NCBI GenBank assembly: GCA_012519835.1
Contig: JAAYPJ010000018.1
Coordinates: forward strand, 1-64,000
Reading direction: 5' to 3'
Length of the DNA: 64,000 bases
Source: Clostridiales bacterium
GTDB taxonomy: Bacteria > Bacillota > Clostridia > Peptostreptococcales > Natronincolaceae
Shown: positions 1 to 64,000 of the stretch, piece after piece
Layout: each line of letters opens with the position of its first letter
Numbering within the stretch: the first letter of the stretch is position 1
Made by a program: the position numbers and the translations under genes
The notes under the pieces: generated by a model
The model's database searches: none
Seen by the model: the letters and a program-made list of their open reading frames with translations, nothing else
What the model was told of the DNA's origin: nothing

Positions 1-84
1 TATAGCTGGAATGACGGCTTCAACCGGATAGGTGGTGTAATATCACTCGAAACACCCAAAAATTGCAAGCAGATGTATGGATGA
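1..84 (+). CDS. C-terminal end of an unidentified upstream gene (partial)
   Basis: Frame 1 is open from the window edge to a TGA at 82-84 and encodes 27 residues ending in KNCKQMYG. Frame 2 is open only to a TAG at 29-31 and frame 3 stops at once, so frame 1 is the likelier coding tail. The fragment is too short to assign to a family. A complete promoter follows at 142-170, so mogA does not depend on read-through from this gene. Confidence 0.35.
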   Translation, partial: YSWNDGFNRIGGVISLETPKNCKQMYG

Positions 85-141
85 ATTTGTAAGGGGAAAC
101 GTGCCAACGAATACTTGACACATACCATTAGGAAGCGGGAC

Positions 142-170
142 TTGAACTATTGTTGAAAACAGAATATAAT
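142..170 (+). promoter_or_regulatory. Sigma-A-type promoter of the molybdenum cofactor genes
   Basis: A -35 box TTGAAC (142-147) and a perfect -10 box TATAAT (165-170) are separated by 17 bases, about 45 bases upstream of the mogA start. This matches the vegetative sigma-A consensus closely. Confidence 0.75.
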
Positions 171-213
171 GAAAGAGTGAAAGAACACACGAATTTTGTC
201 GTGAGGTGGTTAA

Positions 214-705
214 ATGTTTAGCGTAGGAATAATCACTTCCAGCGATAAGGGTTTCAAAGGTGAAAGAACGGACTTGTCGGGACCCATTATTGCGGAGTTG
301 GTAGAAGCAAAAGGCTATAAAATCATAAGACAAATAATAGTACCCGATGTTATGGAGGACCTGACAAGGGAAATGATTTATATGGCGGACGAACTAAAAG
401 TGGATCTGATATTGACTACAGGGGGCACGGGTTTTAATAAAAGGGATGTAACCCCCGAAGCTACTCTTAGTGTTTGTGACAGGGCGGCAAGTGGTATTGC
501 CGAAGCTATAAGATATCACAGTCTCAGTATTACCCCGAGAGCAATGCTTTCCAGGGCTGTTTCCGGAATCAGGGGGAATACATTGATAATAAATTTACCC
601 GGAAGCCCGAAAGCCGTCAAGGAGGCCCTGGATTACGCCTTAGACAGTATTTATCACGGATTGGAAATACTGACCGATAGGGCCAGTGATTGCGCTAGGA
701 AATAA
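214..705 (+). CDS. mogA: Molybdopterin adenylyltransferase MogA/MoaB family
   Basis: The 163-residue protein is the size of single-domain MogA/MoaB. Members of this family adenylylate molybdopterin with ATP before metal insertion by MoeA, in the cytoplasm. Visible family motifs are TTGGTG (residues 68-73), RDVTPEAT (77-84) and NLPGSPK (127-133), which form the pterin/nucleotide pocket. The ATG start has a GAGGTGG ribosome site. It heads a + strand group, with fdhD 12 bases downstream. MogA and MoaB cannot be separated reliably by eye. The family call is very secure. Confidence 0.93.
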   Translation: MFSVGIITSSDKGFKGERTDLSGPIIAELVEAKGYKIIRQIIVPDVMEDLTREMIYMADELKVDLILTTGGTGFNKRDVTPEATLSVCDRAASGIAEAIRYHSLSITPRAMLSRAVSGIRGNTLIINLPGSPKAVKEALDYALDSIYHGLEILTDRASDCARK

Positions 706-717
706 GAGGCAATTTCA

Positions 718-1500
718 ATGGAACAGATTAAAAAATATAATATATTAAAGATAGACGGCGGAAATAAGAATATAGTAGAGGATATAGTGGTACTGGAATA
801 CCCCTTCACCATTTTTGTAGATGGTAAAGAGGTTATCACACTTTTATGCAGTCCCAGGTCTTTGAAGTATTTGGCAGTAGGATTTTTATATTCTGAAGGG
901 TTTATAGAAGGTTATTCTGCAATAGAGGATGTCCAAATAGACGAAATAAAAGGAAGGGCTTATATCAGACTGAATGCTAAAGGGATCTTCAATAAAAAAT
1001 TACAAGAAAAAAGAACAATAGCTTCGAGCGGTGCAAAGGGTACAATGTTTTACGATATGCTGGATTCTCTGAAATCCAAGAAGGTTAAGGAACCTTTGAA
1101 TATACCTGTTTATGAGATAAAAAAACTGATGGAAACATTTAATAAAAATTCGGAACTGTTTTATAAAACCGGAGGGGTTCATGCTTGTGCTATATGTAAC
1201 AATAATAATATAATATATTTTGAAGAGGATATAGGAAGGCATAACGCATTGGACAAGGTACTGGGCAGAGCCCTGGCAGAAGATATGGATCTGAAAGATA
1301 AAATAGTTTTACTTAGTGGCAGAGTCTCCTCCGAAATGTTAGTAAAGGCGGTAAAGAGAGAAATCAAGGTGGTGGTTTCCAGATCAGCACCTACATCATT
1401 GGCCGTTCATATGGCCAGAGAATTAAATATAGCACTGATAGGATTTGTAAGAGGGGAAAAAATGAATATTTATAGCAGTTTTTCGAGCCTGAAATTCTAA
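718..1500 (+). CDS. fdhD: Formate dehydrogenase accessory sulfurtransferase FdhD
   Basis: FdhD transfers sulfur from a cysteine desulfurase to the Mo/W-bis-MGD cofactor, which formate dehydrogenases need for activity. The 260-residue length fits the family. The conserved block GGVH followed by EDIGRHNALDKV (about residues 151-180) and the SGRVSSEMLVKA segment are clear. Oddly, the loop that carries the sulfur-relay cysteine (CxxC in enterobacteria, GCGKG-like in clostridia) reads ASSGAKGTMF here (residues 102-111), with no cysteine. A CAIC pair lies just after GGVHA. It sits 12 bases behind mogA, which supports a molybdoenzyme role. Confidence 0.93.
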   Translation: MEQIKKYNILKIDGGNKNIVEDIVVLEYPFTIFVDGKEVITLLCSPRSLKYLAVGFLYSEGFIEGYSAIEDVQIDEIKGRAYIRLNAKGIFNKKLQEKRTIASSGAKGTMFYDMLDSLKSKKVKEPLNIPVYEIKKLMETFNKNSELFYKTGGVHACAICNNNNIIYFEEDIGRHNALDKVLGRALAEDMDLKDKIVLLSGRVSSEMLVKAVKREIKVVVSRSAPTSLAVHMARELNIALIGFVRGEKMNIYSSFSSLKF

Positions 1501-1612
1501 GACCGACCGGTTATGAATAAAGGCCTATGGGTATAAGGAGAAATCTCTATGCCTCCCGTGCTTGGAAAGGAAAAAGTATTGTGCGGCCTTTCTATGGCTG
1601 CTTTTTTACTTA
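1501..1612 (+). promoter_or_regulatory. Probable Moco/Tuco-type riboswitch leader upstream of moeA
   Basis: The leader contains the phrase TGCCTCCCGTG followed by GGAAAGG (1550-1570), which resembles the conserved core of the Moco RNA motif. A long-range stem AAAGGCC (1519-1525) with GGCCTTT (1585-1591) encloses the core. A run of six T follows at 1602-1607, which could be the expression platform. The position directly upstream of a Moco gene supports the call. The match was made by eye; a covariance-model search was not possible. Confidence 0.55.
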
Positions 1613-1720
1613 GAAATCCAAAAAAGGTATAAAATAAAAGGCTGTTATATAAATCTATAACCAGTAATTGGGCTACATTGTGTTGCTATTAATTCGGGCA
1701 GAAAAGAGGTGGTGCTTTAG

Positions 1721-2950
1721 GTGGATTTTTTTAATGTGGTCAGTGTTGAGGAAGGTAGAGAAATGTTGATGGAGAACTTCGGGGGTTATGATTTAAAAAC
1801 CGAGCATGTAGATTTAGAGCACAGCATCAATAGGGTCTTAGGGGAGGATATATATTCGACTATAAATGTGCCTGAATTTGATCGCTCCACGGTGGACGGT
1901 TATGCTATCAAGGTTGAAGACAGTCACGGGGCCAATCAGTCCATACCCAGTATTATAAATATATTGGGGGAAGTGATGATGGGCGAGGCGATAGATTCCT
2001 CCATCAAGAGTGGAGAATCATTCTATGTTCCAACCGGAGGCATGATTCCGGAGGGTGCCGACGGGGTTGTTATGGTAGAAAATGTAGAAAAGATGGACAG
2101 TAGCACCCTTCTGATATACAAACCTGTATCACAGGGTGAAAATATCAACTACAAAGGTGATGACATTAAAAAAGGGGAACTGATTTTGGAAAAGGGCAGG
2201 AAAATAACCACCGGGGTCATAGGGGTTTTGGCAGCCCTTGGAATTTCCAAGGTATGTGTATATTGTAGGCCGAGGTTTTATATAATCTCCACCGGCGACG
2301 AGATTATAGGTATAGAGGAAGAATTAACCCTTGGAAAAATCAGGGATATCAATTCCTATACATTGGGTTCCCTGGTCCATAATGTTGGGGGAATTGTAGT
2401 TGGCAGGAAGATTGTAAAAGACAGTTATGAATTATTGCAGAATGAAGTGAAAAAAGCCATAGATATATCAGACATAGTTCTTTTGTCCGGAGGCAGTTCC
2501 GTGGGCACAAGGGATTATACGGGTAAAGTTATAAATTCATTTGACGGAAAAGGGGTGTTGTTTCACGGTTTGGCCATAAAACCGGGAAAACCCACCATTG
2601 TAGGTGAAGCCGGCGGTAAATTGATCTGCGGGCTGCCGGGACATCCGGTATCTTCGATTATAGTGTTTAAAGCACTAATAGAATATTATCTCGGAAAGAA
2701 GATGGGGACAACCGAAATAACACCGAGGGTAAAAGCCATAATGGATCATAATTTCAGATCCGACCCGGGTAAAGAGACATATCAAATGATTGAATTGAGA
2801 CAAGAAGGCGGAAATTTTTATGGGACCCCGTCATTCGGTAAGTCAGGTATGATTAGCTTGTTGTCCGAATCCCAGGGATATATAGTAATAGGTTCACATG
2901 AGGAAGGGATTTATAAAGGAGAAGAACGAGAGGTTTACCTGCTTCAGTAA
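1721..2950 (+). CDS. moeA: Molybdopterin molybdenumtransferase MoeA
   Basis: MoeA inserts molybdate (or tungstate) into adenylylated molybdopterin, giving active Moco. The 409 residues match the usual length. Motifs are PEFDRSTVDGYA (51-62), a STGDEI segment near residue 190, SGGSSVGTRDYT near 256, KPGKPT and GLPGHPVS, covering the N-terminal, MogA-like and C-terminal domains in normal order. The start is GTG at 1721 with GAGGTGG upstream. It follows the riboswitch-like leader and precedes a second, fused MoeA, so the two may serve different metals. That division is inference. Confidence 0.93.
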   Translation: MDFFNVVSVEEGREMLMENFGGYDLKTEHVDLEHSINRVLGEDIYSTINVPEFDRSTVDGYAIKVEDSHGANQSIPSIINILGEVMMGEAIDSSIKSGESFYVPTGGMIPEGADGVVMVENVEKMDSSTLLIYKPVSQGENINYKGDDIKKGELILEKGRKITTGVIGVLAALGISKVCVYCRPRFYIISTGDEIIGIEEELTLGKIRDINSYTLGSLVHNVGGIVVGRKIVKDSYELLQNEVKKAIDISDIVLLSGGSSVGTRDYTGKVINSFDGKGVLFHGLAIKPGKPTIVGEAGGKLICGLPGHPVSSIIVFKALIEYYLGKKMGTTEITPRVKAIMDHNFRSDPGKETYQMIELRQEGGNFYGTPSFGKSGMISLLSESQGYIVIGSHEEGIYKGEEREVYLLQ

Positions 2951-2969
2951 AATTATTGTCACACGGGTG

Positions 2970-2986
2970 CTTGACTGCCAGTCAAG
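2970..2986. repeat. Short perfect inverted repeat between the two moeA genes
   Basis: CTTGACT and AGTCAAG flank a GCC spacer (7-3-7). It lies about 100 bases upstream of the fused moeA. It could be an operator or a small hairpin. No T-run follows, so it is not a normal terminator. Confidence 0.4.
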
Positions 2987-3089
2987 AGGTCGTGGACTTA
3001 TCTATTTCGGCAGAATCGGATTTGTATAATCAACGATGTTTCTGTGCAAAAGAATGCTCTTTTAATAAACAAACGACGAGGTGAAATAA

Positions 3090-4979
3090 ATGGATAGAAG
3101 TACCTATATAGACAATATGCCGGTAGAAGAAGCCAAGACTAAATATTTCGAAGGGTTAAATATTCAGGATCATTTTGAGGAATTGGCCCCTGCGGATGCC
3201 CTAAACAGGGTGACCTATGAAGCGATATATGCCAAAATGAGCTCCCCGGGTTATAATGCGGCCGCCATGGACGGCATAGCTGTTGTAGCGGCCAAGACAA
3301 AAGGGGCCACGGAAATTTCGCCTGTAGTCTTGGCGGAGGGCGAAGATTTTTCATATGTTAATACGGGAAATCAGATTTTAAATCCCTATGATTCCGTTAT
3401 AATGATTGAGGATGTAATTGATCTGGGAGATGGACAGGTTAAAATTTTAAAATCCGCCTATCCGTGGCAACATATAAGACAAATTGGAGAGGATATAGTT
3501 GCTACCGAAATGATAATACCTTCCAGGCATACGATAAGACCAATTGATCTGGGTGCCTTGATATCAGGGGGCATCGAGAGGCTGAAGGTGTACAAAAAAC
3601 CGAGGGTAGGTATTCTACCAACCGGCACAGAAATAGTTGAAGATATAAAACAGGTAACCGACGGTAAAATTATAGATTCCAATTCCCGAGTTTTTGAGGG
3701 TTTGGTAAAAGAATACGGCGGTATACCCAACAGATATGCTCCCCACAGTGATGATTATCAATTATTGATAGAGGCAATATCAAAAGGTGTCGAGGAAAAT
3801 GATATGTTGCTTATAAACGCAGGCTCTTCTGCGGGGACCACCGACCATACGGTGAAATTGATTGGGGAATTAGGTGAGGTTGTGGTGCACGGTGTGGCCA
3901 TGCAGCCCGGGAAACCGACTATTTTAGGTATCATAAACAATAAACCTGTAATAGGAATTCCCGGATACCCTGTTTCCGCGTATTTTATCTTTGAAACCTT
4001 TGTAAAACTGGTGATAGAAAAATATATCGGACTTGAGTCAAAGGACGAAGACACTATTTTCGGCGTACTTTCCAATAGGGTTGTATCGTCACTAAAAAAC
4101 AGAGAGTTAGTGAGACTGAATTTAGGACATGTAGGGGATAAATTAATAGCCACCCCGATAGGTGGCGGAGCCGGGGCAACCATGAGCCTGGTAAAAGCCG
4201 ACGGAATAGGTATTATCCCCAGGAACATCGAAGGGATAGATGCGGGCGATACCATTGAAATAAACCTGTTAAAACCTATGTCAACTATAAAATCAAAACT
4301 GGTATCCATAGGCAGCCATGATTTGATTATGGACGTATTGGGAGATATGGCCGAACTTTCTTCGGGACACGTGGGAAGTATGGGCGGAATATTGTCCATG
4401 AAAAGAGGAGAATCCCATATAGCTCCCATTCATTTACTGGACGAAGATACAGGGGAATACAATGTGAGTTATGTTAAAAAATATTTTCCCGGGCAAAAAA
4501 TGGCCCTTATTAAAGGTGTAAAGAGGCTGCAAGGGTTTATTGTGCAAAGAGGAAACCCCAAAAAGATAATGGATTTTAAGGATTTAATAAAGGAAGGGGT
4601 CACCTATGCCAACAGGCAAAGAGGCGCGGGCACAAGGGTGTTACTGGATTATCATTTAAAATTAGACAATATAGACCCACACCTTGTAGAAGGTTATACC
4701 AGGGAATTGAATACACATATGGCTGTGAGTGCGGCCGTAAAAACGGGCTCCGCTACCACAGGACTAGGTATTTATTCTGCGGCGAAGGCCATGGATTTGG
4801 ATTTTGTGGATGTGACTTATGAAGATTATGATTTTCTGGTGCCCTATGAACTGTTGGCAGATTCGAGGATTGAAAAATTCATAGAATTATTAAAATCGGA
4901 TCTATTCCAATCCAGGGTAAATAAATTGGGTGGATATAAATTTGAAAATACAGGAGACGTAATAACAATAGGAAGCTAG
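3090..4979 (+). CDS. MoeA fused to a LysR-type substrate-binding domain
   Basis: Residues 1 to about 400 form a complete MoeA-like molybdenumtransferase, with NAAAMDGIA near 56-64, LPTGTEI, NAGSSAGTTDHT, QPGKPT and GIPGYPVSA. Residues from about 405 to 629 resemble the periplasmic-binding-like (PBP_like) domain of LysR regulators and molybdate sensors, but no DNA-binding helix-turn-helix is present. This fusion is known from anaerobes and archaea. The added domain may bind an oxyanion or a cofactor intermediate, which is inference. ATG start with a GAGGTG ribosome site. moaA follows 8 bases after the stop. Confidence 0.88.
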   Translation: MDRSTYIDNMPVEEAKTKYFEGLNIQDHFEELAPADALNRVTYEAIYAKMSSPGYNAAAMDGIAVVAAKTKGATEISPVVLAEGEDFSYVNTGNQILNPYDSVIMIEDVIDLGDGQVKILKSAYPWQHIRQIGEDIVATEMIIPSRHTIRPIDLGALISGGIERLKVYKKPRVGILPTGTEIVEDIKQVTDGKIIDSNSRVFEGLVKEYGGIPNRYAPHSDDYQLLIEAISKGVEENDMLLINAGSSAGTTDHTVKLIGELGEVVVHGVAMQPGKPTILGIINNKPVIGIPGYPVSAYFIFETFVKLVIEKYIGLESKDEDTIFGVLSNRVVSSLKNRELVRLNLGHVGDKLIATPIGGGAGATMSLVKADGIGIIPRNIEGIDAGDTIEINLLKPMSTIKSKLVSIGSHDLIMDVLGDMAELSSGHVGSMGGILSMKRGESHIAPIHLLDEDTGEYNVSYVKKYFPGQKMALIKGVKRLQGFIVQRGNPKKIMDFKDLIKEGVTYANRQRGAGTRVLLDYHLKLDNIDPHLVEGYTRELNTHMAVSAAVKTGSATTGLGIYSAAKAMDLDFVDVTYEDYDFLVPYELLADSRIEKFIELLKSDLFQSRVNKLGGYKFENTGDVITIGS

Positions 4980-4987
4980 GTGATAAA

Positions 4988-5944
4988 GTGAGGGATTCAT
5001 TTGGAAGAGAGATAACCTATCTCAGAATATCTTTGACGGACAGGTGCAATTATAGATGTATTTATTGTATGCCCCAGAGGGGAATAGATAACAAATTGGG
5101 TCATGAGGACATGTTATCCCTAGAGGAGATGTATATACTGATAAAAAATTTTGTAGAGTTGGGGATTAACAAAATCAGATTTACCGGCGGGGAACCTTTA
5201 GTCAGAAAAGGCATAGTTGATTTGGTAAGCAGAGTAAGTAAATTAGAAGGGGTTAAGGATTTAACCATGACCACAAACGGTCAGTTGTTAAAACAGATGG
5301 CAAAGCCCCTGAAAGAAGCGGGATTAAACAGAGTCAATATCAGTTTGGATACATTAGACCCTATGAAATTTGTGAGAATCACAAGATGCGGGGATTTGAA
5401 TGCAGTGTTGGAAGGTATAGACGAAGCTATAAATGTTGGTTTGACTCCTGTCAAGATTAACACCGTACTAATCGGTGGGATTAATGACGATGAAATAAGA
5501 GATTTGATAGATTTTACCAAAAGGGGAATAGATGTAAGATTCATAGAATTAATGCCTATAGGGGAAGCGGCCAATTTTGCTAAGGAAAGATTTGTTTCTA
5601 CCAACTTAGTGTTGGAAACCGTAAGTGAACTTGTCCCTATAGAAAGGGAAGACAAATCTTCCCCGGCGACTTATTATGTTCTTCCCGGTGTTAAAGGTAA
5701 GGTTGGACTTATAAATCCTATTTCTTGTAAATTTTGCGAAAATTGTAATAGAGTCAGGCTTACATCTTCAGGAAAGTTAAAACTTTGCCTGCATTCGGAT
5801 AGGGAAATAGATCTGGGCTCCGCACTACGGAATAATGGGAATATCAAAGAAATTATTAAGGATGCTATATGGACCAAAGAAGAGAGCCATCATTTAGAAG
5901 ATGAACAGTATATAATCAGAAATATGAACCAGATAGGGGGGTAA
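4988..5944 (+). CDS. moaA: GTP 3',8-cyclase MoaA
   Basis: MoaA is a radical SAM enzyme that starts Moco synthesis by converting GTP to 3',8-cyclo-7,8-dihydro-GTP. The N-terminal 4Fe-4S site is CNYRCIYC (cysteines 20, 24, 27) and TGGEPL is the SAM-contact motif. The C-terminal cluster ligands are in [10 protein letters not shown]. The protein ends in GG, as MoaA proteins do, where the C-terminal tail reaches the active site. GTG start; 318 residues, a typical length. moaC starts 2 bases downstream, which indicates cotranscription. Confidence 0.97.
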
Positions 5945-5946
5945 AT

Positions 5947-6420
5947 ATGGACAAATTAACCCACTTTAATGAAAGTGGCAGGGCTCATATGGTAGAGGTG
6001 GGAGACAAAGATATAACCAAAAGAACCGCTGTAGCCAGGGGGAAAATTATTATGAAGGACGAAACCCTCCAAAGAATAAAAGACGGACTGATAAAAAAGG
6101 GAGACGTATTGTCGGTTGCCCAAGTAGGTGGCATAATGGGGGCCAAGAAAACCAGTGAATTAATCCCCATGTGCCATAATATATTTTTAACCGGGGCGGA
6201 TATCAGATTTCGGTTTATCGATAACGGTGTAGAGGTAGAAGCGGAAATCAATTCTACGGATAAAACCGGGGTGGAAATGGAAGCACTGACTGCGGTCAGT
6301 ATAGCGTGTTTGACGATCTATGATATGTGCAAAGCTATGGACAGGGGCATGGAAATTCAGGACATAATGTTAATCAAAAAAGCAGGAGGAAGGTCGGGCG
6401 TATATACAAGGGAAGAATAA
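5947..6420 (+). CDS. moaC: Cyclic pyranopterin monophosphate synthase MoaC
   Basis: MoaC converts the MoaA product to cyclic pyranopterin monophosphate. The 157-residue protein shows the family blocks TKRTAVARG (residues 24-32), PMCHNI and [11 protein letters not shown]. It directly follows moaA. It is the last gene of this Moco group before a terminator. No moaD, moaE or mobA is present in the window, so molybdopterin synthase must be encoded elsewhere. Confidence 0.97.
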
Positions 6421-6426
6421 TATGGG

Positions 6427-6461
6427 GTGTGTCGGGACGTTTTACTCGGCACACTTTTTTT
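6427..6461 (+). terminator. Terminator after moaC
   Basis: The stem GTGTGTCG (6427-6434) pairs with CGGCACAC (6447-6454) with one G-U pair, and seven T follow. The loop side carries GGACGTTTT, similar to the core of the GGGGACG hairpin repeats at 18063 and 26551, so the terminator may derive from such a repeat. Confidence 0.75.
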
Positions 6462-6571
6462 ATACACATAATGATTTTAATTGAATAAATTAATAGTATA
6501 TGCAAATAATGAATCTTATCGGAATCATAGGCCATCCGGCAAATACAATATGCGTTTGGAGGGGGAGCACA

Positions 6572-7669
6572 GTGGCAAAAAAAGGGTATATTAAAAGGCT
6601 TCTACCGGGGAGCAATACATCTATCGGATTTTATTCGTATTTTGAACATATTATAGACCAAAAGGAAGCGGAAAAAATTTATTATTTCAAGGGCGGACCC
6701 GGCGTGGGAAAATCCTATATGATGGAAAAAATAGGTTATAAAATAATTGATAAGGGATTAGACATAGAATTTCATCACTGCGCCGCAGATCCTGAATCTA
6801 TTGATGCAATCGTTATACCGGACATAAGGGTGGCTATAATAGATGGCACAACCCCTCATATGATAGATCCGAGGTATCCTGGTGTTACGGGAGTAATATT
6901 TAATTTAGGTGAATTTTTAAACGAAAAAGGTCTAAGGGAGATTAAAGATAAAATTATACAGTTTACGGAAGACAATAAAAATATTTATGCTAGAGTTTAT
7001 AAATATCTTGCGGCGGCAAAATTGATACATGATGACATTGAATGGATCAACAGTTATGCAATGGATTTTAATAAGGTTGTCAAGGAAACTGATAAATTAG
7101 CAAATAAATATTTTGACACTGTTGCGGATAAAGGTAAACTTGGCAGGGAAAGGCACCTTTTTGGGAGTTCATATACATTAAAAGGCAGGGTGGATCATGC
7201 AGAAACCTTTATCGGTATAATAGGAAAGATTATTTATATAAAGGGGGATGACGGCACGGGTAAATCTACATTGTTAGGAAAATTATCGGCTATAGCGTTG
7301 AATAAAGGTTATGATGTAGAAATTTATCACGAACCCCTGGTACCGGAAAAAATAGAGTCCATTGTCGTCCCGGAACTCGATCTGGCCTTCACAACAAACG
7401 GAAAATTTTCTAACGGAGAAACGGTTGATCTGGATGCACATATAGACAAGGCAAAAATCAAAAAGTATGAGGAAGAATTGAAACATAGCAAAAAGATGTT
7501 CAACAAGTTGTTAAACGATGTCTTTATATACCTGGGTAAAACTAATGGCGTTCACAATAAAATGGAGGAATATTATGCACCGAACATTTTTTATGAGGGT
7601 TTAGATAAAGTCAGGGGGGATATACTGGAAGAGATAACTCATATAATTGAAATTGGAAGGCCAAAGTAA
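6572..7669 (+). CDS. Conserved twin P-loop ATPase-like protein (PRK06851 type)
   Basis: The protein has two nucleotide-binding repeats, each with a Walker A site: GGPGVGKS in the first half and GDDGTGKST in the second. This matches a conserved but uncharacterised clostridial family. GTG at 6572 is chosen as start because GGAGGGGG lies 6 bases upstream; an in-frame ATG at 6500 lacks a ribosome site. About 365 residues. It stands alone between a terminator and a convergent gene. No substrate can be read from the sequence. A regulatory or kinase-like role is possible but unproven. Confidence 0.75.
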   Translation: MAKKGYIKRLLPGSNTSIGFYSYFEHIIDQKEAEKIYYFKGGPGVGKSYMMEKIGYKIIDKGLDIEFHHCAADPESIDAIVIPDIRVAIIDGTTPHMIDPRYPGVTGVIFNLGEFLNEKGLREIKDKIIQFTEDNKNIYARVYKYLAAAKLIHDDIEWINSYAMDFNKVVKETDKLANKYFDTVADKGKLGRERHLFGSSYTLKGRVDHAETFIGIIGKIIYIKGDDGTGKSTLLGKLSAIALNKGYDVEIYHEPLVPEKIESIVVPELDLAFTTNGKFSNGETVDLDAHIDKAKIKKYEEELKHSKKMFNKLLNDVFIYLGKTNGVHNKMEEYYAPNIFYEGLDKVRGDILEEITHIIEIGRPK

Positions 7670-7702
7670 AAACCGATATCACATTTGCAAAATGCAATTA
7701 TG

Positions 7703-8581
7703 CTACTTTGGAATATTTTTTTTATTGACAGGAATCTGATGTGACCATATACTTTCACCATCACTAAATATGACAACAGTTTGTTGTAGATCTGTACGAT
7801 AGATGAGGACATCGGATTCTTCAAGGCGTGTTATGACTTCTTTATGGGGGTGATTATAGGGATTATTACTACCGAGCGAAATGAGGGCGACTTCCGGACC
7901 GACATAATCTAAAAATTGTTGGGTTGTCGAAGCATTGCTTCCATGGTGTCCGACCTTTAACACATTGGCGCTCAAATTATTTTTATTATATGTATCCATT
8001 AAATCCATTTCCGCCTCGCGTTCCATATCGCCGGTGAACAAAAATGATTTATTTTTATAATCCAGTCTAAAAACAATGCTCCATAGATTTAGGTTTTCAC
8101 CATAGTCTTTTATAGGGCCTAAAAAGTGGAGCTTAATATCTTTGTCAAACTCAATAATATCATTTGGCTGCGGGGGGCTGATAGTGAGCCCTTTAGATTC
8201 GATTGTAGTAAGTAACTTTTCAAAAGTCGCACTGGTATGGGGTTTTTGGGGCATCATAATTTTTTCAATCTCAAAGTTATTGACAATTTCAGATAAACCG
8301 CCTATATGGTCGGTATGAGGGTGCGTGCCTATAAGTAAATTGATTTTATTAATTCTGTGTTTTAGCAAATAGGATTTTACTTTTTTGCCTTGGGGGGTTT
8401 CGCCCGCATCAACTAAAATTGTTTTATTATTAGGTGTGATTATTAAAATACTTTCACCTTGTCCCACATCAATCATGTGTATTGATAAAACATCAGAAGC
8501 CCGGTTACATCCGGTAAATACGAATAAAGCTAGGGATAATATAATAACGAGTATGGCAGTGAGCTTAATGTTGATTTTCAT
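7703..8581 (-). CDS. Secreted lipoprotein metallo-beta-lactamase-fold hydrolase (ComEC-type domain)
   Basis: The N-terminus has a hydrophobic signal segment and a lipobox VFTGC (Cys25), so the mature protein should be a membrane-anchored lipoprotein outside the cell. The metal site HPHTDH (residues 87-92) is followed by further metal-ligand segments (FTGDME and KVGHHGS). The fold is the ComEC/Rec2-associated hydrolase branch, which is thought to degrade the non-transported DNA strand. The ComEC protein at 10287 lacks this domain, so the two may be complementary pieces. AGGGGGA ribosome site; 292 residues. Confidence 0.87.
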   Translation of the reverse strand: MKINIKLTAILVIILSLALFVFTGCNRASDVLSIHMIDVGQGESILIITPNNKTILVDAGETPQGKKVKSYLLKHRINKINLLIGTHPHTDHIGGLSEIVNNFEIEKIMMPQKPHTSATFEKLLTTIESKGLTISPPQPNDIIEFDKDIKLHFLGPIKDYGENLNLWSIVFRLDYKNKSFLFTGDMEREAEMDLMDTYNKNNLSANVLKVGHHGSNASTTQQFLDYVGPEVALISLGSNNPYNHPHKEVITRLEESDVLIYRTDLQQTVVIFSDGESIWSHQIPVNKKNIPK

Positions 8582-8935
8582 ATGATTTTCCCCCTAAAAA
8601 ATGTTTATGGTATAATTAACCTGTATTAACATAATACACTATTGATTAGACCTTCGAAACTACTTTTTTTAAAATAAATACATTATAAGGTGCATATTTC
8701 TGATGATAAATACTATATTCAGTGGTGGTTGGTTTGTTTTATACCTTTTGACGCTTGAATCATACACTATTATATCAACATTAAAAGGTTTATGTTTAAT
8801 ATGTTGCTTAGTTTATCTTGTCTTACAATTATTTTACACTATCAATTATCATTATGATAGTTAACAAATTAGATTAAGTATAGTAAAATATAAATGAGAT
8901 AATAATTGTACTTGAAAGCGGTGATTGATATAAAG
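8582..8935. promoter_or_regulatory. Divergent intergenic region with two palindromes
   Basis: This stretch separates the minus-strand hydrolase gene from the TPR gene and must hold both promoters. A perfect 7-3-7 inverted repeat, TGTATTA-ACA-TAATACA, lies at 8622-8638. A second one, ACTATC/GATAGT, lies at 8838-8861. A weak promoter candidate for the + strand is TTGACG (8748-8753) followed by TATTAT or TATATC. No coding potential is seen. Confidence 0.45.
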
Positions 8936-10192
8936 TTGAACATATTTTTCTATAGCAGAATAGACAGGGTTAATTTTTTAAAAGAAAGCTTGGGGATTAA
9001 AAATATAAATAAAGATACTGTGCAAGTTTTGACCCCTACAATGGTTGGATTGGATGGGTTCAGATTCAGAAACAGTTTTAGAAAGAATCCGGGTTATTGG
9101 TTGGAGCTGGTTTTCAGTGAGGACCAAAAAGGCCGGAATCTTTATGAGCAGTTCGCACAAAAAGTCGCACATAATAAAAAAGACAGTTTCGTTTTTTATC
9201 CGACAATTGATTTACCTGCCAAACAATTGCAGGCCGGCTGGACCGATAAATATAATTTTTGTATCAAGGATCAACATGGGGACAAGTGGAAATTGTTTTT
9301 TAGGGAACTGAAGGAACATGTAAAATGTGAACGGATGGACAACGCATATGTCGGATTAAATTTATTGTTGAGATACAATCCGTTTTTTCTGAAGAAATAT
9401 AAACGGTACTATATGTTTGAAAGGTTAGCCTATTATTACGAGCAACAGGGCAATATAGCAAAAGCCATCAGGTGTCTACGATTACAAAGCGTATTGAGCC
9501 CCGAATCTGTAGAACCCCATTTAAATATAAGCAGCTTTTATATTATCAACAATATGGAAGAGGATGCAATACGGGCATGTAAAATCGGACTGCAGAAAAA
9601 CCCTAAGGACCAATATTTAATGAGTAATTTGGTCATAGCGCTCAGCAATATAGGTGATCATGATTCCGCATTGGCATTTTTAAAACAAACATTAAAAGAT
9701 GATAGCAAGGATATATTACTTTGGAAACTGATGGGTGATTTGTATTATGAGATGGATAACAATAAAGAGGCAATTAAATGTTATAAAACCGTATTAGGCA
9801 TAAAAAATGAGAATATAAAAAATATGCCTAACTTTTATGGGGAGATATATAACTCCATAGGCGCCTGCTATTTTGAGGAAGAAAAATATAGCAAGGCGGC
9901 TAAATATTATAAAAAGGTATTAATGTATAATCCTAATGACAATTATACGCTTTTGAGTTTATCACAGATCTATTTTTATTATCTGGGGGATGTGGATACT
10001 GCCTTGAATTATACCAAATTATTGGTAGATCAGGTTCCGGATAGCGGGTTTGGGCAATATCAGTTGGGTCTTATATATATGGAATACGGATGCATAGAAA
10101 AATCGAGGTGGCACTTATACAAGGCCAGGCGCCTGATGCCCGACTATGCCCCTGTTCATGATGCTATTGAAATGATAAGAGACACCCATTAA
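8936..10192 (+). CDS. Tetratricopeptide repeat (TPR) protein
   Basis: The last two thirds, from about residue 140, consist of TPR helices. Typical A/B helix patterns such as YYEQQGNIAKAIRCL, GDLYYEMDNNKEAIKCY and GACYFEEEKYSKAAKYY indicate at least five repeats for protein-protein contact. The N-terminal 130 residues are a distinct globular part that I do not recognise. No signal peptide is seen. The start is uncertain: TTG at 8936 has GGTGAT upstream, and TTG at 8906 is also in frame. It is 94 bases upstream of comEC and in the same direction. Its partner is unknown. Confidence 0.75.
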   Translation: MNIFFYSRIDRVNFLKESLGIKNINKDTVQVLTPTMVGLDGFRFRNSFRKNPGYWLELVFSEDQKGRNLYEQFAQKVAHNKKDSFVFYPTIDLPAKQLQAGWTDKYNFCIKDQHGDKWKLFFRELKEHVKCERMDNAYVGLNLLLRYNPFFLKKYKRYYMFERLAYYYEQQGNIAKAIRCLRLQSVLSPESVEPHLNISSFYIINNMEEDAIRACKIGLQKNPKDQYLMSNLVIALSNIGDHDSALAFLKQTLKDDSKDILLWKLMGDLYYEMDNNKEAIKCYKTVLGIKNENIKNMPNFYGEIYNSIGACYFEEEKYSKAAKYYKKVLMYNPNDNYTLLSLSQIYFYYLGDVDTALNYTKLLVDQVPDSGFGQYQLGLIYMEYGCIEKSRWHLYKARRLMPDYAPVHDAIEMIRDTH

Positions 10193-10286
10193 GTTAAATA
10201 GCTGAATTGATTATTTTAATGGGTTAAAATAAAAATATACAGAGGGAAATTATATATATATGTAGAAAATACATAGGTATGGGGGG

Positions 10287-11813
10287 ATGAAAGTGAAAAG
10301 GCCCTTTGTTACTTTATGTATTTTTCTTTTTATCGGAATTATGATTGCCCATTTGTTTGATTATTCTGTATCTATGTATTGTGTTATATTTTTTGTTCTA
10401 CTTACCCTGATTTCATTTCTGATTTATGAGGGGGCATTTAACGCCCTGCTTATGTTTACCGTTATCTTTTTGGGTATATATCTGTATGGACAAAGCATAA
10501 CAGGTAGCGGATTACCTGAAGTGCTTACCCCTGACTCAATAATAAAGGTTAAAATCTTGAAAGAGGCCTCTCATAAAAGAGGTTACAACGAACATGAAGT
10601 GGAAATAATCAATATATTTGCAGACGAAAAGAGTCGGGGCATTAGAATCAACCGGAAAGCACAGCTCAATATATATCAGGGCCCGGAAGGGGATTCTATA
10701 TTTACAGTGGGAGACATAATTGAGATAAGAAATGTCAGCGTCAAGGAACTGTCAGGAAATCATAAAAAGGATGCAATAAATGGGTATGAATTATTTTTGA
10801 AAAGCAAAGGTTTGGAATATATATTAAATGCAAATACAAAAGATATAACAAAAACTGATATAAATTTTAAATACATAGATATACTCGGTAGTAGCCACAG
10901 GGTTAAGGTCTATTTAGAAGATTTTTTAGACAGCACATTGGATTTTGAAAATAGCGGTATATTAAAAAGTATCGTTTTCGGAAACCAGGGCTATCTGTCA
11001 AGAGATAAGCTGGATATGTTCTCCAAAACAGGAACAGCGCACATAATGGCGGTTTCAGGGCTGCATGTGGGGCTGATGGCAATAGTGGCGGATAAATTTT
11101 TAAGGCTGATAAACATTGGTAAAAATAAAAGGCTATATCTTACTATGATCATTCTGATATTCTATGGATATATGGTCTATTTCCCTGCGTCTATAGTGAG
11201 GGCCGGGGTTATGTATTTATTATATATAACCGCCTATTTCCTACATAAGCGGTATGATAGTGTAAATGCATTATTTTTTATAGGATTTATGCTGCTGATC
11301 CGCAGACCCTTGATTGTTCATTCAATTTCGTTTCAATTATCGTTTATGGCTACTTTAAGCATTTTGTTGTTGGGCCCGATCCTAAACAAAAGATTGGACA
11401 AAATCATAGGCCAGCTGTCCCCACTGGTATCGGTCACATTGGCAGCCCAAATAGGAACATTTCCTATCATGGCATATCATTTTAATCAGATATCGTTAGT
11501 TTCATTGGTAACAAATCTTTTGATTGTGCCCATGATGTCCCCTATGTTATCAATAACGTTTGTAAGCGTCTTGGTCGGAACTATATCCTTCAGATTGGGA
11601 TTTTTAATAAATCGAATAACTGATCATCTTTTAAATTACATCAATTGGGTCACGGTAAAATGTGCTATAATACCATATGGAAGTCTCAAGGTTGACGAAA
11701 TAAAACCCGCATACATATTTAGTTACTATGTTATATTAGCAATTATTTATTTTTTATTATGCAAGAAAAGCGATTTACAAGAAGAAAGGCCGGTTAAAGC
11801 ATATGAGTTATAA
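10287..11813 (+). CDS. comEC: ComEC/Rec2-family DNA-uptake channel protein lacking the hydrolase domain
   Basis: The 508-residue protein begins with three hydrophobic segments and a DUF4131-like soluble part. The polytopic competence domain follows, with GTAHIMAVSGLHVGLM near residues 248-263. Full ComEC proteins carry a further C-terminal metallo-beta-lactamase domain of about 250 residues, but this one ends after the last membrane helix. A GTG at 10293 spaced 6 bases from GGGGGG is an alternative start. Its stop overlaps holA by 11 bases, the standard comEC-holA arrangement. Function in transformation is inferred from the family only. Confidence 0.88.
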   Translation: MKVKRPFVTLCIFLFIGIMIAHLFDYSVSMYCVIFFVLLTLISFLIYEGAFNALLMFTVIFLGIYLYGQSITGSGLPEVLTPDSIIKVKILKEASHKRGYNEHEVEIINIFADEKSRGIRINRKAQLNIYQGPEGDSIFTVGDIIEIRNVSVKELSGNHKKDAINGYELFLKSKGLEYILNANTKDITKTDINFKYIDILGSSHRVKVYLEDFLDSTLDFENSGILKSIVFGNQGYLSRDKLDMFSKTGTAHIMAVSGLHVGLMAIVADKFLRLINIGKNKRLYLTMIILIFYGYMVYFPASIVRAGVMYLLYITAYFLHKRYDSVNALFFIGFMLLIRRPLIVHSISFQLSFMATLSILLLGPILNKRLDKIIGQLSPLVSVTLAAQIGTFPIMAYHFNQISLVSLVTNLLIVPMMSPMLSITFVSVLVGTISFRLGFLINRITDHLLNYINWVTVKCAIIPYGSLKVDEIKPAYIFSYYVILAIIYFLLCKKSDLQEERPVKAYEL

Positions 11814-12882
11814 TAAAATAATAAACAGCATTAAAAAAAATGAAATCAAAAACGTGTATCTGTTTTACGGTGAAGAAACCTATTTGATTGACGATATTTT
11901 GAAAAGACTCAAGGGAAAATTAGTTGATCCCAACTTTGAGCAGTTTAATTTTGTGCTTATTGAGGACAAGGAAGTAAATTATGAAAAGATAATCGATGCT
12001 TGCGAAACCCTGCCCTTCATGGCTGAAAAAAAATTGGTATATTTAAACGGACTGGACATTTTTAAAAAGAAGCCCGGTTCATCCCCGGAAGAGGAAGAAG
12101 AACAGTCTGTGGAATATACTGTTAAAATGTCCGAGGATGAAGAACGGTTTGTAAATTATATTGCTAAAATTCCCGAGAGTACGGTTGTTGTCTTTTACGG
12201 GAATCCTGCGGTAGACGGTAGAAGAAAAATTGTCAAACAGATTAAAAAATATGGCTGTGCGGTGGAATTCACAAAATTAAGCGAAGAAAGATTTAACAAG
12301 TGGATAAAGTGGATATTCAAAGGTCAAGGTAAATCTATAGGTGCCAAGGAGTTGGCGCTGTTTAAAAACAATTTGGATTATCTGGGAAAACGGTCTTCAC
12401 AAAATCTTTTGGACGTAGAAAATGAAATAAAAAAATTAGCAGCATTTATGGGTACAAATATAAATGTGGAACAGGAGCATATAGATAAGGCAATGGGTTC
12501 AAATTTTCATAATGATATATTCAATCTTCTCGATTCTATTGAAAAAAGCAATTATCCTGAATCTATTAAAAGGTTAAATTATATGTTGGATAAAAAGGAA
12601 CCCGCTTTGAAAATATTGGCCATGCTGGGTAACCAAATGAAAAACATACTGTCATCAAAATTACTCACCGAAGAGGGTTATTCATATAAAAAGATAGCTT
12701 CCAAATTAGGAATTCGAGATTTTGTGGCCCGTAAATGTGTGGTGCAAAGCAGAAAACTTACAATAGAGCGTTTGAGGGAACTTTTAAATCTGTTTTTGGA
12801 TGCCGATATAGCCATCAAATCAAGCGCAATGGATGAGACATTAATTATGGAAATGTTGATTTTAAAAACATGTCGGCAATAA
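11803..12882 (+). CDS. holA: DNA polymerase III delta subunit
   Basis: HolA opens the sliding clamp within the clamp-loader complex. The 359 residues fit the family. The N-terminal YLFYGEETYLIDDIL segment is the degenerate nucleotide-binding region, and the C-terminal helical domain (LAMLGNQMKNIL onwards) is typical. The ATG overlaps the comEC stop and rpsT lies next on the opposite strand, as in other Bacillota. The gene contains a short acidic insertion (EEEEEQ near residue 100). Confidence 0.95.
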   Translation: MSYNKIINSIKKNEIKNVYLFYGEETYLIDDILKRLKGKLVDPNFEQFNFVLIEDKEVNYEKIIDACETLPFMAEKKLVYLNGLDIFKKKPGSSPEEEEEQSVEYTVKMSEDEERFVNYIAKIPESTVVVFYGNPAVDGRRKIVKQIKKYGCAVEFTKLSEERFNKWIKWIFKGQGKSIGAKELALFKNNLDYLGKRSSQNLLDVENEIKKLAAFMGTNINVEQEHIDKAMGSNFHNDIFNLLDSIEKSNYPESIKRLNYMLDKKEPALKILAMLGNQMKNILSSKLLTEEGYSYKKIASKLGIRDFVARKCVVQSRKLTIERLRELLNLFLDADIAIKSSAMDETLIMEMLILKTCRQ

Positions 12883-12895
12883 AATTCCAAAAAAT

Positions 12896-12927
12896 CGAAA
12901 AAAGCGTACCGCATTGTTGTACGCTTT
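12896..12927 (-). terminator. Terminator of rpsT (minus strand)
   Basis: AAAGCGTAC (12901-12909) pairs with GTACGCTTT (12919-12927), a 9-base stem. On the minus strand it is followed by a T-rich run, so it ends rpsT transcription. On the + strand the T-run is poor, so it may also stop holA weakly. Confidence 0.75.
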
Positions 12928-12955
12928 ATGATTTAACCTGTCGCCCTGTTATCCG

Positions 12956-13222
12956 TTATATTGCCTTGTTCAGTCTTTTAGCCAATCTTGAGATTTTTCT
13001 TGAAGCCCTGGCTTTATGAATAGTTCCTTTAGCCGCAGCCTGATAAAGTTTCTTTTCAACAAATTTTAGCCTCGTTTTTGCTTCGTCATAATTCTCGGAT
13101 TCTAGAGCCTCTTCAAATCTTCTGATTGCGGTTTTAAGTTGCGATTTGATCATTCGGTTTGCTGCCGTATTTTTGGCAGTGACTAAAATTCTTTTCTGTG
13201 CTGATTTAATGTTTGCCAACAT
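12956..13222 (-). CDS. rpsT: 30S ribosomal protein S20
   Basis: S20 binds 16S rRNA and stabilises the small subunit body. The 88 residues begin MLANIKSAQKRI and are rich in lysine, arginine and alanine, ending with SRLAKRLNKAI, as S20 proteins do. The start is set at 13222 because GAGGGGGTGG lies just upstream on the minus strand; the longer frame has no ribosome site. Opposite orientation to its neighbours holA and gpr is the normal arrangement in this conserved block. Confidence 0.96.
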   Translation of the reverse strand: MLANIKSAQKRILVTAKNTAANRMIKSQLKTAIRRFEEALESENYDEAKTRLKFVEKKLYQAAAKGTIHKARASRKISRLAKRLNKAI

Positions 13223-13254
13223 ATCCACCCCCTCGCATGTCATTAACACATGTA

Positions 13255-13283
13255 ATTTTACCAGAGATTTGAATATAATGCAA
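13255..13283 (-). promoter_or_regulatory. Sigma-A-type promoter of rpsT
   Basis: On the minus strand TTGCAT (13283-13278) and TAAAAT (13260-13255) are 17 bases apart, about 30 bases upstream of the rpsT start. Confidence 0.65.
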
Positions 13284-13294
13284 TAAAAAATATG

Positions 13295-13320
13295 TTTATA
13301 TTCAGTTTATATTCAGTTTA
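13295..13320. repeat. Short tandem repeat, 11-base unit
   Basis: The unit TTTATATTCAG occurs twice in a row (13295-13305, 13306-13316) with the first four bases of a third copy. It lies between the rpsT promoter and gpr. No function is evident. Confidence 0.6.
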
Positions 13321-13438
13321 TTAACATCAGAGGGCAAAACTATACCTTATCTGATTTTTAAATACATTAATATATGGAAACCTACAGATAATAAACAAAA
13401 CAGTTCAAATATTAAAAATCATATGAGGATGGTGTGGC

Positions 13439-14416
13439 GTGATGTTTCAACCGAAGACAGACCTGGCGTCAGAAGCCAGAGAAATATATAGGGAACAGGA
13501 TCAAAGGGAGATTTTTGGTGTTTCTATGGATAAACAGGAAATAGGGGATGTTTTAATTACACGTGTAGAGGTGCTGGATGATAACGGGGCCAACGCTATA
13601 GGAAAACCGAAGGGAAAATACGTTACATTAGAGAGCAACGGTCTTAGGAAGGCCGACGCTGATTTTAAGGACGAAATGAGCAAATTGCTGGCTAAGGAAC
13701 TTAAGGCCGTAGTGCCTGAAAAAGAGAATATGAAGGTGCTTGTGGTGGGATTAGGAAACCGGGATGTAACCCCGGACTCTTTAGGTCCGAAGGTTGTATC
13801 AAAGGTTTTTGTTACACGGCACATGTTCAAGTTTTATAATAAAGAAGAAGACAAGGATCTCATAGAGTTAAGTGCGGTTTCCCCGGGAGTAATGGGGACT
13901 ACAGGCTTGGAAATCAGTGAAATAATAAAAGGGATAGTTGACAATTCAAAACCTGATATTGTTATTGCAGTGGATGCATTGGCTTCAAGGAAGGTGGAAA
14001 GGATTAATTCGACAATACAGATTTCTACATCCGGAATTGTGCCCGGCTCGGGGATAGGAAACGAGCGAAAGGCTTTGGATGAACCGAGTCTGGGTGTGCC
14101 TGTCATTTCAATAGGCGTGCCGACTGTGGTAGATGCCGCGACCCTGACCAGTGATACTATAGAATTGGTGATCAATGCGTTTTCCCAACAGACAAAGGTT
14201 GGTTCGCAGTTTTATAATATGTTAAAAGAATTAAAAAAAGAGGAGAAATATGAACTGATCAAGGAGGTGTTGGAACCATACAGTGCCAATATAATTGTTA
14301 CTCCAAAGGGGGTAGATGAGATAATCGCAGACCTTTCACAAATTATCGCAAACGGTATTAACATTGCGCTGCACCCGGGGATTGACTTAAAAGATGTTAA
14401 TCGGTATATAAATTAG
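13439..14416 (+). CDS. gpr: Germination protease GPR
   Basis: GPR degrades the small acid-soluble spore proteins during germination. The enzyme is made in the forespore as an inactive precursor that removes its own N-terminal peptide. The protein shows the family blocks GLGNRDVTPDSLGPKV, SPGVMGTTGLE and VDALASRK, and 325 residues is a normal length. Either GTG at 13439 or the adjacent ATG at 13442 can start it. Its place upstream of spoIIP is conserved and shows that the host makes endospores. Confidence 0.97.
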   Translation: MMFQPKTDLASEAREIYREQDQREIFGVSMDKQEIGDVLITRVEVLDDNGANAIGKPKGKYVTLESNGLRKADADFKDEMSKLLAKELKAVVPEKENMKVLVVGLGNRDVTPDSLGPKVVSKVFVTRHMFKFYNKEEDKDLIELSAVSPGVMGTTGLEISEIIKGIVDNSKPDIVIAVDALASRKVERINSTIQISTSGIVPGSGIGNERKALDEPSLGVPVISIGVPTVVDAATLTSDTIELVINAFSQQTKVGSQFYNMLKELKKEEKYELIKEVLEPYSANIIVTPKGVDEIIADLSQIIANGINIALHPGIDLKDVNRYIN

Positions 14417-14423
14417 TTAGTAA

Positions 14424-14481
14424 TAAAGCACCTATCATTTTCATAATTATTATAGAAATATAAATAAAAGTGGGTGCTTTA
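14424..14481 (+). promoter_or_regulatory. Hairpin between gpr and spoIIP that covers the spoIIP ribosome site
   Basis: TAAAGCACCTA (14424-14434) can pair with TGGGTGCTTTA (14471-14481) over 11 bases with one G-U pair and a 36-base AT-rich loop. The right arm contains the GGGTG ribosome site of spoIIP. The hairpin could end gpr transcription or reduce spoIIP translation. Confidence 0.5.
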
Positions 14482-14482
14482 C

Positions 14483-15769
14483 TTGAATAAACATATGAAA
14501 ATACCAAAAGGTTGTCGTAATATTGTTATTTTATTATTGGTCTTGCCGGCATTATTTTTGATATCAAAGCCGGCATTTGGTGGGAAACCTTTGAGTGTGT
14601 TCAGTAACAAAAATTATCAAGGTGAAATCTTAAAACTGAGTGAAAACAAAAAAATAGACAACAATTTTTTTATTAGAATAGTTCAACACACATTCCCAAA
14701 CAAAAAAGCCCAAGAACGATATAATCTGATGTCTCCGTTTAAAAAATTGGGCTCATCCTTTTTTACAGGTATATTCAGAATAAATCCCGGCAATCCGCTG
14801 ACCTTTATACAGGCACAGTTTCCGGTGGCGGCTTCACATCATGACAGGTTAATGGCCGGTATACCCAATAGGGACAAACGGGCGGATACAGAAGAAGACT
14901 GGTCGAAGGAAATTCATTTTGTTGATTATGATGAGGGAGGGGGAACTGTGGCCGTCGACAGCAGTACCACCGACAGATATGGTACCGATGAAAATGAACT
15001 TATGGACAATGATTCCGACGGAATGGGGGAAGGCACATATGCGATAGACGATGAAAATATTGTTGACAGTTTAAATCCCGTTTCCGCGACAAATTTGAAA
15101 GACGTGCCAAAACCGAAACCTATAAAAATCGAAAAAAACAAACCATGTGTTTTAATATACCATACCCATGGAACTGAATCATATAAACCGATGACCGAGG
15201 GCAACTATCACAGTTTAAAAAAGGAATATACCGTAATGGGGGCGGCAAATATTATCGCCGGGGAATTAGAAAAAAAGGGTTACAAAACAATACATGATAC
15301 CACATATCATGATTACCCTTCCTATAGCGGTTCCTATAACAGGTCTGCTGTCACTGCCAAATCTATATTAGAAAAGAATCCTACAATAAAGGTGATTTTG
15401 GACATACATAGGGACGGATACGACAAGATAGACACAAGAAAAGACAAATCAAAATTGATTGAAAACAGCAGGATCAAAATAAATGGCGAACATGTTGCAC
15501 GTTTTCAGTTTGTTATCGGTGCGACCAGTAAAAACAGGAAAGAAGTAGAGTGTTTTGCCCGTTTTGTTAAGGCGGTGAGCGACAGCAAATATCCCGGTTT
15601 TAGCAAGGAAATTTTAGTTAAACAGTATGGAAGCTATAACCAATATTTGTCTGATTATGCAGCATTAGTAGAGCTTGGCGCCAACTCTAATACCATAGAG
15701 GAAGCTGAGAAAGCGGGTTATTATTTTGCTGATGTTGTTGGCGATGCATTAAAGTTATTATCCGAGTAA
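14483..15769 (+). CDS. spoIIP: Stage II sporulation protein P (SpoIIP)
   Basis: SpoIIP is the amidase/endopeptidase of the SpoIIDMP complex that degrades septal peptidoglycan during engulfment. An N-terminal membrane anchor (about residues 9-30) precedes a linker of about 190 residues and the catalytic domain. The zinc-site motifs YHTHGTESY and DIHRDG are present, and VELGANSNT lies near the C-terminus. TTG at 14483 is chosen because GGGTG lies 6 bases upstream; ATG at 14495 is an alternative. About 428 residues. Orthologues are normally transcribed in the mother cell; no clear promoter was assigned here. Confidence 0.95.
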   Translation: MNKHMKIPKGCRNIVILLLVLPALFLISKPAFGGKPLSVFSNKNYQGEILKLSENKKIDNNFFIRIVQHTFPNKKAQERYNLMSPFKKLGSSFFTGIFRINPGNPLTFIQAQFPVAASHHDRLMAGIPNRDKRADTEEDWSKEIHFVDYDEGGGTVAVDSSTTDRYGTDENELMDNDSDGMGEGTYAIDDENIVDSLNPVSATNLKDVPKPKPIKIEKNKPCVLIYHTHGTESYKPMTEGNYHSLKKEYTVMGAANIIAGELEKKGYKTIHDTTYHDYPSYSGSYNRSAVTAKSILEKNPTIKVILDIHRDGYDKIDTRKDKSKLIENSRIKINGEHVARFQFVIGATSKNRKEVECFARFVKAVSDSKYPGFSKEILVKQYGSYNQYLSDYAALVELGANSNTIEEAEKAGYYFADVVGDALKLLSE

Positions 15770-15823
15770 ATTTAAACAGGTTTAAAAACTATAAAAAAGC
15801 CTACAATATGTATGGTGATGTGA

Positions 15824-16075
15824 ATGAGTAGGGCAGGACGTAAAAAAACAGAAAACAAATTAAAAAGACTTTTTAAAATATGCATTTTAATACAAATCAC
15901 TTTATTGATTTGCGGCCTATTGGCTGTAGATTTTCAAATAAGAACAACATTGGGGATAGACGAAGTCAGTTTGATATCATATAAGCAGGAAGGGGAAGGC
16001 AGATATATAATTCACATAATGGGAAACTCTTATTTGTTCGATGTTTCCACCTATAGGATCCAAAACATGCGATAG
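15824..16075 (+). CDS. Small single-span membrane protein in the yqxA position
   Basis: The 83-residue protein has a basic N-terminus (RAGRKKTENKLKR), one hydrophobic span at about residues 18-37, and a short external tail. It lies between spoIIP and lepA, exactly where Bacillus subtilis has yqxA (DUF3679), but I see no firm sequence match. The ATG has GGTGATGTG upstream. It may be a diverged YqxA equivalent. Function is unknown. Confidence 0.65.
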   Translation: MSRAGRKKTENKLKRLFKICILIQITLLICGLLAVDFQIRTTLGIDEVSLISYKQEGEGRYIIHIMGNSYLFDVSTYRIQNMR

Positions 16076-16126
16076 GTTTGCACAATTAAAGAAAATGGCT
16101 TATAGTATAAAGGGAGGGAGCTAAAA

Positions 16127-16152
16127 GTGTCGGTTATTCCGGCATTTTTTTA
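16127..16152 (+). terminator. Terminator upstream of lepA
   Basis: TGTCGG pairs with CCGGCA (one G-U pair) around a TTATT loop, followed by seven T. It separates the sporulation genes from the lepA transcript. Confidence 0.6.
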
Positions 16153-16250
16153 TAGGAGTGATCAGAATTATAAATTGTTTATTGTAGCTACAAAATATAA
16201 AAATTGTGTGATATACTTTAAAAAATTATGTACAGTTGGGGAGGAAGGAT

Positions 16251-18059
16251 ATGCCAGGCGATCGACAAAAGAGAATTCGGAACTTTTCCATTATTGCTCA
16301 TATTGACCACGGTAAATCTACTTTGGCGGACAGGCTTATTGAATATACGGGTATAATTTCTCAGAGGGAAATGCAAAACCAGGTGCTGGACAATATGGAC
16401 CTGGAAAAAGAACGCGGGATCACAATAAAATTACAAACAGTTCGTCTTGTGTACAGGGCTGGAGATGGAGAAGAATATTATTTAAATCTCATAGATACCC
16501 CCGGGCATGTAGATTTTACATACGAGGTATCCAGGAGTTTAGCGGCCTGTGAGGGGGCCATATTGATCGTGGACGCATCACAGGGCATAGAGGCACAAAC
16601 CCTAGCCAATGTATATCTGGCCCTGGAACAGGATCTGGAGATAATACCGGTTATAAATAAAATTGACTTGCCCAGTGCCAGACCGGATGAAATAAAAAGG
16701 GAGATTGAAGATATTATCGGACTGGATGCAAGTGAAGCACCTTTAATTTCCGCAAAGGAAGGGTTAAATATTGAGGATGTATTAGAATATATTGTAAGAA
16801 AGGTTCCGCCACCCGCAGGAGATGAAAATGCGCCGCTGAAGGCACTGATATTTGATTCTTTTTATGACAGCTATAGGGGGGTTATAGCCTATATTCGGGT
16901 GATGGAAGGTAAAATCGAAAAGGGTATGAAAATAAAGATGATGGCTACAGGTAAAAAATTTGAGGTTATCGAAACCGGTGTTTTTTCACTGGATCCGATA
17001 CAGGTGGATTACTTGAAGGCCGGAGATGTAGGCTATGTGGCTGCCAGTATCAAGGACGTAAGGCATTGCCGTGTAGGGGATACAATTACAGATGCATCAA
17101 ACCCGACATCGGAACCTCTGCCGGGATACAGAAAGGTCAATCCTATGGTGTACTGTGGCATATATCCTGCAGAAGGCGAAAAGTATGAGGATATAAGGGA
17201 TGCCCTCGAGAAACTTCAGGTAAATGATGCTGCACTTATTTTTGAACCTGAGACATCCGTTGCGTTAGGTTTTGGTTTCAGATGCGGTTTTCTCGGTTTG
17301 CTTCATATGGAAATTGTTCAGGAAAGGCTGGAGAGAGAATTTGATTTGGATCTTATAACCACCGCACCGAGCGTTATATATAAGATCACCAAAACGGATG
17401 GGGAGGTTCTGATGATTCAAAATCCCGCAAATCTACCGCCACAGCAAGAGGTAAGCATTATGGAGGAGCCCATTGTCGAGGCCACGATCATGGTTCCGAA
17501 TATTTATGTGGGGGCTGTTATGGAGCTGTGTCAAGAACGGCGCGGAGAGATGAAGGATATGCAGTATATTGATGAAAACAGGGTTAATCTTCACTATGAA
17601 ATGCCCCTGAATGAAGTGATTTATGATTTTTTCGATGCGTTGAAATCAAGGACGAGGGGTTATGGATCCTTGGATTATGAATTTATAGGGTACCGTCAAT
17701 CCAATTTGGTCAAATTGGATATTTTAATAAATGGGGAACAGGTCGATGCGTTATCATTTATAGTGCATAACAGCAAGGCTTATGCCCGGGGCAAAGCCAT
17801 ATGCGAAAGATTAAAGGATGAAATTCCGAGGCACCAGTTTGCTATACCGATTCAGGCAGCCATCGGAAACAAAATAATATCCCGTGAAACTATCAGAGCA
17901 CTCAGGAAAGATGTATTGGCTAAATGTTATGGCGGGGATATAACAAGGAAGAAAAAGCTTTTAGAAAAACAAAAAGAAGGTAAAAAGCGTATGAGACAGG
18001 TGGGGAGCGTAGAGGTTCCACAGAAAGCATTTATGTCTGTATTGAAACTGGATGACTGA
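16251..18059 (+). CDS. lepA: Elongation factor 4 (LepA)
   Basis: LepA is a ribosome-binding translational GTPase involved in initiation or back-translocation. The G motifs are clear: [14 protein letters not shown] (G1), RGITI (G2), DTPGHVDF (G3), NKIDLP (G4) and SAKEG (G5). The LepA-specific C-terminal domain follows. ATG at 16251 has GGGGAGG upstream and gives 602 residues; an in-frame TTG at 16236 lies within the ribosome site and is rejected. Gene order spoIIP-lepA-hemW-hrcA is conserved. Confidence 0.97.
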
Positions 18060-18062
18060 TAA

Positions 18063-18107
18063 TGTGTCACGGGGACGGGGGTTTTGCCGGATGACCATTG
18101 TGACACA
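18063..18107. repeat. GGGGACG-core palindromic element, copy 1
   Basis: Terminal arms TGTGTCAC (18063-18070) and GTGACACA (18100-18107) are exact reverse complements. They enclose the core GGGGACGG and a T-stretch. The core recurs at 26561 and 26581 with different arms. The layout resembles the REP-like palindromes linked to Y1 (RAYT) transposases in Bacillota, but no transposase is in the window. Confidence 0.7.
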
Positions 18108-18131
18108 TAAATTACAAACGGCGGTGAAAAT

Positions 18132-19271
18132 ATGGGTACCATAGCTTTGTATATACACATTCCTTTTTGTCAAAAAAAATGCAATTATTGTGATTTTAAC
18201 TCTTATAGCGGCAAGCAACATCTTATCAGGGATTATATAGAAGCATTAAAGAAAGAAATAAGAATGAATAAGAATGTGCTGGACAGTAACAAAATAAGCA
18301 CAATATTTTTCGGCGGTGGCACTCCTTCCATATTGGAGGGCGATCAAATAGTCATTATTATGGATACAATAACAAAATATTGTGATATCGAAGAGAATGC
18401 CGAAGTTTCCATAGAGGCTAATCCGGGTACCTTGAGTCATGATAAGTTGGCAAAATATTATGATAGTGGAATCAACCGTTTAAGCATAGGATTACAGGCA
18501 TGCCAAAATGATTTGCTAAAAACATTGGGCAGGATTCATAGTTTTGAAGATTATTTAGAAAATTTAAAAGAAGCCAGGGAAATAGGGTTTTCAAACATAA
18601 ATACGGACCTGATGTTTTCGTTACCGGGTCAGAGCAAGGAAGACTTGGAAGAATGTTTGGAAAGGGTGGTATCTTTAAATATACCTCATATTTCCGCATA
18701 CAGTTTGATAATTGAAGAAGGTACCCTGTTTGGTGATTGGGTGGACAACAAAACAATTATACTCCCCGATGAGGAAATACAGTTAGAAATGTATCATAGT
18801 ACAATAAGATATTTAAAAGAGAAAAATTATATACATTATGAAATATCCAATTTTGCCAAGCCGGGATTTCAGTGCAGACATAACATGACATATTGGCATA
18901 ATGAGCCATATTTAGGTTTAGGCGCGGGTTCCCATTCCTATCTTAATAAAAAAAGATTTAACAACGTAAATGATATAGAAAAGTATATATATCTGGTGAA
19001 AAACGAGAGAACACCTGTAGAAAATGAGATAGATGTTTCGGACAAAGATGAAATCGGTGAAACCATGTTTCTGGGTTTAAGGTTAATAGAAGGGATTTCT
19101 GTCAAAAAATTTATTGAGCGGTTTAATGCTTCACCTTTTGAGATATACAGGGAGCAGATTGAAAAATTCTCAGCACAGGGTTTGCTGGAATACGACAAAG
19201 CGAATATCAGACTCACTCAAAGAGGTATTGACCTTTCCAACGTTGTTTTCCGGGAAATGTTATTAGATTAA
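18132..19271 (+). CDS. hemW: Radical SAM heme chaperone HemW
   Basis: HemW is a HemN-like radical SAM protein that binds and delivers heme; many copies are mislabelled as coproporphyrinogen oxidase. The cluster motif FCQKKCNYCDF follows the CxxxCxxC HemW pattern. The TIFFGGGTPS and RLSIGLQ segments fit the family. At 379 residues it has the shorter HemW length. Its place between lepA and hrcA is conserved. Confidence 0.95.
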   Translation: MGTIALYIHIPFCQKKCNYCDFNSYSGKQHLIRDYIEALKKEIRMNKNVLDSNKISTIFFGGGTPSILEGDQIVIIMDTITKYCDIEENAEVSIEANPGTLSHDKLAKYYDSGINRLSIGLQACQNDLLKTLGRIHSFEDYLENLKEAREIGFSNINTDLMFSLPGQSKEDLEECLERVVSLNIPHISAYSLIIEEGTLFGDWVDNKTIILPDEEIQLEMYHSTIRYLKEKNYIHYEISNFAKPGFQCRHNMTYWHNEPYLGLGAGSHSYLNKKRFNNVNDIEKYIYLVKNERTPVENEIDVSDKDEIGETMFLGLRLIEGISVKKFIERFNASPFEIYREQIEKFSAQGLLEYDKANIRLTQRGIDLSNVVFREMLLD

Positions 19272-19288
19272 ATTTTTCCTAAAAGCTA

Positions 19289-19317
19289 TTGACAAAAATA
19301 AGATGTAATGATATTTT
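19289..19317 (+). promoter_or_regulatory. Promoter of the hrcA-dnaK heat-shock operon
   Basis: TTGACA (19289-19294) and TATTTT (19312-19317) are 17 bases apart and lie just upstream of the CIRCE operator. A perfect TATAAT at 19323 is too far from the -35 box. Confidence 0.65.
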
Positions 19318-19330
19318 ATAGATATAATGA

Positions 19331-19357
19331 TTAGCACTCAATGACATAGAGTGCTAA
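19331..19357. promoter_or_regulatory. CIRCE operator
   Basis: TTAGCACTC (19331-19339), a 9-base spacer, and GAGTGCTAA (19349-19357) make a perfect match to the CIRCE consensus, the binding site of the HrcA repressor. It lies between the promoter and the hrcA start, so the operon is autoregulated and induced by heat. Confidence 0.98.
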
Positions 19358-19374
19358 CAACCCGAGGTGGTTCT

Positions 19375-20403
19375 ATGTTAAATGAAAGGAAGTTAAGAAT
19401 ACTTCAGGCTATTATTCAGGACTATATTGAAACTGCGGCACCTGTCGGTTCGAGAACATTGTCAAAAAGGTATAACCTTGGGATAAGCCCGGCGACTATT
19501 CGGAACGAGATGGCGGACTTGGAGGATTTGGGGTTTATTATACAGCCTTATACTTCGGCAGGGCGTGTCCCTTCGGATAAGGGTTACAGATTATACGTGG
19601 ATCAATTTATATCTTTGAAGAAGACAAAGGCCATAGAACAGGACTGTCTGGTGTTGGATTTGCTTCGTGAAATCGGGGAAATTGAACAGATGTTGCAGTA
19701 CAGTTCAAAAATATTGTCACAGCTGACCAACTACACTGCTATTGCCCTATCACCTCAGATAAAAGAGAGTAGATTAAGGCATATTCAATTGATACTTATC
19801 AACAGTGATCATTTGATTGTGATAATAATTACCGATAAGGGGATTATAAAAAAATCGGTGATCAGATTGGATGACAAAATTGATAGGGATAGTGTCCAGG
19901 TCATATCTAATTTCTTAAACGACAAACTTCATGGTTTAGCTGTGAAGGATATTACAACAGAGCTGATTAAAACATTGAGTGCGGAATATGCGCATCTGGG
20001 TGGTCTGATTGAAAAGATAATTTCTGAAATATTTCAGTCACTGGACGAAATCAATGATATAGACATATTCCTGGACGGGGTTATGAATATATTCAATTTT
20101 CCGGAATATAACGACGTTTTAAGAGCAAGGTCGTTTCTGGAACTGTTAGAAAAAAAGGAGTTATTGAGTAATCTGATTACTTCTTTCGAGGATGAGGGGC
20201 TCAACGTTTCAATCGGTAGTGAAAATACGTATGAAGAAGTAAAGGATTGCAGCCTGGTTACCGCCACCTACAAAATGGATGATACAATTTTGGGCTGGTT
20301 AAGTATTATAGGGCCCACAAGAATGGATTATTCCACTGTGGTGAGCGTGATGACTCAAGTCAGTGAATTTATTATGGAATTACTGAATAGCAAACATAAA
20401 TAA
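19375..20403 (+). CDS. hrcA: Heat-inducible transcription repressor HrcA
   Basis: HrcA binds CIRCE and represses the dnaK and groE operons, and needs GroEL for activity. The N-terminal winged helix (LNERKLRILQAIIQDYI onwards, with PVGSRTLSKRY and SPATIRNEMADLEDLG) and the C-terminal GAF-like domain are both present. Start at 19375 because GAGGTGG lies 5 bases upstream; the longer frame would begin within CIRCE. The gene is 342 residues and heads the operon. Confidence 0.98.
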   Translation: MLNERKLRILQAIIQDYIETAAPVGSRTLSKRYNLGISPATIRNEMADLEDLGFIIQPYTSAGRVPSDKGYRLYVDQFISLKKTKAIEQDCLVLDLLREIGEIEQMLQYSSKILSQLTNYTAIALSPQIKESRLRHIQLILINSDHLIVIIITDKGIIKKSVIRLDDKIDRDSVQVISNFLNDKLHGLAVKDITTELIKTLSAEYAHLGGLIEKIISEIFQSLDEINDIDIFLDGVMNIFNFPEYNDVLRARSFLELLEKKELLSNLITSFEDEGLNVSIGSENTYEEVKDCSLVTATYKMDDTILGWLSIIGPTRMDYSTVVSVMTQVSEFIMELLNSKHK

Positions 20404-20412
20404 AATGTCAGG

Positions 20413-20459
20413 AATAGGTAATAGTGTAGGGTGGTTATTGCCCTGCACTGCTACCTATT
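20413..20459 (+). promoter_or_regulatory. Long hairpin between hrcA and grpE
   Basis: AATAGGTAATAGTGTAGGG (20413-20431) pairs imperfectly with CCCTGCACTGCTACCTATT (20441-20459) around a 9-base loop. No T-run follows. It probably acts as an mRNA stability or processing element inside the heat-shock operon, allowing unequal levels of HrcA and the chaperones. Confidence 0.6.
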
Positions 20460-20532
20460 ACCTATGTAATTGATTTTGTTTTTGGTGTATTACATAGTAA
20501 TAATGACAATTAATTAGGGCAGGTGAAAGATA

Positions 20533-21144
20533 GTGAATGAAATTAAAAGAGAAACTGAACATGAAGAAACCGCAGCACTAAGGGGGCAAGAAGTCGAAAC
20601 ATCGGAATGGGATGAAGAAACAGCCGACAGTAATTTAGAGGCTGTTATAGACGAAATGGAGGGGCAGGAAGAAGGTCCTGTCAGTTTGGAGGAAAAATTG
20701 GAAAAGAAAACAGCCCAGTACGAGGATATACTTGATCGATTTCAGAGATTGCAGGCGGATTTTGCAAACTACAAAAAACGCGTCAGAAAAGAAAAAGATG
20801 AAATTTTTCTTTATGCAAACGAAGAAATTGCATTTGATCTGTTGAATACTATAGATAGTTTGGAGGGAGCCATGAAGCCTAAAAATAGGCCTGATAATTC
20901 CGAAGAATTTGATTCTATATTGGGTGGCATCAATTTAGTGTATAAACAATTGATAGATACCTTGGCCAGACATGGGATAGAAGAAATTGAGGCCTTAGGC
21001 AAACCTTTCGATATGAATTTTCATCATGCCATAGCACAGGAAGAAGTGGAGTGTGAGCCGGGCTATGTTATAGAGGTGCTTCAAAAAGGTTATAAAATAA
21101 ATAAAAGAGTGCTGAGACCGGCGATGGTTAAAGTGTCAAAATAG
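20533..21144 (+). CDS. grpE: Nucleotide exchange factor GrpE
   Basis: GrpE releases ADP from DnaK. The protein begins with an acidic, low-complexity tail (to about residue 55). It continues with the long dimerisation helix and the C-terminal beta domain, which holds the family signature ending in VLRPAMVKVSK. GTG start with an AGGTGA site; 203 residues. It lies between hrcA and dnaK in the standard order. Confidence 0.97.
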   Translation: MNEIKRETEHEETAALRGQEVETSEWDEETADSNLEAVIDEMEGQEEGPVSLEEKLEKKTAQYEDILDRFQRLQADFANYKKRVRKEKDEIFLYANEEIAFDLLNTIDSLEGAMKPKNRPDNSEEFDSILGGINLVYKQLIDTLARHGIEEIEALGKPFDMNFHHAIAQEEVECEPGYVIEVLQKGYKINKRVLRPAMVKVSK

Positions 21145-21193
21145 AAAATAAATTGGATCTTTAATTTGCATATATTGAGGAGGGAATGATAAT

Positions 21194-23041
21194 ATGGGTA
21201 AAGTTATAGGAATAGATTTAGGAACAACAAATTCATGTGTCGCCGTGTTAGAAGGCGGGGAACCCGTTGTAATTACAAATAGTGAGGGTAACAGAATAAC
21301 ACCGTCTGTTGTAGCTTTTGGTAAAGACGGTGAAAGAATTGTAGGGGAACCTGCAAAAAGACAGGCTGTGGTAAACCCGGACAAAACAATTATGTCAATT
21401 AAAACGCGAATGGGTTCCGATTATAAGGTGGATATTGATGGGAAGAAATATACGCCCCAGGATATTTCCGCAATGATCCTTCAAAAATTAAAAACAGACG
21501 CCGAGGCCTATCTTGGAGAAACTGTAACCGATGCGGTGATTACCGTACCGGCCTATTTTACGGATAGCCAGAGGCAGGCGACCCACGACGCAGGGAAAAT
21601 CGCGGGATTGAATGTACAAAGGATTATAAATGAGCCGACGGCGGCTTCTTTGGCTTATGGACTGGACAAAGTAGAAGAACAGCAAAAAATATTAGTATAT
21701 GATTTGGGCGGAGGAACCTTCGACGTATCTATATTAGACCTCGGGGACGGGGTATTCGAAGTATTATCGACCAATGGAAACAACCATTTGGGCGGGGATG
21801 ATTTTGATAAAGAAATAATAAATTATATTGCCGAGGAATTTAAAAGAAAAGAAGGCGTAGACTTAAGAGAGGACAGTATGTCTTTACAAAGATTAAATGA
21901 GGCGGTAGAACAAGCGAAAAAAGAACTTTCAAGTACTTTGACAACAAATATTAATCTACCGTTTATCACTGCAACCAGTACAGGGCCAAAACATTTAAAT
22001 ATGGATTTAACCAGGGCCAAGTTTGAAGAATTGGTATCACATTTAATAGGGAAGACCAAAGAACCTATGAAAATAGCTATAAGCGATGCCGGTTTATCGG
22101 CTAATGATATCGACAAGGTAATTTTAGTGGGCGGCTCCACCAGAATTCCTGCGGTACAACAGCTTGTAAAAAACATTACAGGCAAGGATCCGCACAAGGG
22201 AATAAACCCGGACGAATGTGTTGCATTAGGTGCGGCCATCCAAGCGGGTGTGCTCACGGGGGAAGTCAGGGATGTACTGTTGTTGGACGTAACCCCACTA
22301 TCGCTGGGGATTGAAACCTTGGGAGGGGTATCCACCAGATTGATAGAAAGGAATACAACAATACCCACAAGAAAGAGCCAGATTTTTTCCACTGCCGAGG
22401 ATAACCAACCTGCTGTTGATATCCACGTATTGCAGGGAGAAAGACAATTGGCACTGGACAATGTTACCCTGGGAAGGTTTAAATTAGACGGCATAGCACC
22501 GGCACCCAGAGGAATTCCCCAAATTGAGGTTACCTTTGACATTGATGCCAACGGTATCGTAAATGTTTCCGCTAAAGATTTGGGAACAGGCAAGGAGCAG
22601 AAAATAACAATAACAGCGTCGACTAACTTAAGTGAAGAAGAGGTTGAAAGGAAGATCAAGGAAGCAGAACAATTTGCGGAAGAGGATAAAAAACGCAAAG
22701 AGGCGATTGAAACTAAGAATCAGGCGGATAGTTTGATATACCAATCAGAAAAAACGTTAAAAGAGATGGAAGGTAAGATAAGCCCTGAAGAAGAGGTAGG
22801 GGTAAAAACGGAAATAGAAAAGTTGAAAAAAACGGTGGAAAGTGGTAATGTAGAAGATATAAAGAAATCAATCGAAGACTTGAATGCCGCATTTGCACCT
22901 ATAACACAGAAAATGTACGAACAAGCTGCACAAGCGCAACAAGCCGGGGGAGAAACACAAGGTGAAGGTGCCACCCATAAAGATAATGTAGTTGATGCGG
23001 AATATGAAGTTGTAGATGAGGATGAACCTTCGGAGGGCTAA
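21194..23041 (+). CDS. dnaK: Chaperone protein DnaK (Hsp70)
   Basis: DnaK is the ATP-driven Hsp70 chaperone of the cytoplasm. It opens with [15 protein letters not shown], then shows [14 protein letters not shown] and [10 protein letters not shown] in the ATPase domain. The substrate-binding domain follows, and the acidic tail ends in [10 protein letters not shown]. The length of 615 residues suits Gram-positive DnaK. GAGGAGGGA ribosome site. Controlled through CIRCE upstream of hrcA. Confidence 0.99.
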
Positions 23042-23064
23042 AATTAATAACAATTTATTTATTC

Positions 23065-23086
23065 GAGGACACCTTAAGGTGTCCTC
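23065..23086 (+). terminator. Perfect palindrome between dnaK and dnaJ
   Basis: GAGGACACC and GGTGTCCTC flank TTAA, forming a 9-base stem (23065-23073 with 23078-23086). A second stem, CAGACTT with AAGTTTG, follows at about 23105-23133. There is no long T-run, so partial termination or protection of the dnaK mRNA is likelier than full termination. Confidence 0.6.
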
Positions 23087-23168
23087 AAAATTACTGAAGA
23101 CAAGCAGACTTCTGAGCCAAAAGTTTGTCTGTATTAAATATTTTTGTATTTAGCAAGGTGGTGAAACA

Positions 23169-24308
23169 GTGAGCAAACGCGATTATTACGATGTATTGGG
23201 GATCGGCAGGGATGCAAATGAACAAGATATAAAGAAAGCTTATCGTAAATTGGCTATGAAATATCATCCGGATAGAAATCCCGACAGTAAGGAAGCAGAG
23301 GAAAAATTTAAAGAGGTAAATGAGGCTTATGAGATACTGAGTTCACCGGAAAAAAAGCAAAGATATGATCAATTTGGCCATGCGGGTGTAAGCGGAAATG
23401 GTACCGGAGGTTTTGGTGGATTTGGTGGGTTTGATGGATTTGGTGGATTTGACAGTGTGTTTGACATGTTTGATATGTTCGGAGGAGGTTTTGCATCTTC
23501 CAGGAGGAACAGGGGGCCGCAAAAAGGTGCGGATTTACAGTATGGAATAACTATTACATTTGAAGAGGCGGCTTTCGGGACAGATAAAGAAATCGAATTT
23601 TATAGAAATGATGCTTGCAATGTTTGCGACGGAACAGGTGCAAAGCCCGGAACCTCAACCAGCGTATGTAGCAAATGCAATGGGACCGGGGAGATGCAAA
23701 CCGTTACAAGAACCCCATTAGGCCAAATGATCAGAACAAGTGTGTGTAACCAATGTGGCGGGGAAGGTACAGTTATAGAAACTCCGTGCAACAAATGCGG
23801 GGGTAAAGGCAGAATCAAAAAACAAAGGAAACTGAAGGTGAAAATACCTGCAGGTGTGGACACCGGATCAATAATATCTATACGTGGTGAAGGCGAACCC
23901 GGGAGCAGGGGCGGACCCAAGGGGGACTTATATGTAACTATCAATGTACTTCCGCATAAAATATTTAAAAGAGAAGGTTACGATATTATTTGTGAAATGC
24001 CTATTACATTCGTCCAGGCGGCCCTAGGTGATGAGTTGGAGGTCCCCACACTTGAGGGGAAAGTAAAATATAAAATGCCCGAGGGTACACAGAGTGGCAC
24101 TGTATTCAGATTGAGATCAAAGGGCATTGTTAATCCAAAAGGATATGGTAAAGGAGATCAATATGTAAGGGTAATAATAGAAGTGCCGACAAAGCTTTCA
24201 GAAAGTCAAAAAGACATATTAAAGAAATTTGCTTCCGAGAGCGGTGAGGAAATACATCAGCAAAAAAAAACATTCTTTAACAAGGTGAAGGATGTTTTTG
24301 GTGTATAA
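23169..24308 (+). CDS. dnaJ: Chaperone protein DnaJ (Hsp40)
   Basis: DnaJ stimulates DnaK ATP hydrolysis and delivers substrates. The J domain carries the HPD motif (YHPDRNP), followed by a Gly/Phe-rich linker. Four CxxCxGxG zinc repeats ([32 protein letters not shown]) and the C-terminal binding domains come next. GTG start; 379 residues. It closes the hrcA-grpE-dnaK-dnaJ operon. Confidence 0.99.
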
Positions 24309-24387
24309 TGAATATTAGACTGCTAACTTTTAAAATTAAAGGGTATAATATACAGAAACTTAGTGCATCATTAGGAGATGTGATCTG

Positions 24388-25329
24388 ATGAAATGGATTG
24401 AGGTGTCGATAAAAACTACTACCGGAGCAATAGAGGCGGTTGCTAACGTACTTTATGAAGCAGGTGTATCAGGGGTCGTGATAGAGGACCCCCACGATAT
24501 TATTTTAGCAAATAACGATGAAAATGCATGGGATTATATAGACGAGTCTTTGATTAATCTGGAGGAAGGAGCCATAGTGAAGGGATATATCCCGGAATCT
24601 TCGGACCTTATAGACAAAATAGACCTGGTTAAACAGTTGGTGGCTGCCTTGCCTCAGTTTGGATTAAATATCGGTGCAGGGGAAGTCAGTACTGTCGAGG
24701 TAAATGAACAGGATTGGGACACTTCGTGGAAAAAGTATTATAAACCTACTAAAATAGGTAACCGAATTGTAATCAAGCCCGTCTGGGAAGAATACGAGCC
24801 GAAACAGGACGAAATTATTGTTAAAATGGATCCGGGCATGGCATTTGGCACAGGTACTCATGAAACCACGATAATGTGTGTGCGACAATTAGAACAACAC
24901 GTCTCCGAAAAATGTACTGTTTTTGATATCGGTTGTGGAAGCGGTATACTGTCAATTGTGGCCGCCAAACTGGGCGCCGAAAAGGTTATAGGTGTGGATT
25001 ATGATGAGGTAGCCGTCAATGTGGCCGGAAAAAATATAAAGGAAAATAACGTTGATGATATTGTAGAAATAAAACATGGAAATTTAATGGACATGGTTAT
25101 GGAGAAAGCAAATATAATTGTAGCAAATATTACAGCGGATATAATTATGCTTTTGAGCAAGGATATAAAAAGGTTTTTAAACAGCTGTGGACTTTTCATT
25201 ACTTCAGGAATTATTATAGATAAAACGAAAGAAGTTGAGGAAAATTTGATTGCAAATGGTTTGGAAGTAGTAAAGGTTGAGACAATGGGGGAATGGTCGA
25301 CAATTGTTTCTAAAATAAAGGGAGAATAG
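24388..25329 (+). CDS. prmA: Ribosomal protein L11 methyltransferase
   Basis: PrmA trimethylates ribosomal protein L11 using SAM. The substrate-recognition N-terminal domain is followed by a Rossmann methyltransferase fold. Motifs are MDPGMAFGTGTHETT, VFDIGCGSGIL (SAM site) and VANITADI, all typical of PrmA. 313 residues. Start ATG at 24388 after AGGAGATG. rsmE begins 1 base after the stop, so the two are cotranscribed. Confidence 0.97.
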   Translation: MKWIEVSIKTTTGAIEAVANVLYEAGVSGVVIEDPHDIILANNDENAWDYIDESLINLEEGAIVKGYIPESSDLIDKIDLVKQLVAALPQFGLNIGAGEVSTVEVNEQDWDTSWKKYYKPTKIGNRIVIKPVWEEYEPKQDEIIVKMDPGMAFGTGTHETTIMCVRQLEQHVSEKCTVFDIGCGSGILSIVAAKLGAEKVIGVDYDEVAVNVAGKNIKENNVDDIVEIKHGNLMDMVMEKANIIVANITADIIMLLSKDIKRFLNSCGLFITSGIIIDKTKEVEENLIANGLEVVKVETMGEWSTIVSKIKGE

Positions 25330-25330
25330 T

Positions 25331-26083
25331 ATGCATCGTTTTTTTGTTGATACCCGTCAGATTAATCCTGTACAAAATCAAATTATTATCATAAATGAGG
25401 ATGTTAAACATATTTCAAAAGTATTGAGACTCAGGGAAAAAGATACAGTTGAAATATGTGACGGTGCAAATATGGAATATATTTGCAAAATACAATCAGT
25501 CGGAAAAGATAATATAAAACTTTCAATTACGGAAAAAAAACAGTCGATCAGTGAACCTCCTATTAAGGTAATGCTCTACCAGGGGATTCCCAAGGGGAAC
25601 AAAATGGACCTGATTATACAGAAAACCGTGGAATTAGGAGTAACCGAAATTCTGCCCGTAGAAATGAAAAGAACCGTTGTGCAATTCAGTGGTGGCAGGG
25701 ATAAACAAAATAAAGTAGAACGTTGGCAAAAGATTGCTTTGGAGGCAGCAAAGCAAAGTAAGAGAGGAATAATTCCCACCGTTCATTTTCCGGTTAGTTT
25801 TGATGATGCATTGGAACATAGCGAAAGAAATCAATTAAATATAATGCCATACGAAAATGAAGACAAAAAAGGATTCAAGGATGTTATTAAATCATTGAAT
25901 AGTGACAATATAGACAAGGTGGGGATCTGGATCGGGCCTGAAGGCGGGTTGGACGAAAAAGAGGTAATAAAAGCCTCGGAAAACGGGACTTATACCATTA
26001 CATTAGGCCCCAGGATACTCAGGACGGAAACCGCAGGGCTTACCGTATTGAGCCTGATGATGTATGAATTGGGGGATCTGTAG
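25331..26083 (+). CDS. rsmE: 16S rRNA (uracil1498-N3)-methyltransferase RsmE
   Basis: RsmE is a SPOUT-class enzyme that methylates U1498 of 16S rRNA. The N-terminal PUA-like domain begins HRFFVDTRQI. The knot motif GIWIGPEGGLDEKE and the LGPRILRTETAGL segment form the SAM site. 250 residues, typical. It directly follows prmA, as in most Bacillota. Confidence 0.96.
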   Translation: MHRFFVDTRQINPVQNQIIIINEDVKHISKVLRLREKDTVEICDGANMEYICKIQSVGKDNIKLSITEKKQSISEPPIKVMLYQGIPKGNKMDLIIQKTVELGVTEILPVEMKRTVVQFSGGRDKQNKVERWQKIALEAAKQSKRGIIPTVHFPVSFDDALEHSERNQLNIMPYENEDKKGFKDVIKSLNSDNIDKVGIWIGPEGGLDEKEVIKASENGTYTITLGPRILRTETAGLTVLSLMMYELGDL

Positions 26084-26115
26084 ATATATATGCAATATAG
26101 CTGATAATGGCAATG

Positions 26116-26180
26116 CATTTTTTGTTAACCTGAAACGTGTAGAATTGATTTGGCCCGTGAAGGGTCTGTACTTAGAAATA
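26116..26180. repeat. Dispersed intergenic repeat ending in AGGGTCTGTA-like sequence, copy A
   Basis: The stretch TTTTTGTTAACCTGAAACGT through GTGAAGGGTCTGTACTTAG matches 44618-44681 at roughly three of four bases over about 64 positions, and it is less like 39669-39760. The general pattern resembles the GTCATCCTGAGCGAAGCGAAGGATCT type of repeat seen in many genomes. That recognition is from memory. Confidence 0.6.
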
Positions 26181-26243
26181 ATGCTACTGTATAATACAGT
26201 TCGTTGTGTTTTTAATAAAGAATGTTACAGGGAGGCGGGTTTT

Positions 26244-26543
26244 ATGTTTAAACCTCATAATTATGCATTTCAAATAGAAGTGACGGTACATTCCGTGTTC
26301 AAGAATGAAAAACACGGCATAGGCGGCATAGCGGATGCGGATTTTATTGAAAAGAATCCTTTTATTGCTATGGCCTTAGTGTTGGGTAATTTTTATAACA
26401 AGGTGCATATCAGTTTTAAGGAAAGGATAGATAATTTTTTCGCAAAATATTATGCGGAAATGGGCAAGAGCATATCAGAGATGGGAGAAGAGAAGATTAA
26501 GGATATAGTAAAGGATTTTATTGATATCGTGTCCACGATTTAA
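26244..26543 (+). CDS. Small conserved-looking protein of unknown function (99 aa)
   Basis: ATG at 26244 has GGAGG 8 bases upstream. The open frame continues upstream to 26064 only through repeat copy A, so that extension is rejected. The protein has a beta-strand-like start (YAFQIEVTVHSVF), a central hydrophobic segment (NPFIAMALVLGNF) and a C-terminal amphipathic helix. No signal peptide or known motif is seen. It stands between rsmE and mtaB, where the conserved block normally has nothing, so it is an accessory gene. Confidence 0.6.
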   Translation: MFKPHNYAFQIEVTVHSVFKNEKHGIGGIADADFIEKNPFIAMALVLGNFYNKVHISFKERIDNFFAKYYAEMGKSISEMGEEKIKDIVKDFIDIVSTI

Positions 26544-26550
26544 AATCCGA

Positions 26551-26602
26551 CATGTGGCATGGGGACGTTTCATGTGGCATGGGGACGTTTTGTTTGCCAC
26601 AT
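26551..26602. repeat. GGGGACG-core palindromic element, copy 2 (with 20-base duplication)
   Basis: A 20-base unit containing ATGTGGCA and GGGGACG is repeated exactly (26551-26570 and 26571-26590). The right arm TGCCACAT (26595-26602) is the reverse complement of the left arm ATGTGGCA. The core is shared with the element at 18063 but the arms differ. Confidence 0.7.
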
Positions 26603-26649
26603 TAATCTCACATCTCCTTGTGTCCATGGTCAGTATATTCTGATACATA

Positions 26650-26674
26650 CCCGCTTCTATAGGCGGGTTTTTTT
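26650..26674 (+). terminator. Terminator downstream of the 99-residue gene
   Basis: CCCGC (26650-26654) pairs with GCGGG (26663-26667) around an 8-base loop, followed by seven T. Standard intrinsic terminator. Confidence 0.7.
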
Positions 26675-26754
26675 GAAGCAACAGGAACGGTTATTTTTGC
26701 TTCATTCAACTAAAAAAATCTGTTTGAAGCAAAAAGAACTGTTCCTACTGCTTC
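26675..26754. repeat. Inverted pair of 29-base palindromic units
   Basis: Unit one (26675-26703) runs from GAAGCA to TGCTTC with an AGGAACGGTT core. Unit two (26726-26754) is the same unit in reverse orientation, agreeing at 25 of 29 positions. Each unit has complementary ends, and the pair forms one large hairpin with a 22-base loop. The GGAACGGTT core is close to the GGGGACG core of copies 1 and 2. Confidence 0.7.
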
Positions 26755-26783
26755 AATCATACTGAGGGAAGGATTTATCATAA

Positions 26784-28133
26784 ATGGAGGAAAACAAAAG
26801 CATAATAGGAGATAATAAAAGGGATGTTCCAAAAACCGTATCTATATTTACCTTAGGCTGTAAAGTCAATCAATATGAAACTCAAGCCATAAGAGAACTT
26901 TTTGAAGGAAAGGGATACGACGTTAAGTTAAATAGTGATACTGCGGATATCTATATTATCAATACATGTACCGTAACTAATATCGGAGACAGAAAATCCA
27001 GGCAATTTATACGAAGGGCAAACAGAAATAACCCTGACGCAATTATAGCAGTGATAGGCTGTTATGCCCAGATTTCCCCCGAAGAAGTTTTATCCATTGA
27101 AGGGGTTAATATCGTTATAGGGACGGATGCAAGAAATAAGATAGTAGATGTTGTTGAAAGGTATAAACCCGGGGAAAAGATCAATTTGGTGGACGATATT
27201 ATGAAAGTTAAACGGTTTGAAGAGATGTCCGTTAAAAATATAAAGGGCAAGACCAGGGCGTTTTTAAAAATACAGGAAGGCTGCAATCAATATTGCTCAT
27301 ATTGTATAATTCCGTACGCCAGGGGACCTATCAGAAGTCGCAGTAGAATGGAAATTATAGAAGAGATAAAAAATTTGGTCGACGAGGGTTTTAAGGAAGT
27401 GGTGTTGACCGGTATCCATGTTGCTTCCTATGGCAGGGACTTGGATTCAAAAGAGACACTTATGGATGTGCTTGAGGAAGTAAACAGTATAGATGGCCTG
27501 GAAAGAATAAGACTGAGTTCCCTGGAACCCACTTTGTTTACAGACAAATTTTTACAAAGACTCTCCGGGCTCGATAAAATATGCCGGCATTTTCATCTTT
27601 CATTACAGAGTGGCTGTGATGCTACATTAAAAAGAATGAACAGAAGGTATACAACAGAACAATACAGGAATATTGTAAACAAAATAAGAAGGGTCTACCC
27701 TGAAATTGCTTTAACTACAGATGTTATAGTTGGATTTCCCGGGGAAACCGAAGAAGAGTTTGATATCACGTATAATTTTGTAGAAGAAATAGGTTTTAGT
27801 GAAATTCATGTATTTAAATATTCACCCAGGGAGGGGACACCCGCAGCCGGATACAAAAATCAGGTTGACGGTGTAACAAAACATCGTCGTAGTGAAAAGT
27901 TGATTGAACTGGGAAAACAGTTGAAAAAGAATTATTATACCATGTTTATAGGGGAAAATGGGGAAGTTTTATTTGAGACATTATCGAAAAAAGTTGAGGG
28001 TTATATTGAGGGATATACTGATAATTATTTAAAGATCCTAGCTTCTTCCGACAACATCGAAGAAGGTGAACTGGCCACGGTTAATCTCAAGGAATTAAAA
28101 CAAGGTTATATTTTAGCGGAAAAGATACTTTAA
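26784..28133 (+). CDS. mtaB: tRNA t6A37 C2-methylthiotransferase MtaB
   Basis: MtaB adds a methylthio group to N6-threonylcarbamoyladenosine at position 37 of ANN-decoding tRNAs. The UPF0004 domain has cysteines in TLGCKVNQYE, NTCTVT and GCYAQ. The radical SAM motif is CNQYCSYCIIPYARG, and a C-terminal TRAM domain follows. 449 residues. The start context has GAGGGAAGG. It occupies its usual place between rsmE and the hit/rpsU genes. Confidence 0.95.
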   Translation: MEENKSIIGDNKRDVPKTVSIFTLGCKVNQYETQAIRELFEGKGYDVKLNSDTADIYIINTCTVTNIGDRKSRQFIRRANRNNPDAIIAVIGCYAQISPEEVLSIEGVNIVIGTDARNKIVDVVERYKPGEKINLVDDIMKVKRFEEMSVKNIKGKTRAFLKIQEGCNQYCSYCIIPYARGPIRSRSRMEIIEEIKNLVDEGFKEVVLTGIHVASYGRDLDSKETLMDVLEEVNSIDGLERIRLSSLEPTLFTDKFLQRLSGLDKICRHFHLSLQSGCDATLKRMNRRYTTEQYRNIVNKIRRVYPEIALTTDVIVGFPGETEEEFDITYNFVEEIGFSEIHVFKYSPREGTPAAGYKNQVDGVTKHRRSEKLIELGKQLKKNYYTMFIGENGEVLFETLSKKVEGYIEGYTDNYLKILASSDNIEEGELATVNLKELKQGYILAEKIL

Positions 28134-28213
28134 TAAAAAGGAATTTATGTTTTTATGTTGAATAAATATATTAGGTATAGGGTATATAGACTAATAGTAA
28201 GGAGGTGTAAATT

Positions 28214-28561
28214 TTGTCAGATTGTGTTTTTTGCAATATAATAGAGGGGAAAATCCCATCTGTCCCGGTTTACGAAAATGAACATATAATAGCTTTCAAG
28301 GATATTAACCCACAAGCACCTACACACCTGCTTATTGTGCCCAGAAAACATATTCCGACCACCATGGATATAGTGGAGGGGGATATGAAAGATATAATTC
28401 CCGAGATTTTTGCGGCTGTAAAGCATTTAGCCGGACAATTTAATTTGGAACAAGGCGGTTTTAGGGTTGTAAACAATTGTGGTAAAGATGGTGGACAAAC
28501 AGTGGATCATTTACACTTTCATCTCTTAGGAGGTAGGCAACTTACATGGCCTCCAGGCTAA
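28214..28561 (+). CDS. Histidine triad (HIT/HinT) nucleotide-binding protein
   Basis: HinT-type proteins hydrolyse nucleoside phosphoramidates. The 115 residues show CVFCNIIEGKIP at the start and the histidine triad HLHFHLLGG at the C-terminus. The zinc-type cysteines CVFC lie at residues 4-7. TTG start with a strong AAGGAGGTG site. The rpsU promoter and gene follow. Confidence 0.95.
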   Translation: MSDCVFCNIIEGKIPSVPVYENEHIIAFKDINPQAPTHLLIVPRKHIPTTMDIVEGDMKDIIPEIFAAVKHLAGQFNLEQGGFRVVNNCGKDGGQTVDHLHFHLLGGRQLTWPPG

Positions 28562-28569
28562 AGTTATTA

Positions 28570-28598
28570 TTGCATTGGTGGAAATTTTGATGTATAAT
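28570..28598 (+). promoter_or_regulatory. Sigma-A-type promoter of rpsU
   Basis: TTGCAT (28570-28575) and TATAAT (28593-28598) are 17 bases apart, about 90 bases before the rpsU start. Confidence 0.65.
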
Positions 28599-28689
28599 AA
28601 TTGGGCATTGTTAAATCCCACTTGCAATATAGCTAATATGTTGCTGTAGACAGAGCACAGCATTTGCTGGTGGAGGGAGGGAAAGTAAG

Positions 28690-28869
28690 GTGTCGGAAGT
28701 AAAAATAAAGGACAATGAATCGCTAGATAATGCTCTACGTAGATTCAAAAGACAGTGCGCTAAATCCGGTATTCTATCGGAAGTAAGAAAGAGAGAGCAT
28801 TATGAAAAACCAAGCGTAAAACGTAAGAAAAAAGCTGAAGCTGCAAGAAGAAATAGAAATAGATTCTAA
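28690..28869 (+). CDS. rpsU: 30S ribosomal protein S21
   Basis: This 59-residue frame begins with GTG and reads [20 protein letters not shown], then [17 protein letters not shown] and a very basic tail ending RNRNRF. This is the standard S21 pattern; S21 helps 30S subunits select mRNA. A GGAGGGAGGG ribosome site lies about 8 bases upstream. The position after hit matches other Bacillota. Confidence 0.97.
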
Positions 28870-28902
28870 TTATTTATCTAGAATTTGCTAGAGTAAAATA
28901 GT

Positions 28903-28927
28903 AAACCCGGTTAATCCGGGTTTATTT
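28903..28927 (+). terminator. Terminator of rpsU
   Basis: AAACCCGG (28903-28910) pairs with CCGGGTTT (28916-28923) around a TTAAT loop, followed by a T-rich run. Confidence 0.75.
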
Positions 28928-28969
28928 GGTATATAAAAAATACCAGTGCAGGAAGCGCTTTGTTTGTGA

Positions 28970-29030
28970 TATAATTATCTTAAGCATATTAACCCGAAAT
29001 CCATGTTTTTGAACATCGGGTTTTATTTAT
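28970..29030 (+). promoter_or_regulatory. Possible short leader: -10 box and attenuator-like hairpin before nfeD
   Basis: TATAAT at 28970-28975 is followed by a hairpin in which AACCCGA and ATGTT pair with AACAT and GGGTT (about 28990-29022), then a T-rich run. This could be a leader attenuator or a separate small transcript. No good -35 box was seen. Confidence 0.35.
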
Positions 29031-29090
29031 TTTCATAAATATAGTTTAAATCGGGATAAAAGGGAATATATATAGAAAGGGAGGGGGAAT

Positions 29091-30386
29091 ATGAAAAAAA
29101 AGTATATTTTTGGTATAATAATATTGGTATTTGTTTTTTTATTCTCGGGAATAGCCAATGGAGCCGCGGACAATAAAAACGTATATGTGATACCAATCAA
29201 AGGGAATATAACTCCTGCTACCTACTATCATGTAAGGCATAATTTAAAAATTGCGGAACAGGATCCCGATGCCGTAGCTGTAATATTTGAAATCGACACT
29301 TATGGTGGCAGAATTGATTCTGCCGAAAAGGTAAGCAGGCTGATTCTGGATACTGATATCCACACTATATCCTTTGTTAATACGAAAGCGGAATCTGCAG
29401 GTGTTTTGTTAACTATTTCCGCAAAAGACATTGCTATGGCACCCGGTGCCACCATAGGATCAGCCGAGACAATTCCAAACACGGAAAAAATACTTTCCGC
29501 CTGGGTAGGCATACTTAGGGGTGTGGCACAAGAAAGAGGAAGGGACGAACAAATAGTAGTGGCCATGGCGGACAAGTCTGTAGCCATACCGGGTATTATC
29601 GAAAAGGGCAGATTACTAAACATTACCGCATCAGAAGCCCATGAACTGGGATTTATCGACATGGTTTCCCAAAACTATGCCCAAACTTTGGGTGCATTGA
29701 ACATACCCTATAATAATATAATTATGGCCGAAACCACCAATGCTATCAGATTGGCACAGTTTGTTACTAATCCATATGTGGCACCAATTTTGTTAACGAT
29801 AGGATTTGTAAGCTTTTTGGCTGAAGTATTTATTCCCGGTTTCGGTGTAGCAGGAACAGTGAGCCTGGTCTCATTTGCGCTTTATTTCAGTGGTAATGTA
29901 TTGGCCGGTAATACCGGATGGTCGGCTGCCATCATCTTTCTTGCAGGTATAATCCTATTGGTTATAGAAGCCTTTATTCCCGGTTTCGGTGTAGTAGGCA
30001 CGGGCGGAATAATATGTATAATTATCAGTATTTTCCTGGCATCCGGCAGTGCTACAACCGCATTAGTTTCGCTATTGGTTTCGTTTGTTTTGACCCTAAT
30101 TATTTTTGCTATTATTTTAAAATATGCTCCAAAAAATAAACATTTCAGTCGTATAGTGCTAAATACCAGATTGGACAAGGACAAAGGTTTTACCCCGTTT
30201 GACAATTATGAAGGATATATAGGCCAAACCGGCACAGTGGTTACACCGCTCAGACCATCGGGCACAATATCTATAGACGGACGATTGTTAGATGTGGTTT
30301 CCGAAGGACAATTTATAGGAAAAGAGGAATTAGTAAAAGTTAATAGAATAGAAGGTATAAGGATAGTAGTACGAAAAATTGATTAG
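29091..30386 (+). CDS. NfeD-family membrane protein with ClpP-class protease domain
   Basis: The long NfeD form has a signal-like N-terminal helix (residues 5-25) and a ClpP/SppA-like serine protease domain (about 30-220) with the likely nucleophile in ESAGVLL. Four or more membrane helices and a C-terminal OB-fold (from about residue 360) follow. Such proteins cleave membrane-protein substrates and pair with flotillin/stomatin-type scaffolds. The next gene encodes that partner, starting 10 bases after the stop. 431 residues. Confidence 0.92.
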
Positions 30387-30396
30387 GAGGGATTTT

Positions 30397-31398
30397 ATGC
30401 CGGAATTAATGATTTTAATAGTTGCAATAGCAATAATATTTATTGTATTTTCCATTATCTTGAGTTTTATACCGGTGGGATTATGGATTACGGCTTTTTT
30501 CTCAGGAGTTAGGGTTGGTATATTTACTTTAGTAGGAATGAGATTCAGAAGAGTCCAACCAAGCCGCATAGTTAATCCTATGATTAAAGCGACCAAGGCA
30601 GGGCTGGATTTAGACATAGACAGTCTTGAAGGGCATTATTTAGCAGGTGGGGATGTAAACAGTGTAGTAAATGCTCTGATTGCGGCACAGAGGGCGGAAA
30701 TCAATCTTGAATTTGAAAGGGCTGCCGCCATCGATTTAGCTGGTAGAAATGTGCTTGAAGCCGTTCAGGTAAGCGTTAATCCGAAGGTAATCGAAACACC
30801 GAAAATATCGGCTGTTGCCAAAGACGGTATAGAGGTAATGGTAAAAGCAAGAGTAACCGTAAGGGCAAATATAGAAAGGCTTGTCGGGGGTGCCGGAGAA
30901 GAAACAATTATAGCCAGGGTTGGTGAAGGTATAGTTACGACTGTGGGTTCCTCGGGTTCCCATAAAGACGTATTGGAAAATCCTGATTCAATTTCTAAAA
31001 CAGTTTTAGATAAAGGGTTGGATGCAGGTACCGCTTTTGAAATCTTATCTATTGATATTGCGGACATAGACGTGGGCAGAAATATCGGCGCGGAATTGCA
31101 GACAGATCAGGCAGAAGCGGATAAGCGAATTGCACAAGCCAAAGCTGAAGAGAGAAGGGCTATGGCTGTGGCCAAGGAGCAAGAAATGAAGGCCACCGTA
31201 GAAGAAATGAAGGCCAAAGTAGTAGAAGCGGAGGCAGAAGTACCGAGAGCCATGGCAACAGCTTTGCGGGAAGGAAAAATTGGAGTAATGGATTATTATA
31301 AATTGCAAAATATATTAGCAGATACAGGCATGAGGGAATCCATTGCCAAGCTCGACAAGGGAAATAATAAAGGGGAAGGAAAAGATTTGATGAAATAG
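30397..31398 (+). CDS. floA: Flotillin-like protein FloA
   Basis: FloA organises functional membrane microdomains. One N-terminal hairpin-like membrane segment (about residues 3-45) is followed by a PHB/SPFH domain and an Ala/Glu-rich coiled coil ([19 protein letters not shown] region). The start is ATG at 30397 with AGGAGGG upstream; the earlier in-frame ATA/ATG region overlapping nfeD lacks a site. 333 residues, the usual FloA length. Adjacent nfeD is its standard partner. Confidence 0.96.
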
Positions 31399-31433
31399 AG
31401 GGTCAGTTTTTGCTGATAAAAGGAAGTGATCAT

Positions 31434-31898
31434 ATGAATTTCAGAACCATACTGGCTTTTATAATTATTGCTTTTGTAAGTTCCTTGCTCAACAAAAATA
31501 AAACACCAACAAAACCGACAACCGAGGCCAATAGGCCTGTGCCCCGGGAACCCTTACCTGTTGACAGGCCTTCTGGTACTACAGAAAATAAAAGAAAAGG
31601 GTTTTCAGGCGGGTTGGAGGGGCTGTTTGAGGAAATAAAAGCAGAGTTTGAAAGGGCCCAGAGGGGCATTCAAAAAGAACAGGTTCATTCCCCTGCAGAA
31701 AAGACTATCAAAGAAGAAAATGGTGCCAAGGTGAAACAGAAAACACATACTTCTAAGGACATCAGAAGGGTTGCAGGTAGTGTATATGAAGGGGAAATAG
31801 GAAAAGAGGAGATACGTGTCAGATTTGATAAAAAATCTGTCCTTCAAGGAATCATAATGTCTGAGGTTTTACAAAAACCGAAGAGTTTAGAAAGATAA
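31434..31898 (+). CDS. Membrane-anchored hypothetical protein downstream of floA
   Basis: ATG at 31434 is preceded by AGGAAGTG. The 154-residue protein has one N-terminal hydrophobic span (about residues 5-20), a proline- and basic-rich linker, and a helical region (LEGLFEEIKAEFERAQRG). I recognise no family. Its place right after nfeD-floA suggests a role linked to the same membrane domains, which is inference only. Confidence 0.65.
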   Translation: MNFRTILAFIIIAFVSSLLNKNKTPTKPTTEANRPVPREPLPVDRPSGTTENKRKGFSGGLEGLFEEIKAEFERAQRGIQKEQVHSPAEKTIKEENGAKVKQKTHTSKDIRRVAGSVYEGEIGKEEIRVRFDKKSVLQGIIMSEVLQKPKSLER

Positions 31899-31917
31899 GG
31901 CTTGCCTTATCTTTTTT
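31893..31917 (+). terminator. Terminator overlapping the stop codon of the floA-linked gene
   Basis: AGATAAGGC (31893-31901) and GCCTTATCT (31904-31912) form a stem followed by TTTTT. The TAA stop lies inside the left arm. The two-base gap means the innermost pairs must open to form the loop. Confidence 0.7.
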
Positions 31918-31984
31918 ACTTATAAAACAGGTCTATTAGAATTATTTTAAGCATAAAAATTTAATATAATGGGGGGTATGCCAA

Positions 31985-32260
31985 ATGGGAGAAAGCGGTG
32001 GAATAAAAAAGGGGTTGGCTGAAATATTGGAATTACCAAAGGATATCATATTGGATTTGCCCAAAATTATAATGATTGGCAACCTCCAAATTTATGTAGA
32101 AAATCATAAGGGTATTTTAGAATATACGGATAACAGAATACGGATCAACACAAAAAGCGGGATCTTATGTATTATGGGGAAAAATTTAATGTTAAAAAAT
32201 ATTGTTATAGAAGAGATTATTATTGTGGGAGAAATCAATCAGGTAGAATTTATCGATTGA
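31985..32260 (+). CDS. yqfC: Sporulation protein YqfC
   Basis: The 91-residue protein has the YqfC pattern: LAEILELPKDIILDLPKI, then beta-strand repeats rich in isoleucine and valine. In B. subtilis yqfC is expressed in the mother cell under sigma-E and is needed for efficient sporulation. ATG start with GGGGGG upstream. It lies 12 bases before yqfD, as usual. Confidence 0.9.
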   Translation: MGESGGIKKGLAEILELPKDIILDLPKIIMIGNLQIYVENHKGILEYTDNRIRINTKSGILCIMGKNLMLKNIVIEEIIIVGEINQVEFID

Positions 32261-32272
32261 GGGGTGGATATA

Positions 32273-33469
32273 TTGTTGGTATTAAAATTATGGAACTATA
32301 TAAGGGGTTATGTAGTCATAAGAGTACAGGGGTTGACATTAGAGAAATTTATAAATATGTGTACAGTCAGGAACATTTATTTATGGGATGTAAAAAGGGT
32401 AGGCAACACTGTTTTGGAAGCGAAAATAGGCATCAAGGGATTCAAAGATTTGAGGAAAATTGTTAAAAAATTAGGATGCAAGGTATCTATACGAAAGAAG
32501 CAGGGTTATCCTTTTTGGATATACAAACTAAAAAAAAGGAAAATGCTTTTAATAGGAGCATTTTTTTGTTTCCTACTGTTAATTTTTATATCAACTTTTA
32601 TATTCTCTATTGAAATAGCAGGTAATGAAAATGTTGAAACGGCTGAAATAGTATATAAATTGAATACCCTCGGATTGAAACCGGGCACAAACAGATATTT
32701 TATTAATTTACGAAAACTGGAAAATCAACTTCTTTTAGATATGAACCGGCTTGCCTGGGTAGGAATAGAAATAAAAGGCGTTAAAGCGAAAATAGAAGTG
32801 GTGGAGAAAATTGCGCCTCCGAGTAGGATAGATAAAAATACCCCCTGCAATGTTGTAGCCAAAAAAAATGGGGTAATAGAAAAGATAATAGCCAGGAACG
32901 GAGATGCTGTAGTCGAAAAGGGCGATATAGTTAAAAAGGGGGATATTCTAATCAGCGGAATAGTTCAACTGGAACCGATAGGGGGCAGCATGTTGGTTCA
33001 TTCCTACGGGGATGTATATGCCAAAACTTACTATGAAGCAACCAAAAGTAAGGGTTTGACCGAAATCAAAAAGGAAAAAACAGGGCAAAAGCTTGTAAAA
33101 AGGATTTTGAGTCTGGGGAGTATAGAACTTTCTCTTAATAAAGGCAAGGTTCCCTATGAATTTTATATTATAGAAAAAAAATCTAAGAGACCCCTTCAAT
33201 GGAGGAAAATAGGATTACCTGTCGAATTGATAACAGAAGAGTATTATGAGGTCAATAAAATTAAAATAACAATCGACGAGATGGAAGCAAAAAACTATGT
33301 TCATAAGAGGGCCCTAGATGATATCTTGGAAGAAATACCTTTTGAGGCAGAAATTTTAAATACTCAAGTCGATTTTGTTGCCAAAGACGGGGTTTTATAT
33401 GGTAAAGTTACTGTAGAGGTGCTGGAGAATATTGCAGAGCAAAGGATATTACAGATTGGAGAGGACTAA
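32273..33469 (+). CDS. yqfD: Sporulation protein YqfD
   Basis: YqfD is a membrane sporulation protein. The N-terminal soluble part is followed by one hydrophobic span near residues 88-108 (MLLIGAFFCFLLLIFIST) and a large external domain. TTG at 32273 is chosen because GAGGGGTGG lies 5 bases upstream; GTG at 32264 overlaps that site. About 399 residues. It follows yqfC and precedes phoH, the conserved order. Confidence 0.93.
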   Translation: MLVLKLWNYIRGYVVIRVQGLTLEKFINMCTVRNIYLWDVKRVGNTVLEAKIGIKGFKDLRKIVKKLGCKVSIRKKQGYPFWIYKLKKRKMLLIGAFFCFLLLIFISTFIFSIEIAGNENVETAEIVYKLNTLGLKPGTNRYFINLRKLENQLLLDMNRLAWVGIEIKGVKAKIEVVEKIAPPSRIDKNTPCNVVAKKNGVIEKIIARNGDAVVEKGDIVKKGDILISGIVQLEPIGGSMLVHSYGDVYAKTYYEATKSKGLTEIKKEKTGQKLVKRILSLGSIELSLNKGKVPYEFYIIEKKSKRPLQWRKIGLPVELITEEYYEVNKIKITIDEMEAKNYVHKRALDDILEEIPFEAEILNTQVDFVAKDGVLYGKVTVEVLENIAEQRILQIGED

Positions 33470-33472
33470 TTA

Positions 33473-34456
33473 TTGGAAAACAAATTTACAAAGAGAATAG
33501 AGGCAAAGGAACAGGAATTTATCAGGCAATTGTTTGGTAATTTTGATGAAAATTTAAAGATAATTAATCAATATTTAAGAATAGATATTGTGCAAAGAAA
33601 CGATGATATTTTAATTATAGGAGACGAGAAGGATGTCCTGTTAGGTGAAAAACTGATAGAACAGTTAACAGAACTGGTCAGAAAGAAGGAAAATCTTACA
33701 GCACAAAATGTAACTTATGCCATAGAATTGCTATTGGAAGGGGAACAGGAACAAATACAATCTTTAGCCGGGGATATAATATTTGTTACCGACAGAAATA
33801 AACCTATCAAACCAAAGACCATGGGACAAAGAAAATATATTGAACAGATACAATCCAAGGACTTAACGTTCAGTATAGGCCCTGCCGGTACCGGTAAAAC
33901 CTATTTAGCGGTCACCATGGCGGTAAAGGCCCTCAGAAATGAGGAAGTGAATAGGATTATTCTAACAAGGCCTGCGGTGGAAGCAGGCGAAAGTTTGGGC
34001 TTTTTACCCGGGGATTTGAAGGACAAGGTAGATCCCTACCTAAGGCCCCTGTATGATGCTCTTTTTGATATTCTCGGTTCGGAGAGATTCCAAAAATATA
34101 TGGAAAGAGGTATGATAGAGGTAGCTCCTCTAGCCTATATGAGGGGAAGAACATTAAACAATTCCTTTATTATTTTGGATGAGGCTCAAAATGCTACCAG
34201 GGAGCAGATGAAAATGTTTTTAACCCGGATTGGCTTAGGTTCAAAGGCCATAGTAACAGGGGATATCACCCAAATAGATCTTCCCAAAGGCAAATATTCC
34301 GGTTTAAAACACGTAGAAAAGGTATTAAAAGATATAGACGAGATTGGATTTATATATTTAACCAGTAAAGACGTTGTAAGACATCGATTGGTTCAAAAAA
34401 TTGTAAATGCTTATGAGAGATATGATGCTAAAAAGGGAACTAAAGTGAAAAAATAA
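33473..34456 (+). CDS. PhoH-family ATPase (PhoL)
   Basis: PhoH-like proteins are cytoplasmic P-loop ATPases, probably linked to RNA metabolism. Walker A is GPAGTGKT and Walker B is FIILDEAQN. The TKPAVEAGE-like segment reads TRPAVEAGESLGFLPGDL. A KH-like N-terminal part is present. TTG start with GGAGAGG. 327 residues. Its place between yqfD and pgpH is the standard Bacillota order. Confidence 0.94.
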   Translation: MENKFTKRIEAKEQEFIRQLFGNFDENLKIINQYLRIDIVQRNDDILIIGDEKDVLLGEKLIEQLTELVRKKENLTAQNVTYAIELLLEGEQEQIQSLAGDIIFVTDRNKPIKPKTMGQRKYIEQIQSKDLTFSIGPAGTGKTYLAVTMAVKALRNEEVNRIILTRPAVEAGESLGFLPGDLKDKVDPYLRPLYDALFDILGSERFQKYMERGMIEVAPLAYMRGRTLNNSFIILDEAQNATREQMKMFLTRIGLGSKAIVTGDITQIDLPKGKYSGLKHVEKVLKDIDEIGFIYLTSKDVVRHRLVQKIVNAYERYDAKKGTKVKK

Positions 34457-34466
34457 AACCAAAACC

Positions 34467-34485
34467 GGCAGACAGGTTGTCTGCC
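34467..34485. repeat. Palindrome of the GTAGGGCAGAC type
   Basis: GGCAGAC and GTCTGCC flank a 5-base loop, followed by CCTAC. The same arms occur in the right half of the double hairpin at 62282-62303. There is no T-run, so it is unlikely to be a terminator. Confidence 0.6.
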
Positions 34486-34589
34486 CTACAAAAAACAGTG
34501 TTTTTATTTATTGCGGCGTGAATAATAGGCGCAAATTCCGAGCAGAACGAAGAATTTCGCGCAAATGCTAAATCGGAGGAGGGGGTGCC

Positions 34590-36671
34590 ATGGGTGGCTC
34601 TACTGAGAAGCTTTTCCAAAGGAAATCAATCAAAAATTTTCTTATAGCCCTGTTATTTTTCGCAAGTTTGTTTTTTATATTATCAACAAGCTTAAATCCG
34701 GAAAAATTTGATTTGGAAATAGGGCAAAAAGCCCCGGAAGATATACGGGCCCCAAAGGACATAGAGGATAAAATCAGCACGGAGTCTGCAAGACAAAAAG
34801 CTGCAAGTATGGTGGAGCCTATTTATAAATTGAATCTTGGCGTCCATGTCGAAGTTAAAAAAGATATAGAAAATTTCTTTTTATTAGTGTACAGGCTTCG
34901 TAGTGACGAAGAATTAACAGAGGCGGAGAAGATAACACAGCTCACATCAAGAAACGATTTAAACATAGGAACGGTCAACACGAGGGTAGCTATAACAGCC
35001 CCTTTGGAAAAATTAAAATATTTGGAAAGTTATATAAATGAGATAGCAACACAGAATATGAATGCAGGAATAAATGTTGAGGATCTTCAGAAACAAAAAA
35101 GCAGCATTAAGGAATATATAACAAATTTGGACGAGTTTGACAACGAGCTGAAGGATCTAGCAATTTCTATAATCTACGCTACAATTCGTCCGAATAAGTT
35201 TTTAGATGAGGAAGCTACCGGCGGGGAAATAGAATTGGCAAAGGAAAATGTGGATAAGGTAATAATACGAAAGGGAGAAAACATAATCAGGGAAGGGGAA
35301 GTCATTACGGGCGATAGACTGGAACTGCTGCGTGAGCTGGGGATATTGACCGAGGAAAGCAGATTCGATTTTGTTTTATATACAGGTGTCGCAGCTGTGG
35401 TTTTGGTAATTGAACTTCTCATAATTGCCTATATTTTAGCATTTAATAGAAAACTGTTGGCACAACCTAAAAGACTTTTGATGGTTCATATTATTTTTAT
35501 TTTTACATTGATAATCTCGAGGGCTGTGCAGGGAATTTCGATATATTTGATTCCTATAGCCGCTTCATCGATGTTACTTTCGATTCTACTTGAATCCAGA
35601 CTGGCTTTGCTTATTAACTTATGTCTAACCATATTGGTCAGTATTATTACCGGTAATAACATTATTTTTATAGCCATGGCGCTGGTTGGAGGGACGGTCG
35701 GTGCTTTCAGTGTGATAAACACGCAGCAAAGAGCAAATATTTTTGTCGCGGGGATTGTTATAAGTATAATTAATATGATAACGATTGTGGGTATCGGATT
35801 TATAAACAGTAGTGAGGTGATGGAAACCCTTACATCCGGGTTTTATGGTTTGTTAAACGGATTATTTTGCTCCGTACTAACAGTGGGGTCACTACCGGCA
35901 TGGGAGTCTGTATTCAATATAGTAACTCCACTAAAGCTGTTGGAGTTGTCAAACCCGAATCAGCCGTTACTGAAGAAATTATTAATAGAGGCCCCCGGCA
36001 CATACCATCATAGCATCATAGTGGGGAATTTAAGTGAATCTGCGGCGGACGCTTTGGGAGTAAATTCGTTATTGGCCAGAGCAGGTGCATTTTATCACGA
36101 TATCGGAAAGACGAAAAGGCCGTATTTTTTTAAAGAGAATCAATTAACATGTGATAACCCCCATGATAAGCTGGACCCCTACTTGAGTAGCACAATAATT
36201 ATGGACCATATAAAGGACGGCGTTGAACTGGCTAAAAAATACAAATTGCCGGTTGAAATAAGGGATTTCATCGAGCAGCATCACGGAACTACCCTGGTAG
36301 CTTATTTCTTTCATGAGGCCAAAACCGAAAGAGACGGCAGTAATATAGACGAAAAAGACTTTAGATATATGGGACCAAAACCCCAAACAAAAGAAACCGC
36401 CATAGTAATGCTGGCAGATTCGGTAGAAGCCGCAGTCAGGAGCCTATCTTCACCAACCCGAGAAAAAGTGGAGGAATTAATAGAAAAAATAATTCAAAAC
36501 AGACTGGAAGACGGACAGTTGGATGAAAGTAATATAACCTTGAAGGAGTTAGGTAAAATTAAGAAATCTTTTTTAAAGGTAATATTAAGTATTTTTCATG
36601 AAAGAATTGAATATCCCGATTCGGATATTCAAAAAGAAAATGGAGATAAGGTCAATGGAATTGTTGGTTGA
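34590..36671 (+). CDS. pgpH: 7TM-HD family cyclic-di-AMP phosphodiesterase PgpH (YqfF)
   Basis: PgpH degrades c-di-AMP. The order is an N-terminal anchor (residues 12-32), an extracellular 7TMR-HDED domain, seven membrane helices (about 265-430), and a cytoplasmic HD domain. HD residues are seen in YHHSIIVGNLSE, GAFYHDIGK and EQHHGTT. 693 residues. Start ATG at 34590 with GGAGGAGGGGG. ybeY overlaps its end by 17 bases, indicating coupling. Confidence 0.95.
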   Translation: MGGSTEKLFQRKSIKNFLIALLFFASLFFILSTSLNPEKFDLEIGQKAPEDIRAPKDIEDKISTESARQKAASMVEPIYKLNLGVHVEVKKDIENFFLLVYRLRSDEELTEAEKITQLTSRNDLNIGTVNTRVAITAPLEKLKYLESYINEIATQNMNAGINVEDLQKQKSSIKEYITNLDEFDNELKDLAISIIYATIRPNKFLDEEATGGEIELAKENVDKVIIRKGENIIREGEVITGDRLELLRELGILTEESRFDFVLYTGVAAVVLVIELLIIAYILAFNRKLLAQPKRLLMVHIIFIFTLIISRAVQGISIYLIPIAASSMLLSILLESRLALLINLCLTILVSIITGNNIIFIAMALVGGTVGAFSVINTQQRANIFVAGIVISIINMITIVGIGFINSSEVMETLTSGFYGLLNGLFCSVLTVGSLPAWESVFNIVTPLKLLELSNPNQPLLKKLLIEAPGTYHHSIIVGNLSESAADALGVNSLLARAGAFYHDIGKTKRPYFFKENQLTCDNPHDKLDPYLSSTIIMDHIKDGVELAKKYKLPVEIRDFIEQHHGTTLVAYFFHEAKTERDGSNIDEKDFRYMGPKPQTKETAIVMLADSVEAAVRSLSSPTREKVEELIEKIIQNRLEDGQLDESNITLKELGKIKKSFLKVILSIFHERIEYPDSDIQKENGDKVNGIVG

Positions 36672-37125
36672 TGACAGACAGTGTAAATATAAAGTTGAAA
36701 AACAACTGATTCAGTTGTTAAAAAAAGCAGCCCTAGCGTGTTTAGTTTATGAAAACCGGGATCCGGACTATGAAATAAGCTTGTCCCTGGTAGACGATAA
36801 TGAAATCAAGGAATTAAACAGAATTTACAGGGATGAAGATTGCCCGACAGATGTTTTATCATTTCCCTTGATAGATGGCAATCAGATTATGGATATAATA
36901 GATGTAGAGGAAAAACTTTTAGGGGATATAGTTATATCTGTTGAGAGGGCTGTGCTACAGGCCAAGGAATATAACCATTCATTTGAAAGGGAAATGGTTT
37001 TTTTGTTCGTTCACAGCATGTTTCATCTGATGGGTTATGATCATGATACAGAGGAATCTGCAAAAGATATGAGGGGCAGGGAAGAAGCTATTCTTGTGTC
37101 CTTAAATTTAACCGGAGAACGATGA
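36655..37125 (+). CDS. ybeY: Endoribonuclease YbeY (rRNA maturation factor)
   Basis: YbeY is a zinc RNase involved in 16S rRNA 3' end maturation and ribosome quality control. The metal site HSMFHLMGYDH is clear. CPTDVLSFPL and LGDIVIS are further family blocks. ATG at 36655 is preceded by GGAGATAAGG and gives 156 residues; the longer frame begins inside pgpH without support. Confidence 0.95.
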   Translation: MELLVDDRQCKYKVEKQLIQLLKKAALACLVYENRDPDYEISLSLVDDNEIKELNRIYRDEDCPTDVLSFPLIDGNQIMDIIDVEEKLLGDIVISVERAVLQAKEYNHSFEREMVFLFVHSMFHLMGYDHDTEESAKDMRGREEAILVSLNLTGER

Positions 37126-37136
37126 GGTAGTATTTT

Positions 37137-37835
37137 ATGAAGGCTAAAAGATTAATTGATAGTTTAAACTATGCATTTGAAGGAATTATATACGGTTTGA
37201 AAACGCAGAAGAACATGAAAATACATTTTCTCGTGGCCATAGTTGTACTGGTTGCAAGTCTGTTTTTTGATCTGACCAGAACGGAAATTCTTATATTGTT
37301 CCTTACAATTGCCATGGTAATAGTAGCGGAAATGATAAATACTTCGATTGAGTCTACTATTGATTTAATCACGGATAAATATCATGTTTTTGCTAAAACC
37401 GCTAAAAATGTAGCAGCCGGTGCAGTGCTGATTGCGACTATTAATTCAATAATTGTTGCTTATCTAGTTTTTTTTCATAGAATTAACCCGTATACCTTGC
37501 AGGTATTGCACCATGTGAGACAATCGCCACTGCACATAACCTTTATTGCTTTAATTGTTGTTATTTTTACAGTAATTGTGACAAAAGCATATTTTGGTGC
37601 CGAAATTCTCGTGCAAGGCGGAATGCCAAGCGGACATGCAGCTGTTGGATTTTCATTAGCTACGGCAATTACCTTTATATCCGAAAACATATTTATAGCT
37701 ACATTATCGGTATTGTTAGCACTGTTGGTTTGCCAAAGCAGGATCGAAACAAAGATTCACAGTTTTTTCGAGGTAGTTATGGGTGGAATTTTGGGTACAT
37801 TAATAACAATTATCTTTTTCCAAATATTTAGCTAA
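37137..37835 (+). CDS. Fusion of DgkA-type kinase and PAP2-type phosphatase
   Basis: Residues 1 to about 118 are a diacylglycerol/undecaprenol kinase with the motif EMINTSIESTIDLITDKYH and the AKNVAAGAV helix. Residues from about 130 to 232 are a PAP2-like membrane domain with GGMPSGHAAVGFS. The fusion links phosphorylation and dephosphorylation of lipid carriers in one protein; this form is known in clostridia. The C-terminal histidine motif of classical PAP2 is only weakly visible. It replaces the stand-alone dgkA of B. subtilis at the same position. Confidence 0.88.
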   Translation: MKAKRLIDSLNYAFEGIIYGLKTQKNMKIHFLVAIVVLVASLFFDLTRTEILILFLTIAMVIVAEMINTSIESTIDLITDKYHVFAKTAKNVAAGAVLIATINSIIVAYLVFFHRINPYTLQVLHHVRQSPLHITFIALIVVIFTVIVTKAYFGAEILVQGGMPSGHAAVGFSLATAITFISENIFIATLSVLLALLVCQSRIETKIHSFFEVVMGGILGTLITIIFFQIFS

Positions 37836-37847
37836 TGAAGAGTGTAG

Positions 37848-38456
37848 GTGAAAAAAATGTTTAAGGAAATTAGAAAAACTTTTTTAGCAGGATTATTGGT
37901 AATGATTCCTTTAATAATTACAATTTACTCCATACTGTGGATGTTAAATAAGGTTGACAGTATATTCAGAAGGCCCATAGAAGAATTATTGGGTTTTACA
38001 ATCTATGGTTTGGGGATTATTATTACTGTAGGTATGATTCTGTTAGCAGGTGTAATAGCTACGAATTATGCGGGTCACAGACTATTTGGTGCTACCGAAT
38101 ATTTTTTCAAGAAAATTCCGGTGGTAAGGTCCATTTATTTCCCTGTCAAACAGCTGACGCAGACCGTATATGGTAATGTCAACACGGCGTTTCGTAAGGT
38201 TGTTTTGGTGAAATATCCCGCGCCTGGAGTGCATACCATCGGATTTGTTACTTCGACAGGTGTAAGAGACATTGAAGATAAGGTAGGTAAGGGTATGGTC
38301 TGTGTTTTTATACCCACCACACCTAATCCTACGTCCGGTATGTTGGTAATGATACCGAACGAGGATGTGACTGTACTGGATATGTGTGTAGAGGATGCAA
38401 TAAAATTGGTGGTATCCGGAGGAATTGCAAAACCGCCGGACGGTAAACCGGGGTAA
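37848..38456 (+). CDS. DUF502 family membrane protein
   Basis: Two N-terminal membrane helices (about residues 12-33 and 52-72) are followed by a soluble domain with family features such as KKIPVVRSIYFPVKQ and VFIPTTPNPTSGML. ATG at 37857 (site AGGTG, spacing 5-6) or GTG at 37848 may be the start. 202 residues at most. The family has no assigned function. Located between the dgkA fusion and the DUF3048 gene. Confidence 0.88.
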   Translation: MKKMFKEIRKTFLAGLLVMIPLIITIYSILWMLNKVDSIFRRPIEELLGFTIYGLGIIITVGMILLAGVIATNYAGHRLFGATEYFFKKIPVVRSIYFPVKQLTQTVYGNVNTAFRKVVLVKYPAPGVHTIGFVTSTGVRDIEDKVGKGMVCVFIPTTPNPTSGMLVMIPNEDVTVLDMCVEDAIKLVVSGGIAKPPDGKPG

Positions 38457-38510
38457 AATCAGATATGGCGGGATTGATTTCCCGTGTCGCAGCCCTTGTT
38501 TGGCTATAAG

Positions 38511-38527
38511 GGCGAGCTGTGCTCGCC
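38511..38527. repeat. Palindrome GGCGAGC-TGT-GCTCGCC
   Basis: A perfect 7-base stem with a 3-base loop, flanked by AAG and TGTAG. It resembles the other CTAC/GTAG-bounded palindromes at 34467 and 62259. An additional short stem, CGGGA/TCCCG, lies at about 38469-38484. Confidence 0.5.
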
Positions 38528-38580
38528 TGTAGCTAATCTATGTGAAGGTTACGTTATAACTATTGAAAGGATGATACATT

Positions 38581-39639
38581 ATGAGCGATTGGAAAAGGAA
38601 AGGAATTATACTATTTTTAATTTTATTGATATTATCTGCGGGAACAAGTTGTCGTAAAAAAACCAAAACAGGCGAAGAAGGGGGCACCGGTATAGAAATA
38701 GAAGAACCTGAAGATATCAAAACCGTGGAACAACCCAAAATAGAAGGTATAGCCTCCCCACTGAGCGGCATATATGCAAAAGAAGAAAAGGTAAATAGGA
38801 GGCCGTTTGTTATTGTTTATGATAACCAGCTTGGTGCCAGGCCGCAGGCGGGTTTAATAGATGCCGAAATTGCTTACGAATTTTTGGCGGAAGGTGATAT
38901 TACCAGATACCTGGGTATATTTTTAATAAATGAGCCTGAGGATATAGGACCTATAAGAAGCGCCAGACCTTATTTAGTTGAAAAAGCATTGGAATTTGAC
39001 GGTTATCTTGTGCATGTCGGGGGAAGTAATCAGGCATATGCAGATATTAAAAACAAGAAAGTAACAAATGTAAATTCTATGAGCAGGGGAAATGATGTGT
39101 TTTGGAGAAAGAGCCATAAAAAAATACCGCATAATTTATATTCCGGTTATGAAGCCCTGAAAAAGGCAACGGAAAAAAGCAACTATAGAAAAGAACCACA
39201 GTTTGATGGATTTAAATTCAATGATTCCTTCAAAATATTGGAGCAGGGTGAAGTTGCAAATAAGGTAAAAGTCAAATATTTTGCAAACAAAGAGGCATCC
39301 TATATCTATGACAGCACAAATGAGATTTATAAAAGACACTATAATGGAGCAGAACATAAAGACGAAATAACGGGAGAAACACTTACTGCAACAAATATTA
39401 TAATACAGCAGGTATCGGCTAAGGTAATAGACGAAGAACAACACTTAGAAATGGCTACAGTTGGAGAAGGCAAGGCAAAATACATAACCGGCGGGAAAGC
39501 TATTGATATAATATGGAGAAAAGGCAGTTATGAAGGTGCCACAAAATATTACCATGAAACAGGTGAGGAACTGATATTAAATCCGGGCAAGACCTGGGTT
39601 CAGGTTGTACGGAATTTTAATAATGTAACTATAGAATAA
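38581..39639 (+). CDS. DUF3048 family lipoprotein (YerB-like)
   Basis: An N-terminal signal segment ends in a lipobox-like GTSC (residues 21-24), so the protein is probably anchored outside the membrane. The DUF3048 core begins near RRPFVIVYDNQLGARPQAGL and includes GPIRSARPY; a second subdomain ends with WVQVV. 352 residues. Function unknown; YerB in B. subtilis is a similar lipoprotein. ATG start. Confidence 0.9.
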   Translation: MSDWKRKGIILFLILLILSAGTSCRKKTKTGEEGGTGIEIEEPEDIKTVEQPKIEGIASPLSGIYAKEEKVNRRPFVIVYDNQLGARPQAGLIDAEIAYEFLAEGDITRYLGIFLINEPEDIGPIRSARPYLVEKALEFDGYLVHVGGSNQAYADIKNKKVTNVNSMSRGNDVFWRKSHKKIPHNLYSGYEALKKATEKSNYRKEPQFDGFKFNDSFKILEQGEVANKVKVKYFANKEASYIYDSTNEIYKRHYNGAEHKDEITGETLTATNIIIQQVSAKVIDEEQHLEMATVGEGKAKYITGGKAIDIIWRKGSYEGATKYYHETGEELILNPGKTWVQVVRNFNNVTIE

Positions 39640-39668
39640 TAGTAATTCAAGAAATACCTGTTTATCAT

Positions 39669-39760
39669 TTTGAAATGTTCAGAATAAACGGTATCCGCAA
39701 GGGATCTAATCTGTCATCTTGGGACATTCATAATAAACAGGACCCGTGAAGGATCTGTGC
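39669..39760. repeat. Dispersed intergenic repeat ending in GGATCT-like sequence, copy C (two tandem units)
   Basis: Two related units follow each other: GAAATGTTCAGAATAAACGG...AAGGGATCT (about 39671-39706) and GGGACATTCATAATAAACAG...GAAGGATCTGTG (about 39720-39759). They resemble copies A (26116) and B (44618) but are more diverged. Confidence 0.5.
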
Positions 39761-39797
39761 CTTATTATAGTGACCTTATAACAATGGAGGCGGTATT

Positions 39798-40220
39798 TTG
39801 CCATATGAAGAATTGATTAAAAAAGCGATAAAAGCAAAACAGTATGCTTATGCGCCATATTCCGGATTTCCTGTAGGGGCAGCCCTGCTTACCGAGGAAG
39901 GGAAGGTATACACAGGGTGCAACATAGAATGCGCATCCTATGGAGCAACGAATTGTGCAGAAAGGACGGCAATATTTAAAGCTGTTTCGGAAGGTGAACG
40001 TAATATAGAAGCCATAGCCGTAGTGAGCAGCTCAGATGATTATACATATCCGTGTGGAATTTGCAGACAGGTAATAATGGAATTCGGCAATAAAATAAAA
40101 ATTATAGCTGCAAGATCTGAACATGATTATAAGGTGCATGTTATAGATGATCTGCTACCTGATTCCTTTTCCTCCGAAGATTTAAAAAAAACAGGTGGGG
40201 GTTATAAAGATGGCATTTAA
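39798..40220 (+). CDS. cdd: Cytidine deaminase
   Basis: Cdd converts cytidine and deoxycytidine to uridine forms in pyrimidine salvage. The zinc site is seen in CAERTAIF (Cys plus catalytic Glu) and [18 protein letters not shown] and [10 protein letters not shown] are further family blocks. TTG start with GGAGG; 140 residues. era starts inside its 3' end (11-base overlap). Confidence 0.96.
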
Positions 40221-41097
40221 ATCCGGGTTTGTGACCATTATAGGAAGGCCGAATGTGGGAAAATCAACGCTTATGAATAAAATAATCGGTGAAAAAATTG
40301 CTATCATATCGGATAAACCCCAAACTACAAGAAATAAAATACAGTGTGTATATACACAGGACGATTATCAGATTATATTTTTAGACACCCCCGGGATACA
40401 CAGGCCCAGACACAAGTTAGGCCAATATATGGTCAGGATAGCTAAGGATACATTAAGGGAAGTAGATGTGATATTATTTGTAGTGGATGAAAGTACTTCA
40501 ATCGGCCCGGGTGATAAATATATTATGGAACAATTCGGGGATATACAGACACCCGTTATTTTAGTGATAAATAAAATTGATAAAATGGACCAGGAAAGTC
40601 TAAATGAATTGTATGACAAATATGAAAAAACGAAATTATTTAAAAACATAATAGCCGTATCAGCCCTAGAGGAGGCCAATCTTGATAATTTGATAAATCT
40701 TATAGTAAGTTATTTGCCCGAAGGTCCGAAATATTTTCCGGATCATATGATTACAGACCAACCGGAACGTTTGATTGTGGCAGAACTTATAAGGGAAAAG
40801 ATTCTTCATTATACGGAACAGGAAATTCCCCATGGTGTGGCTGTAGAAATTAACCTAATGAAAAAGAGAGATAATCAAGACATAGTAGATATAAATGCCA
40901 CCATATATTGTGAAAAAAAATCTCATAAAATCATTATTATCGGCAAGGGTGGCAGAAAGCTAAAAGGCATAGGTAAAAGCGCAAGAAGGGATATAGAAAA
41001 ACTTCTGGGTTCAAAGGTATATTTAGAGTTATGGGTAAAAGTAAAAGAAAATTGGAGGGACAGGGAAGGTATGTTGAGAGATCTAGGTTATGAATAA
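40210..41097 (+). CDS. era: GTPase Era
   Basis: Era binds the 3' end of 16S rRNA and acts in 30S maturation. G motifs are [20 protein letters not shown] and NKIDK, followed by a KH domain ([19 protein letters not shown]). ATG at 40210 has GGTGGGGG upstream and gives 295 residues. It follows cdd and precedes yqzL-recO, the standard order. Confidence 0.98.
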
Positions 41098-41203
41098 ACT
41101 GGGGCTTATGGAGAAAAATAACAATAGCAAAATTTACAATGTATAGTAGACCCCTGAAAGCAAAAAATAGTATTAAGACACTATTATGAAAGGGGACTTG
41201 TTT

Positions 41204-41386
41204 ATGTTAGATAAAATAATGTGGAATATCTTTGAAGAAACGGGAAATATATATGCTTATTTGTATGTAAAAGAATGTAATGAATATTCGGAGAAGTGTA
41301 ATGAATATTGCTATAATAAAAATGAGGAAAGCGATATTTATGCCAAAAATCCGATGAAATTGAATGGAGTTACAATTGTAACCTAA
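41204..41386 (+). CDS. yqzL: YqzL family small protein
   Basis: The 60-residue protein opens with a tryptophan-containing LDKIMWNIFEETGNIYAYL segment, which matches the YqzL pattern (W..F..TGN...YL). It lies between era and recO, where B. subtilis also has yqzL. ATG at 41204 has AGGGGA upstream; an ATG at 41186 overlaps that site. The rest is Asn/Glu/Tyr-rich. Function unknown. Confidence 0.82.
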   Translation: MLDKIMWNIFEETGNIYAYLYVKECNEYSEKCNEYCYNKNEESDIYAKNPMKLNGVTIVT

Positions 41387-41485
41387 ATATTCGTACTATT
41401 TTTTAAGGACAAGGATTTATACTTTAGTATTGACATAACATCAATTATAATTCCTCATATAGAAAGGTAGAATAAAAAATTAAAA

Positions 41486-42226
41486 ATGTTAATTACCACA
41501 GAAGGTTTTGTATTAAGAAGTAGGAAATATAGAGAAACCGACGGTTTGCTAACAATTTTTACACGAAAGGTCGGTAAAATAAATGCTGTCGCCAAGGGGG
41601 CCTATAGGCCTAAAAGCGGTTTATTAGCAGGGGTACAACCTTTTTCTTATAGCGAATTTGTACTATATAAAGGGAGAAGTTTATATACTATAAATCAATG
41701 TGATGTAAAGGAAATATTCTATCCCCTGAGGGAAGACCTAAAAAAATTATCCTATGCCGCTTATCTGGCAGAGTTGACAGGGGCCGTGACGGCAGAAGGC
41801 CAGACCAATAACAGGCTCTTTAATCTTTTAGGGAAAACGCTATATATATTAAAGGAGAACGATATAGAAATTAACCCTGTTGTTCGTGCATTTGAAATAA
41901 AACTGATGAATTATAGTGGTTACAGGCCCCATCTTGCAGGTTGTGTTCATTGTGCAAACAAACAATCCACATCGTGGAAGTTCAGTGCTGAACAAGGTGG
42001 GTTGCTTTGTTCTTCGTGTTTAAACGTGGATCCTTCTGCAATCAAGGTAAGAAATACAACTATTAAACTGGCCATATACCTGCTTGCCAAGGATATGGAA
42101 GAAATAAAAAACTTGAAAATCAGTAGATACCTGAATAATGAACTCAAAAATGTATTAAAACGATATATATTGACATATACTAACAGATATAATTTTAAGA
42201 GTCTGGAAATTGCGGAAAAATTATAA
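41486..42226 (+). CDS. recO: DNA repair protein RecO
   Basis: RecO loads RecA with RecR at gaps. The N-terminal OB fold begins [19 protein letters not shown], and a C-terminal helical domain carries a zinc finger with CVHC and CSSC. 246 residues, typical. The start ATG lacks a strong ribosome site, though AGAAAGG lies about 20 bases upstream. It follows yqzL. Confidence 0.95.
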
Positions 42227-42245
42227 ATGAGGGGAGAAAAAAATC

Positions 42246-42785
42246 ATGATTACTCTAGAAAAAATCGATATAATCAGAGAAAGGACCGGAGTTTCCTACA
42301 AAGAGGCAAAAGAAGCTTTGGAACAAAATGATGGCCAGGTTATAGAGACTATAATATTCATTGAAGAAAAACACGGTAAGACCTGGATGGATACAATGTC
42401 TGTAGTAAGGAATGAGATTGTCGAAAAATTAAAAGCTATTATTAAAAAAGGCAATGTATCGCGTATTATTCTAAAAAAAGATGGAGAGGTTCTATTAAAC
42501 GTCCCTATAACAGCCGGTGCTATAGGGGTAATGTTATATCCTACGGTGTCGTTATTGGGTGTAGCCGCCGCACTGTTCACTAAAGCGACCATAGAAATAG
42601 TTAAAGACAGTGGCGAAGTCGTCGATATAAATGAGATGGCCGAAGAAACCTTTTCAGAAATTAAAAACATGGTTAAAAGTAAAAAAGGTTCAGATACAAA
42701 CGGAACTGAACAACCTGACGATGTTACAACAGATAAAAAAAAACATAGTGAAAATACGGACAACTTAGATGAGGAATATTTCTAA
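42246..42785 (+). CDS. DUF4342 domain protein with UBA-like N-terminus
   Basis: Residues 1-45 form a UBA/TS-N-like helical segment (DIIRERTGVSYKEAKEAL), like that in translation factor Ts. A DUF4342 region follows, with ILKKDGEVLLNVPITAG and a hydrophobic stretch near residues 95-112. The C-terminus is charged. 179 residues. ATG preceded by GGGGAGA. Function unknown. It lies between recO and glyS. Confidence 0.85.
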   Translation: MITLEKIDIIRERTGVSYKEAKEALEQNDGQVIETIIFIEEKHGKTWMDTMSVVRNEIVEKLKAIIKKGNVSRIILKKDGEVLLNVPITAGAIGVMLYPTVSLLGVAAALFTKATIEIVKDSGEVVDINEMAEETFSEIKNMVKSKKGSDTNGTEQPDDVTTDKKKHSENTDNLDEEYF

Positions 42786-42831
42786 ACATAAAGAGTATCT
42801 GAAAAAACAATGCAAAATAATTCAACATACC

Positions 42832-42860
42832 TTGACAAACTCACTACAATTTGCTAAATT
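42832..42860 (+). promoter_or_regulatory. Sigma-A-type promoter of glyS
   Basis: TTGACA (42832-42837) and TAAATT (42855-42860) are 17 bases apart, just upstream of the T-box leader. Confidence 0.75.
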
Positions 42861-42884
42861 AAATCTAAATTGAATAACACATCA

Positions 42885-43075
42885 CAGTGATAAAGAAGAG
42901 TAACCGGTTTCATATCAGCGAGTCGGAAATGGTGCAAGCCCGACAACTTATCGGTGAAAGGCACTTTTGAGTGATGTCAATTAAGGTGGGTTTTTAGCCA
43001 ACTAGGGTGGAACCGCGGAAGATGAGTCTTTCGTCCCTAATTTTTTGAAATTAGGGATGGAAGACTCATTTAATT
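42885..43075 (+). promoter_or_regulatory. T-box riboswitch for glycine (glyS leader)
   Basis: The T-box sequence AGGGTGGAACCGCGG is at 43004-43018. A stem I with GCGAGTCGGAAATGGTG lies upstream. The terminator is a long hairpin, ATGAGTCTT...AAATTAGGGAT...AAGACTCAT (about 43023-43071), with a T-rich end. Uncharged tRNA-Gly would bind the leader and prevent termination. Amino acid specificity is inferred from the downstream glyS. Confidence 0.93.
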
Positions 43076-43111
43076 ATGTTTTAATTTCAAAATACCAATG
43101 GAGGAAACAAA

Positions 43112-44500
43112 ATGAAAACAGAAACAACAATGGAAAAAATTATTTCTCTAGCCAAATCAAGAGGTTTTATATTCCCGGGTTCGGAAATATACGGTGGACT
43201 TGCAAATGCATGGGACTACGGACCCCTCGGGGTGGAATTAAAGAACAACATTAAAAAAGCATGGTGGAAAAAATTTATACAACAAAGTGCATACAACGTT
43301 GGACTGGATTCCGCCATCCTGATGAATCCGAAAACATGGGAGGCTTCGGGACACATTAAAGGCTTCAGTGACCCGTTGATGGATTGCAAAGAATGCAAAT
43401 CCCGTTTCAGGGCAGATAAATTAATAGAGGGATACATGCACGAGCATAACGAGGAAACTGCTGTAGATTCCTGGACTAATGATGAAATGAGACTTTATAT
43501 AAATGAAAAAAATATTCCCTGTCCTGAATGCGGTGCAAAGGATTTTACCGATATTCGCCAATTTAATTTGATGTTCAAAACTTTTCAAGGGGTGACCGAG
43601 GATTCCGGCACGGAGATATATTTAAGACCTGAAACAGCACAGGGAATTTTTTTAAATTTCAAAAATGTTTTGAGAGCATCGAGAAAAAAGGTGCCGTTTG
43701 GAATAGGACAAATCGGAAAAGCGTTTAGAAATGAAATTACACCGGGTAATTTTATATTCAGGACAAGAGAGTTTGAACAGATGGAATTGGAATTTTTCTG
43801 TAAACCCGGCGAGGATACAAAATGGTTTGATTATTGGAGAAATTTTTGCAAAGAATGGCTGTTGGGTTTAAATTTAAATGAGGAAAATCTCCGCTTTCGT
43901 GATCACGGTAAAAAAGAATTGTCACATTATAGTAAGGCGACAACCGATTTTGAATATAGGTTCCCGTTCGGTTGGGGGGAACTCTGGGGCATTTCAAACA
44001 GGACGGATTTCGATTTAAAACAACACAGCGAACATTCAGGCGAAAATTTTGTTTATCAGGATCCGGTTACCAACGAGGAGTATGTACCGTATTGTATAGA
44101 GCCTTCTGTTGGTGTGGATCGCCTTGTTTTAACATTTTTAATCGATTCCTATGTTGAAGAAATTGTAGACGAAAAAGATACAAGGGTGGTATTGAGGCTC
44201 CATCCTACGCTGGCTCCTTTTAAAGCAGCGGTGTTCCCACTCTCTAAAAAGTTAAAGGAAGGGACACTGAAGATATACAAAAAGCTTTCTGAAAATTACA
44301 TGGTTGATTATGATGATTCAGGCAGTATAGGCAGAAGGTATAGGAGGCATGATGAGATAGGAACACCTTTTTGTATCACCTTTGACTTTGATTCATTGGA
44401 AGACAGTTGTGTTACGGTGAGATATAGGGACACTATGGAGCAGGAAAGGATCGCCATTGAACAGTTAGAATGTTACTTAGACGAAAAGCTTAAGTACTAG
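43112..44500 (+). CDS. glyS: Glycine--tRNA ligase (dimeric class II type)
   Basis: This single-chain GlyRS charges tRNA-Gly. Class II motifs include [17 protein letters not shown]-like sequence near the start (residues 21-36), [19 protein letters not shown] (motif 2) and [11 protein letters not shown] (motif 3). A C-terminal anticodon-binding domain follows. The 462 residues match the alpha2 form, unlike the alpha2beta2 GlyQS of B. subtilis. GGAGGAAAC upstream. Regulated by the T-box leader. Confidence 0.97.
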
Positions 44501-44509
44501 ACTATTTTA

Positions 44510-44544
44510 AATTACCTGAGGCAAGCCCCGGGTAATTGTTTTTT
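44510..44544 (+). terminator. Terminator of glyS
   Basis: AATTACC (44510-44516) pairs with GGTAATT (44531-44537), extended by inner G-C pairs, and is followed by TGTTTTTT. Confidence 0.7.
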
Positions 44545-44617
44545 ATGGCCTAATCCAATATATAATCCGAGATTGCTGAAGAAGTACCGGATTATGCCAT
44601 TGCTATAAAAACCTTAT

Positions 44618-44681
44618 ATTTTTGTCAATCTGAAACGTACAGAACGAGTTTGACCCACGAAAGATCTGTATTCAGGAATAA
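44618..44681. repeat. Dispersed intergenic repeat ending in AAGATCTGTA-like sequence, copy B
   Basis: The stretch from TATTTTTGTCAATCTGAAACG to CGAAAGATCTGTATTCAGG corresponds to copy A at 26116 at roughly three of four positions. The remaining part of the glyS-ccpN gap shows no gene; a TATAAT at 44736 is a possible -10 box for the next operon. Confidence 0.6.
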
Positions 44682-44777
44682 TATTTTCGTTATAAAAACT
44701 ATAGAAAAATAATATTAAATGTGATAAATTATGTATATAATGTAACACATTGGGAAGTAGCATAACACATAAAAGGG

Positions 44778-45416
44778 GTGATCTTCATAGAACTCTCAAA
44801 CAGACAAAGAAAAATTATAGAAATCGTACAGGAAAACGAGCCCATTACGAGTAAGCAGATTGCGAAACATCTCAGCGTAACAAGGGCTACATTAAGGCCG
44901 GACTTATCAATTTTGACTATGATTGGGTTTTTAGATGCAAGACCCAAAGTCGGGTATTTTTATTCAGGCGAATCAAATATTAATATCTTTGCACAAAAAG
45001 TAAAAGGTATAAAGGTGGAAAATATAATGTCACTGCCGATTATCGTAACAGAAAAAACTTCAGTTTACGATGGCATAGTTACATTGTTTTTAGAGGATGT
45101 TGGAACTATTTTTGTTGTTTCTGAAGGTTCGCTTGTCGGGGTGGTGTCTCGAAAAGATTTTTTAAAAGGTACCATGGGTGGTATAGATGTTAATAAGGTA
45201 CCGATAGGAATGATCATGACGAGGAGCCCTAATATAGTTACCGTGTCACCGGAAGATAATGTACTTCAGGCTGCGATGAAAATTATAGATCATGAGGTGG
45301 ACAGTCTCCCGGTAGTATTAGAAGAAAAGGATGGCGAACAGGAAGTAACTAAAATACTTGGCAGAATATCCAAAAGTAATATCACAAAACTATTTGTAGA
45401 ATTATGCAAAGACTAG
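44778..45416 (+). CDS. ccpN: CcpN-type transcriptional repressor (HTH plus CBS pair)
   Basis: CcpN represses gluconeogenic genes according to nucleotide/energy state sensed by the CBS pair. The N-terminal winged helix reads LSNRQRKIIEIVQEN and SVTRATLRPDLSILT. Two CBS domains follow (about residues 75-205). 212 residues from GTG 44778. That GTG abuts the AAGGGG site; an ATA codon at 44787 has ideal spacing, so the true start is uncertain. The gene leads the regulatory protein and ppdK genes, its likely targets. Confidence 0.9.
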   Translation: MIFIELSNRQRKIIEIVQENEPITSKQIAKHLSVTRATLRPDLSILTMIGFLDARPKVGYFYSGESNINIFAQKVKGIKVENIMSLPIIVTEKTSVYDGIVTLFLEDVGTIFVVSEGSLVGVVSRKDFLKGTMGGIDVNKVPIGMIMTRSPNIVTVSPEDNVLQAAMKIIDHEVDSLPVVLEEKDGEQEVTKILGRISKSNITKLFVELCKD

Positions 45417-45426
45417 GAGGAGAGAG

Positions 45427-46260
45427 ATGAACAGCACAAGTATTATCATTTATATCATATCTGATTCAATAGGGGAAACAGCAGAAGCAGTTTCTAAAGC
45501 AGCCATCAGTCAATTCAATATTGAGAATTATGAAATACGAAGGTTTCCTTATATAAATGAGGAGCAGCAAATTTTGGAGATACTGGATGAGGCCAAAAAT
45601 GAAAATTCTGCAATAGTGTTTACTATGGTTGTTCCAACATTAAAAGATATATTACTGGACAGAGCGGGCAGGTTAAATATTCCATGCGTCGATATAATGA
45701 CTCCTGTTTTGGACGCTATGGGAACCGTACTGAAGGTCCCGTCCAAACAGGAACCGGGTTTAATCAGAAGATTGGACGAAAGATATTTTAGAAAAGTAGA
45801 AGCAATCGAGTTTGCCGTTAAATATGATGATGGTAGGGACCCAAGGGGATTAAAAAAAGCAGATATAGTGTTAATTGGAATTTCAAGAACATCGAAAACA
45901 CCGCTCAGTATGTATCTGGCACACAAAAATTTAAGGGTTGCTAATATTCCCCTTGTGCCGGAGGTGTTGCCCCCAAAGGAACTGTTTGAAATCGAACAGA
46001 AAAAGATCATAGGGTTAACCACTGACCCGATAAAACTGATCGAAATACGCCGGGAGAGGTTAAAAGCGCTGGGATTAAAGAATGAAGCGAGTTATGCAAG
46101 TATGCAAAGAATTTTAGAAGAACTGGATTATGCCGAGGAGATTATGAAAAAGCTGGATTGTCCTGTTATTGATGTTTCATCAAAGGCTGTCGAGGAAAGT
46201 GCGGGTATTATTTTGGAAATATTTAAAAATATGGGCTACAAATTTTCCGACAGAGTGTAA
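45427..46260 (+). CDS. Pyruvate, phosphate dikinase regulatory protein (DUF299, YqfL type)
   Basis: This bifunctional kinase/pyrophosphorylase inactivates PPDK by ADP-dependent threonine phosphorylation and reactivates it with phosphate. The motifs IYIISDSIGETAE, VLIGISRTSKTPLSMYLA (P-loop-like site) and GLTTDPIKL mark the family. 277 residues. GGAGGAGAG site. It lies directly before ppdK, its substrate, which supports the PPDK rather than PEP-synthase version. Confidence 0.95.
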   Translation: MNSTSIIIYIISDSIGETAEAVSKAAISQFNIENYEIRRFPYINEEQQILEILDEAKNENSAIVFTMVVPTLKDILLDRAGRLNIPCVDIMTPVLDAMGTVLKVPSKQEPGLIRRLDERYFRKVEAIEFAVKYDDGRDPRGLKKADIVLIGISRTSKTPLSMYLAHKNLRVANIPLVPEVLPPKELFEIEQKKIIGLTTDPIKLIEIRRERLKALGLKNEASYASMQRILEELDYAEEIMKKLDCPVIDVSSKAVEESAGIILEIFKNMGYKFSDRV

Positions 46261-46304
46261 TGGACGCTATATTTATGGTGCCATGAAAATTGGAGGTGTT
46301 GTTA

Positions 46305-48929
46305 TTGGAAAAGTTAGTTTATTCTTTCCGAGAAGGAAGTTTAGAAATGAAATCGCTATTGGGAGGGAAGGGTGCAAACCTATCAGAGATGACCAAAATA
46401 GGCCTTCCTGTTCCACCCGGATTTACGGTAACAACAGAAGCGTGCAATCAGTATTATAAGCATAACGGTCAGTTATGGACCGAACTGAAGGAGGAAATCC
46501 TGAAGGAATTGAGGGCATTGGAGGTTACCACAAATAAGGAATTTGGTAACAAAACAGACCCCTTGTTGGTTTCTGTCAGATCCGGGGCTGTGGTTTCAAT
46601 GCCCGGCATGATGGATACCATATTAAATCTGGGATTAAATGACGAATCTGTGAGGGGTGTTGCCAAAGCTACCAACAATGAACGTTTTGCATATGACAGC
46701 TATAGGAGATTTATTCAAATGTTCGGAGACGTGGCCCTTGATATAGAAAAATATAAATTTGACACTATTTTTGAAAAGAAGAAAAAAGACAAAAATATTG
46801 AAAAAGATACAGACTTAACCGCAGAAGATTTGAAAGATATAACAGGGGAATTTAAAAGGGTCATTAAAAAGGAAACAGGAAAGGATTTTCCTCAAAATGC
46901 CGAGGAACAACTCTTTATAGCCGTGGAAGCCGTATTTAAATCATGGGATAATCAAAGGGCCAAAATATATAGAAAATTACATGATATACCGGATGATTTG
47001 GGGACGGCTGTGAATATTCAATCTATGGTCTTTGGCAATATGGGAGAAGAGAGCGGGACAGGTGTAGCATTTACAAGAAATCCATCTACGGGCGAAAGAA
47101 AACTATTTGGCGAATTCCTGTTAAATGCGCAAGGTGAAGATGTGGTAGCCGGGATCCGTACACCGGAAGAAATACAGGTGTTGAAGGACAAGATGCCGAA
47201 AGTATATGAGGAATTTGTAAATGTTACCAAATTGTTGGAGAAACATTATAAGGATATGCAGGATATTGAATTTACAATCGAAAACGAAAAACTCTATATG
47301 TTACAGACAAGGACCGGCAAAAGGACTGCTATGGCGGCTGTCAATATAGCGATAGACATGGTTGAGGAGGGTCTTATTACTAAAGAAGAAGCCATATTCA
47401 GAGTGGAGCCTACGCAATTGGACCAATTCTTACATCCTACATTCGAAGAAGCCGCACTTAGGAAAGCTGAAGTTATTACAAAAGGGTTACCGGCTTCTTC
47501 CGGAGCTGCCACAGGTAAAATTTACTTTACGCCGGAAGATGTAATAAAGGCAAAAGACGAAGGGGAAAAAGCAATTTTAGTTCGTGTGGAAACTTCTCCG
47601 GAGGATATAGGAGGGATGATAGCGGCAGAAGGCATACTGACAGCAAAGGGAGGAATGACTTCCCATGCGGCTGTGGTAGCGAGAGGTATGGGCAAATGCT
47701 GTGTGGCCGGTGCAAGTGAAATTCGCATTGATAATGTAAATAAAATAATGAAGGTAAGGGATAAAAAATTTAGTGAAGGCGAATACATATCCCTTGACGG
47801 CAATGAAGGTGTTGTATATGAAGGCGAAATTAAGACACAAATGCCAAAGCTCCTGGGAAATTTTGCAGTTTTAATGGAATGGGCAGATGAATTTAGAAAA
47901 TTAAAGATCAGAACAAATGCGGACACACACAAGGATGCGAGGCAGGCATTGGAATTTGGGGCAGAAGGCATCGGCCTTTGCAGGACTGAACATATGTTTT
48001 TCGAGAAATCCAGAATTTTTATCGTCAGACAGATGATATTATCAACTACATTAGGTGACAGGGAAAAGGCCCTAGCTAAATTGTTACCTATGCAGAGGGA
48101 GGATTTCGTGAGTATATTTAAGGAAATGAAGGAGCTACCGGTTACAGTCAGACTATTAGATCCGCCATTACATGAATTCTTACCTAATGAGGAAGAAGAT
48201 ATAATACAATTGGCTGAAGAAATGGAAATATCGAAGGAAAGATTATTAGACGTAATAAATAATTTACATGAAGTTAATCCTATGTTGGGACATAGAGGTT
48301 GTCGTCTGGCTATCACCTATCCTGAAATATATGCTATGCAAACAAGGGCGATATTAGAGGCTGCTATCGACGTCCATCAATCAACGGGACTTAAAATAGT
48401 TCCGGAAATAATGGTACCGTTAGTTGGAGAAGTCAGAGAACTTGAGTATGTAAAAGAAATAATAATAAATGTTGCGAGTATGGTATTTGAAGAAAACGAT
48501 ATGAGTATTCCATATCAGGTAGGAACGATGATAGAAATTCCGAGAGCCTGTATCACTGCTGACAAGATTGCTAAAGAAGCAGATTTTTTCTCCTTCGGAA
48601 CCAATGACTTGACTCAAATGACATTTGGCTTTTCAAGGGACGATGCAGGTAAATTTATCAGGGAGTATGTAGATAAAAATATATTTGAAAAGGATCCTTT
48701 CCATAGAATAGACAGGGAGGGTGTTGGCGAGTTGATGCAAATGGCCGTAGATCTAGGAAAAACAGCAAAACCGGATATTCAGTTGGGCATTTGTGGCGAA
48801 CATGGCGGTGAACCAAATTCAATAGAATTTTGTCATCTATTGGGCTTAGACTATGTTTCATGTTCACCGTATCGCGTACCTATTGCAAAATTGGCCGCTG
48901 CGCAGGCATCACTGCGCTATCCTCGTTAG
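46305..48929 (+). CDS. ppdK: Pyruvate, phosphate dikinase
   Basis: PPDK interconverts pyruvate, ATP and phosphate with PEP, AMP and pyrophosphate. The N-terminal ATP-grasp begins GGKGANLSEM. The central phosphohistidine domain has GGMTSHAAVVARGMGK, with the catalytic His and the regulatory Thr just before it. The PEP/pyruvate barrel ends with LGICGEHGGEP. TTG at 46305 is chosen because GGAGGTG lies 6 bases upstream; this gives 874 residues. In clostridia it can replace or reverse pyruvate kinase. Confidence 0.97.
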   Translation: MEKLVYSFREGSLEMKSLLGGKGANLSEMTKIGLPVPPGFTVTTEACNQYYKHNGQLWTELKEEILKELRALEVTTNKEFGNKTDPLLVSVRSGAVVSMPGMMDTILNLGLNDESVRGVAKATNNERFAYDSYRRFIQMFGDVALDIEKYKFDTIFEKKKKDKNIEKDTDLTAEDLKDITGEFKRVIKKETGKDFPQNAEEQLFIAVEAVFKSWDNQRAKIYRKLHDIPDDLGTAVNIQSMVFGNMGEESGTGVAFTRNPSTGERKLFGEFLLNAQGEDVVAGIRTPEEIQVLKDKMPKVYEEFVNVTKLLEKHYKDMQDIEFTIENEKLYMLQTRTGKRTAMAAVNIAIDMVEEGLITKEEAIFRVEPTQLDQFLHPTFEEAALRKAEVITKGLPASSGAATGKIYFTPEDVIKAKDEGEKAILVRVETSPEDIGGMIAAEGILTAKGGMTSHAAVVARGMGKCCVAGASEIRIDNVNKIMKVRDKKFSEGEYISLDGNEGVVYEGEIKTQMPKLLGNFAVLMEWADEFRKLKIRTNADTHKDARQALEFGAEGIGLCRTEHMFFEKSRIFIVRQMILSTTLGDREKALAKLLPMQREDFVSIFKEMKELPVTVRLLDPPLHEFLPNEEEDIIQLAEEMEISKERLLDVINNLHEVNPMLGHRGCRLAITYPEIYAMQTRAILEAAIDVHQSTGLKIVPEIMVPLVGEVRELEYVKEIIINVASMVFEENDMSIPYQVGTMIEIPRACITADKIAKEADFFSFGTNDLTQMTFGFSRDDAGKFIREYVDKNIFEKDPFHRIDREGVGELMQMAVDLGKTAKPDIQLGICGEHGGEPNSIEFCHLLGLDYVSCSPYRVPIAKLAAAQASLRYPR

Positions 48930-49052
48930 TTGGCAATGTTCTACGATTAATAGGGGACATATACACGAAAAAAATAGATATACTGTAAAGGTTGGCGATT
49001 TGGTTCACCCGAAAAATTACCTCCTTTAACGGTGGTATAAAAATTATTATGG

Positions 49053-49101
49053 CCGGGATATGGTGCACTTATATTATAAGGGGACTGTATCCCGGTTTTT
49101 T
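49053..49101 (+). terminator. Terminator of ppdK
   Basis: CCGGGATA (49053-49060) pairs with TATCCCGG (49088-49095) across a 27-base loop, followed by six T. It lies about 120 bases after the ppdK stop. Confidence 0.7.
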
Positions 49102-49133
49102 AAATATTACACGAATCTATCGAGGGGTATGTT

Positions 49134-49235
49134 ATGATGAACAGTGAAACCAGGGGGATGGGATTAGATGAATTACCCCGGCGTCACAAACTATATCAGG
49201 GTGGGGATGCGGATATATTTGTCTTATTGAATTAA
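49134..49235 (+). CDS. Possible very small protein (33 aa)
   Basis: ATG at 49134 follows GAGGGG with 7 bases spacing. The frame reads MMNSETRGMGLDELPRRH and ends IFVLLN before TAA. No homology is known to me. It could be chance, but the ribosome site is good and it lies between a terminator and the next promoter. Confidence 0.25.
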   Translation: MMNSETRGMGLDELPRRHKLYQGGDADIFVLLN

Positions 49236-49244
49236 CGGAAATTA

Positions 49245-49253
49245 TGCTATAAT
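49245..49253 (+). promoter_or_regulatory. Extended -10 promoter of the uracil-DNA glycosylase gene
   Basis: TGCTATAAT (TG-n-TATAAT) fits an extended -10 box about 50 bases upstream of the start. The -35 region is weak (TTGAAT at 49228 is too close). Confidence 0.5.
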
Positions 49254-49302
49254 GAGTACAGTTATCAAACATTATTAGCGTTTTATAAATGGGGGACTAA
49301 AC

Positions 49303-49872
49303 ATGTATAGTCTGAGCGAACTGGAAGCAATTGTACAAAGGTGCAATAGATGTCCATTATCAAAAACCAGAACTAATGCGGTGTTTGGTGAAGGAAGCAA
49401 AGAAAACATTATCATGTTTATCGGAGAAGGTCCCGGATATCACGAGGATAAACAGGGCAGGCCTTTTGTAGGAAAAGCGGGAATATTATTTGATAAAATG
49501 CTGGCAGCTATCAATTTGACAAGGGCAGATGTATATATAACCAACATAGTTAAATGCAGACCTCCAAATAACAGAAATCCCTTAGAGGGGGAAAGTGAAA
49601 AGTGTATTGATTTTTTAAGATGGCAGGTAAAAATAGTGGATCCGGACATTATAATATGCTTGGGTGCTGTTGCGGCGAGAAATATAATTGAAAAAGACTT
49701 TAAGATTACAGAGAACAGAGGCATTTGGTATAAAAGGGGTAAATTTAATATAATGGCAACCTACCATCCGGCGGCAATTTTACGAGATAGTAATAAAAAA
49801 AGAGATGCCTGGGAGGATTTTAAATCGATAAGGGATATGTACATTGAATTATCCCAAAAATCCATGGAATAA
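49303..49872 (+). CDS. Uracil-DNA glycosylase, family 4 (iron-sulfur type)
   Basis: Family 4 UDGs remove uracil from DNA and bind a 4Fe-4S cluster. The cluster cysteines include CNRC (residues 14-17), with further cysteines in KCRPP and the ICLG segment. Active-site motifs are GEGPGYHEDKQGRPFVG and ATYHPAAILR. 189 residues. ATG with GGGGGA. It is monocistronic or led by a small frame; typical of anaerobes. Confidence 0.94.
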   Translation: MYSLSELEAIVQRCNRCPLSKTRTNAVFGEGSKENIIMFIGEGPGYHEDKQGRPFVGKAGILFDKMLAAINLTRADVYITNIVKCRPPNNRNPLEGESEKCIDFLRWQVKIVDPDIIICLGAVAARNIIEKDFKITENRGIWYKRGKFNIMATYHPAAILRDSNKKRDAWEDFKSIRDMYIELSQKSME

Positions 49873-50042
49873 TCCTATAAAATTTAATTAAGAAGCGGGG
49901 CGCTATCCGTATTTTCAGGACAGGGCCTTGTTTTATTATTATTAACAAATCAGAATAGCACAGAATATGTTATAATAAATTCTAATAGTAAAACCGGGAA
50001 TAATTTGTGCGGGTAATTGTACAGAAAAAAGGGGGAAAAGTT

Positions 50043-51152
50043 ATGATTATAGGTACCATAAAAGAGAGAAAACAACATGAATATAGAGTTGGTATAACAC
50101 CGGATAATGCTGCTGCGTATACTGCTGCAGGGCATTCCGTTTATGTTGAGACCGGTGCGGGGGACGGTGCAGGTTTCCCCGATGCGGATTATGTTGAGGC
50201 CGGGGCTAAAATACTGCCCACCATGGAAGAGGTATACGCTTCGATCGATATGATGGTAAAGGTGAAAGAACCGCTACCGGAAGAGTATAAACTTTTACGC
50301 CCGGGACTTATCCTTTATGCATACCTTCACTTGGCAGCGGATAAGCAACAGGCTGAAGCATTGGCAAAATCGAGAACGAGTGCAATCGCTTATGAAACCA
50401 TGGTCGACAATGGCGGTTTGCCCTGTTTACGTCCGATGTCAGAGATTGCGGGACGCTTGTCTATCCAGGAAGGTGCAAAATATATTGAAAGTTCCTATGG
50501 TGGCCGTGGTATCTTGTTAGGTGGCGTTCCCGGTGTTGAACGCGGGGAGGTCGTTATTGTCGGTGGCGGAATTGCCGGCACATATGCGGCTAAGGCCTCT
50601 ATTGGCATGGGTGCGCAAGTGACCGTGCTTGATATCAATCTCGCCAGGCTTCAATACCTTGATGACATTTTCGGAACAGGTGTCACCACACTCTATGCCT
50701 CGGAACGTAATATCCGCAGGGCTGTATCGAAAGCTGATCTAGTGGTTGGCACGGTACTTGTTCCCGGTAATGTTACACCAAAGGTCATTCGGCGTGAACA
50801 TTTGAAATTTATGAAAAGCGGTGCGGTTATTGTTGACGTATCCATTGACCAAGGTGGTTGTTGTGAAACCTCAAAAATAACTTTTCATGATGATCCTGTT
50901 TTCATAGAGGAGGGCGTTGTTCATTATTGTGTCGGTAATATGCCCGGTGCGGTTCCCAGGACATCCACGGTAGCACTTACTAATGCTACCCTGGCTTATG
51001 GTTTGCAGATAGCTAATCTAGGATTTAAGGAAGCAGCAAAGAAAAATAAGGTTATCGCTACAGGTGTAAATTACTATAATGGCATGTGTACAAATATGAA
51101 TGTGGCGAAGTCGTTGAATGTTGAATACCGTGACTTAATGAGTTTAATCTAA
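50043..51152 (+). CDS. ald: Alanine dehydrogenase
   Basis: Ald interconverts alanine and pyruvate with NAD. The N-terminal catalytic domain begins IIGTIKERKQHEYRVGITPD, and the NAD-binding motif is VGGGIAGTYAAKASIG. 369 residues from ATG 50043 (GGGGGA site); a longer frame lacks support. The gene uses CGT and CGC arginine codons more than its neighbours, which hints at separate origin. In spore formers Ald often supports sporulation and alanine use. Confidence 0.95.
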   Translation: MIIGTIKERKQHEYRVGITPDNAAAYTAAGHSVYVETGAGDGAGFPDADYVEAGAKILPTMEEVYASIDMMVKVKEPLPEEYKLLRPGLILYAYLHLAADKQQAEALAKSRTSAIAYETMVDNGGLPCLRPMSEIAGRLSIQEGAKYIESSYGGRGILLGGVPGVERGEVVIVGGGIAGTYAAKASIGMGAQVTVLDINLARLQYLDDIFGTGVTTLYASERNIRRAVSKADLVVGTVLVPGNVTPKVIRREHLKFMKSGAVIVDVSIDQGGCCETSKITFHDDPVFIEEGVVHYCVGNMPGAVPRTSTVALTNATLAYGLQIANLGFKEAAKKNKVIATGVNYYNGMCTNMNVAKSLNVEYRDLMSLI

Positions 51153-51169
51153 ATAAATATAATAATTTA

Positions 51170-51200
51170 CCGGGGGCGGCCCCTACCCCCGCTTCCCCAG
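51170..51200. repeat. GC-rich palindromic stretch after ald
   Basis: CGGGGGCGGCCCCTACCCCCG holds overlapping short stems and, read on the minus strand, GTAGGGGCCGCCCC. It lies at the convergent ends of ald and the DUF421 gene. It may be a degenerate member of the GTAGGGG palindromes or a terminator remnant. Confidence 0.4.
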
Positions 51201-51284
51201 TACTTTTATGGGGCTAAAGGTTGATTGCAGGTACGTTTGTTGCTATAGGGCACCTGAAGGCGGAATCCGCAGAATGTGAGATGT

Positions 51285-51983
51285 TTATGTTAGCGGTATG
51301 GGGGTGGTGCTGACCGAATTATCCTTCAAATCCACATACAATGACCCATCCGTGGCCAACGAAGCTAAAAATACGCTGGATATGTTGTTTATTCCCTGTT
51401 CCTTTAGTTTATTTTCTAGCCAGTCACGAGTGAGGTTATTATTTCGCAGATTTTCCGATATTATTTTCCCATTATTGACGATGACAGAGGGAAGGCCTTC
51501 GTATTGAGTTGGAACATTAACATCACCAGGTGTAAGGGGCCTGTGTTGAGACTTTTTGAGTACACTTATCTTGCCATCGATTTCCAACACAGCGAACTCC
51601 ACCTCGCTCAGATTATAAATACCTTTGTTCCTCAAGGCTGCCAGTACTTCGGCAATATTATAGTGCATTTTTGTGATGTTTTTTTCTATTATTTTACCAT
51701 TCTCAATAAAAACCACCGGTTTACCTTCGAGTAACTTACGAGCTGAGCGGCTTTTGATTGCGGTTCTATCGGCCAGTAAATCCAAGGCGATGATTGCCAT
51801 GGGCGCCAGAAGAACTTCCGGATTTTGCTTCGGATCAGCGATATAGCTTGAAAGCAAGCCACCTATCATGTTCACCGTTAAGAAATCGAAATAGTTTAAT
51901 TGTGAAATGGATTTACGCCCGGTGAGACGCAGAAGAACAAGAGCGAGAATAAAAGATTCAATAGAACGTTTCAATGCTGACAA
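51285..51983 (-). CDS. DUF421 (YetF/YcaP) membrane protein
   Basis: DUF421 proteins have N-terminal membrane helices and a cytoplasmic beta-rich domain. Here the first about 80 residues carry the helices, with LVLLRLTGRKSISQL, the family signature. The two-lobed soluble part follows, with KPVVFIENGKI and LPSVIVNNGKI repeats. TTG at 51983 is chosen because GGAAGGAGG lies 6-8 bases upstream. 233 residues. It lies downstream of the repeat-motif protein at 52147 on the same strand. Function unknown. Confidence 0.9.
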   Translation of the reverse strand: MSALKRSIESFILALVLLRLTGRKSISQLNYFDFLTVNMIGGLLSSYIADPKQNPEVLLAPMAIIALDLLADRTAIKSRSARKLLEGKPVVFIENGKIIEKNITKMHYNIAEVLAALRNKGIYNLSEVEFAVLEIDGKISVLKKSQHRPLTPGDVNVPTQYEGLPSVIVNNGKIISENLRNNNLTRDWLENKLKEQGINNISSVFLASLATDGSLYVDLKDNSVSTTPIPLT

Positions 51984-52146
51984 TATAACAACCTCCTTCC
52001 CTCGTTGATCCTGTTTCACCCGTTTTAATATAGGCCCTCAAAAAACATCTCCCTCTTTTCATCCTTTTCCTCCATTCTCGGGTTTGAATTTTATGAAGAT
52101 ACAATGGAAGCTGTAACTGAGATTGACCTCATTTCTTCCGATACTG

Positions 52147-52671
52147 CTACCGTGATTTTCTTGTTGAACTGTTGAAACTTGCCTCAGCAATAAGGTCTTC
52201 GACGTCCTCTTTAGCCCTTGCTATCATGAAACGGGCCTTTTCAATTAGCTCCGCCCCCTCCGATGCGGTGTTTCCGACCACGTTTAGAATTTTTTGTCTA
52301 AAATTGGGCAGGAGCATCCCCAAAAGCGCAACCGTTCCAATTCCATATAAAATCCCATTCCTCTGATCCTTCGTAGGTACATTAATCCATTCTTGTATAG
52401 CCCCTCCGCTGCGATTTCTGACTATCTGGCCGGGATGATGTGTCGCGTATTTCCCTTCTGACAAGGTACCTGTTACATTTTTGATATAGGGGCTCCTACC
52501 TTGTTGGATCCCTTCATGTATTGGTTCGTTGATCTCCTCCTGATAAACATCAAATATCTGATCATATTTTTGACTTGTACGGAGTTCATTTATTATTTCA
52601 TTTTTAATTTCGTCCTTAAGAATTTGCGTAAAAATAGCAATATCATTTTCTGGGGGTTTATTATGATACAA
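52147..52671 (-). CDS. Repeat-motif membrane protein A, paralogue of the protein at 53361
   Basis: The 174-residue protein has an N-terminal helix ILKDEIKNEIINEL, of the (V/I)KxEVLxEL type, and a segment VTGTLSEG. A glycine-rich hydrophobic span (GILYGIGTVALLGMLLP, about residues 104-121) and a helical tail follow. The last two parts align with protein C at 53361 (IAGTLAREG and GFLYGVGGTILFNFLWP). TTG start with AAGGATG upstream. It is divergent from 52882. The span plus tail recalls YtxH/DUF5132-like proteins, unconfirmed. Confidence 0.75.
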   Translation of the reverse strand: MYHNKPPENDIAIFTQILKDEIKNEIINELRTSQKYDQIFDVYQEEINEPIHEGIQQGRSPYIKNVTGTLSEGKYATHHPGQIVRNRSGGAIQEWINVPTKDQRNGILYGIGTVALLGMLLPNFRQKILNVVGNTASEGAELIEKARFMIARAKEDVEDLIAEASFNSSTRKSR

Positions 52672-52881
52672 GATGCTTCATCCTTTCCTGTAGTCCGTGT
52701 TTTTATAAATATTTCGTTTGGTCAAATCCCTCTACTTAGTAATCTACCTTAGTGTAAAAAATTATTCATATCTGCTATAAAAAGTAATAATATTTTTGGT
52801 CACAGATAAACAGTATAAAAATTTTAAGATTTACCATAATAAGCATAGGTAATGTAACTTTTAAATAGAGGAGGCTTTTTA
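52672..52881. promoter_or_regulatory. Divergent promoter region of the accessory cluster
   Basis: The AT-rich gap between two divergent genes must contain promoters for both arms of the cluster. I see no strong -35/-10 pair and no clear operator. A strong GAGGAGG ribosome site precedes 52882. Confidence 0.4.
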
Positions 52882-53337
52882 ATGAAAAATCCTTATACAA
52901 AACAAGCCCTTGCTGAAGATGTTAAAAGGGAAGTACTCGCGGAATTAAACCGGATCAGATTCCAAGAACAAAATTTTATTGACAGTATTAAAAGGGAGGT
53001 GCTTATGGAACTGGGCCAAAATCACCATGGACAATCAGCTTTTTCAAACAGAGATTTAGTTGAAGCAGTTAAAAAAGAGGTCCTGGCCAGTATTCAGGGC
53101 GGGCGACAACAATCTTATGTTTACGGTGGTTCCCATGATTTTAGCAGGGATCAGACTAGTTCCATCGAAGGGGAGGCGTTTACACAAACGAGGGGTGGAA
53201 GGGAAAATCAAGAAGAACCGCATGAGTCTGAACAAGGTGAAATGTCGGAACAGCACTATGGCAGACTTGACCCAAATTTAGTTCAGGCAGTAAAAAATAG
53301 TGTTATAGCCGAGATGAATTTGCATAGCTATAGATGA
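52882..53337 (+). CDS. Repeat-motif protein B, four (V/I)KxEVLxEL helices
   Basis: The 151-residue protein contains four copies of one short helix: DVKREVLAEL (about residues 13-22), SIKREVLMEL (36-45), AVKKEVLASI (62-71) and AVKNSVIAEM (137-146). Between them lies a hydrophilic, Gln/Gly/Glu-rich stretch. No membrane span is seen. The helices are amphipathic and may dock to partners or the membrane surface. Strong GAGGAGG site; protein C follows after 23 bases. No known family recognised. Confidence 0.72.
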   Translation: MKNPYTKQALAEDVKREVLAELNRIRFQEQNFIDSIKREVLMELGQNHHGQSAFSNRDLVEAVKKEVLASIQGGRQQSYVYGGSHDFSRDQTSSIEGEAFTQTRGGRENQEEPHESEQGEMSEQHYGRLDPNLVQAVKNSVIAEMNLHSYR

Positions 53338-53360
53338 TTTATGACAAAGGAGGAATTCTA

Positions 53361-54155
53361 TTGTACTCAAATGAAGGGGCTCTAATCCAAGATGTAAAGA
53401 GGGAAGTACTGGCGGAATTACGGGATGGAGGGAATACCAATGTTCCCCGTCCTATCAGTCATCCTAACAATTCGGATCATATGGTTCAATGGCAAAGGGA
53501 TGACTATGATCCCTTTGCCTCGAACCAAATGTACCAGACTATAAAAGAAAGTGTCAAAAATGAAATTTTAGCTGAAGCTGAAATGCAACAGGCCGATCGT
53601 TTAGCTCAAATGCACGGCGTAGATCGGGCTTTATCGGACCAAAGACTTCAACGAATGATAGACGCTCGTTACCGAACAATTGATAATATGAAGGAAGATA
53701 TAAAAAAGGAACTTCAGACATTCCGTAAAATGGAAGCCCAAAGATCCGGTGATCCCCATGTAAGGGACATAGCCGGTACCCTGGCCAGGGAAGGCCAAAG
53801 ACAAGGACTTTCCCTTGAACAAGTGATTGCAGGATTAGATCAAAAAACCGGCACGGGAACGGGTATAACAGGAAGATTTTCAAACATGATAAACACCGGA
53901 CAGCGGAAGGGTTTTCTATATGGGGTGGGAGGCACCATACTGTTTAATTTCCTTTGGCCCATGATTCAAAACAACATGCGTTCCATTGCGGTGCGTTCCA
54001 TGGAAGAAGGTATGTCTATGGTTGATCGGGCCAAAACTGCTGTAAGTGGCCAAAATCAACAGAACACGTCCACATCCACAGGTTTTGTAAATGTTGATCC
54101 CGGATCTGCATCTCAAGAGAACCAGTTCCAGGATGGAGATAATATGGAACAATGA
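53361..54155 (+). CDS. Repeat-motif membrane protein C
   Basis: TTG at 53361 is the start: AAAGGAGG lies 7 bases upstream and the N-terminus then aligns with protein B. The helix DVKREVLAEL (about residues 11-20) is followed by SVKNEILAEA and DIKKELQTF. Near residue 195 a glycine-rich span GFLYGVGGTILFNFLWP leads to a helix (MEEGMSMVDRAKTAV) like that of protein A. 264 residues. Its stop overlaps the ATPase start (ATGA), so the two are translationally coupled. Confidence 0.75.
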   Translation: MYSNEGALIQDVKREVLAELRDGGNTNVPRPISHPNNSDHMVQWQRDDYDPFASNQMYQTIKESVKNEILAEAEMQQADRLAQMHGVDRALSDQRLQRMIDARYRTIDNMKEDIKKELQTFRKMEAQRSGDPHVRDIAGTLAREGQRQGLSLEQVIAGLDQKTGTGTGITGRFSNMINTGQRKGFLYGVGGTILFNFLWPMIQNNMRSIAVRSMEEGMSMVDRAKTAVSGQNQQNTSTSTGFVNVDPGSASQENQFQDGDNMEQ

Positions 54156-57100
54156 GGGCACCGAATGATATAGATTTTCACTTGATACCGGGGCGGCTGA
54201 GGATAGGTGTTCCAAATTTATTAAATAATCAGGGACTTGCTGATTCGGTGGCCAGCCGCCTCTCACAATACCCCGGGGTTAAGGTAAGCTATGCAAATCC
54301 TGTTACAGGAAGGATTTTGGTTAAATTTGATCACCACAGAACAGATTTAGGGCGTTTATTATCATTAATATTCAGTGCCGATGGCAAAACCCCGCCAAAA
54401 GGCACTGTCCATTTACAGGGTAAAACCGTAGACAGGCGCTCCCCGACGCAACCTGCTGGGGCAAACACACAGGCGTCTCCTAACAGGCCATCGATACCTT
54501 GGCACGTTCTGGACAGTTCAAGGGTCCTTGCACTTACTCAAAGTTCTCTGAAAACAGGTTTATCCCGTCATACAGCGGAGGAACGTTTAAAAATTTTTGG
54601 CCCCAACGAATTAGGGGGGGAATCGGAAAATCCCTTCTGGCGGATTATCACGGAATCCTTAAAAGGTTTTATGACAAAACTCCTGCTGGTTGCGGGAGGT
54701 GTCTCCCTATTAGTCGGGGAAACAACAGATGCGGCGGTTATTGGTGCAATTGTTGTAATACAGGCAGTTGTAGAGGCTGCTCAGGGCTATCGGGCGGAAA
54801 AATCCCTGGATAAATTGAAGCAACTTTCTGACCCGCTTACCACTGTGTTAAGGGGGGGCGAGATTAAAAAAATCGCCAGCAGAGAACTGGTACCGGGAGA
54901 TATTCTCCGTTTGAGCGCCGGGGACATGGTACCTGCAGACGCTAAGATAGCTTCAGCATCAAACTTATTGACTAATGAGGCCTGTCTGACGGGTGAATCA
55001 ATTCCCGTGGCAAAGGACAGCCATATAAAAAGTGATTTTCGGACCCCAATCTCTGATCAATCCAATATGCTTTTTACAGGGACCGGTGTTATAGGGGGCC
55101 AGGTGACAGCCATAGTAGTGAACACCGGAATGCAGACTGAGCTTGGTAGGATTGCTTTGCTCTTAGGGGATGTCAAAAGCGGGAGGACGAATCTTCAGAG
55201 ACAATTAGATTGTCTTGGTAAAAAAATCACCCAATTGGTGGCCGCATCTGTGGGCACAATTGCCATTATTCATCTGTTAAGGGGCCGTTCCATCTGGGAA
55301 GTTCTTCGTACAGGCATCAGCCTTGCAGTTGGTGCTGTGCCCGAAGGATTGCCTGCAGTGTTGACTGTAGCCTTGTCCACCGGAGTGCAAAGAATGGTAA
55401 AGCGTAATGCTATAGTAAGACACCTACCTGCTGTGGAGACCTTAGGTTCTACCACCGTAATCTGTTCGGATAAAACGGGGACTTTAACAAAAAATGAAAT
55501 GACAGTAAAAGAAATGTATGTTGGCAACGCTTGTTTTGAAATTACCGGGGATGGCTATAAACCGGAAGGTGGAATATTTCATAAGGGACAAAACAATCCG
55601 GAAAACGGCAACTTGTTAGTGGAGGAGACCCTAAAAGCGGCATCTTTGTGTAATAATGCGGAGTTAAGACTTAACCCAAGAGGAAAATGGACAGTAATAG
55701 GGGACCCTACGGAGGGAGCCCTTCTTACTGCAGCAGCAAAAGCGGGTTTGTGGTGGCAAGACCTCAAAAACGAATTCCGTCGTCATCGAGAAGTGGCCTT
55801 TGATAGCAAACGTCGCACAATGACGGTAGTATGCCGGGAACCTGAAGGCGGATATGCCGTTTATGTAAAGGGCGCCCCGGATGCGGTGATAAATTATTGT
55901 TCCTCCGTAATCGATGGTACTGAAGAACAACCCTTAGACCCGGAAATTTGCGGCAGGATTTTGGCTGTTAATGACGAAATGGCAAGCAAGGCTCTTCGTG
56001 TTCTGGCAGTAGCCCATAAAAAACTGCCTCCCTCCACGGATTTAAATAAGGTGGATCTGGATTCAGGACTCATCTTTTACGGCTTGATTGGTATGTTAGA
56101 TAGCCCTAGGGAGGGCGTGAGGGAAGCGATTCAGAAATGTTACGCCGCCGGCATTAAAGTTATCATGATCACGGGGGACCATAAAAAGACGGCAGAAGCA
56201 ATTGCCACAAAATTGGGCATCTCCGAGCAGGGAAGGAGTATTACCGGTAAGGAATTGGAACAAATCCCCGATGAAGAGTTTGCAAAGCAAGTGGGAAATA
56301 TTGTTGTTTGTTCCCGAACCACACCTGATCAAAAACTCAGAATTGTCCGTGCCCTGAAAAGTTGCGGACAAATTGTAGCCATGACAGGTGACGGGGTTAA
56401 TGATGCCCCTGCCGTTAAAGAAGCCAATATCGGGATTGCCATGGGAGTTTCGGGGACGGATGTAACAAAAGAGGTTGCTGATATTACATTGAGCGATGAT
56501 AATTTCGTAACCATCGTTAACGGTATTGAAGAGGGAAGAACAGTGAGCACGAATCTATCTAAATCTGTACGCTACATTCTTTCCGGCAGTGTTTGTCAAC
56601 TCATAACAGTATTTACCACTGCGGCGTTAGGATTGCCCACACCCTTGCTGCCTTCACAGATTCTTTGGGTAAACCTTGTTACCGAAAGCCTTCCTGCCAT
56701 GTCACTTTTGGCGGATCCTCCGGAGAAAAATTGTATGGGGCAACCCCCTATTAATGCTGAGGGGAGATTTTTGCCGGACAAAGGGAAAACAATATTACGA
56801 AAGGGCGTACTTTTTGGTCTCAATACCTTCAGCCTTTTCGCTTCCGGTCTAGTCCTGGGGAAATGGTCGTTGAATAAGGCCCGAACCATGGCCTTTTCAC
56901 AAATGGTGGTTAACAGGGTGTTTAATTTGGTAAACGAACAAAAGACAAGAAGTACCAGCGCTCCTGATGTCGGGGGAAATCCACTTACCTTGCCCGCAGT
57001 CGCTGCAACAGTTTCCATGCTTGCAGCCACAATGTATTTACCTTTTATGGGACCCCTGTTTTCTACGGTACCCATAGGCCTAGAAGATTGGGCTCTTCTT

Positions 57101-57229
57101 ATCGCTAATGCTTTTGTAACCGGTAAGGTTGATTTTTTCCTAGGGGCCGGGAGCAAGGAAAACCAAAACTTCAGGGCCATGCCCTTACCCGGCATAAATC
57201 AAGGGTGTCTCCCGAGTGGACAAAATTGA
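54152..57229 (+). CDS. P-type ATPase with N-terminal HMA2-like domain (P2-like)
   Basis: Residues 1-75 resemble HMA2 domains, with LIPGRLRIGVPNL. The P-type ATPase core follows: LTGESIP (actuator), PEGLPAVLTVALSTG (helix 4), CSDKTGTLTKNEMT (phosphorylated Asp) and MTGDGVNDAPAV (hinge). Ten membrane helices are expected. This is the P2A (calcium-ATPase) type, not P1B: no CPC motif. Compared with SERCA, the helix 5, 6 and 8 ion ligands read S and Q (GSVCQ), E (NLVTES) and Q (FSQMV), so the cargo ion may differ. 1025 residues; coupled to protein C. Confidence 0.87.
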   Translation: MRAPNDIDFHLIPGRLRIGVPNLLNNQGLADSVASRLSQYPGVKVSYANPVTGRILVKFDHHRTDLGRLLSLIFSADGKTPPKGTVHLQGKTVDRRSPTQPAGANTQASPNRPSIPWHVLDSSRVLALTQSSLKTGLSRHTAEERLKIFGPNELGGESENPFWRIITESLKGFMTKLLLVAGGVSLLVGETTDAAVIGAIVVIQAVVEAAQGYRAEKSLDKLKQLSDPLTTVLRGGEIKKIASRELVPGDILRLSAGDMVPADAKIASASNLLTNEACLTGESIPVAKDSHIKSDFRTPISDQSNMLFTGTGVIGGQVTAIVVNTGMQTELGRIALLLGDVKSGRTNLQRQLDCLGKKITQLVAASVGTIAIIHLLRGRSIWEVLRTGISLAVGAVPEGLPAVLTVALSTGVQRMVKRNAIVRHLPAVETLGSTTVICSDKTGTLTKNEMTVKEMYVGNACFEITGDGYKPEGGIFHKGQNNPENGNLLVEETLKAASLCNNAELRLNPRGKWTVIGDPTEGALLTAAAKAGLWWQDLKNEFRRHREVAFDSKRRTMTVVCREPEGGYAVYVKGAPDAVINYCSSVIDGTEEQPLDPEICGRILAVNDEMASKALRVLAVAHKKLPPSTDLNKVDLDSGLIFYGLIGMLDSPREGVREAIQKCYAAGIKVIMITGDHKKTAEAIATKLGISEQGRSITGKELEQIPDEEFAKQVGNIVVCSRTTPDQKLRIVRALKSCGQIVAMTGDGVNDAPAVKEANIGIAMGVSGTDVTKEVADITLSDDNFVTIVNGIEEGRTVSTNLSKSVRYILSGSVCQLITVFTTAALGLPTPLLPSQILWVNLVTESLPAMSLLADPPEKNCMGQPPINAEGRFLPDKGKTILRKGVLFGLNTFSLFASGLVLGKWSLNKARTMAFSQMVVNRVFNLVNEQKTRSTSAPDVGGNPLTLPAVAATVSMLAATMYLPFMGPLFSTVPIGLEDWALLIANAFVTGKVDFFLGAGSKENQNFRAMPLPGINQGCLPSGQN

Positions 57230-57253
57230 TAAATATTTGTATTGGAGGGAAAA

Positions 57254-57487
57254 ATGAACCGGGCCACATATAAAAACGTTAAGGGGAAAATGGCCAAGGC
57301 CTTAACCCTTATTAAAGAAGCCCTGGATATAAGTATATCCATGCTCAGAACCAACCAAGAAAATAATATTGCAATGCTTTGGGAGGAATTTATGAGGGAG
57401 ATTATACTTTATATCAGACATAAATCAAGAGAAACAGGGATAAATTTCAGCAACTACATTTCAATGAGAAGAATCTTTTTTAAATAA
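57254..57487 (+). CDS. Small protein of unknown function after the P-type ATPase
   Basis: ATG at 57254 has GGAGGG upstream, 24 bases after the ATPase stop. The 77-residue protein is helical and basic, with IKEALDISISMLRTNQENNIAML and LYIRHKSRETG segments. No membrane span or known motif. It is the last gene before a strong terminator, so it belongs to the cluster transcript. Confidence 0.65.
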   Translation: MNRATYKNVKGKMAKALTLIKEALDISISMLRTNQENNIAMLWEEFMREIILYIRHKSRETGINFSNYISMRRIFFK

Positions 57488-57491
57488 ATCA

Positions 57492-57527
57492 GGGAAGCAT
57501 AGGGACAAAGTCGATGCTTCCCTTTCT
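57492..57527 (+). terminator. Terminator of the accessory cluster
   Basis: GGGAAGCAT (57492-57500) pairs perfectly with ATGCTTCCC (57514-57522) and is followed by TTTCT. It marks the end of the 52882-57487 transcript. Confidence 0.75.
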
Positions 57528-57724
57528 AATTCAAATAATTAAAAACCTTCGGGATGGGTATAAATAAATTGCAAACGATAAAGGTTATGTGACAAGAAAG
57601 TATGTTCAATAAAAGAGGATTTTTTGAACTTTGAACGTATTATAATAAGAGGGCATTTAATCAATAATAAAGCATAATATAAACATTATTAAATAGCTAT
57701 AATATAATAGAGAGGTTGGGGCCA

Positions 57725-58729
57725 ATGGATTTGTCTATCAGGAATATTACAGAACAGGCAGAGGAATCTGTACTATCCCCTTTTGCCCAACTTAGTAAAA
57801 ATACCAAGGGAAGAGCAAACCCTGAGCAGGAATGTGATATTCGTACAGCATACCAGAGGGACAGGGACAGGATAATTCATTGTCAATCCTTCAGAAGTTT
57901 AAAGGGAAAGACTCAGGTGTTTATTGTAAATGATTATCTCTTTAGGACGAGGTTGACCCATACATTAGAAGTTAACCAGATTGCCCGTACCGTGGCAAGA
58001 GCACTAAAATTAAACGAGGACCTGACAGAGGCCATAGCCATAGGACACGATCTCGGACATACGTGTTTCGGCCATGTGGGAGAATATGTGCTTAACAAGA
58101 TAAATGGCAGGTTTAAACATAATGAGCAGAGCCTTAGGGTGGTAGATGTTTTAGAACGCGATAGAAGGGGGCTAAATTTGACGTTCGAGGTGAGGGATGG
58201 GATATTAAATCATACAGGACCTGACAAACCTGAAACACTGGAGGGGAAGCTTATAAGGCTGGTGGACCGCATAACTTATTTATGTCATGATGTCCAGGAT
58301 AGTATAAATGCGGGTGTTTTCAAAATGGAGGATTTGCCGCCCATCGTATCGGAAAGATTGGGGAAAAGCCATAGCGAAAGGATTAACACATTTGTGGTTG
58401 ATATGATAAATGTAACAAGAGATAAATTAAAAGATGAAATTGATGTTGACATTTATCAAAGTGAAAAAATTTCGGAAGCAATGAATATTTTGAGGGATTT
58501 CATGTTTAAAAACGTTTACTATGGGAAAGTATGTTCACAGGAGAAAAAGAAGGCGGAATTTATTGTAGAATCCTTATATACTTATTTTATAAATCATCCT
58601 GAAGAGATACCTTTAAAATATTATAACAGCATAAATGGGGAAAGTTTAGAAAGAAGCACAACCGACTTTATTGCGTCGTGTACAGATTCTTATGCTATCC
58701 AACTCTTTCATGACAAATTTATACCTTAA
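57725..58729 (+). CDS. dgt: dGTP triphosphohydrolase-like HD protein
   Basis: Dgt-type HD enzymes cleave dNTPs to nucleosides and tripolyphosphate. HD residues are seen in RLTHTLEV and GHDLGHTCFGHVGE, with GILNHTG later. RTAYQRDRDRIIHCQSFRSL is the family start block. ATG at 57725 with GAGAGG 9 bases upstream gives 334 residues. Order dgt-dnaG-rpoD is common in clostridia. It may be a deoxynucleotidase of wider specificity. Confidence 0.94.
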   Translation: MDLSIRNITEQAEESVLSPFAQLSKNTKGRANPEQECDIRTAYQRDRDRIIHCQSFRSLKGKTQVFIVNDYLFRTRLTHTLEVNQIARTVARALKLNEDLTEAIAIGHDLGHTCFGHVGEYVLNKINGRFKHNEQSLRVVDVLERDRRGLNLTFEVRDGILNHTGPDKPETLEGKLIRLVDRITYLCHDVQDSINAGVFKMEDLPPIVSERLGKSHSERINTFVVDMINVTRDKLKDEIDVDIYQSEKISEAMNILRDFMFKNVYYGKVCSQEKKKAEFIVESLYTYFINHPEEIPLKYYNSINGESLERSTTDFIASCTDSYAIQLFHDKFIP

Positions 58730-58817
58730 TAACAAATATTTAGGCCTGCAAGGTAAATATTTTCAGTTATATTTTTTGGAGTTAAAGAAGGAATTAACAG
58801 TGTTAACGTCGAATGAG

Positions 58818-58834
58818 ATATACCATATGTATAT
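58818..58834. repeat. Short inverted repeat between dgt and dnaG
   Basis: ATATAC and GTATAT flank CATAT (6-5-6). It could be an operator for dnaG-rpoD, but AT-rich palindromes of this size arise by chance. Confidence 0.3.
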
Positions 58835-58939
58835 GTGAAGATGACAGAAACTACGACATTTAACAAATCATGTTGTAATAGAAATAGAGATAAAAAAACA
58901 AGAGGAAACATGGGGTATGGGTATTAATGGGTGATTGTA

Positions 58940-60772
58940 ATGGGAAACTTTCTTTCCGAAGAGTTAATTAATGAAATAAAGGATGCAAATGAAATAATAG
59001 ACGTAATTTCTCAATATATACAAGTTAAAAAGGTGGGTTCTTCTTATAAAGCATTGTGCCCTTTTCATAACGAAAAAACCCCCTCTTTTATTATTAATCA
59101 AGAAAAACAAATCTATAAATGTTTTGGATGCGGTGAAGGTGGGGATGTAATCAGTTTTATTATGAAAATGGAAAATTTGGATTTTATAGAATCTGTTAAA
59201 TTGTTGGCCGGAAGGGCCAATATTGAAATTAATAGAACAGAATCATTGGAAAATATAAAAAGGCGACTCAAAGAAAAGAGCCTCTATTATGAAATCAACA
59301 GAAAAGCGGGGTTATATTTTTATGACAATTTGACTAAGCAGCCCAATCCTGCCCTAAAATATCTATCAGAGAGGGGAATTACTTCCAAAACATTGACAAG
59401 CTTTGGATTAGGTTATTCTATGGACAGCTGGGATAATTTAATGTTATATTTGCAAAAGGAGGGATATAATTTAGACGATATTCAAAAGTGTGGGTTAATA
59501 CGTTCAAACAAATCGGACGGGTATTATGATTATTTCCGTAACAGGATAATGTTTCCGATATTTAATACAAAGGGGGATGTAACAGGATTTGGCGGAAGGG
59601 TAATCGACGACTCCATGCCCAAGTATCTGAATTCACCGGAAACATTAGTGTTTAACAAGAGTAATATACTTTATGGTTTGAATTTTGCTCGTAAAAATAT
59701 CAGAAATGGGCAAATAATATTGGTTGAGGGATATATGGACGTTATAGCCTTGCACCAAGCAGATTTTAAAAATGCTGTGGCTTCCTTAGGTACTTCTTTA
59801 ACCGAGTATCAAGGCCGACTGCTCAAAAAATATTGTGATGAAATTATAATATGTTTTGATGGTGACGAGGCGGGGACAAAAGCAACTATGAGAAACCTGG
59901 ATATATTAAGTAAGGTGGATTGTCGATTCAGGATTATGGTTCTTCCGGATGATAGGGACCCGGACGATTTTATAAAACTTTATGGCAGGGATGAATTTCA
60001 GGAACATATCGACAAATCAATGAGTCTAATAGATTATAAGATATTTTTGACAAAAAACAAATATCCCGGGAATACTATAGAGGATAGAGTCGGACTGGCG
60101 AAAGAGGTATCGAACATTATAAAGGACATAAAAAGTCCGGTAGAAAGGGAAGCCTATATTGAAAAGATTGCAAATGAAACCGGCATTTCAAAGGAATCTA
60201 TCAGGTTGGAGGTATTAGATAAGGTTAAGAGCACATTTGTTTATAAAAACAATCTTAAACGCGGTTCAGATTATAAGAGAAGTAACAATTATATAGAAAT
60301 GGTACCGTTAGCTGAACAAAAGGGCCATATTATTGCAGAAAAACAGCTAATTAAGTTTATGATTACCGATAATAAATTGATAAAACATATATTAAACAAC
60401 GTTTCGGCAGAGGATTTTTCAGTAACGGAACACCAAGAAATAGTGGCATATTTGGCTTCAAATATGGATAACATGAAGGATAAGGAGATAGAAAATCTTT
60501 TTCCGCATTTGGAGGAAAATATTAATAAAATATTATCAACCGATATTGAATATATTGATTTGAATAATACATTGGATAAATATATTGTAAATTTGAAAAA
60601 ATATAAATTACTTTATAATATAAGGATATTGGAGGAAGAACAGCATAATATTGTTAATAGCTCAAATTTAACTGAGGAAGAGGTTGAAAGCAAGTTGTTG
60701 GATATAGGAATAAAAATAATGAAAAAGAATGCACAAATACAGAAGCTAAAAAGCTCGATGAAGGGAGGGTAA
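58940..60772 (+). CDS. dnaG: DNA primase DnaG
   Basis: DnaG makes RNA primers for replication. The N-terminal zinc finger is [11 protein letters not shown]...YKCFGC (about residues 38-62). The TOPRIM domain has [12 protein letters not shown] and [11 protein letters not shown]. The C-terminal helicase-interaction domain is less conserved. ATG at 58940 after GGTGATT gives 610 residues; GTG 58931 is also in frame. rpoD starts 5 bases after the stop. Confidence 0.97.
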
Positions 60773-60777
60773 CAGCA

Positions 60778-61890
60778 TTGAGTAACATAAAGGATGTAAG
60801 AGATATAAAAAAGGAAAATATCAGAAAACTGGTGGAAAAGGGCAAAAAGAAAGGCGAAATCACTTATATAGAAATTATGGATGCTTTAGAAGAAATTGAA
60901 TTGGATAAAGATCAAATAGATGAAATATATGATAATTTTGCTAATATGGGTATAGATATTGTAGGCGGTAAGGAAGATGATAGTGAGGAAGACGATGATG
61001 AAAAAATAGATAAAACAGAAGAAGAGCCTGTTGAGGATGATGCGAACCTGCTAAAAGGGGTTAACGTAGATGATCCGGTTAGAATGTATTTGAAGGAAAT
61101 TGGGAAGGTCGCTTTGCTGACAGCAGAGGAGGAAGTTGATTTAGCAAAAAAAATGACCGAAGGCGACGAACAGGCCAAAAAGAAATTGGTTGAGGCAAAT
61201 CTGAGGTTGGTTGTAAGCATTGCAAAAAGGTATGTGGGCAGGGGAATGTTGTTTTTAGATTTGATACAAGAGGGAAATTTAGGGCTCATTAAAGCCGTAG
61301 AAAAATTTGACTATACAAAAGGATTTAAATTCAGCACCTATGCTACCTGGTGGATACGTCAGGCAATTACGAGGGCAATAGCGGATCAAGCCCGTACAAT
61401 CAGGATTCCGGTCCATATGGTGGAGACAATCAACAAATTGATTCGTGTGTCCAGGCAATTGTTACAGGAGCTGGGAAGGGATCCAAAACCTGAAGAGATA
61501 GCCATAGAGATGGATTTTTCCGAAGAAAAGGTACGTGAAATCCTAAAAATTGCTCAGGAACCTGTTTCCCTTGAAACACCCATTGGTGAAGAAGAAGACA
61601 GCCATTTGGGAGATTTTATCCCTGACGATGATGCGCCGGCACCGGCAGAGGCAGCGGCATTTTCATTACTAAAGGAACAACTGATAGAGGTGTTGGATAC
61701 ACTGACACCCAGGGAGCAGAAAGTACTGAGGTTACGTTTTGGGCTCGACGATGGCAGAGCCAGAACCCTGGAAGAAGTGGGCAAAAAGTTTGAAGTAACA
61801 AGGGAACGGATAAGACAGATTGAGGCTAAAGCATTGAGGAAACTCAGACACCCAAGCAGGAGTAAGAAACTGAAGGATTACTTGGAATAA
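60778..61890 (+). CDS. rpoD: RNA polymerase primary sigma factor RpoD (SigA)
   Basis: RpoD is the housekeeping sigma factor. Region 1.1 is followed by an acidic linker (about residues 55-85), region 1.2 ([17 protein letters not shown]), region 2 ([18 protein letters not shown]), and region 4 with [20 protein letters not shown] start with AAGGGAGGG; 370 residues. Cotranscribed with dnaG. Confidence 0.98.
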
Positions 61891-61938
61891 AAATTTATCC
61901 GATGCTGTTGCATTGATATTTTCTTAAATAGTAAAAGA

Positions 61939-61966
61939 TAGATTCGCGAAATGCGAATCTATTTTT
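61939..61966 (+). terminator. Terminator of dnaG-rpoD
   Basis: TAGATTCGC (61939-61947) pairs with GCGAATCTA (61953-61961), followed by TTTTT. Confidence 0.75.
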
Positions 61967-62021
61967 AATAATCTGGCAATAAAAATACTGTACAATAATA
62001 TAAACGTATTTGGATATTCGG

Positions 62022-62216
62022 TTAACGTTTTCTGCGGATATAATTAATTTTGTTTTGAAGTTCTTCATCAGACTCCTGCCTGTCTAGTTGGTCCTGTAAA
62101 ATATGCATTACCTGGTCGGCTTCCTCTTCCCATTCCTGGGTTGTACCTCCCCAGGTAAAGCCTATCATTTCCCTTGGGGGTGTAACCTTTTTAGGTCTTT
62201 TTTCAGTATTTGGCAT
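62022..62216 (-). CDS. Small hypothetical protein (64 aa)
   Basis: On the minus strand GGAGATAA precedes the ATG by 3-6 bases. The protein starts PNTEKRPKKVTPPREMIGF, then has TWGGTTQEWEEEADQV and a charged C-terminus. It has no membrane span. It is the only minus-strand gene in this block, between rpoD and trmK. No family is known to me. Confidence 0.6.
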   Translation of the reverse strand: MPNTEKRPKKVTPPREMIGFTWGGTTQEWEEEADQVMHILQDQLDRQESDEELQNKINYIRRKR

Positions 62217-62257
62217 GGGTTATCTCCTTTTTTGTTGTCATTGCCATGAAAACCGTA

Positions 62258-62304
62258 GGGGTGGACGACTCTGTCCACCCTGGGCAGACAGAGTCGTCTG
62301 CCCC
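62258..62304. repeat. Double hairpin with complementary loops
   Basis: Hairpin one: GGGTGGAC (62259-62266), loop GACTCT, GTCCACCC (62273-62280). Hairpin two: GGGCAGAC (62282-62289), loop AGAGTC, GTCTGCCC (62296-62303). Both stems are perfect and the loops are reverse complements, so the whole can also fold as one long hairpin. It lies between the minus-strand small gene and trmK. Confidence 0.85.
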
Positions 62305-62430
62305 TGCCGGAGAATAACATTTTTATTTCTGTTTTTTCACGGCAATTTGATATTATATATAGTTTGAGGAAATTAGTTTTAAAATATTACGGTATATTTT
62401 ACAAGAACAGACCGGGAGGTGAATCTGAAG

Positions 62431-63126
62431 TTGGGTATAAAATTAACTGCCAGGTTGCAAAAAATAGCGGATCAGGTTACAGCGGGCCATAGCGTTGCAG
62501 ACATAGGAACAGATCATGGATATATTCCAATATATCTGTTAAAAAACAAAATAAGTCCTTTTGCAATAGCAGGAGACATAAATGAGTCTCCCCTAAAATG
62601 TGCCGAAGACAATATTGCGGACAACAATCTTCTAGATAGTATAGAAACCAGGTTAGGGAGCGGACTTTCAATCTTAAAACCGAAAGAGGTAGACACCGCT
62701 ATTATCGCGGGTATGGGTGGGCTATTAATCAGTGAATTGTTGGATAATTCGAAAGAGATAGCGCAAAACCTTAAGACCTTAATACTTCAACCCATGCAGG
62801 CCCGGCCGGAATTAAGAAAATACCTGGTAAGCAATAATTTTGTTATAGAAAAAGATATACTGGTCAAAGAAGACCGTCACATTTACGAAATTATAGTGGC
62901 CAAACCGGGAGAACAGGAAGTATCGGACCCGATTTATTATGAAATTGGATTCCATATAAACAGCAATCCGAAACCGTTGGCTATAGAGTTTATTGATAGA
63001 AAAATAAAAATAACAAAGGAAATTATACAGAATATCAGCGAAAATGCTTCGGAATCTTCGATTAAAAAGTTAAAAGAAATGAACAGTAAATTAAAAAGAC
63101 TTGAGGAGGTGCGTTTATGCCTGTAA
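62431..63126 (+). CDS. trmK: tRNA (adenine22-N1)-methyltransferase TrmK
   Basis: TrmK methylates A22 of certain tRNAs. SAM-binding motif VADIGTDHGYIPIYL is followed by AIAGDINESPLKCA and AGMGGLLI. LQPMQARPELRKYL is a family block. The C-terminal coiled coil ends near the stop. TTG at 62431 follows GGGAGG at 11 bases; GTG 62419 overlaps that site. nif3 overlaps by 10 bases. rpoD-trmK-nif3 is a conserved order. Confidence 0.95.
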   Translation: MGIKLTARLQKIADQVTAGHSVADIGTDHGYIPIYLLKNKISPFAIAGDINESPLKCAEDNIADNNLLDSIETRLGSGLSILKPKEVDTAIIAGMGGLLISELLDNSKEIAQNLKTLILQPMQARPELRKYLVSNNFVIEKDILVKEDRHIYEIIVAKPGEQEVSDPIYYEIGFHINSNPKPLAIEFIDRKIKITKEIIQNISENASESSIKKLKEMNSKLKRLEEVRLCL

Positions 63127-64000
63127 CGGTAAAATCAATAACCGATATCATAGAAGACCTAGCCCCTTTAAACTATGCATGTAAATGGGACAACGTCGGG
63201 CTGCAGTTAGGATACGGGGAAGATATTGTAAACAGAATTTTGACAACATTAGAAATAACGGATGCTATTTTAAATGAAGCAATAGAAAAGGACGTTGATA
63301 TGATTGTCACCCATCATCCGTTGATTTTCTCCCCGCTAAAGAGTATCACAAAAGATGATATAAAAGGAAAAATTATTTATAAAGCAATTCAAAACAATAT
63401 AGCTGTTTATGCTGCGCATACGAACATGGATATTGCACCGGGCGGGCTGAATGATTATATTGCAGCACAACTGGACATGCAAAATACCGAAGTTCTGGAT
63501 ATAGCGGAAAGAATCCCATATTATAAACTTGTGGTTTTTGTGCCCTTGGGCCATGAAGAAAAAGTTGCGGAGGCTATCAGTGCTGCAGGTGCCGGACATA
63601 TAGGTAATTATAGCCATTGTACCTTTAGAACCGGCGGTGTAGGCACATTTAAACCGTTGGAAGGCACAAATCCTTTTATAGGTGTGCAAGGGCGATTAGA
63701 GCAGGTAGAAGAGGTTAGACTGGAAACCATAGTTCCTGAAGAAAAGCTTGCAAGAACAACACAAGCCATGATAAAATCACATCCATACGAGGAAGTAGCC
63801 TATGATATTTATCCACTGATGAACGAAGGACGGGCTATAGGTGTCGGCAGATTTGGAGAATTAGACGAACCGAAAATTTTAAAGGATTTAGCGGAAGAAA
63901 TTAAACGTCGGATGGATATACAGTATGTCAGAATAGCGGGAAGCCCGGAGACGATTATTGAAAAGGTGGCTGTTATCAACGGAAGCGGTGCGGATTTGAT
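63117..64000 (+). CDS. Nif3-like dinuclear metal center protein (YqfO type), partial
   Basis: Nif3/YqfO proteins are ring-forming, dinuclear metal-binding proteins of unclear function, sometimes called GTP cyclohydrolase 1 type 2. Visible are WDNVGLQLGYG, THHPLIFSPL (metal ligands) and HTNMDIAPGG. The inserted CutA-like domain (FVPLGHEEKVAEAISAAGAG) and HPYEEVAYDIYPL follow. ATG at 63117 after GAGGAGGTG; about 294 codons are in the window and the 3' end is cut off. Confidence 0.95.
   Translation, partial: MPVTVKSITDIIEDLAPLNYACKWDNVGLQLGYGEDIVNRILTTLEITDAILNEAIEKDVDMIVTHHPLIFSPLKSITKDDIKGKIIYKAIQNNIAVYAAHTNMDIAPGGLNDYIAAQLDMQNTEVLDIAERIPYYKLVVFVPLGHEEKVAEAISAAGAGHIGNYSHCTFRTGGVGTFKPLEGTNPFIGVQGRLEQVEEVRLETIVPEEKLARTTQAMIKSHPYEEVAYDIYPLMNEGRAIGVGRFGELDEPKILKDLAEEIKRRMDIQYVRIAGSPETIIEKVAVINGSGADL

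Follow-up and report, generated by a model that had tools for sequence, protein, structure and literature searches.

We find that an uncultured, anaerobic Clostridiales bacterium (Natronincolaceae; assembly GCA_012519835.1, 1.63 Mb) carries a conserved gene cluster built on a P2-like P-type ATPase, and we propose, with a probability of about one half, that this cluster encodes a scaffolded cation-pump platform that would be PacL-like but would rest on a P2-type pump.

Layout and recurrence of the gene cluster

All six ORFs described in the initial annotation are present in the ORF list of the window (the whole stretch of DNA that we analysed, 64,000 nucleotides in length) at the coordinates given in Table 1, in the layout A← →B→C→ATPase→77-aa protein. 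The region separating A and B is probably a divergent promoter region; promoter-like matches within it are near chance level. The ORF of protein C opens at ATG 53334 (ORF 53334–54155), and we consider TTG 53361 the more likely start because AAAGGAGG lies just upstream of it. The stop codon of C and the start codon of the ATPase gene overlap as ATGA (54152–54155), in agreement with the coupling of these genes that had been noted earlier. Comparison of the window with a sister genome (same genus; a metagenome assembly of an uncultured ‘Clostridiales bacterium’) gave dN/dS values of 0.07–0.14 for A, B, C and the ATPase (0.14 for A, 0.07 for C), indicating that these are real genes. The sister genome (locus L035) keeps the gene order to the end of its contig, with the 77-aa gene falling beyond that end. 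We note that dgt-dnaG-rpoD (57716–61890) lies directly downstream of the cluster. A search for metal riboswitches upstream of the cluster found none, either here or at 11 related loci; a match to mir-5697, being under its gathering score, was taken as chance.

Table 1 Features of the cluster and its neighbour in the window.
Feature	Coordinates	Strand	Remarks
DUF421/YetF protein	51285..52019	-	Pfam DUF421, 139 bits; neighbour, probably outside the system
Protein A	52147..52671	-	174 aa, TTG start; PacL/DUF6110-like scaffold candidate
Intergenic A/B region	52672..52881		Between divergent A and B, from gene order
Protein B	52882..53337	+	151 aa; multivalent linker candidate
Protein C	53361..54155	+	264 aa, TTG start; full-length paralogue of A
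P2A-like ATPase	54152..57229	+	1025 aa; HMA_2-like N-terminus
77-aa helical protein (‘WIFK’ family; earlier ‘orphan’)	57254..57487	+	ATG 57254, GGAGG upstream

When 84,980 species genomes were scanned with protein C alone, 10 loci were recovered; every one comes from a metagenome-assembled genome labelled Bacillota, Clostridia or Clostridiales, and several are from the same assemblies as those obtained in a separate genome search. A and B are present in all 10 of these loci and a PGRxR ATPase in nine. The ATPase comes directly after C in eight loci, and in a ninth (L113) it sits on the far side of B; at L112 the 77-aa gene follows C, and the short contig holds no ATPase. Among 299 genomes of the phylum, an A-type protein occurs in 22 other genomes, in 21 of which a P-type ATPase is encoded less than 2 kb away. 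The conserved neighbourhood that the initial annotation had looked to as the mark of a system is therefore present, and the layout recurs in other Bacillota families and classes. Since bacteria that are only distantly related carry the same genes with their order kept, and since the ATPases of these clusters form a branch of their own (see below), the cluster is a genuine and conserved multigene system on a P2-like pump, mostly undescribed. Outside the window genus, the DUF421 gene, which had been counted as a member, accompanies the cluster only at loci L038, L039 and L082, and with four lineages to its name was rejected as a component; it is an occasional neighbour, not part of the core.

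Related clusters across the phylum differ in the ATPase that they carry: some have P2 pumps, others P1B pumps, giant ATPases or shortened ATPase-like proteins in which DKTGT is missing. PGRxR ATPase-like proteins of ~410–500 aa that lack DKTGT (L040 4911–6419, L041 10761–11993, L042 1713–2951 and L043 3915–5171) adjoin P2 ATPase clusters and are candidate pseudo-ATPase subunits. Among 60 relatives, C occurs only in the sister genome, and window-type clusters are patchy. This patchy spread, the position of the window ATPase next to that of a genome of another class (98/95), and the high G+C content of the cluster (44.1% against a window mean of 38.5%, near the top of the window range) together suggest that horizontal transfer of the cluster is likely. 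A plasmid-borne origin was considered and rejected: matches to the ATPase in PLSDB all begin at query residue 76 or later, with no PGRxR-type relative among them.

Small proteins of the cluster

Protein A consists of an N-terminal motif helix, a Gly-rich hydrophobic span (GILYGIGTVALLGMLLP) and a KEDVEDLIAEA helix, protein C contains two to three motif helices and the Gly-rich span GFLYGVGGTILFNFLWP, and protein B carries ~four copies of a VKREVLAEL-type amphipathic helix. The Gly-rich motif of A and C is conserved. The paralogy of A and C noticed by the initial annotation extends over their full length, with a profile–profile comparison (hhalign) giving a probability of 99.6% and an E value of 1.8e-24 over 150 columns (3e-5 with one sequence as query). 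That A, B and C have a helix motif in common also holds, as the C profile matches A in 10/10 and B in 9/10 of the loci, which were themselves found by C. We further ran profiles built from relatives only, excluding the window and sister sequences, against the 612 ORFs of the window: the profile of an 85–106 aa family returned A as its top match (2.2e-5), that of a 138-aa family returned C (1.4e-5), and that of a 78-aa family returned the 77-aa ORF (7.7e-8).

The earlier description of the small proteins as membrane proteins fits them in part. By Kyte-Doolittle hydrophobicity A (1.58) and C (1.33) have one borderline span each; for B (0.35) the label is too strong, because it has no hydrophobic span. 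No Pfam or NCBIfam family was found for B and no relevant Pfam family for window A or C, DUF1490 and DUF6110 going unmatched up to E = 1. Neither A nor C contains Cys, the last 30 residues of A contain no His, and the tail of C has no visible metal-binding motif. The predicted structure of C is of low confidence (mean pLDDT 51.7) and was left out of our reasoning.

The 77-aa protein is not an orphan, as its match to the 78-aa family places it in a conserved family of these clusters. The AlphaFold model is a two-helix hairpin (pLDDT 94) for which a fold search gave no PDB match at E ≤ 10, and the family is without a Pfam or NCBIfam name. It is present in many PGRxR-ATPase clusters and, more broadly, was found in 25 of 397 other genomes. 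In 17 of the 25 its gene adjoins that of an ATPase; in the other eight it does not, and seven of these eight have no HMA_2 protein over cut-off. The initial annotation had held that small proteins occurring mostly apart from the ATPase would speak against a system; A-type proteins do not behave in this way, and the 77-aa family is apart from an ATPase in those eight of 25 genomes, so that the adverse outcome did not come about in full.

The ATPase and its ion site

The ATPase begins with a Pfam HMA_2 match (residues 10–66; 35.8 bits, cut-off 30) that includes PGRLR at residues 13–17, has no Cys in residues 1–130, and continues with Cation_ATPase_N, E1-E2, Cation_ATPase and Cation_ATPase_C domains (Pfam), in agreement with its initial description as a P2-like pump with an HMA_2-like start. 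The catalytic motifs TGES, DKTGT and GDGVND are intact. M6 reads VNLVTES, with Glu at the position of SERCA D800, and in M5 the positions of N768 and E771 are Ser and Gln, respectively. At the D800 position the window clade and the related cluster clades carry Glu and most ordinary pumps Asp; giant cluster ATPases of 1528–1548 aa keep the Asp. In trees of the catalytic core, from which most of the N-terminus was left out, a 100/99 branch places cluster-associated ATPases and ordinary pumps on opposite sides, the ordinary side comprising 16–18 pumps, among them the window genome's own two (C30, C82) and proteins annotated as SERCA/PMCA-type. A grouping with housekeeping calcium pumps, which the initial annotation had named as a reason to abandon its view, is thus not what the trees give, and the ATPase belongs to a distinct P2A-like subfamily set off from ordinary Ca2+ pumps.

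The same features bear on the possibility that the cluster encodes an ordinary-type Ca2+/Mn2+ efflux pump with small regulators acting one-to-one and no higher-order platform, a reading that we consider conceivable though rather unlikely. It would account for the P2A catalytic core, for the best NCBIfam model being that of a PMR1-type Ca ATPase (635 bits, under its cut-off of 798), for the nearest solved structure being the Listeria Ca2+ ATPase LMCA1 (aligned from residue 132 only), and for the one short hydrophobic span each of A and C. Like LMCA1 (lmo0841) and the single-site calcium pumps PMR1/SPCA, the window ATPase keeps the M4 Glu and M6 Asn, and its M8 Arg aligns with an Arg of LMCA1; unlike them, it has an extra PGRxR/HMA_2 N-terminus of ~110 residues, Glu in place of the M6 Asp, a clade of its own and an operon with scaffold-like proteins. 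Against an ordinary pump stand the 100/99 separation, the lack of any small-family match in the short flanking stretches of ordinary pumps that were examined, and the repeats of B together with the A–C paralogy, which speak for a multivalent assembly more than for one-to-one regulation.

Giant PGRxR ATPases of 1528–1636 aa are encoded in like clusters of other Bacillota (L086 3735–8354, L089 3438–8024, L094 10758–15668 and L102 7140–11786), and several of them have a P2-type C-terminal half. They resemble, by size alone, the giant ATPases CtpH/CtpI (FUPA24), which have been described as isolated and uncharacterised (PMC10654040); the window ATPase, at 1025 aa, differs in having one catalytic unit.

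A PacL-like platform and other readings

PacL proteins (DUF1490) cluster P1B pumps in mycobacteria, as in the PacL-CtpC/CtpG effluxosomes of Mycobacterium tuberculosis, and their published partners are P1B rather than P2 pumps (PMC9374683, PMC13043812). They are reported to self-associate through a GXXG motif in the transmembrane segment and to bind their partner ATPases at the N-terminal domain (PMC13043812). The suggestion of the initial annotation that the cluster represents a new kind of system is accordingly not supported, as PacL-scaffolded ATPase platforms are already published (PMC9374683, PMC13043812). The cluster resembles effluxosomes in its small scaffold-like proteins, which have conserved glycines and a span of borderline hydrophobicity, beside a P-type ATPase, in an extra N-terminal domain on that ATPase, in several scaffold paralogues and, in some relatives of A, His-rich tails. 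It differs in its pump, which is P2A-like rather than P1B by Pfam, NCBIfam and motif, in having two long paralogues, the repeat-helix protein B and the 77-aa hairpin protein, in the lack of a metal-binding tail, and in its host, a member of the Bacillota. To our knowledge, DUF1490 has been described as confined to Actinobacteria. Because a scaffold-like gene lies close to a P-type ATPase gene in the window and in 21/22 other genomes, whereas the P1B partner and the metal-binding tail are missing, the Pfam similarity of relatives stays below cut-off or is indirect and the membrane spans are borderline, we call the cluster PacL-like in design and not a PacL system.

Relatives of A connect it to these scaffolds. 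One relative matches DUF5132 (0.00093) and DUF1490/PacL (0.0027) in Pfam, both below cut-off, and the A-family profile, run on whole genomes, retrieves proteins assigned by Pfam to DUF6110 (one clear, two just below cut-off), each adjoining a P1B6-like ATPase; the tie to P1B6 clusters suspected earlier is thus real. In direct profile comparison with DUF6110, window-type A reached a probability of 45%, suggestive at most, and C was negative, so that the link from A to the DUF6110/DUF5132/DUF1490 (PacL) families is transitive. Some relatives of A (at loci L036–L038 among others) end in His-rich tails (FDEHHPEHH), which window A lacks; those at L036 6873–7193 and L037 9206–9472 (HHPEH, HHPEHH) are like the PacL1 metal-binding motif.

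In the platform that we propose, the pump would probably export one divalent cation per cycle, most likely Ca2+ or Mn2+. A and C would be PacL/DUF6110-like membrane-anchored scaffolds whose glycine spans self-associate in the membrane to form patches and whose C-terminal helices may dock on the PGRxR/HMA_2-like N-terminal domain of the pump. B would cross-link A and C into larger patches through its motif helices, and the 77-aa hairpin protein would serve as an accessory subunit of the assembly. Gene conservation and gene order, with A and B in every C locus, the ATPase in nine of ten and related clusters phylum-wide, support this platform, as do the separate ATPase subfamily, the proximity of A-type genes to ATPases, the PacL-linked relatives of A, the His-rich tails of some relatives, and the published behaviour of PacL proteins. 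The reading is weakened by the absence of Pfam matches and the weak spans of A and C, by the DUF6110 comparisons (45% and negative), by the missing tail, by the P1B identity of PacL partners, by the genomes (8/25) in which the 77-aa family has no adjacent ATPase, and by the lack of a metal riboswitch in the loci searched.

FezB is thought to load iron into the ferrosome, and in a ferrosome-like ion store A and C would shape or decorate an internal compartment into which the pump loads a divalent cation. We consider this unlikely. It gains from the tie of the A family to DUF6110 proteins whose neighbouring P1B6-like ATPases begin with a GRxR-type motif, and from three loci near ATPase clusters (L084 18532–19167, L103 730–1365 and L087 8904–9440) at which a ferritin/rubrerythrin-like part stands ahead of a PacL-like stretch or is joined with it, hinting at a possible iron link. 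The window resembles DUF6110-P1B6 pairs and ferrosome (fez) clusters in the GRxR-type N-terminus of its ATPase and in small proteins next to the pump that end in an EEAEDLxxEA-like helix; it differs in lacking the P1B6 hallmarks (SCA in M4, HN in M6) and in adding B and the 77-aa protein. The cluster holds no P1B6 ATPase (FezB), and no Pfam match to the DUF4405-like cytochrome that is FezC in some fez clusters (PMC10979944) was found in A, B, C, the DUF421 protein or the 77-aa protein. The ion site, moreover, is calcium-pump-like, and the ATPase is the only HMA_2 protein over cut-off in the window genome. Somewhat less probable again is an undescribed bacterial membrane compartment or ion store that would be to calcium or manganese what the ferrosome is to iron. 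In it A and C would organise internal or patch membranes, B would cross-link them through its repeated helices and the Glu-site P2 pump would load Ca2+ or Mn2+.

Least probable, in our judgement, is that the small proteins have a membrane- or envelope-related role of their own, to which the ATPase was added in particular lineages. Several genomes do have the 77-aa family, at times together with C-like proteins, while no HMA_2 ATPase reaches the cut-off; in three of them (L127, L131 and L135) its gene lies just after dnaG-rpoD with no ATPase, neighbours that the window cluster shares. Against this reading stand the near-constant pairing of A-type genes with an ATPase, the C–ATPase overlap and the presence of B and window-type C with the ATPase in 9/10 loci (the exception being L112).

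The ion pumps for which PacL-type scaffolding has been described are heavy-metal ATPases of the P1B group. Should it also serve a P2-type pump whose ion site is distinct, pump clustering would be general in bacteria and not a mycobacterial metal-resistance device. The cluster yields two families without Pfam or NCBIfam names, those of B and of the 77-aa protein, and offers a setting in which PGRxR/HMA_2-bearing P2 ATPases can be tested, perhaps with the uncharacterised giant ones among them.
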